NCBI GenBank assembly: GCA_025362295.1
Contig: JANYGX010000007.1
Coordinates: 1 to 64,000 of the forward strand
Length of the DNA: 64,000 bases
DNA from: Sphingomonadales bacterium
GTDB taxonomy: Bacteria; Pseudomonadota; Alphaproteobacteria; Sphingomonadales; Sphingomonadaceae
Direction: 5' to 3'
How positions within the stretch are numbered: the first letter of the stretch is position 1; every line of letters begins with the position of its first letter. The position numbers and the translations under genes are program-made. This document shows positions 1 to 64,000 of this stretch, piece by piece. Under the pieces are notes generated by a model that had not been told where the DNA came from, did no database searches, and saw only the letters and a list, made by a program, of their open reading frames with translations.

Positions 1-807
1 AATCGAGGCGTTGCGCATGATCTGGTATTCCTTGTCGGTCAATGTCAGGGCAGGGGCCACGGTGATGCTGTCGCCGGTGTGCACGCCCATCGGGTCGACA
101 TTCTCGATTGAGCAGATGATGATGCAATTGTCGTTCTTGTCGCGCACCACCTCCATCTCATATTCTTTCCAGCCCAGCACCGATTCCTCGATCAGCACCT
201 CGGTGGTGGGGGACGCATCCAGCCCGCCGGTCACGATATCGATGAACTCATCGCGGTTATAGGCGATGCCACCGCCGGTACCGCCAAGCGTGAACGATGG
301 CCGGATAATGGTCGGCAAGCCAACATTCTCCATCTCGACCAACGCTTCTTCGAGCGTATGGGCAATTCCGGATTTCGGACACTCCAGACCAATCTTGCGC
401 ATGGCATCGCGAAACTTCAGGCGATCTTCGGCTTTCTCGATGGCCGCGGCATTCGCACCGATCAGCTCAACACCAAATTTGGCAAGTGTGCCGTCCTTGA
501 ACAGGGCGAGCGCTGTATTCAGCGCCGTTTGCCCGCCCATAGTCGGCAGCAAAGCATCAGGCCGCTCTTTTTCAATAATTTTGGCAACAAACGCCGGTGT
601 GATCGGCTCGATGTAGGTGGCATCCGCCAGTTCCGGATCCGTCATGATGGTTGCGGGGTTCGAGTTCACCAGAATGATCCTGTAACCCTCAGCCCGCAGC
701 GCCTTGCAAGCCTGGGTGCCTGAATAATCAAACTCGCAGGCCTGGCCAATAATGATCGGGCCAGCGCCAATGATGAGGATAGATTTAAGGTCGGTACGTT
801 TGGGCAT
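1..807 (-). CDS. carB: Carbamoyl-phosphate synthase large subunit, N-terminal part (partial)
   Basis: Large subunit of carbamoyl-phosphate synthase, which makes carbamoyl phosphate from bicarbonate, ATP and ammonia for arginine and pyrimidine synthesis. Only the first 269 codons are in the window; the gene runs off the left edge on the minus strand and the full protein is usually about 1070 residues. The start is clear: ATG at 807 opens with [18 protein letters not shown], the classic CarB N-terminus, followed by [12 protein letters not shown]. The last visible codons read IMRNASI, matching the ATP-grasp region of the first half. It is transcribed away from the toxin-antitoxin pair on its right, so 808-944 must hold its promoter. 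Identification is certain; completeness cannot be judged. Confidence 0.97.
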
Positions 808-944
808 AAATCAGTGAACTTTAGACTAAAAGGGCAAAACGAACACCTTGTGGAGACAATGTGTCGCCGCGTCAAATATAAGATTGCACGCTGTAGACAA
901 TGTCGGGACTGTTCATTGGCTGATTAATGAGATATTCTTCAAGC

Positions 945-1241
945 ATGGACAGAGAACAGACTATTTCTCATTTACGCGACAGTGAGAGCGAATTGCGTGC
1001 ACTTGGTGTCACCAGCCTGTCACTCTTTGGCTCGACAGCTCGTGGAGAGGGAGGGCTTCATTCAGACATCGATCTGGCAGCCACATTTGATTCATCAAAG
1101 GATGTCGGGCTATTCAAGTTTATTGCCATAGAAGAGGCGTTGCGAAATTTGCTTAATAAACCCGTCGATCTGGTTGGCGAACCCGCCCGCATGAACGGCT
1201 TTCAGGCCAAAATTGATCGGGACCGCGTGCGTGTCTTCTAG
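945..1241 (+). CDS. mntA: MntA-type minimal nucleotidyltransferase antitoxin
   Basis: Small (98 aa) nucleotidyltransferase of the MNT family, the antitoxin half of HEPN-MNT modules. In characterised pairs MntA adds AMP to a tyrosine of the HEPN toxin and silences it. The signature GS-x10-DxD is complete: GSTARG, then ten residues after GS, SDIDL. I start at ATG 945 (MDREQTISHL); an in-frame ATG at 927 would add six residues but gives an untypical N-terminus. The reading frame overlaps the start of the downstream HEPN gene, so the two are translationally coupled. It is divergent from carB. The call as an antitoxin rests on the motif and the HEPN partner. Confidence 0.85.
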   Translation: MDREQTISHLRDSESELRALGVTSLSLFGSTARGEGGLHSDIDLAATFDSSKDVGLFKFIAIEEALRNLLNKPVDLVGEPARMNGFQAKIDRDRVRVF

Positions 1242-1587
1242 GTCAGAAGCAGAGCGCCTGCACGATGTCATTGAGAATGTTGACTGGATTACGGACTATC
1301 TCGCAGGTTTGGATTTCTCTGCTTTCAGTTGTGATCGTCGCACGCTTGATGCCGTAGAGCGGTGTTTGCAACGCATCACCGAGGCAGTCATTCATGTTGG
1401 AATAGACAGAATGGCGGTTATCATGCCTGGCTTGCCTGCTTATGCCGTGCGCAGCATGGGCAATGTGCTGAGACATGAATACCACAAGATAGATGTCGGC
1501 ACCCTTTGGCGTACGATTCATCAAGATTTGCCAGATTTGAAGGCTGCGTGTTTGTCAGCTTTGGGTAATTCAGTCTCTGATAGATAA
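1231..1587 (+). CDS. hepT: HepT-like HEPN ribonuclease toxin (DUF86)
   Basis: HEPN-domain toxin partner of the MntA-like gene, about 118 aa and mostly helical. HEPN toxins of this class are RNases acting on tRNA or mRNA. The C-terminal half carries the family core around GNVLRHEYHKID, with the His and the Tyr two residues later (H-E-Y) expected for the RNase motif and for the tyrosine AMPylated by MntA. In this subgroup the position just before Asn is Gly rather than the Arg of the usual RN-x3-H form, with other arginines nearby. No ATG fits: GTG at 1231 overlaps the antitoxin by 11 nt, and TTG at 1213 is an alternative. The C-terminal LWRTIHQDLPDLKAA is typical of DUF86 proteins. Confidence 0.82.
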   Translation: MSSRSEAERLHDVIENVDWITDYLAGLDFSAFSCDRRTLDAVERCLQRITEAVIHVGIDRMAVIMPGLPAYAVRSMGNVLRHEYHKIDVGTLWRTIHQDLPDLKAACLSALGNSVSDR

Positions 1588-1953
1588 TAAATCAGTTATG
1601 AAAAGTGCTCTCATCACTGCCAAAACAGGTTATAATCAAATCTGTAATCAAACGACAGATTGAGCAATCACAGTCAGACAGGCACGACTGAAGTCAGAGA
1701 CGTAGGCGGTGCAGGTAGCCGCTGACGAGCATTCAGAAGTCTGCTGAAGCTTATGATACTCTCATCGCCACGCTGCATATACTAAAGGTGCCAGTGGATA
1801 GCGTGTTGGCAGCATGAGTTACAACTGAACAGTCATACCCGCACGTGCATCTGCTCTGCTATATGAATAGCACGAATTGCTTTACCGAGATGCAAGACAG
1901 GCTGCTGGGTTAACAACCATTTAACAAAGGCTGGGCGGGCAACGACTCTATGC
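1588..1953. other. 366-nt gene-free interval with a small dyad and a possible decayed ORF
   Basis: No convincing gene lies between hepT and popZ. Visible items are a TATAAT at 1631-1636 followed by a dyad with 7-bp arms (AATCTGT 1639-1645, ACAGATT 1655-1661). There is also a short frame ending in TGA at 1815-1817 whose last residues (SAEAYDTLIATLHILKVP) look protein-like, but it has a stop 26 codons upstream and no start. It could be the tail of a lost gene. No tRNA, CRISPR or insertion-sequence end was seen. Confidence 0.4.
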
Positions 1954-2442
1954 CTATCGAGCACGCCCCGATATGCGGGCAATCTCACGCGCTACAATTT
2001 GTTCGACCATCGTTGGCAGGTTGGCATCGAGCCAGGTTTTCAGCATTGGCCGCAGCATGTCGCGCACCATGCCTTCCATGGTATTTTCTGATCCCGGATA
2101 GCCGCGCACCATTATGCCCGAGAGCTGGCTGAGTTTGTTCGTGGCATGTCCTTCCACTTCGTCTGATACAAGCCGTTCCGGTGACGCATCGGCTTCTATC
2201 ATTTCGAGACCCTCATCATCAGCAAATGGCGCATGAGCCACAGTAACCGGTGCAATTTTTTCATCTTCAAGATCGAATATATCATCAACCGCAGATTGCG
2301 CTGGGCTCATCTGGGTGGTTTGTGGTTTGCTGCCACTCTGGTCAGCGTCCTGTTCATCAGAAATAATTTTGCGAATCGATGCCAGTATTTCTTCCATGGT
2401 TGGATCAGCGTTGGATACAGTGCTCACATTCAAATCTTTCAT
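1954..2442 (-). CDS. popZ: Polar organizing protein PopZ (DUF2497)
   Basis: Alphaproteobacterial pole-organising protein, 162 aa. In Caulobacter PopZ forms a polar scaffold that anchors ParB-parS and recruits cell-cycle regulators. Both diagnostic ends are present: an N-terminal helix DPTMEEILASIRKIISDE and a C-terminal oligomerisation region with VRDMLRPMLKTWLDANLP followed by EQIVAREIARISGR. Between them is an acidic, Pro/Ser-rich linker of about 75 residues, as expected for this disordered protein. It lies 19 nt downstream of the tolC-like gene on the same strand, an arrangement common in this class. Start ATG 2442 gives the standard N-terminus. Confidence 0.93.
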   Translation of the reverse strand: MKDLNVSTVSNADPTMEEILASIRKIISDEQDADQSGSKPQTTQMSPAQSAVDDIFDLEDEKIAPVTVAHAPFADDEGLEMIEADASPERLVSDEVEGHATNKLSQLSGIMVRGYPGSENTMEGMVRDMLRPMLKTWLDANLPTMVEQIVAREIARISGRAR

Positions 2443-2461
2443 ATCATTGTGTATTGCAGCG

Positions 2462-3829
2462 TTATTTACTGGCGTCCCAGCCGATCAAACGACCTTTGGC
2501 ATGCTGATAGTGAACCTCAGGATCGTACAACTCAACCGGCAAGCCAAGATATTTAGCATCTAAACTACCAGTGGTTGCCAAAAGCTGAAAGCCGGCCACA
2601 TATTCGTTGCGCTGTGCTGCCACAAGGTTGACCTTGGCGTTCAAAAGCTCCTGCTCGGCATTCAGCACATCAAGTGTGGTGCGCGATCCAACTGTTTGCT
2701 CCTGCTTCACGCCCTCAAGCGCCACTTCGCTTGATTTAACGGCGGATTTACTGGAGATGATGCTCGCACTGGCGGTGCGGAGGGCCTCCCACGCATTGTG
2801 CACCTGCTCCGTGACAGCCCGGTCTGCAACCGCGATTTCCAGTGTCCGCTGGCTGCGCAGTTGCTGGGCCTTACGCACGGCGGCATACTCGGAACCATTT
2901 TGATACAATGGTATGGTCACATTACCGCCGACGGTCGCATAGGTTTGAGTCTGGGCTGGAATAACAGCGTTTTGTGATGGAAAGCGGTTATAATTGATGC
3001 CCGCACTCACACTCACAGTCGGCAGTAAAACACCCTTGGCAATATCAATCTGGCTGCGCGCTGCTTTTTCATTCAGTTGGGCTTCGACGGCTGTCGGGCT
3101 TTGCAACACGGCTAGGTCTGTCGCCTCTTCCACGGTTTTGGGCAAAGGCGGCAAAGGCGGGGCTGGTGCCAGTGTGCCGGGGGCCTGGCCAACAGCCTTG
3201 CGGTAAGCCTCGCGGCTGGCGGTCAGTTGCCCCTCAGACTGAATACGCGCTGATACAGCTGTCGCAAGGCGCGAGTCCGATTGCGCAACGTCTGTGCGGG
3301 TCAGTTCGCCAACCCGAAACCGGTCTTGGCTTGCCTTTAACTGCTGCTGTAACACTTGCACCTGATTGATATTCAGCGCCAGCACCGATTGGTCGCGCAC
3401 CACATTCATATAAGCGCTGACAGTATCAAGCAGAGTCTGGATTTCAGTGCCGCGCAGTTGCTGCCGACCAGCCTGCACACTGATTTTAGCCAATTTAACG
3501 CCGTTGACCGTCCGAAAGCCGCGAAACAGTGGCTCAGAGAGTGTGGCCAGGCCTTGTGTTGTGTTGCCGGGCTGATCGAGCTTGCGAACCTGATAATTGC
3601 CTTGAGCCTCGATGGTGGGCCGGAAACCAGCAACCGCCGTTGACACGTCCTCATCCGTGCCACGCAAGGCCGCACGCTGGGCCGCCAAGGTTGGGTTGCT
3701 GTTATAAGCCGCCGTCATGGCCTCCTGAAGTGTCTCGGCATAGCCACGGCCGTTCAGTACTGTCATGATGGTTGAAAGCATCAAAGCAACCGCGAAAATA
3801 TTGTTTTTTTTCAACGAACAGAATGACAT
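2462..3829 (-). CDS. tolC: TolC-family outer-membrane efflux/secretion channel
   Basis: TolC-type outer-membrane protein (455 aa), the exit duct for tripartite efflux pumps and type I secretion. A signal peptide is visible: basic start, hydrophobic stretch IFAVALMLSTIMTVL and a cut near GYA-ETLQ. The mature protein opens with LQEAMTAAYNSNPTL and shows the two-fold outer-membrane efflux repeat, each copy containing a long coiled-coil region; the second ends near EQELLNAKVNLVAAQRNEY. The substrate and pump partners are not encoded nearby. It follows a Pcm-like methyltransferase gene (128 nt gap) and precedes popZ (19 nt), probably one transcription unit. Confidence 0.93.
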   Translation of the reverse strand: MSFCSLKKNNIFAVALMLSTIMTVLNGRGYAETLQEAMTAAYNSNPTLAAQRAALRGTDEDVSTAVAGFRPTIEAQGNYQVRKLDQPGNTTQGLATLSEPLFRGFRTVNGVKLAKISVQAGRQQLRGTEIQTLLDTVSAYMNVVRDQSVLALNINQVQVLQQQLKASQDRFRVGELTRTDVAQSDSRLATAVSARIQSEGQLTASREAYRKAVGQAPGTLAPAPPLPPLPKTVEEATDLAVLQSPTAVEAQLNEKAARSQIDIAKGVLLPTVSVSAGINYNRFPSQNAVIPAQTQTYATVGGNVTIPLYQNGSEYAAVRKAQQLRSQRTLEIAVADRAVTEQVHNAWEALRTASASIISSKSAVKSSEVALEGVKQEQTVGSRTTLDVLNAEQELLNAKVNLVAAQRNEYVAGFQLLATTGSLDAKYLGLPVELYDPEVHYQHAKGRLIGWDASK

Positions 3830-3957
3830 AATGTGAGCGCTCCTTGAGGTTTGATCGAGACAACCGGGTGGTGTGACGACGGAATCGATGCTTTATATCT
3901 GATTATAGTTTATTTGTTAAGAGTGTATTAACTATGTAACTCACTAAGACAGTCAGG

Positions 3958-4611
3958 TTAGAACGTAAAGCTCGTCGTTGCTGCAAAGCCCGGCAGAATG
4001 CGCACCATGGCGTCCATGAATGCCTCTGTTCCAAAACCAGTCGCCGTTTTGCGACCAACAAAGGCTCGGCCAACGCCAGCATCAATCTTGACGCCGACCA
4101 TTGTGCCGCCAATCTTAAGCTGGCTTATCAGTGTTTCTGGAATGTTTGTAACGGCACCGTTCAGGATAATGGTTTCATACGGACCATTCTCGGGTGATCC
4201 GGCCGTCAGCGGGCCAACCACCATTTTGGCACTGCCTGCCAAAGCCTGCCGCGCTTGTTCGGCCAGTCCAGCGTCGCATTCAACCGCCACGACCGATGCG
4301 GCGAGCCGCACCAGAACGGCCGTTGAGTAGCCAGAACCACACCCAATATCAAGCACATGCGCTGTACTGGCAATGTCTGCTGCATCAAGCAGACGAGCAA
4401 ATACCAATGGTTGAATGAGTGCGCGTCCGTTGCCTATATCAATATCCTCATCAAGATACGCCAGTGCTGCCTTGCTTTTCGGTAAAAAATCTTCACGCGG
4501 CACAGCCGCAATCGCAGTGAGGACCCGTGCATCGTTCACTTTGGACACACGTAGTTGCCCGGCAACCATGGCATTGCGGCGGCTTTGTCCGTCTGGTGTC
4601 GCGTATTTCAT
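3958..4611 (-). CDS. pcm: Protein-L-isoaspartate O-methyltransferase family protein
   Basis: SAM-dependent methyltransferase of the PCMT family (217 aa). True Pcm methylates isoaspartyl residues in damaged proteins, using SAM. The SAM-binding loop VLDIGCGSGYSTAVL is followed by the acidic residue in VVAVECD. The upstream PREDFLP and the AYLDEDIDIGNGRALIQP segment match the region that binds substrate in this family. I start at ATG 4611 (MKYATPDGQSRRNAM); a longer frame to 4683 lacks family similarity. Several alphaproteobacteria carry this gene directly before tolC, as here. These short tolC-linked members are not proven to repair isoaspartate, so the exact substrate is uncertain. Confidence 0.85.
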   Translation of the reverse strand: MKYATPDGQSRRNAMVAGQLRVSKVNDARVLTAIAAVPREDFLPKSKAALAYLDEDIDIGNGRALIQPLVFARLLDAADIASTAHVLDIGCGSGYSTAVLVRLAASVVAVECDAGLAEQARQALAGSAKMVVGPLTAGSPENGPYETIILNGAVTNIPETLISQLKIGGTMVGVKIDAGVGRAFVGRKTATGFGTEAFMDAMVRILPGFAATTSFTF

Positions 4612-4693
4612 AAGATATAACCCAATATGATCTTTGCAGCCGTATAGCCAAGCGTCGGCATGTCTGCAATCGCCCTGCTGCAACAGTTCACCA

Positions 4694-4723
4694 TTTACAG
4701 ACGGCTTAGCCCTCTGATATGGA
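4694..4723 (+). promoter_or_regulatory. Possible promoter of tRNA-Cys
   Basis: A -35-like TTTACA at 4694-4699 is followed after 18 nt by a -10-like TATGGA at 4718-4723. Transcription would begin about 20 nt before the mature tRNA 5' end. The match is moderate only. Confidence 0.35.
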
Positions 4724-4747
4724 TTTTATAGAAATCCAACACATCAA

Positions 4748-4821
4748 GGCCCGATGGCGGAGTGGTGACGTAACGGACTGCAAATCCGTGTACCCGAGTT
4801 CGATTCTCGGTCGGGCCTCCA
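4748..4821 (+). tRNA. tRNA-Cys (anticodon GCA), CCA encoded
   Basis: A complete cloverleaf can be drawn. The acceptor stem GGCCCGA (4748-4754) pairs fully with TCGGGCC (4811-4817). The anticodon stem ACGGA/TCCGT (4773-4777, 4785-4789) encloses the 7-nt loop CTGCAAA with anticodon GCA at 4780-4782. The T stem CCGAG/CTCGG (4794-4798, 4806-4810) encloses TTCGATT. Discriminator T is at 4818 and CCA at 4819-4821 is encoded. The next gene starts 15 nt downstream. Confidence 0.97.
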
Positions 4822-4836
4822 CAGACAGTCTGCCCT

Positions 4837-5754
4837 ATGCATGTTCTTATCGCCATTGTCGCCTATCGCAATGCCGGAGATGTGGCGAAGTGCCTGAAGG
4901 CACTTTCTTTTAGCACCTATGATGATTTTCAGGTAATTGTGTGTGAGAATGGTGGCGCGACTGCCTTTGACACATTGCGAAAAAATACCCCGGCCAAATT
5001 GCCAAATGGACAAAACGTTCAACTGATTGAGGCGTCCGGCAATATCGGTTATGCTGGCGGTATCAACACCTGCATACGGGCTGCGTCAGGTTGGCAAGCC
5101 GTATGGGTGCTGAACCCCGATACGGAGCCAGCGCCGGAAGCGCTGGCGGCATTGGTTGATGGGCTCTCCCGCAATGCAAGTGATGCGGTTGGTGGTCGGC
5201 TTTTGATGACCAGTGGTTGCTTGCAAAACTGGGGCGGGCACTGGAAGCGTTGGCAGGCGCTTGCGATCAGCCTTGGGCTTGGTATGCCAGCAGATACTGT
5301 GCCTGACCCTGCCGACTTGAAACGCAAGCTCAATTTTATCACGGGCGCGTCGATGCTTGTCAGTCGCCATTTTATCGATACGGTTGGCCTGATGCGCGAG
5401 GATTATTTTTTATATTGTGAGGAAGTGGAGTGGTGCCTGCGTGGTGGCCTCAAGGGCATGCACTATGGTTACGCGCATTCTGCCATTGTGCATCATGCCC
5501 AGGGCACGTCAACCGGGGCCAGCCAGAATAAGAAAACCATGTCGCGCCTGACGGTGTATCTTGATACGCGCAACCGTGTGCTGCTCACACACGATTTGTT
5601 TTGGTGGCAATTACCAATCACCATTCCGGCAGTCCTGCTGCATGTGCTGGTGCGCTACGGCAAGGCCTGTGCATGGACCAATCTTGGTCATGCCGTCACT
5701 GGCTGGTGGGCAGGTGTGCGCAACGAACGCGGCATGCCCGGCTGGATGCGCTGA
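4837..5754 (+). CDS. Family 2 glycosyltransferase (rhamnosyltransferase-like)
   Basis: Inverting GT-A fold glycosyltransferase of family 2 (305 aa), of the WbbL/rhamnosyltransferase type that adds sugars to surface polysaccharide. Seen: N-terminal LIAIVAYRNAGDVAKCL, the nucleotide-sugar region ENGG, the NIGYAGGIN segment, the metal-site region WVLNPDTEPAPEAL, and the acceptor/catalytic stretch FLYCEEVEWCLRGG. A hydrophobic stretch near residues 253-267 (QLPITIPAVLLHVLV) may dock on the membrane. No other polysaccharide genes adjoin it, so its substrate is unknown. It begins 15 nt after the tRNA-Cys CCA end, so it may be read through from the tRNA promoter. Confidence 0.88.
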   Translation: MHVLIAIVAYRNAGDVAKCLKALSFSTYDDFQVIVCENGGATAFDTLRKNTPAKLPNGQNVQLIEASGNIGYAGGINTCIRAASGWQAVWVLNPDTEPAPEALAALVDGLSRNASDAVGGRLLMTSGCLQNWGGHWKRWQALAISLGLGMPADTVPDPADLKRKLNFITGASMLVSRHFIDTVGLMREDYFLYCEEVEWCLRGGLKGMHYGYAHSAIVHHAQGTSTGASQNKKTMSRLTVYLDTRNRVLLTHDLFWWQLPITIPAVLLHVLVRYGKACAWTNLGHAVTGWWAGVRNERGMPGWMR

Positions 5755-5859
5755 TGTCATCGCTGCCTTCACCGGTTGCAAAATAATATCAAATAACAGG
5801 TAAGACGAGAGAATTTATTCCACTGAAAATATGCCATAATATTTCATGGAGAATTTTTA

Positions 5860-6072
5860 ATGAATAAATTTCATAAACATGTGGTTTGCATTTCATGTGT
5901 TGCACTTTATTTTGCCGTTTGTGCATTAAATAGAGTGGCAGCAGCTGACAGGTTTGATGGCTTATGGCTGTCAGATGGATACGGCTATTTTCTTGAAGCG
6001 CGCGGGCCTAAAATCACGGTCAGTGAAGTGACATCGCTGAGCTGCATCGATAGTTTCGTATTAACTTGGTAA
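5860..6072 (+). pseudogene. Truncated secreted peptidase remnant (probable S41-type N-terminus)
   Basis: A 70-codon frame with a good Shine-Dalgarno (GGAGA about 10 nt before ATG) and a clear signal peptide (basic start, then CISCVALYFAVCALN, cut near VAA-ADR). The mature part DGLWLSDGYGYFLE then ITVSEVTSLSC resembles the short domain that precedes the catalytic region in some secreted S41-family (C-terminal processing-like) peptidases, which are several hundred residues long. Here the frame stops almost at once and the next gene begins 6 nt downstream. The simplest reading is a deletion that joined this N-terminus to the ammonia-lyase gene. It could instead be a real small exported protein. 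Confidence 0.5.
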
Positions 6073-6077
6073 AAAAT

Positions 6078-7310
6078 ATGCGGCTACACATTAATGCTCA
6101 TGCCTCCGCAAATGCGCATCTTAATAAAGATGAAAATATTCTGTTTGGCCTCTCTGCGCCATCCGCTGTGCTTGATTATGTATCAAAGTGCCCAAAGCAC
6201 ACGCGCACACCACTGTATAGTTTGCCACGCATGGCAAGTGACATGGGTGTGCGCTCGATACTGATTAAAGATGAAAGTGAGCGGCTGGGTCTTGGCAGTT
6301 TCAAGGCACTTGGTGGTGCGTATGCAATTTTTCGCTTGGTGCATGAAGCGGTTGAAAAAAGGCTTGGTTATAGAATTTCACCGGCAGATTTATTGTCAAG
6401 CGATGTGCGCGCGGTTGCAGCAGAGATGACATTCTGCTGCGCTACAGATGGCAATCACGGGCGCTCTGTTGCTGCAGGGGCTCGCCTCCTTGGCGCACGC
6501 GCTGTTATTCTTGTTCATGCTGGTGTTAGCGATCAGCGCGTGGATTCGATTGCAATGCTTGGTGCAGAGATTCGCCGCATCGATGGTACCTATGATGATT
6601 CGGTTAGGGCAGCCAAAAAACTGGCTGAAGGCCTCGGTTGGCAACTTGTTTCTGATACATCCTGGCCGGGTTATACGCACATACCGGGGTTGGTGATGCA
6701 GGGCTATACGGTTCTTGCTGAAGAGGCGCTCACAGTGTGTGCAGACTGGGCTCTCAAACCAACCCATATGTTCTTGCAGGCCGGCGTCGGTGGTTTTGCC
6801 GCAGCTGTTGCCGCCTACACAGTGGCTTTTTATGGCACACAGCGACCCAAACTGATTGTTGTCGAACCCGGTCTTGCAGATTGTGTGATTTCAAGTGTCG
6901 AACAAAAGAAACCTGTTACGATCGCGCATACAAAGCCAACGGTCATGTCAATGCTGGAATGCTATGAACCTTCGATTACAGCCCTCAATACCCTCGCGCG
7001 CGTCGCTGACGCCTTCCTGACAATTGATGATGGTTTGGCTATGGAGGCTATGCGGCTGCTGGCGCGACCAAAAACACAAGATCCAGCGATTGTCAGCGGC
7101 GAAAGCGGCGCCGCAGGCCTTGCTGGCCTTCTAGCGGTTCTGAATCAAGCGGAATGGCAGCAGTCACTTGGTATAAATACAGATTCTATTATTTTACTGT
7201 TTAACACGGAAGGGGCAACTGACGAGGCCAGCTACCTTGATGTTACCGGTACGTCATCGGCACATATCGCATTATCCAGAGACAATGTTTTTAATCAGCT
7301 TAAGGACTGA
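6078..7310 (+). CDS. dpaL: Diaminopropionate ammonia-lyase
   Basis: PLP enzyme of fold type II (410 aa) that cleaves 2,3-diaminopropionate (both D and L forms in E. coli YgeX) to pyruvate and two ammonia. The PLP lysine is Lys76 in LGLGSFKALGGAYA, matching Lys77 of the E. coli enzyme. The phosphate/substrate loop region ATDGNHGRSVAAGA and the family-specific SWPGYTHIPGLVMQGY are present, and the C-terminal GESGAAGLAGL and LLFNTEGATD fit. ATG 6078 is chosen; a TTG at 6066 would add four residues. The ribosome-binding site is weak. An Lrp-type regulator follows 164 nt downstream and a D-amino-acid-dehydrogenase-like flavoprotein lies beyond, which suggests a role in using unusual amino acids. 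Confidence 0.9.
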   Translation: MRLHINAHASANAHLNKDENILFGLSAPSAVLDYVSKCPKHTRTPLYSLPRMASDMGVRSILIKDESERLGLGSFKALGGAYAIFRLVHEAVEKRLGYRISPADLLSSDVRAVAAEMTFCCATDGNHGRSVAAGARLLGARAVILVHAGVSDQRVDSIAMLGAEIRRIDGTYDDSVRAAKKLAEGLGWQLVSDTSWPGYTHIPGLVMQGYTVLAEEALTVCADWALKPTHMFLQAGVGGFAAAVAAYTVAFYGTQRPKLIVVEPGLADCVISSVEQKKPVTIAHTKPTVMSMLECYEPSITALNTLARVADAFLTIDDGLAMEAMRLLARPKTQDPAIVSGESGAAGLAGLLAVLNQAEWQQSLGINTDSIILLFNTEGATDEASYLDVTGTSSAHIALSRDNVFNQLKD

Positions 7311-7474
7311 CTGATTAATCCAGAAGCCGATTGATGGTTTTGATGCAACTTCAACGGCTCCGGTGTCGCGTGATTATGTATCGATTGCAATATAGCCAGG
7401 TTTAATTGTCATCTGAAGCCAGCGACTGCAAAATAGATAGCTATAATTCATGCAAGATCCTATAATCTGGTATT

Positions 7475-7987
7475 ATGTCAGACAAAAACAAAGCAGCAAC
7501 TTCTGTAAAAATGCCGCCTCCACTAATGGCTATGTTGGATGATTTTGATCGTAAAATTCTTACCGCCGTTCAAAGTAATAATATCCAACCGCTGCATGAA
7601 ATTGCGGCCAATGTGCATCTGTCCGTACCGGCCGTGGCCCGGCGGCTGCAGCGGCTGCGAGCAGAGCGGATCATTCTGAGGGATATCAGTGTCGTTGATC
7701 CGGTGGCGGTCGGTTATCTTATTTCACTGATCGTCGAGGTTCGGGTTGAAAGTGAATTGATCGAAAATCTTGATGAAGTGCAGGCGCGTTTTCTGGCTTG
7801 TCCACAAATCTTGCACTGTTATTACGTGACGGGCGAGGTGGATTTCATTCTCATCATGGCCGTGCGCGATATGCTTGAATATGAAAACCTCACGCGCGAG
7901 CTTTTCTTTAAGGGCGGTAATGTCAAAAGCTTCAAAACTTTCGTAGCGATGAAACGCGTTAAAATTCGGGAAGAGCTTAGCCTTTGA
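7475..7987 (+). CDS. Lrp/AsnC-family transcriptional regulator
   Basis: Feast/famine regulator (170 aa). The N-terminal winged helix spans about residues 20-75: LDDFDRKILTAVQSN, then IAANVHLSVPAVARRLQRL as the recognition part. The C-terminal RAM/AsnC ligand-binding domain includes HCYYVTGEVDFILIMAVRDM with its Gly-x-x-Asp turn. Lrp proteins usually bind an amino acid and control nearby catabolic or transport genes. Neighbours point to the ammonia-lyase upstream (same strand), the flavoprotein downstream (opposite strand) and the oxidoreductase beyond as likely targets. Two TATAAT hexamers lie just upstream at 7442 and 7461. The effector is unknown. Confidence 0.9.
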   Translation: MSDKNKAATSVKMPPPLMAMLDDFDRKILTAVQSNNIQPLHEIAANVHLSVPAVARRLQRLRAERIILRDISVVDPVAVGYLISLIVEVRVESELIENLDEVQARFLACPQILHCYYVTGEVDFILIMAVRDMLEYENLTRELFFKGGNVKSFKTFVAMKRVKIREELSL

Positions 7988-8048
7988 GGCTCACAATCGG
8001 TTGTTGCAGAAATTTTTTCAGCAATAGCAAGATAATCGTGCGCATGCT

Positions 8049-9107
8049 TTAGTGCGCAGCAATTAAGGCTGCGCAGTGCGCACTGGCGGCCGGTGCGGTC
8101 TGAATGCCAAAGCCGCCCTGGCCGGCACACCAGAAAAAATCCGGCACGCTTTCATCAAAACCAAACACCGGCCCGCGGCCTGGTGCAAATGTTCTGAGTC
8201 CGGCCCAACGGCGCTCGATACGACTGATTTTGAAGTGTGTGACAGCTTCAATCCGTGCAGCAATGGTGGCAATGTCAATTTCATCGGGTTGCACGTCGCA
8301 CGCGGCCATAGACGTTTCGTCTGCCGGAGACGCCCAGATATGACCAGCATCGGGTTTGAAATAAAACCGGTCATCAATGTCGAGCACCATTGGCATGGTG
8401 CTATCATACAAATCCGGCTGCGGACGAAAGCTTATCACTGTGCGCCGCATCGGTGTGAGATGCTTTTTTTGAGCACCGGCAAGGGTTGCAACACTATCCG
8501 CCCAGGCCCCGGCGGCATTGACAATCATCGCAGCATTGACCTCCCGATCCCCAGCTTTTATGTGCCAACCCGCGCTGTCGTGTTTTAGCTTTGTTACCGG
8601 CGCATCATAAAGCATATCAACACCCGCCTGACGACAGCCGCACAGGTAGCCAGCGTGAAGGGCGGCCACATCGATATCCTTGCAATCAGGATCGTATATG
8701 CCGCCAATACTGTAATCCGGCTTCAACACCGGTACCAGTGCGTACACCTCGTCCCTGCTCAGACGCTGAATGGCAGGGAAGTCGGCATATTCAGCCAGCA
8801 TTTCAGTTAGCCGATGCGCTTGCCTTGAAGTGGCAATGTGCAAGGCCCCTCGTGCATATACCAGCGGAACATCGGAAAAGCCGGCAGGCGGCGTAAACAA
8901 AAAATCTTTGGATTGTGTGGTGAGGCTGCGCACCGCCGGGCCACCGTAGGTTTCCGTGTAAAACGCTGCCGAGCGGCCGGTTGTGTGATAGCCTGCCACG
9001 CTTTCGGCTTCGATGATCACGATTCGTGCAATGTTGCGGAGCGCATAGCCCAGTGATGCGCCTGCCATGCCGGAACCGATGATGGCAATATCAAAGTCTG
9101 TGCTCAT
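8049..9107 (-). CDS. FAD-dependent amino-acid dehydrogenase (D-arginine dehydrogenase-like DAO family)
   Basis: Flavoprotein of the D-amino-acid oxidase superfamily, 352 aa. The dinucleotide-binding motif IAIIGSGMAGASLGYAL is at residues 7-23, followed by the acidic end of the second strand (IEAES) and GYHTTGRSAAFYTETYG, a segment typical of D-arginine dehydrogenase-like enzymes that oxidise D-amino acids to keto acids and ammonia. The C-terminal FAD loop region is AGQGGFGIQTAPA. I chose ATG 9107 (MSTDFDIAIIG) because the extra 42 residues of the longer frame have no family match. It is divergent from the oxidoreductase gene and convergent with the Lrp gene. Substrate specificity is inferred only. 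Confidence 0.82.
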   Translation of the reverse strand: MSTDFDIAIIGSGMAGASLGYALRNIARIVIIEAESVAGYHTTGRSAAFYTETYGGPAVRSLTTQSKDFLFTPPAGFSDVPLVYARGALHIATSRQAHRLTEMLAEYADFPAIQRLSRDEVYALVPVLKPDYSIGGIYDPDCKDIDVAALHAGYLCGCRQAGVDMLYDAPVTKLKHDSAGWHIKAGDREVNAAMIVNAAGAWADSVATLAGAQKKHLTPMRRTVISFRPQPDLYDSTMPMVLDIDDRFYFKPDAGHIWASPADETSMAACDVQPDEIDIATIAARIEAVTHFKISRIERRWAGLRTFAPGRGPVFGFDESVPDFFWCAGQGGFGIQTAPAASAHCAALIAAH

Positions 9108-9226
9108 GGATGAAATTTGGTCTCTGGCATAATTGTTTTCACGGCGTATATCTATGAGGGAGAAAGAAAACCAGATATCGATTTTTTTAGCATTGCTATA
9201 TTGCTTTGCCAAAGAAGAAAACATAT

Positions 9227-9245
9227 AGGTCAATATAGCTGACCT
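9227..9245. promoter_or_regulatory. Perfect dyad AGGTCA-N7-TGACCT upstream of the oxidoreductase gene
   Basis: AGGTCA at 9227-9232 and its exact reverse complement TGACCT at 9240-9245 are separated by 7 nt. The site sits directly before the Shine-Dalgarno AAGGAG (9248-9253), where a bound protein would block the promoter or early transcript of the gene starting at 9260. It lies in the divergent interval shared with the flavoprotein gene, so it could control both. The cognate regulator is not identified; the Lrp-type protein is one candidate. Confidence 0.5.
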
Positions 9246-9259
9246 TTAAGGAGCTTTCA

Positions 9260-12200
9260 ATGGCTTTAGATGATCCAAAAATTTCTTTGAACGACAAGTA
9301 TACCCACGATTCGGGTCAGGTGTTCATGAGTGGCACGCAGGCGCTGGTGCGGCTGCCGCTGGTGCAGCTGCGACGGGACAAAGCCGCTGGTCTCAATACA
9401 GGTGGGTTTATCTCTGGTTATCGCGGATCGCCGCTGGGCACTTACGATCAAGAATTATGGCGGACACGGAAAATGCTGGACGCTGCGGGTGTGGTGTTTG
9501 TGCCGGGTGTCAACGAAGATCTGGCGATGACGGCCGTCTGGGGCAGCCAGCAGGTGGGTCTTCGTCCCGGTGCAACCAAGGACGGCGTGTTTGGCATCTG
9601 GTATGGCAAGGGCCCGGGGCTTGACCGCTCAATGGATGTGCTGAAGCATGCCAACGCTGCCGGGTCATCGAAACATGGCGGGGTACTGGCTGTGGTTGGT
9701 GACGATCACGGGGCCAAATCTTCAACTCTGCCGCACCAGTCCGACCATAATTTTATGTCGGCATTTGTGCCATTTTTATATCCATCCAGCGTGCACGAAT
9801 ATGTTGAGTACGGCCTTCTGGGTTTGGCCATGTCACGCTTTGCCGGCACCTGGGTTGGCTTCAAGGCGACCGCTGATACGGTTGAAACCACGGCGACAGT
9901 TGATCTCGCCAGCGAGCGGCGCAGTATCATTCTGCCGGGTGATTTTGAGTTTCCGCCGAGTGGTGTGCACATCCGTCTGGCCGACGTGTGGCGCGAGGAA
10001 GATACGCGTCTGCAACGCTATAAAGGCTTTGCCGCGCAAGCTTTTGCCAAAGCCAACAAGATTGACAGGCTGGTATGGGATTCGCCGCGGCCGCGCATTG
10101 GTATTATCACCTCAGGCAAAAGCTATGCCGATGTGCTGGAAGCGCTTGATGCACTTGGGATCACAGAAGCTGTTGCCAAAGATATTGGCCTCCGGCTCTA
10201 CAAGGTCGGGATGCCATGGCCACTGGAGCCTGAAGGTGTACGGCACTTCTGCGAAGGGCTGGAAGAGGTGCTGGTGGTTGAGGAAAAACGCGAGTTCATT
10301 GAACATCAGCTGAAATGGCAGCTCTATAATTGGGACAGCGGCAAGCGACCGCGTGTGGTCGGCAAGCAGGATGAGCAGGGCGATTGGCTGTTGTCACCGG
10401 ATAACGAACTCACTTTGGGCACCATTGCCCATGTGATTGCCAAACGCCTGTCACGCATTCATTCAACTGAGCGCATGGCCGCAAAGCTTGAATTTTTTGC
10501 AGCGCGCGAGCGCATGAAAAAAGCCTTTGTGCCGCCGATCACCCGCGAGCCGTATTTCTGCTCTGGCTGCCCGCACAACACATCGACAAAAGTGCCTGAT
10601 GGATCGCGCGCCATGGCAGGCATCGGTTGCCATATCATGGCGTTGTGGATGGACCGTTCAGCCGACACCTTCACCCAGATGGGCGGCGAGGGCTGCACGT
10701 GGGTTGGTGAAGCCCCGTTCACCAACGAGACGCACGTTTTTGCCAATCTTGGCGACGGCACGTATTTCCATTCCGGCTTGCTGGCCATTCGTCAATCGGC
10801 TGCGGCAAAAGTTAATATCACTTACAAAATTCTTTATAATGATGCTGTGGCCATGACTGGCGGGCAGCCCGTGGACGGCCAACTCACCATTCCTGAACTG
10901 GTGGCACAACTGAAAGCCGAAAATCTGGTGCGCGTTGTGGTGGTGGCAGAAAACCCCGAAAATCATGACAGTGCAGCGCTTGGCGTTGATGTCTTCCCAC
11001 GTGCCGAACTCGACAATGTGCAAAAAATGCTCCGCGAGATCAAAGGTTGCACGGCCATTGTTTACGACCAAACCTGTGCTGCTGAAAAACGCCGCCGCCG
11101 CAAGCGCGGCACCTTCCCCGACCCCAACAAGCGCATATTCATTAACGCAGCCGTGTGTGAAGGTTGCGGGGATTGCTCTGTGCAATCCAATTGCGTGTCG
11201 ATTGAACCATTGGAAACGGAATTTGGCCGCAAGCGCGTGATCAACCAATCCAGCTGCAACAAGGATTTTTCCTGCGTCAAGGGTTTTTGTCCATCGTTTG
11301 TGGAGGTGACTGGGGCAAGCATTGCCAAACCTGACAAAAGCAAAACAGATTTTGCTGATGGTCTCCCTATGCCCGCTTTACCCGCCATGGGCGATGACTA
11401 CAATATTTTCGTAACGGGCATTGGTGGTACGGGTGTGCTCACCGTTTCAGCCTTGCTGGCCATGGCGGCGCACCTTGAAGGCAAGGCGTCTGTCACGGCT
11501 GATATGGCCGGCCTTGCACAAAAAGGCGGTGCGGTGTTTTCTCATGTGCGACTGGGTGCGAGCAACGCGCACCTGATGTCGCCGCGCATCATCACTGGCG
11601 GCGCTGATTTGTTATTGGCCTGCGATGCTGTTGTTGCAGCCGCTCCTGTCACACAGGATTTGCTGGAGCCTACACGCACAGCCGCTGTGGTCAACAGTGT
11701 GCAGGCACCGGTCAGTGATTTTGTCCGTAACCGCACGCTCGATCTTCAAAAACCAGCTGTCGAGCGCGCCATTCGTGCGGCTGTCAACCCGAACGCCTGT
11801 GATTTTATTGCTGCCGATACCGTGGCTACAACACTTCTCGGTGATGCCATTGCCACCAACATGCTGATGCTTGGTTATGCCTGGCAAAAAGGCCTTGTGC
11901 CGCTGAAACTTGAAAGTCTGCTAGCAGCGATTGATCTCAATGCTGTTGCCATTCCGTTCAACAAGCAGGCCCTGTCACTTGGACGCTTGCTGGCGCACGA
12001 CCACCGTGCCGTGGATACATTCATGCGTACAGCTGGGGCAGTTGAGCCAGAACCCATTGCACACACGCTGGATGAGGTGATTGCCAAACGGGTTGATCAT
12101 CTGACGGCGTATCAGAATGTTGCTTACGCTGGGCGCTATCAAGACCATGTCGCGGCGGTGCGCACGGCAGAGGCGCGCATCATGCCAGGTTCTGAACTGC

Positions 12201-12724
12201 TGGCACTGGCAGCCGCCAAAAATCTTGCCAAGTTGATGGCCATCAAGGATGAGTATGAAGTGGCAAGGCTTTATACCGATGGTCGTTTTCAAGCGCAGCT
12301 GCATCGGCAGTTTAGCGGTAATTACAAGACTAGGGTTTCACTCTCCCCACCGCTGATCAGCAGGATCGATTCTGCCACCGGTCGGCCAGAAAAGAAAATG
12401 TTTGGCCCGTGGATTTTCACAGCCTTTGGTTTGCTAGCTAAAGCCAAGGGGCTACGCGGAACGGCACTGGATGTTCTGGGCCGCAGCCACGAACGGCGCA
12501 TGGAGCGTCAGCTTCTCGTAGAGTATGAAAATTTGCTTGATCGTTTGTGCCGTGAACTCACGCCAGATAATCACAGCCTCGCTGTGCAGCTGGCCAGCAT
12601 ACCCGATGACATCAGGGGCTTTGGTCCAGTCAAGGAGGCCGCAATGAAACTAGCGGATAATAAACGCAACACTCTGATGGCCGTATGGCCACAACGTAGC
12701 GGGATGCTTATGGCCGCCGAATAA
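9260..12724 (+). CDS. Indolepyruvate ferredoxin oxidoreductase family protein (fused alpha-beta)
   Basis: Fused 2-keto-acid ferredoxin oxidoreductase (1154 aa) that oxidatively decarboxylates aryl (and probably branched) 2-keto acids to acyl-CoA in amino-acid breakdown. Order: N-terminal pyrimidine-binding domain with GGFISGYRGSPLGTYD; TPP-binding region with YFCSGCPHNTSTKVPDGSRA, GIGCH and GGEGCTWVGEAPF; a cysteine cluster for iron-sulphur binding (VCEGCGDCSVQSNC, then CNKDFSCVKGFCPSF, about residues 633-678); and a C-terminal gamma-like domain starting at ITGIGGTGVL-type sequence. ATG 9260 has a strong AAGGAG site. The neighbouring ammonia-lyase, Lrp and D-amino-acid dehydrogenase-like genes suggest the keto acids come from amino-acid deamination. 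The length is normal for the fused form. Confidence 0.93.
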   Translation: MALDDPKISLNDKYTHDSGQVFMSGTQALVRLPLVQLRRDKAAGLNTGGFISGYRGSPLGTYDQELWRTRKMLDAAGVVFVPGVNEDLAMTAVWGSQQVGLRPGATKDGVFGIWYGKGPGLDRSMDVLKHANAAGSSKHGGVLAVVGDDHGAKSSTLPHQSDHNFMSAFVPFLYPSSVHEYVEYGLLGLAMSRFAGTWVGFKATADTVETTATVDLASERRSIILPGDFEFPPSGVHIRLADVWREEDTRLQRYKGFAAQAFAKANKIDRLVWDSPRPRIGIITSGKSYADVLEALDALGITEAVAKDIGLRLYKVGMPWPLEPEGVRHFCEGLEEVLVVEEKREFIEHQLKWQLYNWDSGKRPRVVGKQDEQGDWLLSPDNELTLGTIAHVIAKRLSRIHSTERMAAKLEFFAARERMKKAFVPPITREPYFCSGCPHNTSTKVPDGSRAMAGIGCHIMALWMDRSADTFTQMGGEGCTWVGEAPFTNETHVFANLGDGTYFHSGLLAIRQSAAAKVNITYKILYNDAVAMTGGQPVDGQLTIPELVAQLKAENLVRVVVVAENPENHDSAALGVDVFPRAELDNVQKMLREIKGCTAIVYDQTCAAEKRRRRKRGTFPDPNKRIFINAAVCEGCGDCSVQSNCVSIEPLETEFGRKRVINQSSCNKDFSCVKGFCPSFVEVTGASIAKPDKSKTDFADGLPMPALPAMGDDYNIFVTGIGGTGVLTVSALLAMAAHLEGKASVTADMAGLAQKGGAVFSHVRLGASNAHLMSPRIITGGADLLLACDAVVAAAPVTQDLLEPTRTAAVVNSVQAPVSDFVRNRTLDLQKPAVERAIRAAVNPNACDFIAADTVATTLLGDAIATNMLMLGYAWQKGLVPLKLESLLAAIDLNAVAIPFNKQALSLGRLLAHDHRAVDTFMRTAGAVEPEPIAHTLDEVIAKRVDHLTAYQNVAYAGRYQDHVAAVRTAEARIMPGSELLALAAAKNLAKLMAIKDEYEVARLYTDGRFQAQLHRQFSGNYKTRVSLSPPLISRIDSATGRPEKKMFGPWIFTAFGLLAKAKGLRGTALDVLGRSHERRMERQLLVEYENLLDRLCRELTPDNHSLAVQLASIPDDIRGFGPVKEAAMKLADNKRNTLMAVWPQRSGMLMAAE

Positions 12725-12813
12725 GTAGCCACCTTTTTACTTTCGCCCGTCTTGCTCATCTGTTAACGCAAAGACACTAGAATATTTATGTATGTTTCGG
12801 GTGAAAGACTTTT

Positions 12814-13818
12814 ATGAGTGTACTTGTCACCGGCGTTGCCGGATTTATCGGTTTCAATGTGGCCAGAGCCTTGCTGGCGCGTGGTGAAAGCGTGATCGGG
12901 ATTGATTGTGTCAATCATTATTATGACCCAAAACTGAAACAGGCACGGCTTGATCATCTAAACACCACCCACCACACGGCGTTTCATTTTGAGCGGGTAG
13001 ATTTTGCCGATATGGCGGCACTGAACGTGGCTCTTGCACCCCACAGCTTTGACCGCGTGGTGCATCTGGGGGCGCAAGCCGGTGTACGCTATTCGATCAC
13101 CAATCCGGAAGCTTATGTGCAAAGTAACCTTGTAGGCCATCTCAACATACTTGAAATCTGCCGCCGTGCGGATGTGCGTAATCTGGTCTATGCGTCTTCC
13201 TCCTCTGTCTACGGTAAAAACCAGCTGCCGAAAACCGGCTTTTCTGTCGACCACAGGGTGGATCAGCCAATCTCGCTCTATGCCGCGACAAAAAAAGCTG
13301 ACGAACTGATGAGTGAAACCTATGCGCATCTCTACCGCTTGCCGCAAACCGGCTTGCGGTTTTTCACTGTCTACGGTCCTTGGGGCAGGCCTGACATGGC
13401 GATGTGGCTGTTTGCCGACGCGATTATGAAGGGCAGACCCATCGATGTGTTTGGCGAAGGCAATATGCGGCGGGATTTTACCTATATCGATGATATCGTT
13501 GCTGGCGTTATGGCTTGTGTTGATAACCCCGCACCAGACGATGGGGCGGCGAAAGCCGGTGGCTCAATCTCGCCGCACCGGCTCTATAACATTGGCAACC
13601 ACCGCTCGGAAGAACTGATGCACATGATCAGCCTCATCGAAACATCTATCGGCAAGAAAGCCGTGCTCAACCTGCTTCCCATGCAGCCCGGCGATGTGCG
13701 TGATACGTTTGCTGACATCACAGCCATCCAGAACGATCTTGGCTATCACCCTACAACCTCGATTGATGAGGGCGTGCCCAAATTTATCGACTGGTTTAAA
13801 TCATATCATGGGCTGTAA
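12814..13818 (+). CDS. NAD-dependent epimerase, UDP-glucuronate 4-epimerase type
   Basis: Extended short-chain dehydrogenase/epimerase, 334 aa. The NAD motif is VTGVAGFIGFNVA at the N-terminus, the catalytic tyrosine and lysine are in SLYAATKKADELM, and the serine is in YASSSSVYG. The segments VIGIDCVNHYYDPKLKQARL and LRFFTVYGPWGRPDMA are characteristic of UDP-glucuronate 4-epimerases (LpsL/CapI), which make UDP-galacturonate for lipopolysaccharide or capsule. No other sugar genes adjoin it. It is convergent with mutL, with only about 50 nt between. The exact sugar cannot be read from sequence. Confidence 0.9.
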   Translation: MSVLVTGVAGFIGFNVARALLARGESVIGIDCVNHYYDPKLKQARLDHLNTTHHTAFHFERVDFADMAALNVALAPHSFDRVVHLGAQAGVRYSITNPEAYVQSNLVGHLNILEICRRADVRNLVYASSSSVYGKNQLPKTGFSVDHRVDQPISLYAATKKADELMSETYAHLYRLPQTGLRFFTVYGPWGRPDMAMWLFADAIMKGRPIDVFGEGNMRRDFTYIDDIVAGVMACVDNPAPDDGAAKAGGSISPHRLYNIGNHRSEELMHMISLIETSIGKKAVLNLLPMQPGDVRDTFADITAIQNDLGYHPTTSIDEGVPKFIDWFKSYHGL

Positions 13819-13871
13819 GCCTTACTCTCAAGCTTGAAAAGTGGGCCGTGGTCGGACTTTGCTATGTTGGT

Positions 13872-15644
13872 TTACCGCCGGCCAAATAATTTTTCAAGAT
13901 CCGTGCGACCCAGTTTGATGTAAGTCGGCCTGCCATGGTTGCATTGGCCAGAATGCGGCGTTATTTCCATTTCGCGGAGCAGGGCATTCATTTCATCGGC
14001 ATTGAGATGGCGTCCGGCGCGCACCGAGCCGTGGCAAGCCATGGTGCCGCTGATAGAATCCAGTTTTTCCTTCAGTGACAAGGCTGTGCCATAGCTTGCA
14101 AGTTCATCGGCCAGATCGCGTATTAACCCCGAAATATCTGTCTGGCCGAGCATGGCTGGCTGTTCACGCACGATAACAGCGCAGTGGCCGAAGCGCTCGA
14201 TCACCAGGCCAAGCTCGGCAAGTTCGTGCGACCGATCTTCAAGCCCGGCAGCGGTAGCTTCATCGAGATCAACCACAATGGGTGACAGCAGCACCTGTCG
14301 CTTGATGCCATGCTCTGCAAGTGATTTTTTCATCCGCTCGTGCACCAGCCGCTCGTGTGCCGCGTGCTGATCAACAATCACCAGGCCATCTTTGGCTTCC
14401 GCGACAATATAGGTGTTGTGAATTTGGCCGCGTGCTATGCCAAGTGGGAAATCTGTTTCTGCTTCAATCGCTGTAATGCTCGTGATGCGGCCTGAGGGTG
14501 CAGCATTGTAGGCGAGCGACATCTCCGACATCTGCGCCGTAAACACAGGGGGTGCATGGTGGCCCCAGCCACTCGCGTTGCCAGATGCGCGCACCGGCGA
14601 TGTGCCGGTTTCAAATGCCCCAAGTGCGGCTGTCGATGTTGTGGTTGATGATTTGTGGCCAGCGCGCGCCAGCGTTTCCCTGAGGCCGCCAACAATCATG
14701 CCGCGCACCAGCCCGGCATTTTCAAAACGGACCTCGGCCTTGGCAGGGTGAACGTTCACATCAACGAAACTATTGGGGCAATTGATGAACAGCGCCAGCA
14801 CCGGAAACCGATCCCGCGCCAGAAAATCCTGATAGGCACCGCGAACGGCCCCCAGCAGCAAGCGGTCTCGCACGGGCCGCCCGTTCACAAAAAGATATTG
14901 ATGGTCAGCGACACCGCGGTTGAAAGTCGGCAAGCCGGCAAAGCCGGTGAGGTTTAGTTCATCGCGGTTCACTTGAACGACAAGCGCATTGTCCGCAAAA
15001 TCAGGCCCCAGAACTGAGGCCAAACGCGCTAGGCCGTTCGCCATATCGGGGCTTGCCCGAAACAGGCTGCGACCCTCGGTCTCAATGTCGAAACGCACCT
15101 GTGGGTGCACCATGGCCAACCGCTTGACATGATCGAGACACAGGCCCTGTTCACTGCGTTCACTTTTCAGGAACTTGAACCGCGCGGGTATGCGCTCGAA
15201 GAGTGCCTCGACACTCACCCGCGTGCCCTGCTCCATGGCGCAGGGTTCGGCGGCCCCCGCCACGCCGTTATCAACAACAATCCGCCAGCCCTGCGCGGCC
15301 TCGCGTGGCCTTGACGCTAGGGTTAACCGCGATACTGAGGCAATGGACGGTAAAGCCTCACCGCGAAAACCAAGGGTTTTGATCAAACTCAGATCATCAT
15401 CAGGCAGTTTTGATGTTGCATGACGTTCCAGGGCCAGCTGCATTTCGCTAAGGCCCATCCCACAGCCATTATCATGGACTGAAACCAAGCTGCGGCCACC
15501 GGCTTTAAGGCTCACAGCAATATGCGTTGCACCAGCATCAAGGGCGTTTTCCACCAGCTCTTTCAGGGCACTGGCAGGCCTCTCCACCACTTCGCCCGCT
15601 GCAATGCGGTTGATCAGGGTCTCGGGCAAACGCCGGATGGTCAT
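13872..15644 (-). CDS. mutL: DNA mismatch repair protein MutL
   Basis: MutL couples mismatch recognition by MutS to strand incision. The protein is 590 aa. The GHKL ATPase N-terminus is complete: ETLINRIAAGEVVERPASAL, the Mg-binding Asn in ELVENALDAGA, DNGCGM, and TLGFRGEALPSI. The C-terminal dimerisation domain has QIHNTYIVAEAKDGLVIVDQ, HAAHERLVHE, then ACHGSVRAGR and NHGRPT. The DQHAAHERLVHE segment is close to the DQHA-x2-E-x4-E endonuclease motif, as in MutL of bacteria without MutH. ATG 15644 (MTIRRLP) is preferred over 15707. It is divergent from the photolyase operon. Confidence 0.97.
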   Translation of the reverse strand: MTIRRLPETLINRIAAGEVVERPASALKELVENALDAGATHIAVSLKAGGRSLVSVHDNGCGMGLSEMQLALERHATSKLPDDDLSLIKTLGFRGEALPSIASVSRLTLASRPREAAQGWRIVVDNGVAGAAEPCAMEQGTRVSVEALFERIPARFKFLKSERSEQGLCLDHVKRLAMVHPQVRFDIETEGRSLFRASPDMANGLARLASVLGPDFADNALVVQVNRDELNLTGFAGLPTFNRGVADHQYLFVNGRPVRDRLLLGAVRGAYQDFLARDRFPVLALFINCPNSFVDVNVHPAKAEVRFENAGLVRGMIVGGLRETLARAGHKSSTTTSTAALGAFETGTSPVRASGNASGWGHHAPPVFTAQMSEMSLAYNAAPSGRITSITAIEAETDFPLGIARGQIHNTYIVAEAKDGLVIVDQHAAHERLVHERMKKSLAEHGIKRQVLLSPIVVDLDEATAAGLEDRSHELAELGLVIERFGHCAVIVREQPAMLGQTDISGLIRDLADELASYGTALSLKEKLDSISGTMACHGSVRAGRHLNADEMNALLREMEITPHSGQCNHGRPTYIKLGRTDLEKLFGRR

Positions 15645-15764
15645 GGCTGGTAATCCGCTAAAATGTATATGCCCAAACAAAACATATCCTGTATATAGCC
15701 GGATCAATCATCCAGTTGAACTCTTAACCCGTATATATTTCAAAATTAAATCCAGGATTTTTAT

Positions 15765-17147
15765 TTGAGCACTCCCCACATTGTATGGTTTCGTCAGGAT
15801 TTACGCGTGAGCGATCAGGCCGCACTTGCCGCCGCTGCCGCCGCCGGTCCAGTCATACCGGTTTATATTCTGGACGATGCGGCACCTGAACATTGGCGTA
15901 TGGGGGCTGCAAGCCGCTGGTGGCTGCATCATAGCCTTGCAAGCCTTAGCAAGGCGTTGGAAAAATACGGCGGCACACTGTTGCTGCTTAAAGGTGATGC
16001 TGTTGCAACCCTGAAAAACCTGATGGCAGCCACAGGGGCGACGACCGTTCATGCGCTCGAGCATTTTGAGCCATGGGCACAGCGCCAGCAGGCGGCTTTG
16101 GGTGGCGCGCTAACACTGCATCAGGGTCTGTCGCTCGCGCATCCCACAGCCATGCGCACGGGTTCAGGCACCTCTTTCAAGGTCTTCACACCGTTTTGGC
16201 GTGCTTTGCAGATGCACATGCCCCCATCTCTGCCGAAACCACCACCTAAAAAGCTGCACATGTTTCCGGATGTGCCAGCCGGGGATAGCCTTTACAGATG
16301 GAAACTGCTGCCAGAAAACCCGGACTGGGCCACCCCGATCAAGGAACACTGGTCACCGGGATCAGCTGGAGCACACGCACAGTTGAATGCCTTTGTCGAT
16401 CACGCCGAAAATTATAGCGACGCGCGGAACACGCCTTCGGTGAAAGGCACATCAAAACTGTCGCCGCATCTGCATTTCGGAGAAATCAGTCCAGCAGAGG
16501 TCTGGCATGGGGTGCCGTCGGTTGAGCCGTATTTGCGTCAGCTAGGCTGGCGAGATTTTTCATGTAATTTGCTGCTGGCGTCGCCTGATTTCGCGGATGT
16601 CAACTGGAAGTCAAATTTTGACAGCTTTCCTTGGGTGGACGACAAGGCAGGCCTCAAGGCATGGCAATACGGCACAACCGGTTACCCCATCGTTGATGCC
16701 GGTATGCGTGAACTCTATGCCACCGGTTGGATGCACAACCGGATACGTATGATCACAGCATCGTTTTTGATCAAAGACCTGATGATTGACTGGCGTGCTG
16801 GTGAAGCCTGGTTCTGGGACACATTGGTTGATGCATCGCTTGGCAATAATGCGGCTGGCTGGCAATGGGTGGCAGGTTCCGGTGCGGATGCTTCACCCTA
16901 CTACCGCATTTTCAACCCGGTTTCGCAGGGTGAGAAATTCGATGCCAACGGTATATATGTAAGGCGCTGGGTGCCGGAGCTTGCCAAGCTCCCAAACGCG
17001 CATATCCATGCCCCGTGGCTGGCACCAAAGAATGTGCTGGACTATGCTGGTGTTGAGCTTGGCAAAACTTATCCCAAGCCGATTGTCAATCACGATACCG
17101 CACGGCTGCGCGCACTCGCTGCCTACAAATCTCTAAAGGCGGCCTGA
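15765..17147 (+). CDS. phrB: Deoxyribodipyrimidine photo-lyase
   Basis: Light-driven repair enzyme of the cryptochrome/photolyase family (460 aa). The N-terminal antenna domain begins IVWFRQDLRVSDQAAL. The FAD-binding C-terminal half has SKLSPHLHFGEISPAEVW, LGWRDFSCNLL, GYPIVDAGMRELYATGWMHN and then ASLGNNAAGWQWVAGSGADA with PYYRIFNP. The start is a TTG at 15765 seven nt after AGGA (15754-15757); no ATG precedes the conserved start. It is the first gene of a six-gene operon, joined to the flavin oxidase gene by a 1-nt TGATG overlap. A photolyase leading this lipid-modification set implies shared control by light or oxidative stress. Confidence 0.95.
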   Translation: MSTPHIVWFRQDLRVSDQAALAAAAAAGPVIPVYILDDAAPEHWRMGAASRWWLHHSLASLSKALEKYGGTLLLLKGDAVATLKNLMAATGATTVHALEHFEPWAQRQQAALGGALTLHQGLSLAHPTAMRTGSGTSFKVFTPFWRALQMHMPPSLPKPPPKKLHMFPDVPAGDSLYRWKLLPENPDWATPIKEHWSPGSAGAHAQLNAFVDHAENYSDARNTPSVKGTSKLSPHLHFGEISPAEVWHGVPSVEPYLRQLGWRDFSCNLLLASPDFADVNWKSNFDSFPWVDDKAGLKAWQYGTTGYPIVDAGMRELYATGWMHNRIRMITASFLIKDLMIDWRAGEAWFWDTLVDASLGNNAAGWQWVAGSGADASPYYRIFNPVSQGEKFDANGIYVRRWVPELAKLPNAHIHAPWLAPKNVLDYAGVELGKTYPKPIVNHDTARLRALAAYKSLKAA

Positions 17148-18430
17148 TGCGCATTGCCGTGATTGGTGCAGGCATTTCCGGCAACACAGCCGCTTGGGCG
17201 CTTGGCCAGCAGCATGATGTCACACTCTATGAAAAAGCTGATCACTTTGGCGGCCATGCCAACACCGTCGATGTTGATCTGGGGGGGGTGATAACCCCAG
17301 TCGATACCGGATTTATTGTTTATAATGAACAAAACTATCCGAGAATGGTAGAACTTTTTAGCATTTTAGGCGTAGCGACTGAAGCGTCTGATATGTCGTT
17401 TGGCATATCACTGGATGGTGGTGCCCTAGAATATCAAAGTGACAACAAATTCAGCAGTTTGTTTGCGCAAAAACGTAATCTGTTATCACCGAAGTTCTGG
17501 ATGCTTTTGAAAGATATGCAGGCGTTTTACAAAGCCGGGCCAGGCCTTGTTGACACCTATGATTTATCCAGCATCAGTCTGGGCATTCTGCTCGCGCAGA
17601 TGAATGTTTCAGACAGCTTAATTCGCGATCACATCGTCCCCATGGCCGCGTGCATCTGGTCGGCATCGTTTCATGAGATATTAGCCTTTCCCGCGTCAAC
17701 ATTTGTGCGTTTCTTTATCAACCATGGTCTCTTCAGTCTGGGTGAACGGCCAGCCTGGCGCACCGTGCGTGGTGGATCGCGCAGCTACGTCAAAAAACTT
17801 CTCGATGCGTTTCAGGGCAGGCGCTTGCTGGCTCAGCCGGTTTTGTCAGTGATGCGCCTTGAGCATGCTGTGCGTGTGCAGACGGCAACAGGTTATGATG
17901 ATTTTGATCATGTGGTGATGGCCTGTCATGGCGATGAGGCTCTGACGTTGATCGACGCACCAACCACTGCCGAACAGAGTGTGCTTGGCGCCTTTCAGTA
18001 TTCGAAAAACCACGCCTACCTGCACCGGGATAAACGCCTGATGCCCCATAACCGGGGTGTTTGGTCAAGCTGGAATTATGTTGCTGCAACAAATCATGCA
18101 CCATGCAAGGCAGTGCCAATCACCTACTGGATGAACCTTCTGCAAAACCTTAATCCGCGTCATGATATATTTGTGAGTTTGAATCCGACTCGTGAGATCG
18201 ATGCAAAGCTTATCGACCGCGAGCTGTTATATGAACATCCGATTTTTGATGCCGGCACACTGGCTGCACAGCAACGCTTGGGTGATATCCAGGGTGTTGA
18301 CCGGTTGTGGTATGTTGGGGCCTACTGGCGCTATGGTTTTCATGAAGATGGCTGCATGTCTGGCTTGGCGGTCGCCGACGCTTTGGCAGCGCTTGCGCAT
18401 CAACCATCTCTTGCAAGGGTTAGCGCATGA
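17147..18430 (+). CDS. FAD-dependent amine oxidase-like protein of the DUF1365/CFA cluster
   Basis: Flavoprotein of the NAD(P)/FAD amine-oxidase/desaturase superfamily, 427 aa. The Rossmann motif RIAVIGAGISGNTAAWAL is at the extreme N-terminus, then LYEKADHFGGHANTVDV (GGHANTV is typical of this cluster) and VDTGFIVYNEQNYP. The C-terminus has LWYVGAYWRYGFHEDGC, then SGLAVADAL. In several proteobacteria this gene sits beside DUF1365 and a cyclopropane-synthase-like methyltransferase and is linked to modifying unsaturated acyl chains under singlet-oxygen or light stress. The exact reaction here is not established. Start ATG 17147 overlaps the photolyase stop, and the stop overlaps the next start by 4 nt. 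Confidence 0.88.
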   Translation: MRIAVIGAGISGNTAAWALGQQHDVTLYEKADHFGGHANTVDVDLGGVITPVDTGFIVYNEQNYPRMVELFSILGVATEASDMSFGISLDGGALEYQSDNKFSSLFAQKRNLLSPKFWMLLKDMQAFYKAGPGLVDTYDLSSISLGILLAQMNVSDSLIRDHIVPMAACIWSASFHEILAFPASTFVRFFINHGLFSLGERPAWRTVRGGSRSYVKKLLDAFQGRRLLAQPVLSVMRLEHAVRVQTATGYDDFDHVVMACHGDEALTLIDAPTTAEQSVLGAFQYSKNHAYLHRDKRLMPHNRGVWSSWNYVAATNHAPCKAVPITYWMNLLQNLNPRHDIFVSLNPTREIDAKLIDRELLYEHPIFDAGTLAAQQRLGDIQGVDRLWYVGAYWRYGFHEDGCMSGLAVADALAALAHQPSLARVSA

Positions 18431-19197
18431 GATCGGCTCTTTACACCGGTGAGGTCGCGCACATGCGGCTCAATCCATTCCGGCACGGCTTTCGCTACCG
18501 GGTGTTCTCACTGTGGCTTGATCTGGATGGGTTGGCGGAAACGGCGGCAAACGTCAAACTGTTTTCACACAACCGTTTCAATCTGATTGCGTTTCATGAT
18601 CGGGATCATGGCAATGGTGATGGCGGTTCAGTCAAAAACTGGGCACTTGGCAAGCTTGCCGAGGCCGGGTACGCCGCTGCTGCAGAATGGTCTGTACAGC
18701 TGCTGTGCTTTCCACGGCTGTGGGGGTATGTGTTCAACCCTATCGCCATATATTATTGCAGCACGCCGGATGGTCGCCTGCAGGCTATTATCTATCAAGT
18801 GAGCAATACGTTTGGCGAACGGCACAGCTATATTTTGTCCGCAGACTTCAACACCTGCGATAAAAATTTTCACGTCTCGCCGTTCATGCCGATGGATGGT
18901 CGCTATTTGTTTAGCGCACCGGCACCGGATGAAAAATTGGATATTATAATCCACTATCTCGACAATGCTGCCAAACTGCGCTTGGTTGCCCGGCAAACCG
19001 GTGTGAGACGTCCGTTCACCAGTGCCAGCATTTTAAAAGCTGTGCTCAGCCATCCGCTGATGACCTTCAAGGTCACCATGGGTATTCACTGGCAGGCATT
19101 TAAATTGTGGCGCAGGGGTGCACAGTTTTTCAAAAAACCATCACCGCCGCATGAGACTTTTTCCACCCACCAACCCAGCAAGGCTTTGCCATCATGA
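18427..19197 (+). CDS. DUF1365 family protein
   Basis: Protein of 256 aa in the DUF1365 family, always found beside the flavin oxidase and cyclopropane-synthase-like genes. The hallmarks are seen: SALYTGEVAHMRLNPFRHGF at the start, YRVFSLWLDLDGL, FPRLWGYVFNPIAIYYC, VSNTFGERHSY, and HVSPFMPMDGRY. The FNP-x5-C and His-rich segments are strongly conserved in the family and suggest a metal or lipid site, but no activity is known to me. Translation is coupled on both sides by 4-nt ATGA overlaps (18427 and 19194). It has no signal peptide or obvious membrane helices. Confidence 0.9.
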   Translation: MRSALYTGEVAHMRLNPFRHGFRYRVFSLWLDLDGLAETAANVKLFSHNRFNLIAFHDRDHGNGDGGSVKNWALGKLAEAGYAAAAEWSVQLLCFPRLWGYVFNPIAIYYCSTPDGRLQAIIYQVSNTFGERHSYILSADFNTCDKNFHVSPFMPMDGRYLFSAPAPDEKLDIIIHYLDNAAKLRLVARQTGVRRPFTSASILKAVLSHPLMTFKVTMGIHWQAFKLWRRGAQFFKKPSPPHETFSTHQPSKALPS

Positions 19198-20474
19198 GCG
19201 AGAGCGACCCGATGTCCAATTTTCATAAAACCCGTGCTGTTATTGCTGCTGGCAGCGGCTTTTCCAGCGGGGAGAGCGCGCTCTCGAAATTGTGGAGCTG
19301 GGCCCCTGAGCGGCTATTACACACGTATGATCAGTGCTTGCAGCATGGCAGTATTATTGTGCACTTTCCTGGTGGACAAACCCGTGTGCTTGGCAACCAT
19401 GCCACCGGACCGCAGGCTGAAGTCTATCTCAAAAGCTGGCGGCCGATCCGTCGGTTGATTGCTGGAGGTTCAACGGCCTGGGCGCGCGCCTACATAGAAG
19501 GAGATTGGGAAAGCCCCGATCTTACAAAAATGTTTGAGTTGTTTTCGATGAACCGGCGCACGCTGGGTGACAGCACACGCGGGGCCTGGTGGTCCAGGCT
19601 TGCCAATCAGGCCATGCACAGTTTTCGTGCCAACACCAAGCTTGGCAGCCAGACCAACATCAGTTTCCATTATGATTTGGGCAATGATTTTTACAAGCAG
19701 TGGCTTGATCCATCGATGACCTATTCAAGTGCCATCTTTGCCGAAGGCGACAATTGCCTGGAAACGGCACAACGCCGAAAATATCGTCGCCTGCTTGATT
19801 TGCTCGATGCCAAACCGGGGCAGCATATTCTGGAAATTGGCTGTGGCTGGGGTGGCTTCGCTGAATTCGCAGCACAAGAGAACGGGGTTAAAGTGCACGG
19901 CATTACGCTCTCTGAAGAGCAATTGAGCTGGGCGCGCCAGCGCATTGCCGAAAAAGGCCTTGGCGATCTGGTGACATTTGAGCTGATTGATTACCGCGAC
20001 GTCAAAGGCCGTTACGATCATATCGCCTCGATTGAAATGTTTGAGGCTGTGGGTGAGCGGTTTTGGCGTACGTTCATGGACAAAGTGCAAAGCTTGCTGC
20101 ACCCTGGCGGTCGCGCTGCCTTGCAAATCATCACCATTGATGAAGCCATTTTTGAGGCTTACCGGCGCGGCGCCGATTTTATCCAGACCTATATTTTCCC
20201 GGGCGGCATGCTGCCCTCGATCGAGCGCTTTCAGGCGGTGGTGGAGGATGCTGGCCTCGCTTGGAAAAGTGGTCACAGCTTCAGCAAAGATTATGCGAAA
20301 ACGCTCGGATACTGGCGCGAGGCGTTTGAAGGGGCCATCCAAAAAAATACCCTGCCACAAGAATTCAATGCGCAGTTTCAACGCATCTGGCGCTATTACC
20401 TGGCATATTGCGAAGGCGGTTTTTTAGGTGGCGGGTTAGATGTGCATCATATAGCTCTGCAGAAACATGCATGA
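19194..20474 (+). CDS. cfa: Cyclopropane-fatty-acyl-phospholipid synthase-type methyltransferase
   Basis: SAM-dependent methyltransferase of the CFA/mycolic-acid synthase family (426 aa), acting on double bonds of membrane phospholipid acyl chains. Motifs: FHYDLGNDFYKQWLDPSMTY, the SAM site ILEIGCGWGGFAEFAAQ, VHGITLSEEQLSWA, the catalytic glutamate region IASIEMFEAVGERFW, and YIFPGGMLPSIERF. The domain order and length fit full CFA synthases. Within this cluster, relatives may methylate to make branched or furan precursors rather than a cyclopropane ring, so the product is uncertain. Start ATG 19194 overlaps the previous stop; the 3' end overlaps the MFS start by 4 nt. Confidence 0.9.
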   Translation: MSESDPMSNFHKTRAVIAAGSGFSSGESALSKLWSWAPERLLHTYDQCLQHGSIIVHFPGGQTRVLGNHATGPQAEVYLKSWRPIRRLIAGGSTAWARAYIEGDWESPDLTKMFELFSMNRRTLGDSTRGAWWSRLANQAMHSFRANTKLGSQTNISFHYDLGNDFYKQWLDPSMTYSSAIFAEGDNCLETAQRRKYRRLLDLLDAKPGQHILEIGCGWGGFAEFAAQENGVKVHGITLSEEQLSWARQRIAEKGLGDLVTFELIDYRDVKGRYDHIASIEMFEAVGERFWRTFMDKVQSLLHPGGRAALQIITIDEAIFEAYRRGADFIQTYIFPGGMLPSIERFQAVVEDAGLAWKSGHSFSKDYAKTLGYWREAFEGAIQKNTLPQEFNAQFQRIWRYYLAYCEGGFLGGGLDVHHIALQKHA

Positions 20475-21808
20475 AACAGCCGCGTTTTTCGCTGGCAGCC
20501 CTGATTGCCTACAGCGGCCCGGCGTTGCCGCTGGCAATGCTGACCGGACCAGTGTTTGCTGTGCTGCCAACGTACTTCACACGTGATATCGGGCTTGATC
20601 AAGCCAGTGTCGGCCTTGCCCTATTGCTATCACGCGCCTGGGATGCGCTGTGTGATCCGGCGGTTGGCGTCTATGCAGACCGCATCACCAGCCGTTATGG
20701 CAGACGACGTCCGTTGCTGGTGGCGGGTGTGCCACTGATCATTCTCGGTAGCTGGTTGTTGTTCACTCAAGGCCATAGCCTTACCCCGCTCACCATGGGC
20801 CTTGCCAGCATGGTGCTCTACACTGGCTGGACTCTGACCAAACTCAGCCACGATGCCTGGGGCGCGGAACTATCCGCAGACTATACCGAACGCACCCGCA
20901 TCACTGCCGTGCGCGAAGCCGTCGCGCTGTGTGGCGGCTTGATGGCGATTGTATTGCTGGGCTGGGGTATATCGCCGTCTGGTCCCGGCCTCTCGCAAGC
21001 CCTCCGATGGTTGTTTATGATGGTGACTGTGCTGATGCTGACAGCTGTGTGCCTTGCCGTGTTGCGCACAAGCGATAAGGCGGTGGTTGCCGATCAGAAA
21101 AGAGTTTCCATGGCTACCCAGTGGCATACCCTGCTGCAAAGCCTTGCCCTCAAAAAGCTGGCCTTTGCCTTCGTGCTTAATGGTCTCGCATCCGCTTTGC
21201 CAACCACCTTGTTCCTGCCTTTTGTTGAACATGTGCTGGGTCGGCCTGATCTTAAAGGGCCATTGATCCTGCTTTTTTTCGTCTGTGCTGTCTTTGCTGT
21301 ACCCGTGTGGATTTGGGCGGGCAAACGGCTTGGCAAGCACCGCGCCTGGCAGCTGTCTATGCTGATTGCGACATGCAGTTTTATACCCGCTATTTTTTTA
21401 AAAGCCGGCGATGTCATCTGGTTTGTGCCGGTTGTCGTAATAACGGGTATATGTTTGGCAGGAGATCTGGTTTTGCCCCCATCGATACAAGCGGATGTTC
21501 TGGATGAAGACCGGATAAATTCTGGTCAGTCACGCGCTGGCATGTTGTTTGCCTTGCTTGGTTTCCTAAATAAATTCACGTTTGCCCTTGCGCCTGGCAT
21601 TGCATTACCAGTGCTCGGATACATGGCGTTCAATCCCAAACCCGATGCTGTAAACAGTGGCCCTGCCTTACTGACATTAACCATGCTGTATGCCTTTTTG
21701 CCCGTGCTGTTGAAACTGGCCGCCATATATACAATGCAAGGTTTTCCGCTCGATCAACGTCGCCATCAAGAACTGCAACATATCATCAACCTGAAAACTA
21801 GCGTATAA
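20471..21808 (+). CDS. MFS transporter of the GPH/MelB-like type
   Basis: Integral membrane carrier (445 aa) with about 12 hydrophobic segments, resembling the glycoside-pentoside-hexuronide/MelB branch of the major facilitator superfamily. Seen: RAWDALCDPAVGVYADR and then TSRYGRRRPLLVAGVP (the MFS loop 2-3 motif), and TLTKLSHDAWGAELS. Related MFS genes occur in photolyase-DUF1365-CFA clusters, so it may move a lipid or precursor rather than a sugar; that is inference. I start at ATG 20471 by the 4-nt overlap with the methyltransferase stop rather than the out-of-family upstream extension. Confidence 0.85.
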   Translation: MKQPRFSLAALIAYSGPALPLAMLTGPVFAVLPTYFTRDIGLDQASVGLALLLSRAWDALCDPAVGVYADRITSRYGRRRPLLVAGVPLIILGSWLLFTQGHSLTPLTMGLASMVLYTGWTLTKLSHDAWGAELSADYTERTRITAVREAVALCGGLMAIVLLGWGISPSGPGLSQALRWLFMMVTVLMLTAVCLAVLRTSDKAVVADQKRVSMATQWHTLLQSLALKKLAFAFVLNGLASALPTTLFLPFVEHVLGRPDLKGPLILLFFVCAVFAVPVWIWAGKRLGKHRAWQLSMLIATCSFIPAIFLKAGDVIWFVPVVVITGICLAGDLVLPPSIQADVLDEDRINSGQSRAGMLFALLGFLNKFTFALAPGIALPVLGYMAFNPKPDAVNSGPALLTLTMLYAFLPVLLKLAAIYTMQGFPLDQRRHQELQHIINLKTSV

Positions 21809-21819
21809 TTGGGTCCCTT

Positions 21820-22308
21820 ATGAATCTTGAATCAAAAATCACACCCGCTGCCGCACTTGTCCTGCAACCTTTCGACCCTTTACGTTTTTACGATGGTCAT
21901 GTGGGTGCCAAAGGTTTTGTTGTGCGCCGCAACGGCGATCTGGTGCGTACATTTGTGGCGCAGTTTAGTGGTGTCAGAGATAAGGACAGCATCACCATTC
22001 ATGAAGTGATTGATTATGACGACGGCGACCAAGATTTGCGCCATTGGCACATCACAAAAAGCGGCAAGGGTATCTGGACAGCGAATGTCGAAGGTCTCGT
22101 TGGCGTCTGCACTATCAGGTCTGGTAAACGGCTGGAAGAATGCCGCTGGAGCTACCGCATGAAAGTACCAATCAAAAATCGCCTGATAGCGTTTGATTTT
22201 GAAGATATTATGGTATCGCTGTCGGAATCTGAAATGGTGTCATTAACACCTATGAAGAAGTTCGGCATCACAGTCGCAACCATCAATTGCCGCTATTACA
22301 AGCTCTGA
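21820..22308 (+). CDS. DUF3833-like protein
   Basis: Last gene of the photolyase-led operon, 162 aa, 11 nt after the MFS stop. It matches the DUF3833 pattern: FDPLRFYDGHVGAKGF, a VVRRNGDLVRTF strand, EVIDYDDGDQDLRHWHI (the DDG-x4-R-x-W core), and a C-terminal MKKFGITVATI. Many members are lipoproteins; this one lacks the N-terminal lipobox and begins directly with the domain, so it is predicted cytoplasmic. The function is unknown, but the family co-occurs with DUF1365 and CFA-like genes. Identification rests on that pattern and the context. Confidence 0.75.
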   Translation: MNLESKITPAAALVLQPFDPLRFYDGHVGAKGFVVRRNGDLVRTFVAQFSGVRDKDSITIHEVIDYDDGDQDLRHWHITKSGKGIWTANVEGLVGVCTIRSGKRLEECRWSYRMKVPIKNRLIAFDFEDIMVSLSESEMVSLTPMKKFGITVATINCRYYKL

Positions 22309-22311
22309 ATA

Positions 22312-23241
22312 TTACTGTGTTGGTCGTGCTGCAAGAGTTGCCGGATCAAGCGGCATATTTTTGATCAGCTCGCCTTTCTTGCCAAAGCTCGCAAGTGGCT
22401 TGCCATTATATTCCAGTGTCAAACCGCCAGCATTGCCTGTCGTTAGTTTTACGCCTGCAACGCTTGGTACGGAATAGGTGTCACCGGCTTTCAATATACC
22501 AATCTTGAGCGATACCGGTCCACCATCAGAAACTTTGATCCAGCTGTCTTCAAGGGCACGAATAACAAGGCCACCAGTCGCCGAAGCACCTGTAGCGGGT
22601 GCCGCAGCCGTGGCAGGCAACGCAGCAGGGGCAGGGGCCTCAGGTGTGGCGATAGCAGGCGCGGCTACAGCCGGTGCAGGCGTGGCACTGACCGGCGGTG
22701 CCGATGATTGAGACAGCACGGGCGGTGCCTGTTGTGCGACCACAGCCGACGTTGAAGCCGCTCTATCGCCTGACGGCGCGGCCGCCACAACCGGCGTTTC
22801 CTTATCTTGTCTGAAATGGCTGTAGGCAAACCACGCCAGGCCAATAAAGCTGACCAGGCCAACAAGGCTGCCGATCACCAAGCCGCGACTGGGCAACCGC
22901 GATTCGTCAAAAGGTTCAGGGGCAACACCTGGGTTGGCCGCCTCAAGGCTGTAAGTTATGGTTTTGTATTGATCGACAACCTCGTTTGGGCTGATGCCAA
23001 GGTAGGTGCAATAGGTGCGGATAAAACCGATAGCATAAGGCCTTGCTGGCAACTTGTCGTATTGGTCTGCTTCAAGAGCGGTCAGGTGGCGCAAGGGAAT
23101 GCGTGTATCACGCGCCACATCTGCCAGATTAAAGCCTCGTTCTTCACGGACTTTGCGCAGTTTTTCACCAATACGCGACCCGTCAGCACGTAATTCGTCA
23201 AGTGGTTTGGTATCACTCAGGGGTTTAAGGGCGGCTTCCAT
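22312..23241 (-). CDS. RodZ-like helix-turn-helix membrane protein
   Basis: Bitopic membrane protein, 309 aa. It has a cytoplasmic xre-type helix-turn-helix near residues 22-90 (IGEKLRKVREERGFNLADV, then RDTRIPLRHLTALE and RPYAIGFIRTY), one transmembrane segment (LVIGSLVGLVSFIGLAWFAY), a long Ala/Pro-rich periplasmic linker, and a C-terminal DUF4115 domain (LEDSWIKVSDGG then LKAGDTYSVP). This is the RodZ architecture, which links MreB to the elongasome in rod-shaped cells. ATG 23241 (MEAALKPLS) is preferred to 23310. It is the last gene of the minus-strand run and follows ptsP by about 100 nt. It is convergent with the DUF3833 gene, 3 nt apart. Confidence 0.85.
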   Translation of the reverse strand: MEAALKPLSDTKPLDELRADGSRIGEKLRKVREERGFNLADVARDTRIPLRHLTALEADQYDKLPARPYAIGFIRTYCTYLGISPNEVVDQYKTITYSLEAANPGVAPEPFDESRLPSRGLVIGSLVGLVSFIGLAWFAYSHFRQDKETPVVAAAPSGDRAASTSAVVAQQAPPVLSQSSAPPVSATPAPAVAAPAIATPEAPAPAALPATAAAPATGASATGGLVIRALEDSWIKVSDGGPVSLKIGILKAGDTYSVPSVAGVKLTTGNAGGLTLEYNGKPLASFGKKGELIKNMPLDPATLAARPTQ

Positions 23242-23344
23242 ATTTTTAACCGTTGTTTTATAATTTTGGTTGTGATCCGCTAATTGGCTTAATGCCCTGT
23301 GGATAACCATGACGTCAAGCTAAAAGCGCTTAAAATCAGCACCA

Positions 23345-25624
23345 TCAGAGAGGAATATTATGCTTTTCCGCCCACTGCATGAGATGCTCGCGCACGGAGA
23401 GGCTGGAATCCGTAAGCCAACTCGCCATAGATTCAGCAAGGGTAATCAAAGTTGTGGCGCGGATAACCGTTTTGACCGGCCCAATCGCAGCGGGCGTCAC
23501 TGATAGCCGACGCACCCCAAGGGCAATCAGCGCCAGCGATTCCAGTGTACGACCACCCATCTCCCCACAAATTGAAATCGGCACACCAGCAGCATCGGCG
23601 GCATCGACAATGCGCTTGAGGAAGCGCAAGATTGGCACGGAAAGCCAATCGTAGCGGTTGGCAAGCTTGGGATGTGAGCGGTCCGCTGCAAACAGGAACT
23701 GCACCAGATCGTTGGTGCCCACAGAAATAAAATCTACCGCTGGAAGCAGCGTATCAAGCTCATAGGCAAGCGCTGGCACTTCCAGCATAGCACCATAGCG
23801 GATGGAGCGAGGCAAATCGTGGCCTGCTTTGCGCACCACATCAAGTTCTTCCAGCACCATGGCTTTGGCGCCGATGAATTCTGCCGTGGTCGTGACCATG
23901 GGAAACATGAGTGACAAATCGCGCCCGGCTGCCGCTTCGATCAGGGCGCGGGATTGGACCTTAAGCAAGCCTGGCCGTTCCAGCGCTACACGCAAGGCGC
24001 GCCAGCCCATGGCCGGGTTTTCCTCGACATCCTCGCTTCTAAGGTACGGCACAGCCTTGTCGCCGCCAATATCGACCGTGCGAAAAATCACCGGCTTGGA
24101 GCCGCAGGCATCCAGCACATCGCGGTAGAGTTGCGTTTGAGCCTGACGGCGCGGCAGCGTTGCTGATACCAGAAACTGGAACTCAGTTCTGAACAAGCCG
24201 ATGCCGTCCGCGTTGGTGATGTGCAGGCCAGCGAGATCAACCTTAAGCCCTGCGTTCATCATCAACGAAATCGTCGTGCCGTCTTTTGTTATGGTGGGCA
24301 GTTCCTTGATGCTGGCATACTTGGCCTGTTGCTTGGCGCGCAGCGACAAGCGGTTTTCATATTGCCGCGAGGCCTCGGCGCTTGGCCGGATAAAGAGGGC
24401 CTCTGACGTTGAATCAAGAATGACCGGATCGCCGGGCATCACCATGTTCATGATGCCCTTGGCGCGGCCCAGCATGGGAATGCCCATGGCACGCGCCACA
24501 ATTGTCACGTGTGCGGTGAGCGAGCCTTCCTCAAGTATAACGCCCTTGAGCCGTCGCCGGTCGTATTCAAGCAGCTCTGCCGGGCCAAGCGAGCGCGCCA
24601 CCAATATACTGTCTTCGGTCAGGCCCAGATCAGCCGAGGTGCCAAGCTTTCCAGCCACAATGCGGATCAGCCGATTGGCGAGATCATCAAGATCCTGCAA
24701 TCGCTCCAGCAAATACACATCCTGGGTTTTGCGCATTTGCACCCGGGTGTTCTGCTGCACCCGTTCAATGGCGGCTTCGGCTGTCAAACCTTTCTCGATT
24801 GCCTCGTTGATGCGGCGGGCCCAGCCTTCATCAAAGGCAAACATCTTGTAGGTTTCAAGAATATCATCATGCTCACCGGCGCCACCAAAGTCCGCCTGGT
24901 TCATCATTTTATCGATATGCGTGCGCATGGTCTGAAAAGCGTTTCGCACCCGTTCCTTTTCAGCGTCAAGATCATCAGCCACTGTGTGCTCAATGTGCAC
25001 CTTCGGTTGATGAAACACGACCATACCGCGTGCCAGCCCGTCAACGATGCGCATCCCGCCCAAGCGCACTGTGCCTGAACGCACGCCGCGTGCCTCGGCC
25101 ATCGCTTTATCGTCGATTAACCCCGCCGCCTTGATCAGTTCAGCAAGCACCATGGCAACGGTTTGCAGCGCCTCGATTTCTTCCTCGGCATACTCGCGCG
25201 GATCGCGGTGCTGCACGCACAGCACGCCCACCGACTGGCCCTGACGCAAAATCGGTACGCCAGCGAAACTATGAAAAAGGTCCTCGCCGGTTTCTGGCCG
25301 GTAGGCAAAGTTTGGGTGGGCGCGCGCTTCAGCAAGATTAAGCGGCGTGCCGCGCTCGGCAATATTGCCGACCAAGCCTTCACCAAAACTCAAAGTCGTT
25401 ACGTGCACGGCCGATTTTGCTAGGCCCTCTGTTGAAAACAGTTCCAGTTTGGTGTCGCGCAGCAGATAAATCGAACACACTTCGCTGGAAAGGGCCTTGG
25501 CGATGGTTTTGGCCACTTTGTCGAGTTTTGCCTGTGGAGACAGGCGTTGCGCCATAACCTCATGGAGCTTCTGGAGAATTTCCCGTGGTGCAGAAACTGA
25601 AGATTTCGACGTTTGAGCTGACAT
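23345..25624 (-). CDS. ptsP: PtsP: GAF-domain phosphoenolpyruvate-protein phosphotransferase (EI-Ntr)
   Basis: Enzyme I of the nitrogen phosphotransferase system (759 aa); it autophosphorylates from PEP and passes phosphate to NPr and EIIA-Ntr, a regulatory relay. An N-terminal GAF domain (about residues 20-160; VCSIYLLRD, GEGLVGNIAERGTPLNL, GVPILRQGQSVGVLCVQ) is followed by the EI domains. The phospho-histidine is in GSLTAHVTIVARAMGIPMLG. The PEP-binding barrel has GIGLFRTEFQFL, RTVDIGGDKAVPYL, PMVTT and SVGTNDLVQFLFAADR, with the catalytic cysteine in ISICGEMGG. ATG 25624 (MSAQTSKSS) is chosen. NPr and EIIA-Ntr genes are not in the window. Confidence 0.95.
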   Translation of the reverse strand: MSAQTSKSSVSAPREILQKLHEVMAQRLSPQAKLDKVAKTIAKALSSEVCSIYLLRDTKLELFSTEGLAKSAVHVTTLSFGEGLVGNIAERGTPLNLAEARAHPNFAYRPETGEDLFHSFAGVPILRQGQSVGVLCVQHRDPREYAEEEIEALQTVAMVLAELIKAAGLIDDKAMAEARGVRSGTVRLGGMRIVDGLARGMVVFHQPKVHIEHTVADDLDAEKERVRNAFQTMRTHIDKMMNQADFGGAGEHDDILETYKMFAFDEGWARRINEAIEKGLTAEAAIERVQQNTRVQMRKTQDVYLLERLQDLDDLANRLIRIVAGKLGTSADLGLTEDSILVARSLGPAELLEYDRRRLKGVILEEGSLTAHVTIVARAMGIPMLGRAKGIMNMVMPGDPVILDSTSEALFIRPSAEASRQYENRLSLRAKQQAKYASIKELPTITKDGTTISLMMNAGLKVDLAGLHITNADGIGLFRTEFQFLVSATLPRRQAQTQLYRDVLDACGSKPVIFRTVDIGGDKAVPYLRSEDVEENPAMGWRALRVALERPGLLKVQSRALIEAAAGRDLSLMFPMVTTTAEFIGAKAMVLEELDVVRKAGHDLPRSIRYGAMLEVPALAYELDTLLPAVDFISVGTNDLVQFLFAADRSHPKLANRYDWLSVPILRFLKRIVDAADAAGVPISICGEMGGRTLESLALIALGVRRLSVTPAAIGPVKTVIRATTLITLAESMASWLTDSSLSVREHLMQWAEKHNIPL

Positions 25625-25675
25625 ATGAGCTCTTACTAGGTTGAACATACCCGCTTGTCGAGTTTAACGGCTTAA

Positions 25676-26038
25676 TTATATCATCAGCAATTCGTCCGTT
25701 TTGTGGTGTTGCAAGAAACCCATAAGCCCCCCGCACTCCACGGCCACGTGGACATCGTCTGCCGGGATCTCACAGAGGTGCAATCCAGTCTGGCAGACGG
25801 TGAAGCGCACTCCAAATTCAAGGCAGGTTTCAAACAATTCAGCAATGGTTGCCACACAATAGGCTGAACGCTTGCCGTCGCCACCGGATGTATAGGTCTT
25901 TGCAGCAATTTCGGCCGCCTGACCGGATAAAAATATTGCGACCGTGCGGCCAATCGCTGCGGTTGTTGCAGCCAGACTGAAAGCTGTCCACACCCGTTCA
26001 TCACGGGGCTCGGCGAGAATGATGGCTAGACCCTGCAT
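25676..26038 (-). CDS. DsrE-family small protein
   Basis: A 120-aa protein of the DsrE/DsrF/TusD-like fold. It begins MQGLAIILAEPRDERVWTAF, the typical first strand and helix of that fold, and carries several cysteines toward the C-terminus (YCVATI, ETCLE, FTVCQTGLHLCEI, VECGGL). DsrE-fold proteins often carry sulphur as persulphides. It lies 10 nt after the ThiF/MoeB-like gene on the same strand, so the pair may serve a sulphur-transfer step, but this is inference. ATG 26038 is chosen because the upstream extension has unusual composition. Substrate and partner are unknown. Confidence 0.75.
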   Translation of the reverse strand: MQGLAIILAEPRDERVWTAFSLAATTAAIGRTVAIFLSGQAAEIAAKTYTSGGDGKRSAYCVATIAELFETCLEFGVRFTVCQTGLHLCEIPADDVHVAVECGGLMGFLQHHKTDELLMI

Positions 26039-26048
26039 GCGCGGTACA

Positions 26049-26804
26049 CTAGGTTTTGCAGCTGTTGCATGCCGGGTCTTTCGCCAGCTTAATCGTGCGC
26101 ATGCGTGCCGAGAGCGCGTCATAAATCAGTATGCGGCCTGCCATGCTGTCACCAAAGCCAACACTCTCGCGGATAACTTCGAGCGCTTGCAGCGAACCCA
26201 TCACGCCGGTGAGGGCACCAAGCACGCCGTCGTCTGCGCAACTGCCTTCAGCACGGGCAGGGGCCTCCGGCACGAAGCAGCGATAGCACGGCATATCAGG
26301 CAAATAACCTTTGAAAGTCGCCAGCTGGCCTTCAAACGGGCCAACAGCCGCACTCACCAGTGGTTTTTTATACATTTGGCACGCATCGGCCACGGCAAAA
26401 CGGGTGGCAAAATTATCGCAGCCATCAACGACGATATCATAATCTTCGATAAGGCTGGCCGCACTCTTTTCATCAAGACGCAAAACATGTTTTATAACGT
26501 TTACATCCGTATTTATTCTGGCAAGAGCAGCCGCTGCACTGTCCACTTTCAAAATGCCAATGGCATCTGTTGCGTGAATGGTCTGGCGTTGCAAGTTGGA
26601 GAGGCCAACCTCATCATCATCGACAATCCCTATTGTGCCAACGCCTGCGGCAGCCAGATACTGCAGGCACGCACTGCCAAGCCCACCAGCGCCAATAACC
26701 AGCACTTTTGAAGCCAATAATTTTTGCTGGCCTGTGCCGCCAATTTCCTTAAGCACAATGTGGCGTGCGTAGCGTTCGAGTTGGTTGTCCGTGAGAGCAA
26801 CCAT
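26049..26804 (-). CDS. ThiF/MoeB/HesA-family adenylyltransferase
   Basis: E1-like enzyme (251 aa) that adenylates the C-terminal glycine of a ubiquitin-like sulphur carrier (MoaD or ThiS). N-terminal LERYARHIVLKEIGGTGQQ, the ATP motif VIGAGGLGS, then DDDEVGLSNLQRQ, and DIVVDGCDNFATR are all classic. Zinc ligands are CYRC and the terminal CNSCKT. There is no C-terminal rhodanese domain, so it is the short form. It sits directly after dut (stop and start abut at 26804/26805) and before a DsrE-like gene. Whether it serves molybdopterin or thiamin cannot be decided here; no carrier protein gene is in the window. Confidence 0.9.
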   Translation of the reverse strand: MVALTDNQLERYARHIVLKEIGGTGQQKLLASKVLVIGAGGLGSACLQYLAAAGVGTIGIVDDDEVGLSNLQRQTIHATDAIGILKVDSAAAALARINTDVNVIKHVLRLDEKSAASLIEDYDIVVDGCDNFATRFAVADACQMYKKPLVSAAVGPFEGQLATFKGYLPDMPCYRCFVPEAPARAEGSCADDGVLGALTGVMGSLQALEVIRESVGFGDSMAGRILIYDALSARMRTIKLAKDPACNSCKT

Positions 26805-27257
26805 CTACCGTCCTGTCGAGCCAAAACCACCAGCGCCTCGTGTCGTATCATCCAGGCTCTCCACCGCCACCCACGTGCTGCGTGTGACAGGTGCAATCAC
26901 CATCTGGGCGATGCGCATGCCGCGCCGGATGGTGACAGCAGCAACACCATGGTTGATGAGGATCACCTTCACTTCGCCGCGATAATCGCTGTCGATTGTG
27001 CCAGGGGTGTTGAGCACTGTCACACCCTCTTTCAGTGCAAGGCCCGAACGTGGCCGCACCTGGGCCTCATAGTGTGGTGGCAGCGCAATCTGGATTCCAG
27101 TCGGCACAAGTGCACGCATATGCACAGCAAGCTCGATGTCGTCCTCAATCGCTGCCAGTAAATCCATCCCGGCAGCCCCATCTGTTTCATAGGCTGGCAG
27201 TGGCAAGCCCCGGCCATGGGACAACTGGACGATCTGAATGGCAACAGGCTTGGTCAT
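26805..27257 (-). CDS. dut: Deoxyuridine 5'-triphosphate nucleotidohydrolase (dUTPase)
   Basis: Trimeric dUTPase (150 aa), which hydrolyses dUTP to dUMP and pyrophosphate. It keeps uracil out of DNA and feeds dTMP synthesis. All five motifs are present: [37 protein letters not shown]; and the C-terminal [10 protein letters not shown] arm. Start ATG at 27257 overlaps the coaBC stop by 4 nt, a common coaBC-dut coupling. The length matches the bacterial family. Confidence 0.97.
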
Positions 27258-28444
27258 ATATTGAGGTCCATGGTTTGTATGAGTGTTTGCACCAAGGCGT
27301 CCGCCGCCATTGTTTTGCTGACCCTTGCGTGATGTGTTTGCGCGGTTGCCGAGATGATGTCGACAGTGGTTGTATCACATCCGAATATAGTGCTGGTTTC
27401 AGACACATCGTTGGCAACAATGATATCGCAGCTCTTTGATTTGAGTTTGGCGCGTGCGTGTGACAGAATATCTGTGGTTTCAGCTGCAAAGCCGACCACA
27501 CAGGCCGGGCGCCTTTCGTCTTTGAGCGCGCAAAGACTTGCAAGGATATCTGGATTCTCGCTGAGTTCAAGTTTTGGCATATGGGCTGATTTTTTCAATT
27601 TCTGTGGTGCAGGCTTTACGCGCCAATCGGCAACAGCCGCAACACATACCGCGATGTCGGCAGGCAGGGCTTTGTGCACAGCTTCATACATTTCGTGCGC
27701 GGTTTCCACCTTGACCAGTGTTGTACCGTGCGGTGCCGTCAGGTTGGTCGGTCCTGAAACCAGTGTCACTCTGGCGCCGTGTGCCGCCAGTGCTGCAGCC
27801 ACGGCATAGCCTTGTTTCCCTGATGAACGGTTGGCAATGTAGCGCACAGGATCAATCGGCTCGTGAGTCGGGCCAGCGGTCACAATTGCATGTTTACCGT
27901 GCAGCGGACCAGCGCGAAAATGCGATTGCACGGCTGCCACAATATCGCCCACCTCGCTCATGCGGCCCATGCCGTGTTCGCCGCACGCCATGGGTCCTGT
28001 CACTGGTCCGATACAGTGCACCCCATCGGCAGTGAGCTGGGTTAGATTACGCTGTGTGGCTTTATGCTCCCACATGCGCACATTCATGGCAGGCACCACA
28101 ATCACGGGTTTATCTGTGGCAAGCAGCACGGTCGATGCCAGATCATTTGCCAAACCGTGGACCATTTTGGCCATGAGATCAGCTGTGGCCGGACATACCA
28201 GAACAACATCGGCTTTGCGACTGAGTTGGATATGACCCATCTCGGTTTCATCTTTGAGTGAAAACAGTTCTGAGTAAACCGGTTGCTCAGAGAGTGCTGC
28301 TACGGAGAGCGGCGTGATGAATTCGGCTCCGGCTTTTGTCAGAACAGCCTGCACCTCAAAACCGGCGTCGCGAAGACGTCTGATCAATTCCAGTGACTTA
28401 TAGGCTGCTATACCGCCGCCAATAATAAGAAGAATGCGCTTCAT
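27254..28444 (-). CDS. coaBC: Bifunctional CoaBC (4'-phosphopantothenoylcysteine synthetase/decarboxylase)
   Basis: Two coenzyme A steps in one 396-aa protein: CoaB joins cysteine to phosphopantothenate, and CoaC decarboxylates the product using FMN. The CoaC half starts [20 protein letters not shown] and has the [10 protein letters not shown] segment. The CoaB half starts [20 protein letters not shown], with [12 protein letters not shown] for nucleotide binding, and ends with VGFAAETTD and [15 protein letters not shown] 28444 overlaps the ubiB stop by 4 nt; a longer upstream frame reads into ubiB and is not coding. It lies between ubiB and dut, as in many alphaproteobacteria. Confidence 0.97.
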
Positions 28445-29997
28445 AAAAGCCTCAATACCAAACTGCCGAGCAAGATGCCAATCAAGACCGCCAAACCCAT
28501 TTGCCAGCCGCTGAACCCGCCTTTTTCCCCCAGCGGTGGCAGGGGCGGTGCTGGCGGTGCTGCGCCTTTTCGGGGCACCAAATTGGCTGCCCGGTTGACG
28601 GCAGCGCCAATGCCCAGCACGTTGCCAATCAACGCGCGAATACCATCGGCCAGTCGCACCTCTGGTCCAAGTTCGCGTCGCACCCACTGCGTCAGATACG
28701 GTCCTGAGATATCCCACATATTGGCACTCGGGTCGAGATAAACGGCAAGACCCTCCACCATCATCATGGTTTTCTGGAGCAGCAAAAGATGCGGCTGGGT
28801 TGGCATATCAAAGGCACGGGTCACAGCAAACAATTGGTCGAGCAGCCGCGCTGGCGACACATCCTTGATCGGAAGGCCCATGATCGGTTCGCCGACAGCG
28901 CGCAGTGCTCCAGCAAAGTCGGCCACACTGTGATGCAGTGGCACATAGCCCGCTTCAAAATGTATCTCGGCCACCCGGTCGTAGTTGCGGGTGATAAGGC
29001 CATAGAGAATCTCCGCAAGGTAGCGCCGCGCTAGGGGGTCAAGCCTTCCCATAATACCAAAATCAACCACCGCTAACCGGCCGCTGGTGTCGAGAAACAC
29101 ATTGCCCTGATGCAAATCGGCATGAAAATAACCGTCGTCGATTGCCTGCTTTAAAAAGACCTGCACAGCCGTTCTCGCAAGTGCACTCATATTAAAGCCA
29201 CTGGCCTTCAGAGCCGCATGATCGGTAAGCTTGATGCCGTCAATCCAGTCCAGCGTCAGCACGCCTTTGGTGGTGCGCGACCAATCAATGCCCGGCACGC
29301 GGTAGCGGCTTTCACCGGCCATGTTGTCAGCCAGTTCAGATGCGCTGGCCGCTTCCAGTCGCAAATCCAGCTCGCGAGTCACCCAGCCACGAAAGCTCTC
29401 GATCACCTGGCGCGGTCGCAGGCGTGCGGCTTCGCCGCCCAGCCTTTCAAGTTGTGCAGCGCCCCACGCATAGGTTTCGAGCGCTGAGCGTATATCCGCC
29501 TCGATATGCGGACGCAGCACTTTCACAGCCACATCGCGGCCATCTGTGGTGCGGGCCTTGTGCACCTGTGCAATGGACGCCGCCCCCACCGGCACAGGAT
29601 CGAAGCTCTCAAACACATGCTGTAGTGGTGCACCAAGCTCGCGCTCAATCTGGGCTTTCGCGGCTGCAAAAGCAAAAGGCGGCAGCTGGTCCTGCAGGGT
29701 GGCAAAATCCTGCGCCACTTCAATGCCGACCAGATCAGGTCGCGTGGCGAGTGCCTGGCCAAGTTTGATTGCAGCGGGCCCGAGTGCGGTAAAAGCCACG
29801 GCATAACGCGGCATTTTGGGGGCAAAGGTGCCAAAACGCGCCAACCGTGCAATGAGGCGAACGCGCAGCGGCGCATCGGCATGATGCTCGAATACGCGCA
29901 AGGTGCCGTGCTTTGCGAGAGTACGGCCCCAGCGCATGTACCGGATGATGTGGGTGAATGTTGTGGTCACGGCTTTCGCATTCACCCTCTGCCGCAT
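28441..29997 (-). CDS. ubiB: UbiB, atypical kinase/ATPase of ubiquinone biosynthesis
   Basis: Membrane-associated ABC1/ADCK-family protein (518 aa) needed for ubiquinone synthesis, probably by helping extract intermediates from the membrane. The KxGQ motif is in AAIKLGQALATRPDL, the Ala-rich loop is in PVGAASIAQVHKA, the lysine is in VAVKVLRPH, the catalytic region is YFHADLHQGNVF, and the metal Asp is in VVDFGIMGRL. A C-terminal hydrophobic anchor ([19 protein letters not shown]) follows a proline-rich linker. It is 30 nt downstream of ubiE and overlaps coaBC by 4 nt, all one operon. Confidence 0.96.
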   Translation of the reverse strand: MRQRVNAKAVTTTFTHIIRYMRWGRTLAKHGTLRVFEHHADAPLRVRLIARLARFGTFAPKMPRYAVAFTALGPAAIKLGQALATRPDLVGIEVAQDFATLQDQLPPFAFAAAKAQIERELGAPLQHVFESFDPVPVGAASIAQVHKARTTDGRDVAVKVLRPHIEADIRSALETYAWGAAQLERLGGEAARLRPRQVIESFRGWVTRELDLRLEAASASELADNMAGESRYRVPGIDWSRTTKGVLTLDWIDGIKLTDHAALKASGFNMSALARTAVQVFLKQAIDDGYFHADLHQGNVFLDTSGRLAVVDFGIMGRLDPLARRYLAEILYGLITRNYDRVAEIHFEAGYVPLHHSVADFAGALRAVGEPIMGLPIKDVSPARLLDQLFAVTRAFDMPTQPHLLLLQKTMMMVEGLAVYLDPSANMWDISGPYLTQWVRRELGPEVRLADGIRALIGNVLGIGAAVNRAANLVPRKGAAPPAPPLPPLGEKGGFSGWQMGLAVLIGILLGSLVLRLL

Positions 29998-30027
29998 GCA
30001 GCACGTGAGAGCGCGCCAACGATCATC

Positions 30028-30756
30028 CTAAATTTTCCAGCCACTGTGTATGGCCACCACGCCGCCGAGCAAGCGCTCGAATTTTACATTGGCAAAGCCC
30101 GCTGTTGTGAGCATCCCAGCGAATTCTGGTGCTGCTGGAAACTTGCGTATGCTCTCAACCAGATAGCGGTAGGCTTCCTCATCGCGTGCGACCAGCTTGC
30201 CAATTTTAGGCACGATGTTCAGCGAATAGGCATCATACAGCGCTGCGGCACCTGGCCATATTTGCTGCGAGAATTCCAGACAGAAAAATCGCCCGCCAAC
30301 CTTCAAAACCCTGTGCGCCTGTTTGAGCGCTGCCGGAATGTCTGTCACATTCCTGATACCGAAAGCTATGGTCATGGCATCGAACGCCCCATCGGCAAAC
30401 GACAGGGCTTCAGCATTTTCCTCACGCCATTCAAGGTTGTGCAGGTTGCGTTTGGCAGCGCGTGCCGCGCCGACAGCCAGCATGTCCGGGTTGATATCGG
30501 CGACGACGACATGCGCTCCCGATTTTATCAGGCGGAAGGCGATATCGCCTGTGCCTCCGGCCATATCAAAAATGTGCTCGCTGGCCCTTGGCCTGAGCTG
30601 TGCCACCAAACGATCTTTCCACAGCCGGTGCAGCCCGCCGGACATAAAGTCGTTCATGATATCGTAGCGTTGGGCCACACGATCAAACACCGAGCGCACC
30701 CGGCGGGTTTTTTCGTCTGCGTCTACCGTTTGAAAGCCGTAGGATACTTGGGTCAT
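30028..30756 (-). CDS. ubiE: UbiE, demethylmenaquinone/demethoxyubiquinol C-methyltransferase
   Basis: SAM-dependent C-methyltransferase (242 aa) of ubiquinone (and menaquinone) synthesis. N-terminal VRSVFDRVAQRYDIMNDFMS and the LHRLWKDRLV segment are strictly family-typical. SAM motif I is FDMAGGTGDIAFRL, then ADINPDMLAVG, and the UbiE signature IAFGIRNVTD and CLEFS follow. ATG 30756 (MTQVSYGFQ) is chosen over an upstream in-frame start at 31050, which would run through mutM. It heads the long minus-strand operon and is divergent from mutM with a 67-nt gap. Confidence 0.96.
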   Translation of the reverse strand: MTQVSYGFQTVDADEKTRRVRSVFDRVAQRYDIMNDFMSGGLHRLWKDRLVAQLRPRASEHIFDMAGGTGDIAFRLIKSGAHVVVADINPDMLAVGAARAAKRNLHNLEWREENAEALSFADGAFDAMTIAFGIRNVTDIPAALKQAHRVLKVGGRFFCLEFSQQIWPGAAALYDAYSLNIVPKIGKLVARDEEAYRYLVESIRKFPAAPEFAGMLTTAGFANVKFERLLGGVVAIHSGWKI

Positions 30757-30823
30757 ACGTGCTATTATAGGGTGCCTAATTATTAGTGCCAGCCTCCCGC
30801 TGCCGCATGGAAACAATCCGAAC

Positions 30824-31639
30824 ATGCCTGAACTGCCTGAAGTCGAAACGGTTGCGCGGGGTATGGCCCGGGTACTGGAGGGTCGTATTATTACGCATGT
30901 GGCGGTAAACCGTCCGGATTTGCGCCGGCCCATCCCGGCTGATCTCGCCAAGCGTTTGGTCGGCGCCACAGTCACCAGCGTTGGCCGCCGGGCAAAATAT
31001 GCGCTTATCCATACAAACCGTGCCGATGTGGTGATTCTCCACCTTGGCATGTCCGGACGCGTACGACTGGACCCGGGGTTGCCGGAAAAACACGATCATG
31101 TGGAGATCAAAACCAACGATGGTCACTCGCTGGTTTTCAACGACCCTCGGCGCTTTGGCTCTATTGATATAACACAAGCGGCCAGGCTCGATCAGCACCC
31201 GTTGCTGGCCAAGGTCGGGCCGGAACCACTGGGCAATGGGTTCCATGCCGGCGTGCTGCAAATAGCCTTTGAGGGCAAAAGGGCACCTCTCAAGGCCGCC
31301 TTGCTCGATCAGACCGTGGTGGCCGGGCTTGGCAATATCTACGTCTGTGAAGCGCTGTTCCAGTCTGGTTTAAGCCCTTTACGATTGGCCGGCTCCGTGA
31401 AACCGGCCAAACTTGAAGCGCTTGTCCAAGCCATTCGTGCCGTGCTTACCCGGGCTATCGAGGTGGGTGGTTCAACACTGCGAGACTATACCCAGGTTGA
31501 TGGTGAACTCGGTTATTTTCAGCATGAATGGTCCGTTTATGGGCGGGAAGGCGAGCCTTGCCGGTTGTGCAGCGCTGTTGTCTTGCGGATCGTACAATCG
31601 GGACGATCAAGCTTTTACTGCAAAAAGTGCCAAAAATAG
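30824..31639 (+). CDS. mutM: Formamidopyrimidine-DNA glycosylase MutM (Fpg)
   Basis: Base-excision repair enzyme (271 aa) that removes 8-oxoguanine and formamidopyrimidines and nicks the site. The N-terminus MPELPEVETVARGM supplies the catalytic Pro and Glu, and the conserved lysine is in GRRAKYALIH. The middle has LDQTVVAGLGNIYVCEALF, and the C-terminal zinc finger reads CRLC then FYCKKCQK. It is divergent from ubiE. In many alphaproteobacteria an enoyl-CoA hydratase gene follows before rpsT; here rpsT comes only 118 nt later with no such gene. Confidence 0.97.
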   Translation: MPELPEVETVARGMARVLEGRIITHVAVNRPDLRRPIPADLAKRLVGATVTSVGRRAKYALIHTNRADVVILHLGMSGRVRLDPGLPEKHDHVEIKTNDGHSLVFNDPRRFGSIDITQAARLDQHPLLAKVGPEPLGNGFHAGVLQIAFEGKRAPLKAALLDQTVVAGLGNIYVCEALFQSGLSPLRLAGSVKPAKLEALVQAIRAVLTRAIEVGGSTLRDYTQVDGELGYFQHEWSVYGREGEPCRLCSAVVLRIVQSGRSSFYCKKCQK

Positions 31640-31662
31640 TGTCATGAGGCACATCAGAATCG

Positions 31663-31691
31663 TTGACGGGCCTTAAATCCCCGCTTATAGC
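31663..31691 (+). promoter_or_regulatory. Promoter of rpsT
   Basis: TTGACG at 31663-31668 and TATAGC at 31686-31691 are spaced by 17 nt. They lie in the mutM-rpsT gap, giving a leader of roughly 60 nt before the rpsT ATG at 31758. This is a sigma-70-type match read by eye. Confidence 0.55.
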
Positions 31692-31757
31692 CCATTCTTT
31701 CCGGCTGGGTATGCGCCCGGCCTGGTTTCTATTTGTGATTACGCTCAAGGACTGTTC

Positions 31758-32039
31758 ATGGCCAATACCCCACAAGCGCGCAAGCGCATCCGCCGCAACG
31801 ATCGCCGCGCCGACATAAACGGTGCGCGGGTCAGCCGCATCCGCACGTTCGTGAAGCGCGTTGAGTTGGCCTTGGCGTCTGGAGACCAAAAAGCGGCTGA
31901 AGCGGCCATGAAGGCCGCACAACCGGAAATGCAGCGCGGTGTTTCTAAGGGCGTGATGCATAAAAACACTGTCGCACGGCGGATTTCGCGCCTCACCAAG
32001 CGTGTGAAATCGCTTGGTAATCCCGCACCCGCTGCTTAA
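31758..32039 (+). CDS. rpsT: 30S ribosomal protein bS20
   Basis: Small-subunit 16S rRNA-binding protein (93 aa). The sequence [21 protein letters not shown], with the later VRTFVKRVE-like helix ([13 protein letters not shown]), the [13 protein letters not shown] motif and a basic composition, is diagnostic. AAGGA lies 8-12 nt before ATG. In many alphaproteobacteria rpsT is followed by dnaA; here rplU follows after 23 nt instead, so the replication initiator is elsewhere. Confidence 0.97.
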
Positions 32040-32062
32040 ATATAGACCTGAAAGTTCATACC

Positions 32063-32662
32063 ATGTACGCAGTCGTCCGCACCGGCGGGAAACAATATCG
32101 TGTTGCTAACAACGACATCATTCTGGTCGAAAAATTACTGGCCACCAAAGGCGATACCATCTCACTCGATGATGTGCTGCTGATGGGCGAAGGCGCCAAC
32201 ATCAAACCCGGCGGCTCGGTCAAGGCGGAAGTGCTCGATCAAATCCGCGACGATACCATTATCGTGTTCAAGAAAAAGCGCCGTCACAACTATCGCCGCC
32301 GCAATGGCCATCGCCAGCACCTGACCGTGCTGAAGATCACCGCGATTGGTGATGTAAAGGCTGAACCAAAAGTTAAAAAAGTTGCCGCTGCTCCTGAACC
32401 GCATGTGATGGATGCATCCAATCTTTCGCTTATTTCCGGCGTAGGCCCCACAATTGAGAAAAAACTTATCGCTGCTGGCATTAAGACATGGGATGACATT
32501 GCGGCCTGGACCGATGCTGACATTGAAAAGTGGACGACCGAACTGAAGCTCGGCAGCCGTGTCAAACGCGAAGAGTGGGTCGAGCAAGCCAAAGAACTGC
32601 TGGCAGGCAAGCCGCCCCGCGCCAAGATAGATCAAGCTGAAGCGGCCAAAGAAACTAAGTAA
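32063..32662 (+). CDS. rplU: 50S ribosomal protein bL21 with C-terminal extension
   Basis: Large-subunit protein bL21. The first ~103 residues are the normal protein: [20 protein letters not shown], then [33 protein letters not shown] and [10 protein letters not shown] tail of about 95 residues follows a charged linker and contains [20 protein letters not shown], a helix-hairpin-helix-like module, then [13 protein letters not shown]. Such tails are seen on alphaproteobacterial L21 proteins; the role is unknown but the module suggests nucleic-acid contact. It is 12 nt upstream of rpmA, the usual pair. Confidence 0.96.
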
Positions 32663-32674
32663 GGATTTTATAGC

Positions 32675-32944
32675 ATGGCACACAAAAAAGCAGGCGGATC
32701 ATCCCGCAACGGTCGCGATTCAGCCGGTCGCCGCCTTGGTGTTAAACTGTTTGGTGGCCAAACGGCAACAGCGGGTAGCATCATCGTGCGCCAGCGTGGT
32801 ACCAAAATGTATCCGGGCGTTGGCGTTGGCATTGGTGTCGATCACACCCTGTTTGCCCTTGTGGAGGGCCGTGTGGCGTTCAAAACGGGTAAGCTTGGCC
32901 GTCAATATGTCTGTGTCGCACCAACACTTCTGGCCGCTGAATAA
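32675..32944 (+). CDS. rpmA: 50S ribosomal protein bL27
   Basis: Large-subunit protein bL27 (89 aa) at the peptidyl-transferase centre. N-terminal [29 protein letters not shown] and [20 protein letters not shown] are strictly conserved. There is no Firmicutes-type cleavable N-terminal peptide. It forms an operon with rplU. The obgE gene that often follows is absent; cobS is convergent instead. Confidence 0.97.
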
Positions 32945-32982
32945 ACATTTCTGGCGTCTGCCTCTGAAGCAGGCGTGCCGCC

Positions 32983-33015
32983 CATGATGTCAGGATCGCT
33001 CACGATCACATCATG
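32983..33015. terminator. Hairpin between convergent rpmA and cobS, likely bidirectional terminator
   Basis: CATGATGT (32983-32990) pairs with ACATCATG (33008-33015), and inside it GATCG (32994-32998) pairs with CGATC (33003-33007) around a 4-nt loop, with a 3-nt bulge. No U-run follows, so it may act as a transcript end-protecting stem or with Rho. Confidence 0.55.
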
Positions 33016-33030
33016 CGTCGTCTATGCTTC

Positions 33031-34050
33031 CTACTTCTTCCCCGCTACCGCGCGTGCTTTGCTCACCACGCTGTCTGGTAGCTCTTCGCCAAAACATCTT
33101 TGGTAATATTCCGCCACTATGCTGCGTTCGGCTTCGTCGCATTTGTTGAGAAAGCTCACGCGAAAGGCAAAGCCGATGTTGCCGAAGATTTCGGCGTTCT
33201 GCGCCCAGGTGATCACGGTGCGAGGGCTCATCACCGTTGAAATGTCGCCCTGCATGAAACCTTGCCGCGTCATGTCGGCCACCCGCACCATATTGGCGAT
33301 GGTCTTTTTGCCTTCAACCGTATCGAGATGCTTGCTCTTCGACAGCACAATGCCGCACTCGACATCGTGGCTGAGATAGTTGAGCGTTGTCACGATGTTC
33401 CAGCGGTCCATCTGACCCTGGTTGATCTGCTGGGTGCCGTGATAAAGCCCTGTTGTGTCTCCAAGGCCGACCGTGTTGGCGGTCGCAAACAAACGGAAAT
33501 ACGGGTTGGGGCGGATCACACGGTTCTGGTCGAGCAGTGTCAGCTTGCCCTCAACTTCAAGAACGCGCTGGATCACGAACATGACATCCGGCCGGCCAGC
33601 ATCATATTCATCGAACACCAGCGCTGTTGGCGTTTGCAGCGCCCACGGCAATATACCCTCGCGGAACTCGGTGATTTGCTTGCCATCGCGGAGCACAATC
33701 GCATCCTTGCCGACCATATCGATGCGGCTGATGTGGCTGTCGAGGTTGATGCGGATGCACGGCCAGTTGAGCCGCGCCGCGACCTGTTCGATGTGGGTTG
33801 ATTTGCCAGTGCCGTGGTAGCCCTGAATCATAACCCGCCGGTTGTAGGCAAAGCCTGCGAGAATCGAGAGCGTGGTGTCCGGATCGAACACATAGCTCTC
33901 ATCAAGATCCGGCGTGCGTTCGTCGGGCTTTGAGAAGGCGGGTATTTTCATATCGACATCAAGGCCAAACATCTGCCGGGCATCGACCGTGAGGTCTGGC
34001 ACATCAAGGGCCATCGGGCGGGGGGTGTGGAGTGTCGCAGTCTGGGGCAT
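33031..34050 (-). CDS. cobS: Cobaltochelatase subunit CobS
   Basis: AAA+ ATPase subunit (339 aa) of the aerobic CobNST cobaltochelatase, which inserts cobalt into hydrogenobyrinate diamide in B12 synthesis. CobS and CobT form the ATP-driven motor. Walker A is [18 protein letters not shown], Walker B is [16 protein letters not shown], sensor 1 is [12 protein letters not shown], and the CobS segment [17 protein letters not shown] is diagnostic. It follows the J-domain gene by 19 nt. CobT is usually directly downstream, but here the next gene is convergent rpmA, so cobT is not adjacent. Confidence 0.95.
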
Positions 34051-34069
34051 GGAATACTTTTCTGGCAGG

Positions 34070-34636
34070 TTACTTGGTCGAGATATAACTCAGAAGATGG
34101 GTATAGGCATCTATAACTTTCAGCAAGTCTCCCTCGTGCGCCCTGTTGCCGCCGTTCATGTCCGGATGATAGCGCCTGACCAATGTTTTGTAGGCACGGC
34201 GGATGGGCTGGCGCTCGCGGGTAGGTTCAAGGCCAAGGCACCGAAAGGCTGTCGTGGTTTTGCTATCAAGCGGTTTGCTTGTCTTCAGGGGTGCGCGCCG
34301 CACACCGGCGCCAAACAGCCCAAAAGGATCAGAGATGTTGAGGTTTTGCGCGGCTTTCGCAGCATAGGGCCAGGCGGGCAAGTCTGTCCACGAGGGATGC
34401 CCGGCACATTGCAAGGCCTCGATTTCAGCGCGATTCAAGCCCTTGAAATAATCATAACCGGCATTGAAATCGCGTATGTGATCAAGGCAATACCAATCTT
34501 TGCCACCGGTTGGTGACGGCGCTTTAAATTCGCCAGCCAGCGCACAGCCATGCCAGCGGCACAACCGGCCATCGGCGTGGCGGACACGGCCATGAAAGCG
34601 CTCGGCAGAATTGCGGGGCGTGGATTGTTCAGGCAT
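34070..34636 (-). CDS. Small J-domain (DnaJ-like) protein
   Basis: Protein of 188 aa with a C-terminal J-domain core (about residues 130-188): FRCLGLEPT, then [19 protein letters not shown] with the HPD tripeptide needed to stimulate Hsp70. The N-terminal half carries a Cys/His pattern ([28 protein letters not shown]) that could bind zinc. Alphaproteobacterial genomes often place this protein between bolA and cobS, as seen here. It is not a general DnaJ: there is no glycine-rich or CxxCxGxG region. A dedicated partner Hsp70 is unknown. Confidence 0.88.
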
Positions 34637-34917
34637 AATATCGATACAGTAACATGGTTGAGCTTTATCATGTAATGCGTATTTCTAAATAATTCAGACA
34701 GTCTGTTCACCAGAAAATCCCTTTCATGCAAACACACCATCCCGCCCTTATCCGTTTTAATCGCATCATGGCCGCGCCCGCCAGCTGCAAGAATAAAACG
34801 ACGCGTGAGCATGACTTATTTTTCACCTTTAAATATTTATTCTTGTATTGTGCGTTCCTGCTAATCCAAGGTCATTGACTTCGGTTAAGACCGGAATGGC
34901 ATTTATGCCGAGAAAGC

Positions 34918-35199
34918 ATGATCATGAGTACAGGCATCAAACCAGTCGCCAATGAAATCCATCGCCGCCTGGCCGAAGCATTCCAGCCGCTGGCACTGGA
35001 GGTGATCGACAACAGCGAACAGCATCGGGGCCATGGCGGCCACCGCGAGGGGGTGGAGACGCATTTCACGGTGAATCTTACATCAACCGTTTTTGCAGGC
35101 AAAAGCCGGGTGGCCCGGCAACGGCTGGTTTATAATGCGCTTGCCGATTTGATGGATAACCCCATTCATGCGCTGAGTTTGAAGCTTGACACACCATGA
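34918..35199 (+). CDS. bolA: BolA family protein
   Basis: Small alpha-beta protein (93 aa) of the BolA family, which works with monothiol glutaredoxins in iron-sulphur cluster handling. Seen: FQPLALEVIDNSEQHRGHGG (the conserved His of the loop), THFTVNLTSTVFAGKSRVAR, and QRLVYNALADLM with the C-terminal IHALSLKL. Start ATG 34918 is taken; 34924 is nearly as likely. The stop overlaps the arfB start by 4 nt. It is divergent from the J-domain/cobS genes. Confidence 0.93.
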   Translation: MIMSTGIKPVANEIHRRLAEAFQPLALEVIDNSEQHRGHGGHREGVETHFTVNLTSTVFAGKSRVARQRLVYNALADLMDNPIHALSLKLDTP

Positions 35200-35615
35200 T
35201 TCGGATCAACCATAACCTGACCCTGCCGGATTCTGACCTTGAAGAAAGTTTTATGCGTGCCTCAGGCCCTGGCGGGCAGAACGTCAACAAGGTGTCGACT
35301 GCGGTTGAACTGCGGTTTAATGTGGCGGGGTGTGATGTATTAATGGAATCGGTGCGGGCACGTTTGGTGAAACTTGCTGGCAGTCGCATGACCCTCGACG
35401 GCATTCTCATCATTCAGGCGGACAGCCACCGTACTCAGGCGATGAACCGCGCTGATGCCGCCAAGCGTCTGGCCGATATGGTGCGCAAGGCACTCATTGC
35501 GCCCAAACGGCGCGTGGCAACCAGGCCCGGCAAGGCGGCCACCGAACGACGACTGGTCTCAAAGGGCGTGCGCGGGGATGTTAAGCAAGGGCGCAAGAAG
35601 CCATTGGCGGATTGA
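35196..35615 (+). CDS. arfB: Alternative ribosome-rescue factor / peptidyl-tRNA hydrolase ArfB
   Basis: Release-factor-like protein (139 aa) that frees ribosomes stalled on non-stop messages. The catalytic GGQ is at residues 26-28 in ASGPGGQNVNKVSTAVELRF. The C-terminal basic tail (RRLVSKGVRGDVKQGRKKPL) is the part that enters the empty mRNA channel. ATG 35196 overlaps the bolA stop by 4 nt. The length agrees with E. coli YaeJ. Confidence 0.95.
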   Translation: MIRINHNLTLPDSDLEESFMRASGPGGQNVNKVSTAVELRFNVAGCDVLMESVRARLVKLAGSRMTLDGILIIQADSHRTQAMNRADAAKRLADMVRKALIAPKRRVATRPGKAATERRLVSKGVRGDVKQGRKKPLAD

Positions 35616-35732
35616 ACTGAAATCTAGACAGAGATTGACGGTCTTTCCATTTTCTGAATGCTGAATGTATCTTTTTTGATGCTGATCATAAATGTTCAAT
35701 AAATCAAAACCAAAATATTAAAATCCCTGACC

Positions 35733-35776
35733 AATCCCCATCGGGATAGGTACTAATCCCTATCCCGATGGGGATT
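35733..35776. repeat. Strong inverted repeat upstream of the giant repeat protein gene
   Basis: AATCCCCATCGGGATA (35733-35748) is the exact reverse complement of TATCCCGATGGGGATT (35761-35776). The stem extends by two more G-C pairs inward (35749-35750 with 35759-35760), leaving an 8-nt loop. There is no following U-run. The copy closes 73 nt before the start codon at 35850, so it could end arfB transcription, form a 5'-UTR structure, or be a mobile palindrome. Confidence 0.75.
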
Positions 35777-35849
35777 AGTCTGGGGTGCCACGACTGCAAT
35801 CGGTTGTATATTATCACAATTTGAATTCTTTTGACGACAGGCACAAACA

Positions 35850-38800
35850 ATGAGCGGAATGACATCGGTAGGATCCGGCAATTCGGGTACACTGCCAAAT
35901 TACTCTTCGTCCGGTGAAAACGCGGAAACCACGGCTGCGCAAAAGCCGCAACTTTTGGCCTCTGGCTCGTCTGTAAAAAACATTGATATCAGCACAGACG
36001 ATCTGGTCCGGGCAGGCTTTAAAAAAAATAACGTCACAGAACCCAATGATTGGTTCAATGGCAACAATCGGGATGTTTTTATTAAAACTAAAGCCCTTTT
36101 CAAAAGCCAGTTTTATGAAGGCCGTCCGGTTTATGTGGACGGCGGCAAGCTTGAGGAAACCGTAACCATTTCCAATACGCAAGCCGACGGTGCCCGGTTC
36201 ATCGATACGCTGGAGTCCATGCCGACGCTTCATAATGGTTTGGGTTGGGGCAGTGAAACACCACCGGACATACAGGCAATGGTGAAGTACGTTGTGAACA
36301 AGGGTGTGGGACCGGAATTTATCAAAGGGGCGCTGGCAAGATCGCAACAGCTTGCCGCTCAAAAGGCCCAGTCTGCAAAAGGCACGGAAGGCCTTCAGGT
36401 GATGAACGCAATCACTACCGTGTTACTGGCTTTTGCACCCTTGGGCGCAAAAGGCGTGACAGGCAATCGCACGCTGGCTTCTCGCCCTGTACAGGTTGAA
36501 ACACCCAACCGAACAATACTCCCTGAAACAACGCGCCTGCCAGGCAAAAGCAATATCACCCCCTTTGAACGGCGCGGCAATGGCAACGGCAATGGCTCAG
36601 GCAGTTCAGGCGAGCGTTCAACCGGCCGAGGCGGCTCGTATGGTTCTGGCGGTAAGCCATCTGGTAGTGGTGGTAAGCCGTCTGGCGGCAGTGGTACAGC
36701 GGTGTTGACAATGCCTGAGCTCGTCTCGGCTGCTGAGCGCACAAAAATAGTTGCAGGCCTTGAGCGCGCCTACAAGCAGGGCGGGCCAGTTGTTGCCCAA
36801 ACCAACACAGGCCCGGTCAGCATCACCCTGCAACCCGGTGGTAAAACCGCGCTTGTGGCACGCGGGTCAGGGCAGGCGCCACTGCTGCTGCCGGTAGTGC
36901 GACAATCCGATGGCAACTGGCAGATCGGCGCACCGGCAAACATAAGCACACAAGCAGGCGACGGCAAAACGCCAGCGCCTAAAGCGCCGCGTGTGCTCAG
37001 CAATGCCGACATAGCTGCTGCCAAGCCGCATTCAGCGCTGGTGAAGGATATTGCCTGGCTGGCTGGCCGGCCAGATCTTAATTATATGACCAAGGGTGGT
37101 GAATACAGTTTGCCATTGCCAAGCGGGGTCACGGCCCGGATGCATACTTTGGGTGATGGCCTGGTCAGGGCAACGCTCAACTACACCCAGCCAGTCAGCT
37201 ACACGTTCAAGGTCAAATCGGATGGCACCAATGCAAATGCCAACACAGCTGTCGATACACAGCAACTACCGGCCAATATTGCAAAGCTGGTAAAGCCGAC
37301 AGCCGCTGTGCCAAAACCGGTTGTGAAAACGCCAGCCAAACAGCCCGTACAGCCGGTGCCAGCCGTAGCGAAGGTGCCAGTGCTGGCAGACACACAAAAA
37401 CCGGTGCTCCCTGTCTCAAAGTTGCCGATTGTGAAGCCTGCCAGCCGGTTTGGACAACCTGTCAACACTACTCTTCCAGCACAAACTCAGGCGCTTACCA
37501 ATGCGGATTTGAAAAATATATCATCCACCACCCCAATTGTCCGCGATCTGGCGGCCCTTGCCAGCGCGCCAAACCTGAAGCAGCGGGCCCAAAGCAGCAA
37601 CGCGTTACCGGGTGGAGCCACGGTTGCTGGCCTCAGCGATCTGGGTGGCAATATTGTTAAGGTTACACTTCAATATCCAACCGGGTTGATGAGTTATAAT
37701 TTTGCCGTCAAACCAAACGGCAAGGTGGACGCAGCCCAATTGCCTGACAACATCTCTGCAATGGCAAAACCGCAGCTCAAATTAAAGACAAGACCGCTCA
37801 AGGTTGGCAAGCCAGTGGTCATACCAACAGACGTTCAGACAAAGCCAACACCAAACAAAACACTGCCAGATACAACACCCCAACCCCCCTTGGTGACACG
37901 GCCAGGTGGCGTAAAGACACCTCTTGTTAAGGTGCCTGCAAAACTCAGCCCTTTGCCACAATTACAACCGGCACCAACACCAGGCGGCGATAAGCTGCCG
38001 CCGCTGAAACCGGCAGGCACGCCAGCCGGCACAGGCCAGGCCCTTGGCAAGTTGCAGCGCACGCTGGCCGAAATCCCCAAGGAGCAGATGGAGCTTTTGA
38101 AAAAAGCTAACATCCACGACCCGGTCAAAGACCTCGAAATGGGCAGACGTGCCGCTGCTGTTGCTAGTGGCCAGATGACCCGCGATGAGGCGCTGTCGAG
38201 CTACACTGGCGCTGATCGCGCCAAGATGGAGGCCATGCTTGGCAACGGCATGTTCACCAGCAGTCGCGGCCGCGGCAATGGCAGCTACCCGACCAGCTAT
38301 GTGAGACAACTGTGGGATGAAGTGGATAAGCACGGCACCACTAATCTTACGGAAAGCGATGTGCGCAGTGTGCGCGGCATCACCGAGAGCGCACTGAAGA
38401 ATGATGATCTGACAGCCGAAGACAAAACCCGTTTTGCAAACGGCCTCAAGGCGCTCACCAAGGCACAGTCCGCCTATCACGATGGCCGTGAAAAGCTGAA
38501 GCAGATTTTGCCGCAGATTGCCCCGTTGATCACGCCCGAGACGGCGAAAAATATGGCCCCGGCCGAACTCGATGTGCTGCAAACCGCGCTCAACAAAGCG
38601 CTCAAATCAAGTGACCCTACAACCGGCACCAACCCGCTGACGCCAGAACGAAAAGCCCAGTACACCAAAGCGCTGAAGGCAATCAGGGAAGAACTGAAGC
38701 TGCCGAAGGAGGCTGTATACAAAGTCATCAAAGAGCGCTTTGACAGTCAGCTTGGAGACTTATCGGACGAACGCAAAAATATCTTTGCGATCTTTCTGAC

Positions 38801-41800
38801 AGAAGTGTTGCCGGCAACCGCCCGGGAGTCGGAAACCAACCTGTCCAAGGCACTCGACAGACTATCTCCCATGACTGTCAAGTCAGCCATAAATGAAGCC
38901 CGGCGAGGGCGTTACAATGTTCCAGATTCTAGCAGACTGGCCAACTTGACGGGTTACTATCAGGACAGGCCGGGTCTGATGAAACCTGATGGTTCGGCCT
39001 ATTCAACGGCGGAAACAATCCAACTTCTGGAGACAATTTACAATATTGGCGTCAGCAACATGTCAACCGCTGATTTGCGTCGTGCCCTGAATATTGTTGA
39101 GGCGAGCCAAAAAAATACGGATTTTACACCGGATCAGCAAAAAGAACTGATTGAAGGTATGGATTTCCTGAACACCGTTTACATTTGGCAACTCAATAAC
39201 CGTGAGGAGTATAAGGCGTATCTGCCAAGCACAGCGTACCCGTATCCGACTGTCCCTCAACCTATCACGAGCACGACGCCGTCCTATCCAGCGGGCGGCG
39301 TAGCGTCCACTGTATCCAACCCAGCAACCCGGCCGATACAGAGTATAAGCCAACCACCGACAATACCGTATGTAGCTTACGATGACGAAGAGACACAAGC
39401 CAGTGTTGTCAATCAAAATGCTGTTCGGGCTGCCATCAAAATACATTTTGCGGATCAGACCGTGGGTCTCACACCGCACCAGAAAGACATGTTTGCAGCG
39501 CTGGTGTCCTTGAAACTACCATCCACAGCATCGCAATCGCAAGCTGATCTTGGCAAGGCTATAAAGGCCATTTCCCCGCAGACAATGGCCGATGCTCTCA
39601 AAACCGCTAAAAGGGTAACAGATAATACGGCCACAACACCAATTAGCACAACACCCTATCCAGCCAAAGATGCAACCATACCAACGATTACCAGTACCAA
39701 CCTTGGCGCTGATGCGCAGCTGAATGTGACGCAAAACACAGATGCCACCCGAGCGCGCAACAGCCAGACGGTGCAAGAGATTTTTGATGGTACAAATATC
39801 AGCGTTGTTTCTGTCGATTACAAAGGGGTTGAAACGCGCCATAATCCTGATGCGCCGGCCTGTGGTGGCAAGGGCAATATCACCTTCGGCGAAGTTGGAC
39901 AGCTTATAGGCGGCCTGAAAGACAGCCGCGTAGAAATTACCCCCTATGCTGAATTGGATGATGGTGTTCATGAAATTCAGGTGACAGTCCATAATCACAA
40001 TTTTACGTCCTACGATTTTCTTGTGCGCAGCAGTGCGCAAGGGGTGAGGGAAATTGATATAATGCTCATGGCCAAAAGTCCGGATGCCCCGTCCATTGGG
40101 ATAGGCAGTCTGGCAAGACTGAGAATGATGCAGGCTGCAGAACAACTGGGCGTCAGCACTATAAATTCACTGATTACACGAACGGATGGGGTGGCTGATA
40201 ATTACGCTCCATTACCCTTTATGAATGGGTATTATGTCTGGCCACAACTTGGTGCGAATGGCAGGGTTAACTATCAAAAAATTGTTGACAAATATGCAGC
40301 TGATTTCGCCAAACCTGAAAACCAGGCACTCGTACGACAGCTTGGATTTGACAAACAACCCCTTACCAAAGACACAAAAGTGCTTGATCTCATCAGCGAC
40401 AGCAACGGCAGGGTTATCCCTGAAGCTCTGAAACTGTGGGAAAAAAATGGGGATACAGTCGATGCTGCATTCAATCTTCGCGATCGCACGTCTAAATCAT
40501 ATAAGGTTTACCAGGATGCCTTGCATCAAATGGGTATGCCTGCACTCAAATACAACACCACTTCCGGCTCAACACAAGGCATCACCAGCGTTGCGAGCCC
40601 CTATCCGTCCAACACCATACAACCAACGCTAAGCAGCTATAATGATGGCACAGACATACCCACACAAACGACAGAAATGCAGGTGCGCAATCGCCGTACT
40701 GTCCGCGAACAGTTTGATGGACAGAATATCAATGTGGTGTTGGCAAACAATTGGGGCGGCTACGGTCCCAAGGATCCTGATCGACCGATTGTTGGTGGCC
40801 AAGGCAACATTACACCGCGTGAAATCAGCAAGCTGATAGGTGGCCTTAACGACAGCCGCATTGAAGTCCAAGACAATGGTATAACCAGCGATGGCATGCA
40901 TAATCTGCAGGTCACCGTCAACAATGCTAATTTTTCAGAGATATTATTTAGTGTGAATACGCGCTCTGACGGATTACGGGAATTGTATCTTCACGGCACA
41001 GCCAAAAAGGGCAACGTGCCACAAATAGGAAGTTTGCTTCGCCTGCGCATGCTGCAGGCGGCTGAAAAAATGGGTTTCAAAACGGTTGATCTCAAAATTG
41101 GTCGCCTCGATCCCGATCAGGCCGCTGCCCAAAACAAAACGTCGATGTCAGGCTACCGCGTCTGGCCACAACTGGGTGCAGACGGAAAAATTGCACAGGA
41201 GGAAATTGCTGAAAAATACCGTCAGTCTTTTGCCCAGCCACAATATCAGGCGCTCGCAAAGAAGTTGGGTTTTGATACAAAACCCGTGACCATAAACACG
41301 CATATTCTTGATCTTATCAGTGACAAAGATGGGAATATTATTCCTGAAGCGTTGGCACTGTGGAAAGCGCATGGTGATACCACAGTAGCATCTTACAATC
41401 TCGTCGATCATAATTCCAGGTCATACAAAGTCTATAAAAAAGCTTTGGAGACCATGGGGCTGGCGACACCAGCGACAAACCCGCCACGTTCAAACCAAGG
41501 CACACCATCAGTGCCCGGCATCAGCAGTGTCTCCAACCCATACCCGACCAGCATCAATCGGGGTAGTGGTGCAGTGAACAGCGCTACGCCAAAAAGGGGC
41601 AACCCAGAGTTTGGTCAAAGTGATACAGTGAACACGCCATCACTAGGCGATGCCGTGCAAAGCCACAATGCCCGGCAAAAATTCAATGCCATAATGGCCG
41701 AGCATGGCACACTGTCCGCGAGCAATGTCAATGAACTTTGGCACGCTGTTGGTCAGTTCGGCATTGACACGCTCTCGGAGACCGAGCTTCTGAGCCTGAG

Positions 41801-42656
41801 CCGGGTAACTGCCAATGCCTTTCGGAACAGCACCAAAACAAAAACAGATCAGACAGCCGCCGGGCAGAGGCAACAGAGCATTTTAAATGCATTACAGATA
41901 ATCAAGGCAAAAGGTGATGTAGCGGCATCTGTTCCCGCCTCTCAGCCTGTTGCTGCAATGCCAACGACCGATAAAACAGGTGCAGAAGCAGCGACAGACA
42001 TTGTCAGGAGAGACGGCAACGCACCTGAACAACATGCCATAACAAATGCACTCTCCCCAATGGTCAGAGATAAACTCTATCCCGTAGACACAGTTAGGTC
42101 TGTGTGGGGCAAAGTGGACAGCTATGGTGTCGTTAAGCTTTCAAGACGCAATGTAACAAACATGATTTCAGCCACCGAGGCGGTGCTGGCAAGCCGCGAT
42201 TTATCAGCGGATGATCGCCGTCGTTTTACATCCGGCCTTGCAGATCTGAATACAGAACAAGCCAGGCAGCAAAAAATTATGCAGTTGCGGCCAACATCTT
42301 CGGCGCTGCCACCTGTAAAAAAATCTGCAGAAACTGGCGCTGATATCCGGAAAAGGGAAGGCAACACTTTTGAGCAGAACAAGATAACTCGCCTTCTCAA
42401 AGCCATTGTCAAAAAACAGACGTATTCGGTAACTGAAATTAATACTGTATGGGACGAGGTGGATGCCTACGGTGTTAACAATCTTTCAAATCCAAACCTG
42501 AACCGATTGATCCGCGCAACCAGTCAAACCCTTGAGCGGACCAACGTGACAGCGGCAAACCGCACGCGTCTTGAGACAGGTCTTGCACATTTGACCACAG
42601 AATATAATAGGCAAATGATACTTTTGAACGACACGCCAAAAAACCGGAGTGAATAA
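35850..42656 (+). CDS. Giant multi-repeat protein of unknown function (2268 aa)
   Basis: Single 2268-residue frame, unrecognised. The N-terminal ~180 residues are unique; a hydrophobic stretch near 190-205 is the only membrane candidate. A Gly/Ser/Asn-rich linker covers 239-284. Repeat A (about 95 aa) occurs twice, at 383-483 and 549-641 (L-S/T-NAD, then V-K/R-DIA/LA), separated and followed by Pro/Lys-rich linkers. Repeat B (about 65 aa, helical, core like LWDEVDKHGTTNLT) occurs at about 811-877, 1051-1112, 1952-2021, 2074-2141 and 2189-2256, with a partial copy near 893-948. Repeat C (about 65 aa) is at 956-1021 and 1187-1255. Repeat D (about 260 aa) is a tandem pair, 1301-1564 and 1611-1871, each with GGxGNIT, IGGLxDSR, GSLxRLRM-QAAE, GYxVWPQLGA and VLDLISD-type segments. 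No signal peptide or enzyme motif is certain. It has its own upstream hairpin and no operon partner. It may be a scaffold, phage-derived or effector-like protein. Confidence 0.9.
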   Translation: MSGMTSVGSGNSGTLPNYSSSGENAETTAAQKPQLLASGSSVKNIDISTDDLVRAGFKKNNVTEPNDWFNGNNRDVFIKTKALFKSQFYEGRPVYVDGGKLEETVTISNTQADGARFIDTLESMPTLHNGLGWGSETPPDIQAMVKYVVNKGVGPEFIKGALARSQQLAAQKAQSAKGTEGLQVMNAITTVLLAFAPLGAKGVTGNRTLASRPVQVETPNRTILPETTRLPGKSNITPFERRGNGNGNGSGSSGERSTGRGGSYGSGGKPSGSGGKPSGGSGTAVLTMPELVSAAERTKIVAGLERAYKQGGPVVAQTNTGPVSITLQPGGKTALVARGSGQAPLLLPVVRQSDGNWQIGAPANISTQAGDGKTPAPKAPRVLSNADIAAAKPHSALVKDIAWLAGRPDLNYMTKGGEYSLPLPSGVTARMHTLGDGLVRATLNYTQPVSYTFKVKSDGTNANANTAVDTQQLPANIAKLVKPTAAVPKPVVKTPAKQPVQPVPAVAKVPVLADTQKPVLPVSKLPIVKPASRFGQPVNTTLPAQTQALTNADLKNISSTTPIVRDLAALASAPNLKQRAQSSNALPGGATVAGLSDLGGNIVKVTLQYPTGLMSYNFAVKPNGKVDAAQLPDNISAMAKPQLKLKTRPLKVGKPVVIPTDVQTKPTPNKTLPDTTPQPPLVTRPGGVKTPLVKVPAKLSPLPQLQPAPTPGGDKLPPLKPAGTPAGTGQALGKLQRTLAEIPKEQMELLKKANIHDPVKDLEMGRRAAAVASGQMTRDEALSSYTGADRAKMEAMLGNGMFTSSRGRGNGSYPTSYVRQLWDEVDKHGTTNLTESDVRSVRGITESALKNDDLTAEDKTRFANGLKALTKAQSAYHDGREKLKQILPQIAPLITPETAKNMAPAELDVLQTALNKALKSSDPTTGTNPLTPERKAQYTKALKAIREELKLPKEAVYKVIKERFDSQLGDLSDERKNIFAIFLTEVLPATARESETNLSKALDRLSPMTVKSAINEARRGRYNVPDSSRLANLTGYYQDRPGLMKPDGSAYSTAETIQLLETIYNIGVSNMSTADLRRALNIVEASQKNTDFTPDQQKELIEGMDFLNTVYIWQLNNREEYKAYLPSTAYPYPTVPQPITSTTPSYPAGGVASTVSNPATRPIQSISQPPTIPYVAYDDEETQASVVNQNAVRAAIKIHFADQTVGLTPHQKDMFAALVSLKLPSTASQSQADLGKAIKAISPQTMADALKTAKRVTDNTATTPISTTPYPAKDATIPTITSTNLGADAQLNVTQNTDATRARNSQTVQEIFDGTNISVVSVDYKGVETRHNPDAPACGGKGNITFGEVGQLIGGLKDSRVEITPYAELDDGVHEIQVTVHNHNFTSYDFLVRSSAQGVREIDIMLMAKSPDAPSIGIGSLARLRMMQAAEQLGVSTINSLITRTDGVADNYAPLPFMNGYYVWPQLGANGRVNYQKIVDKYAADFAKPENQALVRQLGFDKQPLTKDTKVLDLISDSNGRVIPEALKLWEKNGDTVDAAFNLRDRTSKSYKVYQDALHQMGMPALKYNTTSGSTQGITSVASPYPSNTIQPTLSSYNDGTDIPTQTTEMQVRNRRTVREQFDGQNINVVLANNWGGYGPKDPDRPIVGGQGNITPREISKLIGGLNDSRIEVQDNGITSDGMHNLQVTVNNANFSEILFSVNTRSDGLRELYLHGTAKKGNVPQIGSLLRLRMLQAAEKMGFKTVDLKIGRLDPDQAAAQNKTSMSGYRVWPQLGADGKIAQEEIAEKYRQSFAQPQYQALAKKLGFDTKPVTINTHILDLISDKDGNIIPEALALWKAHGDTTVASYNLVDHNSRSYKVYKKALETMGLATPATNPPRSNQGTPSVPGISSVSNPYPTSINRGSGAVNSATPKRGNPEFGQSDTVNTPSLGDAVQSHNARQKFNAIMAEHGTLSASNVNELWHAVGQFGIDTLSETELLSLSRVTANAFRNSTKTKTDQTAAGQRQQSILNALQIIKAKGDVAASVPASQPVAAMPTTDKTGAEAATDIVRRDGNAPEQHAITNALSPMVRDKLYPVDTVRSVWGKVDSYGVVKLSRRNVTNMISATEAVLASRDLSADDRRRFTSGLADLNTEQARQQKIMQLRPTSSALPPVKKSAETGADIRKREGNTFEQNKITRLLKAIVKKQTYSVTEINTVWDEVDAYGVNNLSNPNLNRLIRATSQTLERTNVTAANRTRLETGLAHLTTEYNRQMILLNDTPKNRSE

Positions 42657-42737
42657 ACTTTATTGTCTTATAGCATAAGCCCTAAAGGCTAACCCATAGG
42701 CATTAAGTTGTCACCAAGTGCCGGTAAACGAAGCGGC

Positions 42738-43481
42738 TCACCGGCTGGCTTTTGTTGCTGCCATCAGAAACTCCACATTGCCTTCCGGTCCGGTGATCGG
42801 GCTCCGAATGATGCCGGTAACATGCCATGCCGGCTGATCGTTCATCCATGCGGCAATGTCTGTGCACACCTGCGTGTGCATGTCTGCATCACGCACCACA
42901 CCGCCCTCACCAATCTGCTCACGCGGCAGCTCAAATTGAGGCTTGATCAGCGCCAGTATGCGGGCGTTGGGTTTGGTCAGCGCTATGGCAGCGGGTAATA
43001 CCGATTTCAGCGATATGAACGATGCATCGCACACCACCAGGTCAACCGGTTCAGCAATGTGTGCCGTTGTTAGCATCCGCGCATTGGTTTTATCGAGCAC
43101 GATAACGCGCGCATCGGTTTGCAGTTTCCAAGCCAGCTGGCCGTGACCGACATCAACAGAGTAAACTTTTTGAGCGCCGAAAGTGAGGGCAACATCTGTG
43201 AAGCCGCCGGTCGATGCGCCCACATCGATGACAACAGCCCCTGTTATATCCCAGCCGAAATGCCGGAGACCATGATCGAGCTTGATGCCGCCGCGCGACA
43301 CCCATGGATGCGATTTGCCGCGCACTTCCAGACGAGTGTCGGTTGCCAATCGGTCGCCGGGCTTGGCTATTTTGGTGTCACCGGCAAACACGACGCCTGC
43401 CATGATGAGCGCTTGCGCTTTGGCCTCGGTGGCGGCAAGGCCCTGCGCCACAAGCGCCGTGTCCGCACGGCATTTTGCCAT
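42738..43481 (-). CDS. tlyA: TlyA family 16S/23S rRNA (cytidine-2'-O)-methyltransferase
   Basis: RNA methyltransferase (247 aa) with an N-terminal S4 RNA-binding domain (RADTALVAQGLAATEAKAQA, then IKLDHGLRHFG) and an FtsJ-like SAM domain (AVVIDVGASTGGFTDVALTF, YSVDVGHGQL, VDLVVCDASFISLKSVLP, LALIKPQFEL). TlyA members methylate the 2'-OH of specific cytidines in rRNA; some act as haemolysins by name only. ATG 43481 is preferred; ATG 43523 would overlap cysE by 32 nt. In many alphaproteobacteria tlyA sits beside dxs, which is not so here. Confidence 0.93.
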   Translation of the reverse strand: MAKCRADTALVAQGLAATEAKAQALIMAGVVFAGDTKIAKPGDRLATDTRLEVRGKSHPWVSRGGIKLDHGLRHFGWDITGAVVIDVGASTGGFTDVALTFGAQKVYSVDVGHGQLAWKLQTDARVIVLDKTNARMLTTAHIAEPVDLVVCDASFISLKSVLPAAIALTKPNARILALIKPQFELPREQIGEGGVVRDADMHTQVCTDIAAWMNDQPAWHVTGIIRSPITGPEGNVEFLMAATKASR

Positions 43482-43491
43482 CGGTCTGGCT

Positions 43492-44166
43492 TTATCCAGT
43501 GCGCCTGTCCGCACTCTGTTCAAGGTGTTTTATGCGGGCCAGCAGGGTTTCCATTTCACAGCGCAGCAACTCATACTTCTGGGTTTCCGGGTCGAATTTT
43601 TCCGAGCATGGGGTGCCGTAGGGCACAAAGTCCTTGGCATAGTCGCTGGCATCAAGCAGCATCGGTTTGGCCGGAATGCCAACCATGGTGGCGCCTTCAG
43701 CGACAGCCCTGGTGACCACAGCGTTGGAGCCAATGCGGGCACGCGCACCAACGGTAAAGCCGCCAATCACTTGCGCACCGGCACCGATAATCACGCCGTC
43801 GCCAATGGTCGGGTGACGCTTGCCGGACGAATTGACCGGATCGACACCACCAAGGGTGACACCCTGATAGATTGTCACATCATCGCCAACCTCGGCGGTC
43901 TCGCCAATCACCACGCCCATACCGTGATCGATGAAAAAACGCTTGCCGATTTTAGCACCGGGGTGAATTTCAATGCCAGTGACCATGCGCGATATCTGGC
44001 CAACCAGCCGGGCCAGCCAGAAAAATTCCATACGGTAAAGGCCGTGCGCCAGCCGGTGCAACAGCAGCGCATGAACACCGGCATAGAGCATGATTTCCCA
44101 ACGGCTGCGCGGGGCCGGGTCACGTGCCTTGATTGAGTCAAGATATAGTATCACTGTGTCGAACAT
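43492..44166 (-). CDS. cysE: Serine O-acetyltransferase CysE
   Basis: Left-handed beta-helix acetyltransferase (224 aa) making O-acetylserine from serine and acetyl-CoA for cysteine synthesis. Seen: [20 protein letters not shown] with the catalytic His, [43 protein letters not shown] and VGIPAKPM. It is the shorter form without the long N-terminal helical domain of E. coli CysE. The C-terminal ~55 residues add a helix ([14 protein letters not shown]). It lies 10 nt upstream of tlyA on the same strand. Confidence 0.95.
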
Positions 44167-44321
44167 GGTTCATGGCCTCCTTGTTTGATATATTGGCTTT
44201 GTTTCTTGATATATGTCCAGACTCAGTTATGCCGACTCTTTGTTCACAGGGGTGAAACAAAAAGGCATTAGAAACACTGAATTCGGGATTTGTAAGATTG
44301 TTATATAACCAGATCGGCAAT

Positions 44322-45491
44322 ATGTCAAGCGATTCTTTTTCGATACCCAAGCCAGTTTATCCTTTGCGCGACGCTTGGCTGTTACGTCTGGCGGGCTACG
44401 CTTTGGTTTTATTAATCATTTACGGCAGTCTGGTGCATTTCGATTTCACCGCCAATCCAAGGCTGCGCCTTTACAAACTGGTCAGCTGGCCACGCTGGAA
44501 CCCTGAGGACATCATCGAGAACATCGCTGCCCTCATCCCAGTCGGGCTGCTGTTTGGCGCGCAGGACAAGCGCGACTGGCGGCTGACCGATTACGGCCTG
44601 ACGGCACTCATCTGCATTCTGCTGCAGGTGGCCCAGCTCTGGCTGCCGGAACGTGACCCACGCTTTTCAGATGCGTTCTGGAACATCATCGGTTTGGTGG
44701 GCGGCCTTGTCTTTGCCCGCGCGCTGCACGGCCTTAGGCGCTGGCCGGGGGCACCAGAGCCACTGACCACAGCGCTGGCCATTGCGTTTCTCGGCCATAT
44801 CACCCTGGTCGCTTTGGTGGCACGCGGTTGGAGCATGGCCGGCGACCAGTTCCAGCTGCAACGCGACTGGGTTCAGGACGGTGTCTGGCTCAGCCTGGCC
44901 CGCTTTGCCGTAGGCGGTTTTGCCGTTGCCGGTTTGCTTGGTCTTGGCCGCACAGCAACAGCGCTGGCAACCCCGGCCAGCCGTATTGCCATTCTGGTGC
45001 TGCTCCTCTGCGCTGTACTGCTGCGTCTGGACCGCTGGCACGAGCATTATCTTGCGGCGCTTGCAATGATCGTCGGTGCCATCGCCTGCGTTTGCCTGCC
45101 GCGCAGCCGTGTGCCGCTGGCGGTTGCCGGTGTTGTGGTTCTGGTGACGCTATGGGACGGTATGACGCCCTGGCAACTGATCCACCAGCCGATGCAGTGG
45201 CAACCATTCCACAGCCTGATCGAAGCCCCGTCTGTGCCACTGATTGCCACCATGGCATGGAAGCTGTTTGCCTGGAGCACGCTCGCTTGGGCCGCAACCG
45301 AAACAGACGCATCACGGTGGTTCACCATTCTGCTCCCGACCGGCCTTGCCGCCACCCTTGAACTTTTGCAAACTGTGGTCGCCAGCGGGTCGCCGGATGT
45401 TTCCGATCCGCTGCTCGCCGGGCTTATGGCTGGCATTGTTATTCTCGTGCACGATCCGGCACACCCTCAAAACCGAAGGACAACCCCATGA
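44322..45491 (+). CDS. VanZ-like polytopic membrane protein
   Basis: Integral membrane protein (389 aa) with about ten hydrophobic segments. Two VanZ-like cores are visible: PEDIIENIAALIPVGLLFG with a later RFSDAFWNIIGLVGG near the N-terminus, and a second, weaker one at LELLQTVVASGSPDVSDPLL near the C-terminus (VanZ signature: N-then-G and D-x2-x-N). VanZ-type proteins are linked to teicoplanin resistance in Gram-positives; in proteobacteria the role is unknown. ATG 44322 is taken over a TTG at 44298. It is coupled to the LOG-family gene by a 4-nt overlap. Confidence 0.75.
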   Translation: MSSDSFSIPKPVYPLRDAWLLRLAGYALVLLIIYGSLVHFDFTANPRLRLYKLVSWPRWNPEDIIENIAALIPVGLLFGAQDKRDWRLTDYGLTALICILLQVAQLWLPERDPRFSDAFWNIIGLVGGLVFARALHGLRRWPGAPEPLTTALAIAFLGHITLVALVARGWSMAGDQFQLQRDWVQDGVWLSLARFAVGGFAVAGLLGLGRTATALATPASRIAILVLLLCAVLLRLDRWHEHYLAALAMIVGAIACVCLPRSRVPLAVAGVVVLVTLWDGMTPWQLIHQPMQWQPFHSLIEAPSVPLIATMAWKLFAWSTLAWAATETDASRWFTILLPTGLAATLELLQTVVASGSPDVSDPLLAGLMAGIVILVHDPAHPQNRRTTP

Positions 45492-46297
45492 CCAGCGAGC
45501 ACGAGCCAGCCCACCGGATTTATCCATCGGCCAGCGATTCAGCTGAGCATGCGAGTCACAGCACAGCCACACCGCAAACGCTGAGCCCCAGCTACAAACT
45601 GGCGTTTGCCGACCTGGACTTTTTGCTGCGGGAAGATTTACGGCCCGTGCGCTTCCAGCTCGAACTGATGAAGCCAGAACTCTACATGAAAGAGCGCGGC
45701 ATTGGTTCGACCGTGGTATTTTATGGGTCAGCCCGCATTCCGGAATCCGGCCATGCCCTGTCGCACTATTATACAGAGGCACGCACGCTGGCGCGATTAC
45801 TGTCGCAGCTGCCACAACAGGATAGCCTGCGGCACTTTGTGGTGATGTCCGGCGGCGGCCCGTCAATCATGGAAGCGGCCAACCGCGGTGCCCACGATGT
45901 CGGCGCACCCTCGGTTGCGCTTAATATCGTGTTGCCGCACGAGCAGGCCCCCAATGAATATGTGACACCGGAGCTGTCGTTCCAATTTCATTATTTTGCC
46001 TTGCGCAAGATGCATTTTCTCATGCGTGCCAAAGCCCTGTGTGTGCTTCCCGGTGGCTTTGGCACCTTTGACGAAATGTTTGAAACACTGACGCTCATTC
46101 AAACCGGCAAGATCGACCCGATCCCGATTTTTCTGTTTGGCAAGGCGTTCTGGACCACCGTCGTTAACTTTGACGCGCTGGTAAGCTATGGTGTTATCAG
46201 CACCGATGATCTCAAGCTGTTCCACTTTGTCGAAACCGCTGAGGAAGCGTTTGACTCCCTTGTGCAGTTCTATAACCTGAGCCGATCAGAAAAATAA
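45488..46297 (+). CDS. LOG-family nucleotide hydrolase (cytokinin-type phosphoribohydrolase)
   Basis: LOG family protein (269 aa) of the lysine-decarboxylase-like fold; LOG enzymes cleave the base from nucleoside 5'-monophosphates. The signature PGGFGTFDEMFETLT is complete, and the other half-site VVMSGGGPSIMEAANRGA and the segment FHYFALRKMHFLMRA are present. An N-terminal ~70-residue extension precedes the core. The start overlaps the VanZ-like stop by 4 nt, so the two are co-translated. The substrate (AMP, IMP or cytokinin nucleotide) is not decidable from sequence. Confidence 0.88.
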   Translation: MTSEHEPAHRIYPSASDSAEHASHSTATPQTLSPSYKLAFADLDFLLREDLRPVRFQLELMKPELYMKERGIGSTVVFYGSARIPESGHALSHYYTEARTLARLLSQLPQQDSLRHFVVMSGGGPSIMEAANRGAHDVGAPSVALNIVLPHEQAPNEYVTPELSFQFHYFALRKMHFLMRAKALCVLPGGFGTFDEMFETLTLIQTGKIDPIPIFLFGKAFWTTVVNFDALVSYGVISTDDLKLFHFVETAEEAFDSLVQFYNLSRSEK

Positions 46298-46639
46298 TGA
46301 TGGGCAAATATTCTATACTATGGCTGTTCTCCGTCTGCACGAAAGCCGGCAAGGACGAATGATATTTTTTAGCAATAGTGTATAAATTTGGGACATAACT
46401 GTCGGTTGAACTGACACTCACACCAGCACAGTTTTTTCACCTATCATTTTTACCATGTATTTTTACGATACCGATGCACCAAAACGCCTGCTTGTCACAA
46501 AACTGAAATCATCAACCCCCATTAAGCATTTTGATATGGTGTGGCGTTGTTGAGTGCATGAGTCTGGCATGTGTTATGCTCTACTTTTTTTGAATTCTGT
46601 GTCCTCACTTCAATCACACAATAAAAAAAGGAAGCAACC
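46298..46639 (+). other. 342-nt gene-free interval upstream of the PEP-CTERM gene
   Basis: No coding region was found. The segment is AT-rich compared with its neighbours, has several T-runs (for example around 46429-46434 and 46583-46589) and ends in a good ribosome-binding site (AGGAAG, 46629-46634). It holds the sigma-54-like site listed separately, so its length may accommodate upstream activator binding. Confidence 0.5.
46565..46580 (+). promoter_or_regulatory. Candidate sigma-54 (RpoN) promoter of the PEP-CTERM gene
   Basis: TGGCATGTGTTATGCT aligns with the -24/-12 consensus TGGCAYR-N4-TTGCW, with one mismatch (A for the first T of TTGC) and exact GG-to-GC spacing. Transcription would start about 12 nt further on, leaving a leader of around 50 nt to the ATG at 46640. 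PEP-CTERM genes in other proteobacteria are known to be controlled by RpoN with the PrsK/PrsR pair. This is a by-eye match. Confidence 0.55.
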
Positions 46640-47347
46640 ATGTTTGTTAAGCCATCAAAATCCCTGTTCACACTGGCGGCTATCACACTTTCACTCTGTG
46701 CGGCGCAAACAGCGCGTGCGGCTTTGACGATTATTGACTTTAATGCCCAAAAAAATACAGCGCATCTAAGCCCGACAGCCAGTGCAGACACCAACAATTT
46801 CAGCTATACATCTTATGGTACAAACTATGCCTCAAACGGTTTTACATTCAGGAACTCGCACAACTCCAATGATGCCTTTCTTTCATGGAGCACCAACAGC
46901 CTTTTTAATGCTGACCACAACGGCGCTACGCTAGCGGTTAACTATGGCCATACATCGACCACCATCAGCCAGAACAATGGCAACCTTTTCAGTTTGCGTT
47001 CGCTGGATTTGGCGGATGTCTATAATGGTCTGGGTGAAACCCGTGGCGGCGCTGTCCGGCTGGATTTTACGACGCTTGCAGGCACCTCGTCCGAAATTGT
47101 CAACTTGTCCACGACATCTGGGCTGCACACATTTCTGTTAAACAAAAAAAATCTGCTCTCGTTTTCCGTCACTGGCATCGACACGCAAGGCGAGGGCTGG
47201 TTGCAGATGGATAATGTCAAAGTCTTTGGCACTGGCATTGCCGGCACTGTGCCGGAAGCGGCCACCTGGCTGATGATGCTGACTGGCTTTGCCTGTGCAG
47301 GCGGTGCGTTGCGCCGACGCGAGCAACTCGTGCTGGCGGCACATTAA
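46640..47347 (+). CDS. PEP-CTERM-like exported protein
   Basis: Secreted protein of 235 aa. The signal peptide has a basic start, the core FTLAAITLSLCAAQ and a cut near ARA-ALT. The mature part is Asn/Ser/Thr-rich with beta-strand character (residues ~28-195), a typical extracellular composition. The C-terminus VPEAATWLMMLTGFACAGGA then RRRE is a sorting signal of the PEPxxWA subclass: motif, hydrophobic helix, arginines. An exosortase cleaves such signals at the inner membrane. The canonical PEP is PEA here, and 7 residues (QLVLAAH) trail the arginines. The stop overlaps that of gph on the other strand. No exosortase lies in the window. Confidence 0.82.
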   Translation: MFVKPSKSLFTLAAITLSLCAAQTARAALTIIDFNAQKNTAHLSPTASADTNNFSYTSYGTNYASNGFTFRNSHNSNDAFLSWSTNSLFNADHNGATLAVNYGHTSTTISQNNGNLFSLRSLDLADVYNGLGETRGGAVRLDFTTLAGTSSEIVNLSTTSGLHTFLLNKKNLLSFSVTGIDTQGEGWLQMDNVKVFGTGIAGTVPEAATWLMMLTGFACAGGALRRREQLVLAAH

Positions 47348-48030
47348 CGCCGTTTGCTGTGCACGCGCGTGACCGCGTCCAGCGCATCGTTGTAATGGTC
47401 AATCACGGCCTCGGCACCAAACGCGGTGGCGGGAATATGCGAGAAGCCAAAGCTGACAGCCACAATCGGAACATGTGCCGCTTTTGCGGTGTTCACATCG
47501 ACCATGGAATCACCCAGCATAACGGTTTGATCGGCTGACACCCCCAAACGGTCGATGGTGGTTAGAAGATGTAACGGGTCAGGTTTGCGAACGGCAAGGC
47601 TGTCGGCACCAAGGTTCACATCAAAATAATGATCGAGCTGCAGCGTCTTGATCAGCGCCACGCTCATCGCCACGGGTTTGTTGGTGCAGATGCCAAGCAC
47701 GATATTGGCGGCCTTCAGCTTTTCAAGAAAGGCAACCACACCCGGGTAAGTTTGCGAATAGAGACACACATTGGCGGCATAATAGTCGATGAAAGCCGGA
47801 TAGAGCGCCTCCACCTGTTCAGGCGTGCTGTCGCCGGTATGCGAAAGGCCAAGGTCAAGCAACTTGCGGGCCCCAAGACCGATCATGTCCCGCACAGTTC
47901 GCAAGGCAACCGGTGGACGGCCAACCAGAGACAGGCAGTGGTTGAGGGCAGCTGTCAAATCAGGGCCGGTATCAACCAGCGTGCCATCGAGGTCAAACAC
48001 CACGGCGGCGGGTAAGTGACGCGTATCCAT
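47344..48030 (-). CDS. gph: Phosphoglycolate phosphatase (HAD family)
   Basis: HAD hydrolase (228 aa) that dephosphorylates 2-phosphoglycolate from DNA repair and oxygenase side reactions. Motif I is AVVFDLDGTLVDTGPDLTAA with the nucleophilic Asp, motif II is GICTNKPVAMS, and motifs III/IV are KPDPLHLL and VMLGDSMVDVNTAKAA. The cap domain between motifs I and II is the Gph kind. It is convergent with the PEP-CTERM gene, their stop codons overlapping by 3 nt, and divergent from glmU. Confidence 0.92.
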   Translation of the reverse strand: MDTRHLPAAVVFDLDGTLVDTGPDLTAALNHCLSLVGRPPVALRTVRDMIGLGARKLLDLGLSHTGDSTPEQVEALYPAFIDYYAANVCLYSQTYPGVVAFLEKLKAANIVLGICTNKPVAMSVALIKTLQLDHYFDVNLGADSLAVRKPDPLHLLTTIDRLGVSADQTVMLGDSMVDVNTAKAAHVPIVAVSFGFSHIPATAFGAEAVIDHYNDALDAVTRVHSKRR

Positions 48031-48128
48031 TGTTAATACTCGTAAAAATCAAGCGGGTTGTTGTGGTTATTCTTATCAATCTATGGCATGGAAAAACATC
48101 CAAGACCAGATAAATGGAGATACCCCTC

Positions 48129-49481
48129 ATGGGCAAGCGCCCTGTCGCCGCCATCATACTCGCCGCTGGCAAAGGCACCCGCATGAAATCCGACCTGCAT
48201 AAGGTGCTGCACAAGGTTGCTGGCCAGCCAATGATACGGCATTTGCTGAATGCGGTGGATAGCTTTGCACCAGAACGCACAATCGTTGTGGTTGGGGCTG
48301 GCCGTGAACAGGTGGCGGCACGTGTGCCGGAGGCAACCCTTGTGGTGCAGGAGCCGCAACTTGGCACAGCTCATGCCGTGCTGATGGCGAAAGCGGCGAT
48401 GCAGGGTTTTGCTGGCGATGTGCTCATTCTCTACGGTGATGCGCCTATGGTGCAGCCCGCCACCATGCAGGCGATGATGGATGCGCTCCATAAGGGGCCT
48501 AAGCCACCAGCGATTGTTGTGCTCACCGTGCGCCCGGCTGATCCGGCCGCATACGGCCGGGTGATACTGGCGGATGATGGTAGCATTGCCAAAATGGTTG
48601 AATACAAGGACGCAACCCCAGAGCAGCGGGCAGTTGGCCTGTGTAATTCCGGCATCATGGCTGTGCGCGGCGAGCTTTTGTTCACGCTGCTTGAACAGGT
48701 TGACAACACCAACGCGCAGGCTGAATATTATTTGCCGGATATTGTGATGCTGGCGGCCCGCATCGGCCATAGCAGTGCCAGCGTCGAAACCTGCGAGTCG
48801 GAAGTGGCCGGCATCAACAGTCGGGAAGACCTCTCTTTTGTGGAGGCCCAGTGGCAGGCGTCGCGGCGCACACAAGCCATGGCAGATGGTGCGACATTGA
48901 TTGACCCTGCCAGCGTGTTTTTCAGTTTCGATACAGTGATCGGCCGCGATGTGGTGATTGAACCGCACGTTTTTTTTGGCCCGGGTGTGCATGTGGCTGA
49001 CCATGCGTCTATTCACGGCTTTTCGCATCTGGAAGGTTGCACAGTTGGTGAGGGCAGTTCAGTCGGGCCGTTTGCGCGGTTGCGACCTGGCGCTGTGCTA
49101 TACGCAAAAGCCAAGGTTGGTAATTTTGTCGAAATCAAACAATCGGTGCTTGAAGCCGGTGCCAAGGTCAACCACCTAAGCTACATTGGCGATGCCCATG
49201 TTGGGGCTGACGCCAACATCGGTGCTGGCACTATCACCTGCAACTATGACGGATTTTTCAAATATAAAACAACGATTGGCAAGGGTGCATTCATCGGCTC
49301 GAACGCAGCACTTGTCGCCCCGGTAACAATTGGTGACGGCGCTATTGTTGGAGCCGGTAGCGTGGTGACACAGGACGTGAGCGCCGATGCGCTGGCGCTG
49401 GTGCGACCTCAGCAGAGCGAGAAAACGGGCTGGGCAAAGCGTTTTCGGGAGGTGATGAAAGCCAGGAAGAAAGATGTGTAA
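48129..49481 (+). CDS. glmU: Bifunctional GlmU (GlcN-1-P acetyltransferase / GlcNAc-1-P uridyltransferase)
   Basis: Makes UDP-GlcNAc for peptidoglycan and lipopolysaccharide (450 aa). The N-terminal uridyltransferase begins VAAIILAAGKGTRMKSDLHK, with LILYGDAPMV and CNSGIMAV. The C-terminal left-handed beta-helix acetyltransferase has VGPFARLRPGAVL, NFVEIKQS, LSYIGDAHVG, NIGAGTITCNYDG, and FIGSNAALVAPVTIG. ATG 48129 has GGAG at 48116-48119, so the upstream ATG at 48114 is less likely. It is separated from glmS, its usual neighbour in this class, by a decayed toxin-antitoxin locus. Confidence 0.97.
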   Translation: MGKRPVAAIILAAGKGTRMKSDLHKVLHKVAGQPMIRHLLNAVDSFAPERTIVVVGAGREQVAARVPEATLVVQEPQLGTAHAVLMAKAAMQGFAGDVLILYGDAPMVQPATMQAMMDALHKGPKPPAIVVLTVRPADPAAYGRVILADDGSIAKMVEYKDATPEQRAVGLCNSGIMAVRGELLFTLLEQVDNTNAQAEYYLPDIVMLAARIGHSSASVETCESEVAGINSREDLSFVEAQWQASRRTQAMADGATLIDPASVFFSFDTVIGRDVVIEPHVFFGPGVHVADHASIHGFSHLEGCTVGEGSSVGPFARLRPGAVLYAKAKVGNFVEIKQSVLEAGAKVNHLSYIGDAHVGADANIGAGTITCNYDGFFKYKTTIGKGAFIGSNAALVAPVTIGDGAIVGAGSVVTQDVSADALALVRPQQSEKTGWAKRFREVMKARKKDV

Positions 49482-49537
49482 CCAAATATTATAGGACACA
49501 TCGCTCAATTGTTTTTATACAGTCATTTGCCATTTAC

Positions 49538-49565
49538 TTGACAGGATATCATAATGTGATATCTT
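49538..49565 (+). promoter_or_regulatory. Antitoxin promoter with embedded operator dyad
   Basis: TTGACA (49538-49543) and TATCTT (49560-49565) are 16 nt apart. Between and over them lies a perfect dyad, GATATCA (49545-49551) and TGATATC (49557-49563), with a 5-nt spacer. The ATG of the ribbon-helix-helix antitoxin follows at 49572. Such overlap is the standard layout for autorepression by an antitoxin of this fold. Confidence 0.7.
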
Positions 49566-49571
49566 AACCAT

Positions 49572-49805
49572 ATGAGAACTTTAGTTAATATTTCTGACGA
49601 AGACATTGTACGGCTTGATGTTTTGGCCGCGCAAGCAAAGCGCTCGCGCGCAGCGGAAATTCGTGAAGCTGTAAAAGCAGATTTTGTACATAAATTAAAT
49701 AATGACTGGATAGTGCGTGGTGCCGGTTGTTGGAAGAACCGGACGGATATCGATGATGCAATCGAGTATCAACGCACGCTGCGTGAAGACCGCACGACTG
49801 ACTAA
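49572..49805 (+). CDS. Ribbon-helix-helix (CopG-type) antitoxin, orphan
   Basis: Small DNA-binding antitoxin, 77 aa. The N-terminal strand-helix-helix MRTLVNISDEDIVRLDVLAA then AKRSRAAEIREAV is the RHH DNA-binding fold; the C-terminal half (WIVRGAGCWKNRTDIDDAIE) would wrap a VapC toxin. A promoter with an operator dyad precedes it. The expected toxin gene downstream is reduced to a C-terminal stub (49802-49981). The antitoxin itself looks intact and could still repress its promoter or act against a related toxin elsewhere. Confidence 0.82.
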   Translation: MRTLVNISDEDIVRLDVLAAQAKRSRAAEIREAVKADFVHKLNNDWIVRGAGCWKNRTDIDDAIEYQRTLREDRTTD

Positions 49806-49981
49806 TTCCTGTATCCGTACCTTTTTTTGATGCCGATATTCGCTATCGAACGGGGATAAAACTTATCGATGCAATGATTATGGCGACAGCGCAGGCAAAC
49901 GGCGCCATACTGGTGACCAGAAACACTCGTGATTTCCCAGCAGAGATGCCGGGGATTCGTGTTCCCTATACCCTTGAATAG
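49802..49981 (+). pseudogene. VapC (PIN-domain) toxin remnant, C-terminal part only
   Basis: A 59-codon frame without a start codon that ends in TAG at 49979-49981. It reads GIKLIDAMIMATAQANGAIL then VTRNTRDFPAEM, the C-terminal half of a PIN-domain toxin with the third and fourth acidic positions (Asp in IDAMI, Asp in TRDF). The N-terminal catalytic Asp and the middle Glu are missing, and an in-frame TGA lies at 49799-49801. The toxin must therefore be inactive. It directly follows the antitoxin, so an internal deletion within the operon is likely. Confidence 0.75.
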
Positions 49982-49995
49982 AAAGATCCTCGCGT

Positions 49996-51819
49996 ATGTG
50001 TGGCATTATTGGCATTGTTGGCAAATCACCGGTCGCGGACCGGCTCGTTGAGGGCCTGAAGCGGCTGGAATATCGCGGTTATGATTCAGCCGGGGTGTGC
50101 ACGCTGGTTGATGGCAGTCTTCAACGCCGGCGTGCTGAGGGCAAGCTTGTCAATCTGGCCAAACGCCTGCAAGCCACACCATTGGGCGGCAGCACAGGCA
50201 TTGCTCACACCCGCTGGGCAACACACGGCGCCCCGCTCGAACATAATGCCCACCCCCATGCAACGGATCATGTTGCTTTGGTTCACAACGGGATTATCGA
50301 GAATTTCAAAACGCTGCGCGCGGCACTCATCGCTGAAGGCGCCACGTTTGAATCCGAAACCGATACGGAAGTTGTGGCGCATCTGATTACCAAATATATC
50401 AAAGCTGGTGCTGATCCGGTTGAGGCCACACGCCGCACGCTCAAACAACTGCACGGTGCGTTTGCACTTGCCATCATATTCACCGGCAAAGATAATGTAA
50501 TGATTGGCGCACGGCGCGGTTCGCCATTGGTGGTGGGCTACGGCGACGGGGAAATGTATCTCGGCTCCGATGCTATAGCGCTTGCAACGCTCACCAACCG
50601 CATCAGCTATTTAGAAGAAAATGATTGGGTGGTCATCACGCCAGACTCTGCAACACTTTACGACGGCAATGATCAGCCGGTGGAGCGCAGCATCACGCTG
50701 TCATTCGCGTCTGGCCTGCTCACCGACAAGGGCAACTACCGCCACTATATGCTGAAAGAAATTTTTGAGCAGCCAACTGTGGTGGCGCAAACACTGTCTG
50801 CCTATATCAATCCGGTAGAAGGTTCAGTCAAATTGCCGGACATGCCTTTTGATCTTGCTGCCGTAAGCCGCATCACCATCATTGCCTGTGGCACCAGCTA
50901 CTATGCTGGGATGGTTGCGAAATACTGGATCGAACAGATGGCGCGCATTCCAGTCGAGCTCGATTTTGCGTCGGAGTTTCGTTACCGCGACCCGGTGTTG
51001 GTGCCGGGCGGGCTTGCTCTGTTTATCTCGCAGTCTGGTGAAACGGCGGATACGCTGGCAGCGCTCAGGCATTGCAAGGCTCACGGCCAACACATCGCCG
51101 TCGTGGTCAACGTGCCAACATCATCGATGGCCCGCGAGGCTGATCTGGTCTTGCCAACCCACGCTGGTCCGGAAATTGGCGTGGCTTCAACCAAAGCCTT
51201 CAGCTGCCAGCTGGCTGTGCTTGCTGCCACTGCTGTTGCACTGGCGCGCGCGCACAAGAAAATCATGGCGTCAGAAGAATCGGACTACGCCCAGATGCTA
51301 TTTCAGATTCCAGCCCATCTCAACGCAGCCATGGCGCATGATGATGACATTGCCAAACTGGCGCACCATGTCGCGAAGGCGCAGGATGTGCTGTATCTCG
51401 GTCGCGGAGCGGATTATCCAATAGCTCTTGAAGGCGCACTTAAACTCAAGGAGATCAGCTACATCCACGCGGAGGGCTATGCGTCCGGGGAGATGAAACA
51501 CGGGCCGATAGCGCTGATTGACGAGAACGTGCCTATTATTGTGATAGCACCGTCTGGTCCGTTGTTTGAAAAAACCATTTCTAACATGCAGGAAAGTATA
51601 GCGCGGGGCGGCAAGGTGCTTTTAATTTCCGATGCGGAAGGTATTGCCGCACAGGGGGATTCTGCTTGGGCAACACTGGAGATGCCAACAGTGCCAAGTT
51701 TGATTGCGCCACTGATTTATACAGTGCCCGTACAACTGCTGGCGTATCACGTGGCGGTGGCCAAAGGCACCGATGTGGATCAGCCGCGCAATCTTGCAAA
51801 ATCTGTGACTGTTGAATGA
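49996..51819 (+). CDS. glmS: Glucosamine-6-phosphate synthase (isomerizing)
   Basis: Makes glucosamine-6-P from fructose-6-P and glutamine, the first step to UDP-GlcNAc (607 aa). The N-terminal cysteine amidotransferase starts MCGIIGIVGKSPVADRLVEG with RLEYRGYDSAG and TGIAHTRWATHG. Two SIS isomerase domains follow (IIACGTSYYAGMV, ISQSGETADTLAAL, YLGRGADYPIALEGALKLKE and YASGEMKHGPIAL), with the C-terminal LAKSVTVE. The next gene on the other strand ends 4 nt after its stop. It belongs with glmU, but a toxin-antitoxin relic intervenes. Confidence 0.97.
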   Translation: MCGIIGIVGKSPVADRLVEGLKRLEYRGYDSAGVCTLVDGSLQRRRAEGKLVNLAKRLQATPLGGSTGIAHTRWATHGAPLEHNAHPHATDHVALVHNGIIENFKTLRAALIAEGATFESETDTEVVAHLITKYIKAGADPVEATRRTLKQLHGAFALAIIFTGKDNVMIGARRGSPLVVGYGDGEMYLGSDAIALATLTNRISYLEENDWVVITPDSATLYDGNDQPVERSITLSFASGLLTDKGNYRHYMLKEIFEQPTVVAQTLSAYINPVEGSVKLPDMPFDLAAVSRITIIACGTSYYAGMVAKYWIEQMARIPVELDFASEFRYRDPVLVPGGLALFISQSGETADTLAALRHCKAHGQHIAVVVNVPTSSMAREADLVLPTHAGPEIGVASTKAFSCQLAVLAATAVALARAHKKIMASEESDYAQMLFQIPAHLNAAMAHDDDIAKLAHHVAKAQDVLYLGRGADYPIALEGALKLKEISYIHAEGYASGEMKHGPIALIDENVPIIVIAPSGPLFEKTISNMQESIARGGKVLLISDAEGIAAQGDSAWATLEMPTVPSLIAPLIYTVPVQLLAYHVAVAKGTDVDQPRNLAKSVTVE

Positions 51820-51822
51820 GGC

Positions 51823-52059
51823 CTAATTTTTACTGGTGTGCCACATGAGCAAGCCTAGGCTGCCAAAAAGTGCCATACACATGAAACCGATAACAGCGGC
51901 ATTGCTCGATATACTGGATGTATTCGGCAGGAAGTCGAATAACCCAACATTGTCCTTAATGTAGAACAAGTCTTTTCGGAAATCTGGAAAAGCCATACCC
52001 AGCACACCAATAACAGTGCATAGAAAAAGGCTTTTTCGGGCTACAGTCCACTTTGTCAT
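51823..52059 (-). CDS. Small membrane protein of unknown function
   Basis: A 78-aa frame on the minus strand, convergent with glmS. It has two hydrophobic segments (SLFLCTVIGVLGMAF near residues 10-24 and AVIGFMCMALFGSLGLLMW near 55-73) joined by a polar loop with several acidic residues. The ATG at 52059 has GGAA about 9 nt upstream; an in-frame TTG at 52086 is the alternative. No family is recognised. The clear two-helix pattern and start support it being real, but short length keeps confidence moderate. Confidence 0.5.
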   Translation of the reverse strand: MTKWTVARKSLFLCTVIGVLGMAFPDFRKDLFYIKDNVGLFDFLPNTSSISSNAAVIGFMCMALFGSLGLLMWHTSKN

Positions 52060-52174
52060 CAGAAATTTTCCAGACACAGCGCTCAAATAAAAATTAATAC
52101 ACCTTTAATGCGCTGCATATAGAGCTTAATAATTATGTATTAAAATATTATAAAAATATGAATAGAATTTTGTA

Positions 52175-53512
52175 ATGAACTTTGATTACGATTTACTGGT
52201 TATAGGGGCAGGTTCTGGGGGCGTGCGGGCGGCACGCATTGCGGCAGGCCACGGCGCCCGCGTGGGCATAGCTGAGGAATACCGGGTTGGCGGCACCTGC
52301 GTCATCCGTGGCTGTGTACCCAAAAAATTGCTGGTCTATGGTTCGCATTACGCGGAAGATATGCATGATGCAGCCGCTTACGGCTGGACCATTGAAACCC
52401 CCAGTTTCCATTGGCCAAGGCTGCGCGATAATGTGCAGCTTGAAGTGTCGCGGCTGAATGCGATCTATATGCAAACCCTGGCCAATGCCAAGGTCGATCT
52501 TCTCAGTCACCGCGCTGAATTTATCGATGCCCACAGCTTGCGGATCGGCGAGCGCACGTTTACGGCGCGTTATATACTGATAGCCACAGGGGCAAGGCCA
52601 ATGTTTCCAGATTGTCCTGGTGCAGAACTTGGCATCAGCTCAAATGAAGTGTTCCATCTGGAAACGCTACCCAAGCGCATGCTGATTGCCGGTGGCGGCT
52701 ATATTGCCACCGAGTTTGCTGGCATTTTCAATGGCCTTGGTGTCGAGGTCACACAGCTGTATCGTGGTGAAATCCTGCTTAAGGGTTGGGATATGGAACT
52801 CAGGCAAAAACTTCACGATGCCTATGTGGCGCGCGGTGTGCACATCCACACCAGTGCGGTTTTTGAACGGATCGAAAAGCTCGCGGACGGTTACCGGGCT
52901 TATTTAAGCGACGGCACGTTGCTGGATACAGACATCATCTTGCATGCGATAGGGCGCAGACCGAATACCGACGGGCTTGGTCTGGACAAAGCCGGTGTCG
53001 CAACAGACGCTCATGGGGCTGTCCAAGTGACCGCTGCTTCACAAACATCAGCGCCGCATATTTATGCTGTTGGGGATGTGACAAACCGCGTCCAGCTCAC
53101 ACCAGTTGCCATCAAAGAAGGCCATGCTTTTGCTGATACAGTGTTTGGCAACATGCCATGGGTCGCCGATCACACCACTGTTGCCTCAGCGGTTTTCTCG
53201 CAACCGGCCATGGCCTCGGTAGGCCTCAGCGAGGATGATGCCCGCGCAGCAGGCTTTGCCTTAAAAATTTTCCGATCCGATTTCCGACCCATGAAGCAAG
53301 CTCTGCCGGGTGGTGCCGAGCGTTCTTTTTGCAAGCTGGTCGTCGATGCCGATACGGACCGGATTTTGGGTGCGCATATGCTGGGGCCGGAAGCGCCAGA
53401 GATTATTCAACCGCTGGCCATTGCCCTGAAAATGGGCGCAACAAAAGCCGATTTCGACAGAACAGTGGCTGTGCACCCGACAGCGGCCGAAGAGTTTGTC
53501 TTAATGCGCTAA
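52175..53512 (+). CDS. gor: Glutathione-disulfide reductase
   Basis: FAD disulfide oxidoreductase (445 aa) reducing glutathione disulfide with NADPH. The FAD motif DLLVIGAGSGGVRAARIAA is at the N-terminus and the redox cysteines are in GGTCVIRGCVPKKLLVYGS. The nucleotide-binding motif is MLIAGGGYIATEFAGIFNG, the second FAD contact is HIYAVGDVT, and the active-site His-Glu is in HPTAAEEFVLMR at the C-terminus. It is convergent with the esterase gene, 24 nt apart. The upstream 115 nt to the small membrane gene is AT-rich and holds the likely promoter. Confidence 0.94.
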   Translation: MNFDYDLLVIGAGSGGVRAARIAAGHGARVGIAEEYRVGGTCVIRGCVPKKLLVYGSHYAEDMHDAAAYGWTIETPSFHWPRLRDNVQLEVSRLNAIYMQTLANAKVDLLSHRAEFIDAHSLRIGERTFTARYILIATGARPMFPDCPGAELGISSNEVFHLETLPKRMLIAGGGYIATEFAGIFNGLGVEVTQLYRGEILLKGWDMELRQKLHDAYVARGVHIHTSAVFERIEKLADGYRAYLSDGTLLDTDIILHAIGRRPNTDGLGLDKAGVATDAHGAVQVTAASQTSAPHIYAVGDVTNRVQLTPVAIKEGHAFADTVFGNMPWVADHTTVASAVFSQPAMASVGLSEDDARAAGFALKIFRSDFRPMKQALPGGAERSFCKLVVDADTDRILGAHMLGPEAPEIIQPLAIALKMGATKADFDRTVAVHPTAAEEFVLMR

Positions 53513-53536
53513 AACCAGCCAGATATTGCAGCTTGC

Positions 53537-54241
53537 TTATTTGCCCTGCAAAGCTTGCTGCACCACAGGCAAAAGGTTTTTAACAATGATGGCAACCCCT
53601 GCCACTGTTGGGTGCATGCCGTCAGCCTGATTGAGGCTTGCGTTAGCGACAATACCATTGAGGTAAAACGGATAGAATTTAATCTTGTGTCGCTTGGCCA
53701 GATCAGGGAATATGGCATTGAAGGGAACGGCATAGTCTTTGCCCATATTGGGCGGTGCCTTCATCCCAGCGAGCAGCACGGGCACACTGCGTTTGCCAAG
53801 CTCACCAAGCATCGCCTCAAGATTAAGCCTGGTGATTTTAGGATCGATCCCGCGCAGCGCATCATTCGCGCCAAGTTCCAGAATAACCAGATCAGGCTTG
53901 CGCGGCAGGCTTGCCAGCACCCAGTTCAGCCGTGCCAAACCCGCTGCCGTTGTATCCCCGGAAACACCGGCGTTGTGTACGGTGACTCTGGTGCCGCTGG
54001 CGTTCAATGCGGCTTCAAGGCGGGCCGGCACCGATTGACCCGAGGCAAGGCCATAGCCAGCCGTGAGCGAATCTCCAAAAGCAAGAACAAGCTTGCCCTC
54101 AACATGCAGGCTCGGGCGGCCAACCATGGCGTGCGCGGATTGCATGCCCAGTTGCAGCCCGTGTGCCGATAAAAACATCAGGATGGCCAGACATTTAAAA
54201 AAGCACGAACCGACCCTATATGCTGTAGTGATGTGTTGCAT
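53537..54241 (-). CDS. tesA: TesA-like SGNH esterase/lysophospholipase
   Basis: Periplasmic GDSL/SGNH hydrolase (234 aa). The signal sequence has a hydrophobic core (FFKCLAILMFLSAHGLQLG). Catalytic blocks: I, LAFGDSLTAGYGL with the Ser; II, HNAGVSGDTTAAG; III, LELGANDALRG with the Asn; V, DGMHPT with Asp and His. Relatives hydrolyse acyl esters or thioesters and are also called arylesterase. ATG 54241 is chosen over a longer start at 54349. It is divergent from the ABC pair with only 31 nt between, the same trio seen in E. coli (tesA-ybbA-ybbP). Confidence 0.9.
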   Translation of the reverse strand: MQHITTAYRVGSCFFKCLAILMFLSAHGLQLGMQSAHAMVGRPSLHVEGKLVLAFGDSLTAGYGLASGQSVPARLEAALNASGTRVTVHNAGVSGDTTAAGLARLNWVLASLPRKPDLVILELGANDALRGIDPKITRLNLEAMLGELGKRSVPVLLAGMKAPPNMGKDYAVPFNAIFPDLAKRHKIKFYPFYLNGIVANASLNQADGMHPTVAGVAIIVKNLLPVVQQALQGK

Positions 54242-54272
54242 CGTCTTGCCTTGCTGAAAGTATCCAATCCGT

Positions 54273-54947
54273 ATGAATAGCACATCCCCCATCATCAAGC
54301 TTGATAATATTACACTCACCTTGCCCAGCCTGGCTGGCCCGGTACACATTCTAAAGTCAATCTCGCTGGTTATCGAGACCGGTCAATCTGTCGCCCTTGT
54401 TGGCGCATCGGGTTCCGGCAAATCATCGCTGATGGCGATTATGGCAGGGCTTGAACGCGCCACCTCTGGCAGCGCCATTGTCGCTGGCGAGGATTTCTCG
54501 GCACTGGATGAGGATGGTTTGGCACTAGCGCGACGGGGCCGCATCGGCATTATACTGCAAGCGTTTCATTTAATGCCAACCATGACGGCGCTGGAAAACG
54601 TTGCCATCCCGCTGGAGCTTTCTGGCCACGCAGCGCCGTTTGCTGCTGCGATGGCGGAACTTGCAACGGTTGGGCTTGCCAACCGCACGGCGCATTATCC
54701 CGCCCAGCTCAGCGGCGGCGAGCAGCAGCGGGTGGCAATTGCACGGGCTGCAGCCACACGGCCAGCGATTTTGTTTGCCGATGAACCCACGGGCAATCTC
54801 GATATGGCGACCGGGGCGAGCATTATTGATTTGCTGATGGACTTGCACAGCAAACGCCAGACCACACTGGTGCTGATCACCCACGATACGGCGCTTGCCA
54901 ACCGCTGCCAGCGGCAACTGCATATGGTGGACGGCGAACTTTCATGA
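54273..54947 (+). CDS. ABC transporter ATP-binding protein (YbbA/LolD-like)
   Basis: ATPase (224 aa) of the MacB/LolD/YbbA branch. Walker A is LVGASGSGKSSLMAIMAG, the Q-loop is ILQAFHLMPTMTALEN, the signature is LSGGEQQRVAIARA, Walker B is ILFADEPTGNLD, and the H-loop is VLITHDTAL. It is paired with the FtsX-like permease by a 4-nt overlap and divergent from tesA. The YbbA-YbbP system's substrate is not known; the fold suggests mechanotransmission or lipid/lipoprotein handling rather than uptake. Confidence 0.93.
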   Translation: MNSTSPIIKLDNITLTLPSLAGPVHILKSISLVIETGQSVALVGASGSGKSSLMAIMAGLERATSGSAIVAGEDFSALDEDGLALARRGRIGIILQAFHLMPTMTALENVAIPLELSGHAAPFAAAMAELATVGLANRTAHYPAQLSGGEQQRVAIARAAATRPAILFADEPTGNLDMATGASIIDLLMDLHSKRQTTLVLITHDTALANRCQRQLHMVDGELS

Positions 54948-57451
54948 TCAGGCAAGCGTTCAAATTTGCCCTGCGCGATATGCGCGGTGGCCTCCAGGGC
55001 TTGCGCCTGATGATCGCGTGCCTGGTTCTTGGGGTAACAGCCATCACCGGCGTTGGCACGCTGTCGCAAGCGATCCTTGCCGGCATGGCGGCCAAGGGGC
55101 AATCGCTGCTTGGCGGGGATATTGCTGTGCAGCTGACCAATCGTCCGGCCACAGCATCCGAGCAAGCCAGCCTACAGCGCTATGGCACAGTCTCCCGCAC
55201 TGTGCGCACCCGCGCCATGGCAATCAATCACGCCACCGGTATGCGGTTTCTTGCAGAGCTGAAAGTTGTTGACAGTTTATATCCCCTGTATGGGAGCGTG
55301 CAGACAACACCTGTGTCCCTCTCTGGTGCTCGGCCGGATACAAACAAAGCCCTTATCGATCCTGATCTTGCCTTGCGTTTGGGCCTTCACGTCGGCGACA
55401 GCTTCACGGTCGGCGAGGCGACCCTTATCGTTAAAGCCTTGATCACCATTGAGCCTGACCGAGCAAGCCAGGGCTTTTCGCTGGGGCCAACCATTATCAT
55501 TTCGCCAGCCGCCCTTGAGGCAACTAGGCTCATACAACCCGGTTCACTGCTGCACTATCTGTACCGGATCAAGCTCTCGAATGCGGATACTTTGTTGCCA
55601 GCCGTCGCCACACTCAAGGCCATGGCCCCGCAATCCGGCTGGCAGGTGGAAGACCGTCGCAACGGTGCGCCGGGGATCAAGAAATTCGTTGACCAGCTTG
55701 GGCAGTTTTTAACCTTCGTTGGCCTGACATCGCTGCTGGTGTCGGGCCTTGGCGTTGCCAATGCGGTGGCAGCGTATCTCGATAAAAAAGTTCCGGCCAT
55801 TGCCATATACAAAGTGCTCGGTGCATCATCGTCGCTGATTTTTACGGTCTACCTGCTTCAGGTGGCGCTGATCACAATCGCCTCGATTGTTGCTGGCTTG
55901 GCGCTTGGGGTCGCACTTCCAAACCTTGGCTTGCTTATGTTTCAGGATAAGCTGCCCGTGCCGGTGGCTCTTGGTGTCTACAGTGCACCCCTTATTCAGG
56001 CCAGCGTCTACGGCCTGCTGATTGCGCTGGCGGCAACTGTGTGGCCCCTTGCCAGGGCGCGCGCCACACCCCCAGCACGGCTGTTTCGCGCCCATATCAG
56101 CGGTATGGACCGTCGTCCGCCGCTGGCCTTTGCCGTGTTGATTGTTGTCGCTTTGCTTGCCGTTGTTGCACTGGCAAGCTTTAGCGCAACCGTGCCAGCA
56201 CTGGCACTGGGCGTTGTGGTTGGCGCTTTGGCACTATTGATATTGTTGCAGGGCATTGGTTTTTTGCTGATGTGGCTTGCTAGGCGCGTGCGAAAACCCA
56301 AAGCCATGCTGGCGCGACTGGCGCTTGCTAATCTCTACAGGCCTGGGTCTCTGGCGCCTGCGGTGATCACAGCCCTGGGTTTGGGGTTATCGTTGCTGGC
56401 AACGCTCGCCGTGGTTGAAACTAACCTGAACAGCCAGATTGATGAAGTGTTGCCAGACCGTGCCCCGGCTTTTTTCTTTCTCGATATTGCCAAGTCAGAC
56501 GTTCCGGCTTTCACAAAAACGGTGAACACCATCAAGGGTGCAGCCAAGCTCCGTTATGTGCCAAGCCTGCGTGGCCCTATCACCAGCGTCAATGATGTAC
56601 CGGCAGCCAATATAAAACTCGCTGATCCCGGACAGGCGTGGGTGCTGGAAGGGGATCGCGGCCTCACTTACGCAGCCGACGTGCCAGAAGGCAACGCAAT
56701 CACAGCGGGTCGGTGGTGGCCTGCCGACTATAGCGGACCGCCGCTGGTGAGTGTCGAGGCTGATGCCGCGCACGCGCTTGGTTTGAAACTTGGTGATCAC
56801 ATGACGGTCTCAGTGCTGGGTGTCGATATCACCGCAACTGTCAGCAGTTTTCGCAAAGTGCATTGGGACAGTCTGGGCTTTAATTTTGTGCTGGTGTTTT
56901 CACCCTCGTCGCTTTCTGGTGCGCCACACATGTTCATGGCAACTGTGGCAGTCGATGGGACAGACGAACATAAGCTCTACCGCAAAATCACCGATCAGTT
57001 TCCTGGTGTGTCCGCTGTCCGCATCAAGGATGTGTTGACCTCTGCGGGTACTATCCTACGCCAGATCGCTGTGGCCATTCGCGCCACTGCAGCGTTCACC
57101 ATTCTCGCTGGTCTGTTTGTGCTCGTCGGGGCTATGGCCGCTGGCCAGCAAGCGCGGGTGAGCGATGCGGTGATGATGAAAGTGCTGGGCGCAACACGCC
57201 GCCAAATCCTCACTATAGCGCTTATGGAATATGCTATACTCGGCACGGTTGCTGCCTGTGTGGCCGTGGCTGCGGGCACAGCCGCAGGCTGGTTTGTGGT
57301 GACGCATGCGTTGAACTTGGCATGGCGCTTTAGCGTGTTGCCCCTCGTGTTCACCATTGTTGGCGGGGCAACGCTCACCATTATCTTCGGCCTGGCTGGC
57401 ACGTGGCGCGCCCTGGCCGTGCGGCCGAATCAGGCTTTGCGCGCGAGTTGA
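54944..57451 (+). CDS. FtsX-like ABC permease (YbbP family)
   Basis: Large permease (835 aa) with an N-terminal helix, a periplasmic domain, a first FtsX membrane block near residues 260-385 (TSLLVSGLGVANAVAAYLDK, then VPAIAIYKVLGASSSLIF) and a second at the C-terminus (RVSDAVMMKVLGATRRQIL). Between them is a further multi-helix region (residues ~390-490). This is the YbbP architecture. It forms the membrane part of the transporter with the upstream ATPase, the start overlapping the ATPase stop by 4 nt. The tail NQALRAS is typical. Confidence 0.92.
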   Translation: MIRQAFKFALRDMRGGLQGLRLMIACLVLGVTAITGVGTLSQAILAGMAAKGQSLLGGDIAVQLTNRPATASEQASLQRYGTVSRTVRTRAMAINHATGMRFLAELKVVDSLYPLYGSVQTTPVSLSGARPDTNKALIDPDLALRLGLHVGDSFTVGEATLIVKALITIEPDRASQGFSLGPTIIISPAALEATRLIQPGSLLHYLYRIKLSNADTLLPAVATLKAMAPQSGWQVEDRRNGAPGIKKFVDQLGQFLTFVGLTSLLVSGLGVANAVAAYLDKKVPAIAIYKVLGASSSLIFTVYLLQVALITIASIVAGLALGVALPNLGLLMFQDKLPVPVALGVYSAPLIQASVYGLLIALAATVWPLARARATPPARLFRAHISGMDRRPPLAFAVLIVVALLAVVALASFSATVPALALGVVVGALALLILLQGIGFLLMWLARRVRKPKAMLARLALANLYRPGSLAPAVITALGLGLSLLATLAVVETNLNSQIDEVLPDRAPAFFFLDIAKSDVPAFTKTVNTIKGAAKLRYVPSLRGPITSVNDVPAANIKLADPGQAWVLEGDRGLTYAADVPEGNAITAGRWWPADYSGPPLVSVEADAAHALGLKLGDHMTVSVLGVDITATVSSFRKVHWDSLGFNFVLVFSPSSLSGAPHMFMATVAVDGTDEHKLYRKITDQFPGVSAVRIKDVLTSAGTILRQIAVAIRATAAFTILAGLFVLVGAMAAGQQARVSDAVMMKVLGATRRQILTIALMEYAILGTVAACVAVAAGTAAGWFVVTHALNLAWRFSVLPLVFTIVGGATLTIIFGLAGTWRALAVRPNQALRAS

Positions 57452-57461
57452 GGGCATGATC

Positions 57462-57467
57462 TTGACA
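57462..57467 (+). promoter_or_regulatory. -35 hexamer of the phd-vapC promoter
   Basis: TTGACA at 57462-57467 is 51 nt before the antitoxin ATG. A -10 about 17 nt on would fall inside the direct repeats at 57479-57501, so repressor and RNA polymerase would compete. Confidence 0.5.
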
Positions 57468-57478
57468 TTCGGGTATAT

Positions 57479-57501
57479 TAAACTAAGCTAAGTAAACTAA
57501 G
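57479..57501 (+). promoter_or_regulatory. Direct-repeat operator of phd-vapC
   Basis: TAAACTAAG occurs at 57479-57487 and again at 57493-57501, with a third partial copy (CTAAG, 57488-57492) between. It sits over the expected -10 region, 17 nt before the ATG at 57518, which fits autoregulation by the Phd-like antitoxin. Confidence 0.55.
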
Positions 57502-57517
57502 TCTAACAAGGTGACCC

Positions 57518-57778
57518 ATGCAAACTGTCAATATTCATGAAGCCAAAACCAAATTATCCAAGCTCATCGCCAGGGCTGTTGAGGGCGAAGACTTTATAAT
57601 CGCCAAGGCCGGCAAGCCGCTGGTCAAAGTCACGCGAATTGAAGGTTCTGCGGCAAAGCCAAAAAATCGGTTGGGCTTTATGGCCGATCACGTGAAGTCA
57701 GGGACAATGAAAATACCAGACGATTTCGACACGATGGGCCAGAAAGACATTGAAGATATGTTTGGGCTCAACGATTGA
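57518..57778 (+). CDS. Phd/YefM-family antitoxin
   Basis: Antitoxin of 86 aa. The N-terminal Phd DNA-binding fold reads MQTVNIHEAKTKLSKLIARA then GEDFIIAKAGKPLVKV, a close match to prevent-host-death family members. The C-terminal region (PDDFDTMGQKDIEDMFGL) is the toxin-neutralising tail. A promoter and repeated operator precede it. The TTG start of the toxin overlaps its stop by 4 nt. The pair is intact, unlike the glmU-glmS locus. Confidence 0.9.
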   Translation: MQTVNIHEAKTKLSKLIARAVEGEDFIIAKAGKPLVKVTRIEGSAAKPKNRLGFMADHVKSGTMKIPDDFDTMGQKDIEDMFGLND

Positions 57779-58161
57779 GGTTGCTGCTCGACACGCATAT
57801 TTTGCTTTGGGTTGCTGCCACGCCTGATCGATTAACGCAAGCAGCGCAAAATGTGTTGAACGATCCAGATTCCACTCTGGTGTTCAGTGCTGTGAACCTT
57901 TGGGAAATCAGCATTAAACGAAGCCTTGGCCGCGCGAGCTTTCAGGTTGATCCGCGTATACTGCGACACCGCGCACTTAGTCATGGGTATGAGGAACTGA
58001 ACATAGTGAGTGAACACGCCATATTTTTAGATACCTTGCCCATGCTTCACAGAGATCCGTTCGATCGCTTGCTGATTGCACAAGCAACGTTCGAGGGCAT
58101 GACCTTGCTGACGGCCGACAAAACCGTGGCGCAATATTCAGGGCCTATACGTTTGGTGTAG
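57775..58161 (+). CDS. vapC: VapC PIN-domain toxin
   Basis: Site-specific endoribonuclease toxin (128 aa). All acidic residues of the PIN site are seen: Asp in MRLLLDTHILLWV, Glu in NLWEISIKRSLG, Asp in RDPFDRLLIAQA, and Asp in LLTADKTVAQYSG. Start is TTG at 57775 (TTGA overlap with the antitoxin stop); no ATG fits. It is of the Phd-VapC subgroup in which the toxin has the HRDPFDRLL block. It is followed at once by the palindromic element at 58167. The RNA target is unknown. Confidence 0.92.
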   Translation: MRLLLDTHILLWVAATPDRLTQAAQNVLNDPDSTLVFSAVNLWEISIKRSLGRASFQVDPRILRHRALSHGYEELNIVSEHAIFLDTLPMLHRDPFDRLLIAQATFEGMTLLTADKTVAQYSGPIRLV

Positions 58162-58166
58162 CCCTT

Positions 58167-58209
58167 TATAGTGAAGTTCATATAAATTGATCATATGAAC
58201 TTCACTATA
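58167..58209. repeat. Perfect 17-bp inverted repeat after vapC
   Basis: TATAGTGAAGTTCATAT (58167-58183) and its reverse complement (58193-58209) flank a 9-nt loop. It begins 5 nt after the vapC stop codon. It may serve as a transcription end signal, though no U-run follows. Its right end sequence CACTATAGC (58203-58211) recurs inverted at 58268-58276. Confidence 0.7.
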
Positions 58210-58233
58210 GCTCTCTGTTATCGTTCGCCTTGT

Positions 58234-58262
58234 CCCGATAAAATGAAGCTCATTTTATTGGG
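58234..58262. terminator. Hairpin near the 3' ends of vapC and ilvC
   Basis: A 13-bp stem (CCCGATAAAATGA with TCATTTTATTGGG, one G-T pair) around an AGC loop. It lies 25 nt from the ilvC stop. With the 17-bp palindrome just upstream it separates the convergent vapC and ilvC genes and is a reasonable bidirectional terminator. Confidence 0.5.
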
Positions 58263-58286
58263 GGCTCGCTATAGTGTGCGTGCCGC

Positions 58287-59324
<1,038 letters not shown>

Positions 59325-59332
59325 TTAAAATT

Positions 59333-59376
59333 TCGTCATTCCGGCCTTGAGGTCCCCGCTTTCGCGGGGATGACGA
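59333..59376. repeat. Palindromic repeat between ilvN and ilvC
   Basis: Outer arms TCGTCATTCC (59333-59342) and GGGATGACGA (59367-59376) pair with one wobble, and an inner stem CCCCGC/GCGGGG (59354-59359, 59364-59369) has a TTTC loop. The GTCATCCCCGC-type sequence resembles a repeat scattered in many alphaproteobacterial genomes. In this operon it would lie in the message between ilvN and ilvC. Confidence 0.65.
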
Positions 59377-59393
59377 TGATATGAGTGCATCCT

Positions 59394-59897
59394 TCAAGCC
59401 CCTCGCGCCATCGCTACCAAGCCTGTGCGCGCCACCTCAACCAACCCCAAGCCCTTCATCACGGCAATAAACGCATTGATCTTGTCGTTGCTGCCGGTGA
59501 GTTCAAACGCCAGCGATGTGGCTGTCGAATCCATCACCCTTGCGCGGTAGACAGTGGCCAGTTGCATGGCTTCCTGCCGCTGGGCAAGCGTGCCCGCCAC
59601 TTTCACCAATGCCAGTTCCCGTGCCACATGCGGGCCCTGTGTGGTCAAGTCCACCACCGAATGCACGGGCACCAGCCTGTCGAGTTGCGCCTTGATTTGC
59701 TCAATCACTGACGGCGTGCCACTGGTGACAACGGTGATGCGGCTGATGTGGGCGTTTTCCGCCACTTCCGCCACTGTTAAACTGTCAATGTTATAACCAC
59801 GCGAAGAAAACAGGCCGATCACCCGCGCCAGCACGCCAGATTCGTTATCAACAATGATCGAGAGCGTGTGTCGCTCGCTGGGGGCAAGGGTGCGCAT
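59394..59897 (-). CDS. ilvN: Acetolactate synthase small (regulatory) subunit
   Basis: Regulatory subunit (167 aa) of acetohydroxyacid synthase; it activates IlvB and confers valine feedback inhibition. The N-terminal ACT domain shows HTLSIIVDNESGVLARVIGL then FSSRGYNIDSL, and the C-terminal ALS_ss domain includes ELALVKV and FELTGSNDKINAFIAVMKGL. The ATG at 59897 is 2 nt after the ilvB stop, so it is coupled to ilvB. The length matches the class. Confidence 0.95.
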   Translation of the reverse strand: MRTLAPSERHTLSIIVDNESGVLARVIGLFSSRGYNIDSLTVAEVAENAHISRITVVTSGTPSVIEQIKAQLDRLVPVHSVVDLTTQGPHVARELALVKVAGTLAQRQEAMQLATVYRARVMDSTATSLAFELTGSNDKINAFIAVMKGLGLVEVARTGLVAMARGA

Positions 59898-59899
59898 GA

Positions 59900-61654
59900 T
59901 TATACCAACGCTTCTGCATCTTCAGACATCGCACCAGCAACATCCGTCGGCGACAAAATCATCTCGTTGTGCGCCGCCCCTGATGCGACCATGGGAAAAC
60001 AATTCTCCATTTTCGCGACACGGCAATCAACCATCACTGGACCATCATGCGCCAGCATCGCAGCAATACCTGCATCGAGATCTTTCGCGTGGTCAATCCG
60101 CAAACCCAGCCATCCATAGGCTTCTGCAAGCTTGACAAAATCTGGCAGGGCTTCCGAATAGCTCGACGAATGGCGGCCCTCGTAGGTGAGGTCCTGCCAC
60201 TGCCGCACCATGCCCATATACTGGTTGTTGAGAATGAAGACTTTCACCGGCAGTTTGTATTGCGTCGCCGTGCTCATCTCCTGAATGTTCATGAGAATGG
60301 ACGCCTCACCAGCAATATCGATCACCAGTGCCTTGCGGTTGCCCATCTGTGCACCAATCGCTGCCGGCAGGCCGTAGCCCATGGTGCCAAGCCCGCCGGA
60401 GGTTAGCCATTTGTTGGGCGCATCAAAGCCAAAATATTGCGCTGCCCACATCTGGTGCTGGCCAACTTCGGTGCTGATGATTGGATTTTTATGCTTTGTA
60501 GCCTTAAACACTTGCGTGATGGCATGTTGCGGCAAAATCACATCACCAACCTGCTTGTAGGCCAAACACTTCTGCGCCCGCCAGTTATCAATCTGCTGCT
60601 GCCATTCGGGGTTTTTGAGCGGGTCAAGCCCTTTGGCTTTCCACAGCTTGATCATGTCCGCCATCACATGGCCAACATCGCCAACAATGCCGACATCAAC
60701 ATGCACAGTTTTGTTGATGGACGAGCGGTCGATATCAACATGAATTTTTTTCGACTGCGGCGAAAAACCATCAAGCCTGCCGGTGATTCGGTCATCGAAG
60801 CGCGCACCCAGACACACCATCACATCGCAGCCGTGCATGGCGAGATTGGCTTCATAGGTGCCGTGCATCCCAAGCATCCCGAGAAATGCCGGATCGCTTG
60901 CCGGAAAAGCGCCAAGCCCCATCAACGTTGATGTGACAGGAAAGCCAGTGATGCGGGCCAGCTCGCGCAGCAGCTGCGATGCGTTTGGCCCGGCATTGAT
61001 GATGCCGCCGCCCGTGTAAAACACCGGTCGCTTGGCATGGCGCATAAGGTCTATCGCCGCTTCGATATCGCTAAGCTTGCCCTTAAGAGCTGGCTTGTAG
61101 GTTTTGTGTTCGATCTTGCCCGGCTTGCGATAGGCAGCGCGCGCCACCTGCACATCTTTCGGGATATCAATCACCACCGGGCCCGGTCTGCCGGAGGTTG
61201 CTATGTAGAACGCCTCGTGAATGGTGTCGCCCAGCCGTGCGGCATCCTTCACCAAATAATTGTGCTTGGAGCAGTGCCGGGTGATGCCGACCGTATCGCA
61301 TTCCTGAAACGCATCCGAGCCAATCAGGTGCGTCGCCACCTGGCCGGTAATCACCACCATGGGAATCGAATCCATCAGTGCATCCGTGATGCCGGTGATC
61401 GCGTTGGTCGCCCCAGGACCGGAGGTCACCAGCACGACGCCGGGCTTCCCCGTCGAGCGCGCATAGCCCTCGGCGGCGTGCGTTGCCCCTTGTTCATGGC
61501 GCACCAACACGTGCTCGATGCTGTTCTGCTTGAACAGCGCATCGTAAATTGGCAGCACGGCCCCACCTGGATAGCCAAACACCACCTCAACGCCCAAATC
61601 GATCAACGATTGAACTAATATTTCAGCACCACTCAATTCAGCTGATTCAAGCAC
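59900..61654 (-). CDS. ilvB: Acetolactate synthase large (catalytic) subunit
   Basis: TPP- and FAD-dependent acetohydroxyacid synthase catalytic subunit (584 aa), first shared step of branched-chain amino-acid synthesis. The N-terminal TPP glutamate is in [17 protein letters not shown], the middle has the FAD segment, and the C-terminal TPP/Mg motif reads [14 protein letters not shown] then [15 protein letters not shown]. The usual Asp of the GD-x-S motif is Glu450 here (60305-60307). Start is GTG at 61654, seven nt after GGAG (61662-61665); an out-of-frame ATG lies closer to that site. It heads the ilvBNC operon. Confidence 0.96.
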
Positions 61655-61727
61655 GCATAGTCTCCAATATGTGCAGTTGCAATATACGTGATATATTGTG
61701 GTAATATGTCTTAGTCAAGGGCTATTA

Positions 61728-61967
61728 TTATAATATTATTGCTAAATTCTGATTTTTGATAACTCTATGCGACATGTGCTCGACTATTTGCCTTGCCAGT
61801 CCAGTGACGAATCGCCCTTGATCATCATGGTTGGGGTTGAACGTGCGCTGTGCACTATCGGGCAGGCTTTTACTAAAATACGCTTTGTATTCGATCGGCG
61901 ATGGGTTTGTAGCAAAGCCGTCATGGTAACCGGTGCGGCGGGTTTGGGTGTGGGTAGTGGCGATCAT
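61728..61967 (-). CDS. Small protein of unknown function
   Basis: A 79-aa frame, no family recognised. Support: ATG 61967 preceded by a strong Shine-Dalgarno AGGAG (61977-61981 on the complement) and, further up, by a sigma-70-type promoter (62002-62030). The protein is polar, with a Tyr/His-rich start (TRRTGYHDGFATNPSPIEYK) and an internal NPNHDDQGRF; no signal peptide or membrane segment. It could be a small regulator or a decayed gene. An upstream extension to 62084 is not supported by the start signals. Confidence 0.55.
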   Translation of the reverse strand: MIATTHTQTRRTGYHDGFATNPSPIEYKAYFSKSLPDSAQRTFNPNHDDQGRFVTGLARQIVEHMSHRVIKNQNLAIIL

Positions 61968-62001
61968 GTCTGGGGGCTCCTGAAATACATTGTTAGGTAA
62001 T

Positions 62002-62030
62002 AACCTATCGCGCAATCGGAGAATTGTCAA
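62002..62030 (-). promoter_or_regulatory. Promoter of the small gene at 61728-61967
   Basis: On the minus strand TTGACA (complement of 62025-62030) and TAGGTT (complement of 62002-62007) are exactly 17 nt apart. The transcript would start about 30 nt before the ATG at 61967. Confidence 0.6.
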
Positions 62031-62163
62031 GCATAATTTACCAATACAGTTCGTTATAATTTTTAAGCCATTGAAAATAATCACTATAGGTTGAACATAA
62101 ATTTTATCGCCAGTTTAAAAATGGTGATAGAATCAGGCCTTCAAAACCTTTATAACGGCAAAA

Positions 62164-62898
62164 ATGACGAACAATGCCTTTGCCGCCACCGTCCTTACCC
62201 TCTATCCGGAGATGTTCCCCGGGCCGATTGGGCTGTCTCTGGCCGGGTCAGCGCTGAAATCTGGCCTGTGGTCGCTGAAAACGCTGGACATCCGGGATTA
62301 TGCAACCGATAAGCACCGTTCCGTAGATGATAGCCCGTCAGGCGGTGGCGCAGGTATGGTTTTGCGGCCCGATGTGGTCGGGCTGTCCATTCAAGCGGTG
62401 CTGGCAAAGGCCTCATCATTGCCGTTTCTGGTGATGACACCGCGAGGCAAGCCCTTAACCCAGAGCCGGGTCAAGGCGTTGGCAGCAGGGTCAGGCGTCA
62501 ACATTTTATGTGGGCGTTTTGAGGGGTTTGATGAGCGGCTGTTTGAGCACTATCCGCTGGAGCCGGTGTCGGTTGGCGACTATGTGCTCTCCGGCGGTGA
62601 ACCGGCAGCGCTCGTGCTGCTGGATGCGATTGTGAGGCTGCTGCCCGGCGTGATGGGCAAAAGCGCAAGCGCTGAGGATGAAAGTTTTGAGGGATATTTG
62701 CTCGAATATCCTCACTATACCCGACCCAGAGAATGGGAAGGGCGCATGATACCGGAAATCCTGCATTCTGGTGATCATGCGAAAATCGCTGCCTGGAGGC
62801 AACAAAAGGCGGAAGAGCATACCCGGCTATGGCGGCCGGATCTTTGGGAGCACTACCTTGCCTCCAAAATCCGCAAGTCGCCCTCTGGCACGCAGTAA
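62164..62898 (+). CDS. trmD: tRNA (guanine-37-N1)-methyltransferase TrmD
   Basis: SPOUT-class enzyme (244 aa) that methylates G37 next to the anticodon and prevents frameshifting. Hallmarks: [62 protein letters not shown] and [19 protein letters not shown] (the deep trefoil knot), and YTRPREWEG. It overlaps no other gene and precedes rplS by 21 nt. In most bacteria rpsP and rimM come just before trmD; here they do not. Confidence 0.96.
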
Positions 62899-62919
62899 CA
62901 CAGAAAAAGGACTAAACAG

Positions 62920-63336
62920 ATGAATTTGTTGCAAACACTCGAAGCTGAACAGGTTGCCAAATGGGCCGCCACCAAAAAAATTCCGGACTTCCGTGCTGGC
63001 GATACGCTGAAGATTGGCGTGAAAGTCAAAGAAGGCGAGCGCGAGCGCATCCAGTTTTTTGAAGGCATGTGCATTGCCCGCGCCAACAAGGGCCTCGGCT
63101 CCAATTTCACAGTGCGTAAAGTGTCGTTTGGCGAGGGCGTCGAGCGGGTATTCCCGCTGTATGCCCCGACCGTTGCCAGCATAGAGCTGTTGCGACGCGG
63201 TGACGTGCGCCGCGCCAAGCTTTATTATCTCCGCCAGCGCTCAGGCAAGTCGGCACGTATTTCAGAGCTTAAGGATAATGTCGGGCGGGACAAGGCAGCA
63301 GCGAAGAAGGCTGCAGTGGCCAAGCCTGCGGCTTAA
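62920..63336 (+). CDS. rplS: 50S ribosomal protein bL19
   Basis: Large-subunit protein bL19 (138 aa). The core [60 protein letters not shown] and [17 protein letters not shown] is standard. An Ala/Lys-rich tail (residues ~113-138) is longer than the E. coli protein, a common alphaproteobacterial feature. It forms an operon with trmD. GC-rich palindromes begin 9 nt after its stop. Confidence 0.96.
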
Positions 63337-63345
63337 ACGCACTTT

Positions 63346-63369
63346 TCCTCCCCCCTTGCGGGGGGAGGA
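63346..63369. terminator. GC-rich hairpin after rplS
   Basis: A 10-bp stem TCCTCCCCCC / GGGGGGAGGA (63346-63355, 63360-63369) with a TTGC loop begins 9 nt after the rplS stop. This pyrimidine/purine-rich palindrome is a type repeated in many alphaproteobacterial genomes and may also terminate trmD-rplS. No U-run follows. Confidence 0.6.
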
Positions 63370-63412
63370 TACGCAGACTTCGAGCCACGTTCTTGGCACT
63401 TGGTCGACGTTG

Positions 63413-63449
63413 GAGAGGGGACTTTTTCCGGCAAGAGCGCACCCCTCTC
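63413..63449. repeat. Inverted repeat GAGAGGGG / CCCCTCTC
   Basis: An 8-bp perfect inverted repeat (63413-63420, 63442-63449) with a 21-nt loop, between the terminator-like hairpin and leuC. Its sequence composition echoes the neighbouring palindromes at 63346 and 63492, suggesting a composite repeat element. Confidence 0.5.
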
Positions 63450-63491
63450 TTAAGCTTTGCTCAGCGCAAAAGAAGCGCTAAGCGTTGCTAC

Positions 63492-63510
63492 CTCTCCCAC
63501 AATGGGAGAG
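63492..63510. repeat. Inverted repeat CTCTCCC / GGGAGAG before leuC
   Basis: A 7-bp perfect hairpin (63492-63498, 63504-63510) with a 5-nt loop, ending 19 nt before the leuC start. The AGGAAGGA that follows (63511-63518) may be the leuC ribosome-binding site, so this stem could influence translation. Confidence 0.5.
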
Positions 63511-63529
63511 AGGAAGGATCAGCGCCCTC

Positions 63530-64000
63530 ATGCCCACCCCCATCATGCCAACCCCCCGCACGCTTTACCAAAAAATCTGGGACGCCCATGTGGTCGAGAC
63601 CACTGCGGATGGTACCGCGCTGCTCTACATCGACCGGCACCTCATTCACGAAGTCACCACACCGCAAGCCTTTGCCGGTTTGCGAGCATCGGGCCGGAAA
63701 GTCGCACGACCTAATCTGACACTGGCGGTACCCGATCACAATGTACCAACCAGCCATCGTGATCAGGCCATTGTTGATCCACAGTCCGCCCAGCAAGTCG
63801 CCATGCTCAAACAAAATTGCACAGACTTTGGCATTGAGCATATAGCGATGAACAGCATCAATCAGGGCATTGTTCATGTCATCGGCCCGGAACAGGGTTT
63901 CACTTTGCCCGGCGTGACAATAGTGTGCGGCGACAGCCACACCAGCACCCACGGTGCCTTCGGCGCGCTTGGTTTTGGCATCGGCACATCGGAGGTCGAG
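63530..64000 (+). CDS. leuC: 3-isopropylmalate dehydratase large subunit (partial)
   Basis: Aconitase-family [4Fe-4S] enzyme that isomerises isopropylmalate in leucine synthesis. The first 157 codons are in the window and the gene continues past the right edge. Seen: [56 protein letters not shown], and [20 protein letters not shown], which carries the first cluster cysteine. ATG 63530 is used; ATG 63545 is possible. It stands close to ilvBNC, another branched-chain amino-acid operon, on the opposite strand. Confidence 0.95.

Follow-up and report, generated by a model that had tools for sequence, protein, structure and literature searches.

Described Systems and the Locus Compared with Them

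The closest described arrangement is the PEP-CTERM box of Haft et al. (2006), which joins motif 1, a 17-nt PrsR element ending in TTTACA, to motif 2, a sigma-54 site; the spacer measures 62.8 ± 10.6 nt (32-92), and motif 2 lies 71 ± 38.5 nt (23-221) from the gene start (PMC1569441). Control of PEP-CTERM genes by PrsK, PrsR and sigma-54 was predicted there for Proteobacteria including Rhodospirillum rubrum; the original prediction, too, named PEP-CTERM systems of other proteobacteria as known to use RpoN with PrsK/PrsR. As for experimental work, it is reported that pepA of Aquincola tertiaricarbonis is RpoN1-dependent, with a mapped start and the -24/-12 site TGGCAC / CTGCTT (PMC9850573), and that five predicted PEP-CTERM targets of Desulfovibrio vulgaris DVUA0057 were enriched in DAP-chip (PMC3333781). 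The general principle of PrsR/RpoN control of PEP-CTERM genes is already known. Within the open-licence PMC literature, no paper was found for "PEPxxWA-CTERM", nor for PEP-CTERM together with Sphingomonas and exosortase.

The locus considered here lies in a 64,000-nt stretch of Sphingomonadales DNA, hereafter the window. Like pepA of A. tertiaricarbonis, its PEP-CTERM gene stands behind a -24/-12 site; pepA, however, is a classical PEP-CTERM gene (TIGR02595) with a mapped start and demonstrated RpoN dependence, whereas the window gene is of the PEPxxWA variant and its promoter is predicted from sequence. DVUA0057 is, like the PrsR proposed here, a sigma-54-type response regulator controlling PEP-CTERM genes; its target binding has been shown, while the PrsR site in the window is a sequence-based prediction. 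Like the box of Haft et al., the window has the sigma-54 site closely before a PEP-CTERM gene and a large intergenic region, and its genome has PrsK, PrsR, PrsT, exosortase and both motifs at six other genes; unlike in that box, motif 1 is missing from the 32-92 nt before the window's sigma-54 site, and the best candidates, which are degenerate, stand 148 and 169 nt upstream of it. The site is read here, with about even confidence, as an atypical sigma-54 promoter of the PEP-CTERM regulon, most likely activated by PrsR from distal dyads.

The Promoter Candidate and Its Gene

The features of the promoter and the gene are the following:

46298..46639, + strand, intergenic region of 342 nt (from the ORF list)
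46565..46580, + strand, sigma-54 -24/-12 promoter candidate TGGCATGTGTTATGCT, a consensus match of the TGGCAT[A/G] form
about 46629..46635, + strand, probable ribosome binding site, aaggaag, as read from the letters
46640..47347, + strand, gene for a 235-aa, probably secreted protein with a PEPxxWA-CTERM signal of the VPEAATW variant (NF035944, 40 bits, cut-off 35)
47249..47320, + strand, PEPxxWA-CTERM sorting signal (43.1 bits)

Regarding the promoter candidate, its GG (46566-67) and GC (46578-79) are 12 bp apart, with 10 bp between them, as the -24/-12 elements demand. The single mismatch and right spacing originally claimed are borne out against TGGCAY-N5-TTGCW; against TGGCACR-N4-TTGCW there are two mismatches (C6>T and T12>A), and the motif-2 matrix score of 14.5 is below that of 23 of the 24 training sites. 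The site ends 59 nt 5' of the ATG at 46640, inside both the 71 ± 38.5 nt and the 23-221 nt given by Haft et al., and does stand directly upstream of a PEP-CTERM gene, since that gene is over the NF035944 cut-off. With the Pfam PEP-CTERM model the same gene scored 16.9 bits in the protein scan, under the cut-off of 20.7, and 21.1 bits in the genome scan, just over it. The protein has a signal-peptide-like stretch at its N-terminus (by eye) and ends in the signal VPEAATWLMMLTGFACAGGALRRRE, in which the second P is replaced by A (a "PEA" variant). Just 5' of the intergenic region, the gene of a VanZ-like protein (44298-45491) overlaps a TIGR00730/LOG-family gene (45488-46297). Rfam gave no match at gathering score within 46200-46800.

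A serious rival, judged somewhat unlikely, is that TGGCATGTGTTATGCT is a chance match lying over a weak extended -10 promoter, and that a housekeeping sigma factor transcribes the gene. Part of the site, TGTTATGCT, matches an extended -10 element as well (TGnTATnnT), and a weak TTGAGT precedes it by 19 nt (both by eye). A consensus scan of 46250-47450, with a spacing limit of 16-18 nt that would miss this 19-nt arrangement, found no sigma-70-like promoter on the + strand and one on the - strand, the empty + strand counting against a housekeeping promoter. In favour of the rival, the window as a whole is not enriched in sigma-54-like sites (43 at up to two mismatches, versus 39.4 expected), so the string alone proves nothing. 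Its position is another matter: TGGCAYN6TGCW occurs 83 times on both strands of the 2.59 Mb genome, hence 0.0055 occurrences are expected on the sense strand of the 342-nt upstream region, which makes the position unusual and argues against chance, as do the right orientation and distance and the TGGCAT[A/G] form, which the six remaining sigma-54 sites of this genome's PEP-CTERM genes share.

When the 83 sites were classified with a simple longest-ORF caller, 16 were intergenic, 50 were sense within coding sequence and 17 were antisense. Twelve of the 16 intergenic ones, the window's included, stand before PEP-CTERM, flagellar or psp-like genes or have a PrsR box: seven precede PEP-CTERM genes (again with the window's), one, with a PrsR box, the gene of a 92-aa protein, two flagellin genes, one a flgK-like gene and one a pspA-like gene (Pfam), whose start is about 240 nt beyond the site. 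As for the others, one precedes a CoxS-like gene (by eye) and one a further gene, while no gene follows within 320 nt of the last two.

Regulatory and Sorting Machinery

The genome scan proposed with the original prediction found all the parts it named: rpoN is present in a single copy, adjoining hpf- and ptsN-like ORFs (neighbours by eye), together with PrsK, PrsR and two exosortases, so that the objection foreseen there, a genome lacking rpoN or exosortase, falls away. XrtA is over its cut-off and lies in an exopolysaccharide cluster; the second exosortase is XrtV/XrtB-like (309.8 versus the XrtV cut-off of 313; 273.6 versus the XrtB cut-off of 275), and a protein encoded near it has a sorting signal that resembles that of the window protein. 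EpsB_2, PrsK, PrsR and PrsT adjoin one another on contig 23, with 545, 629, 679 and 568 bits (cut-offs 393.35, 300, 502.6 and 312.2, respectively); TIGR02916, TIGR02915 and TIGR02917 are all over cut-off in the genome. This second exosortase (L050, 6148-7113, - strand) and a PEASTW-type PEPxxWA protein (13612-14346, - strand) are encoded in the same exopolysaccharide cluster; the latter, like the window protein, has A in place of the second P.

The genome also encodes other sigma-54 activators: NtrC, NtrX and PspF are over cut-off, a FlbD-like protein is just under it (729.9 bits, cut-off 750), and a sigma-54 response regulator with NtrC-like halves is divided between two overlapping ORFs on contig 37 (L054, 3895-5351, - strand), a frameshift that is either real or from the assembly. 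It is improbable, but conceivable, that the window promoter is a real sigma-54 promoter served by one of these rather than by PrsR. Besides their presence, such a reading draws on the lack of a canonical PrsR box at the window site and, for FlbD, on two half elements of a flagellin-promoter repeat upstream (GGCAA at 46303 and CGGCAA at 46347). The full GGCA-N5-TGCC repeat is, however, absent from the window promoter, while three copies precede the L016 flagellin gene and one the L015 gene, and facing halves precede the L032 flagellin gene; these repeats may be the FlbD sites. Against any other activator, the window site reads TGGCAT where the flagellin, flgK-like and pspA-like sites read TGGCAC, and each of the six further sigma-54 promoters of PEP-CTERM genes has motif 1. 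PrsR appears the likeliest activator of the window promoter. At L015, on contig 2, the frame behind TGGCATGGTTTCTGCT encodes 216 aa, and the GGCAAATTTTGCC repeat, of the kind seen before the flagellin gene, is 109 nt upstream.

The Same Promoter Type Elsewhere in the Genome

Ten PEP-CTERM genes were found in the genome with Pfam, and TGGCAYN6TGCW stands upstream of seven of them, the window gene included, against about 0.05 (0.048) expected; without the window gene, the count is six of nine. Six of those seven promoters also have a PrsR box (motif 1, TGTCGG-N5-TTTACA type) 51-87 nt further up, two of them on contig 30 and the others on contigs 2, 16, 3 and 17. Their motif-1 scores range from 10.8 to 19.1, and two of the six boxes have variant ends (CTTACA, ATTACA); on the two strands of the window taken together (128 kb), only six sites reached 10.8 or more, as counted from the match list. 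The search for the same site before other PEP-CTERM genes, which had been suggested as a check, therefore returned the sigma-54 site with a PrsR box at six of the nine others. The pattern is lacking before three PEP-CTERM genes: C23 on contig 23, this genome's other PEPxxWA gene, whose lack of a site counts against the regulon reading of the window promoter, one gene on contig 3 and one on contig 13.

The motif-1 matrix was built from 23 promoters of other genomes, 21 of which were used and two, scoring below 0, dropped. It replaced a first matrix whose selection forced TTTACA, and it allows other ends; it remains biased towards TTTACA, many source promoters having been fetched through that pattern. 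The rebuilt motif starts with TGTC, continues purine-rich and ends in TTTACA. Independently of any matrix, TTTACA-N46-76-TGGCAYN6TGCW has five matches in the genome, of which one falls within a reading frame; the reversed TTTACA/sigma-54 pattern has none.

Sigma-54/PrsR control in this genome is well supported, and because of the genome-wide pattern before other PEP-CTERM genes the window site, too, is probably real; for the window gene itself, such control is moderately supported. The proposal that the same control operates in this alphaproteobacterium thus stands for the genome, through the machinery and the six of nine other genes with both motifs; at the window gene, the sigma-54 half alone is clear. 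The result is a candidate PrsR/RpoN regulon for a Sphingomonadales-like genome, with six PEP-CTERM genes that have both motifs, one atypical member and one non-PEP member.

The non-PEP promoter lies on contig 16 (28900-32000, L118), where a PrsR-type box at 640-746, with motif 1 TGTCGCGGTATTTTACA, 74 nt and then TGGCATGAACTGTGCA, precedes the 92-aa ORF; its product looks like a membrane protein, with no Pfam match and no PEP-CTERM signal by eye. On contig 13 (L182), the DNA upstream of the 1045-aa PEP-CTERM ORF holds two sites that resemble motif 1 (12.4 and 12.8), both on the other strand, and no sigma-54 pattern. The boxes at L104, L109, L125 and L133 have in common a TAAC-N3-TTGA-like element between motif 1 and motif 2, which we take to resemble an IHF site.

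Motif 1 and the Distal Dyads of the Window Promoter

At 31-95 nt 5' of the window sigma-54 site no motif 1 was found, the best matrix score being -5.0; the PEP-CTERM box rule, by which motif 1 precedes motif 2 by 32-92 nt, does not hold for this promoter, a point in favour of a chance match. AACGCCTGCTTGTCACA (46483-46499), at canonical spacing and tempting by eye, was ruled out by that best score in the range. Two candidates lie further upstream:

46379..46395, strand not assigned, second candidate dyad TGTATAAATTTGGGACA, 169 nt upstream and 21 bp from the first (score 8.0 on the - strand)
46400..46416, + strand, candidate distal PrsR-type dyad TGTCGGTTGAACTGACA, 148 nt 5' of the -24 element (matrix score 7.2)

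Both are TGT-N11-ACA dyads. Among shuffles of the region, 12% reached a score of 7.2 on the + strand and 20% did so when both strands were scored, so that the dyads are not above chance, and the distance of 148 nt exceeds the maximum of 92 of Haft et al.; a pair of such dyads occurred in 0.28% of region shuffles, in a test chosen after the dyads had been seen. Pairs spaced 17-32 bp occur twice in 342 kb of DNA of this genome, the window pair included.

If the window promoter is the atypical member of the regulon proposed above, RpoN-RNA polymerase would bind the GG and GC, with a start near 46590-46593. Upon signals from PrsK, phosphorylated PrsR would activate the promoter, binding the degenerate dyads at 46379-46416 instead of the usual position at 50-90 nt; after export, an exosortase would cut the C-terminal signal of the protein, which would then be delivered to the envelope or exopolysaccharide. 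The likelihoods given here to this reading and to its two rivals are judgements, with no computed posterior. More tentatively, PrsR, whose system is named for XrtA-type PEP-CTERM genes, might also switch on a PEPxxWA gene through the distal dyad pair, one sensor kinase thereby tying together two exosortase/exopolysaccharide systems. Should the window gene prove PrsR-dependent, the PEP-CTERM box would tolerate looser spacing than described and PEPxxWA proteins could join an XrtA-linked regulon.

Homologues and PEPxxWA Genes in Other Genomes

The full 235-aa protein had a match in 12 of 58 relatives and in three of 16 named PrsR genomes, mostly to its C-terminal part; identity was 25-32% in the few matches that extended further. 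When the sorting signal was left out of the query, a homologue was found in three of 396 other genomes of the family, with 34-38% identity, too distant for the upstream DNA to be aligned, and footprinting on orthologues was therefore rejected. The strict sigma-54 pattern was absent from either strand of all four homologue loci in these three genomes, which favours a chance match in the window.

The survey of PEPxxWA genes points the same way, most of those examined being without the site. It started from the 37 loci returned by two protein searches; two were dropped for short upstream sequence, and one of the 35 examined was C23, leaving 34 in other genomes. A sigma-54 site precedes two of the 34, both in genome G017 (L068 and L078), although the L068 site falls 73 nt into the longest reading frame and would count only with a later start codon. 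In these two promoters, motif 1 lies 43 and 53 nt from the sigma-54 site; having both motifs, they suggest that PEPxxWA genes can join the regulon, rarely. G017 itself had no TIGR02915 match at E 1e-150.

As for PrsR in general, TIGR02915 was over cut-off in 37 of the 59 genomes of the relatives search, the genome under study included. R. rubrum is itself an alphaproteobacterium. Since it was among the organisms of the 2006 prediction, and given those 37 of 59 genomes, sigma-54/PrsR control in an alphaproteobacterium is not new. The organism was placed through a search of named genomes for its PrsR: within the best 80 of 416 places, the highest-ranking ones were for the most part in Sphingomonadales (Novosphingobium, Sphingobium, Erythrobacter and others).
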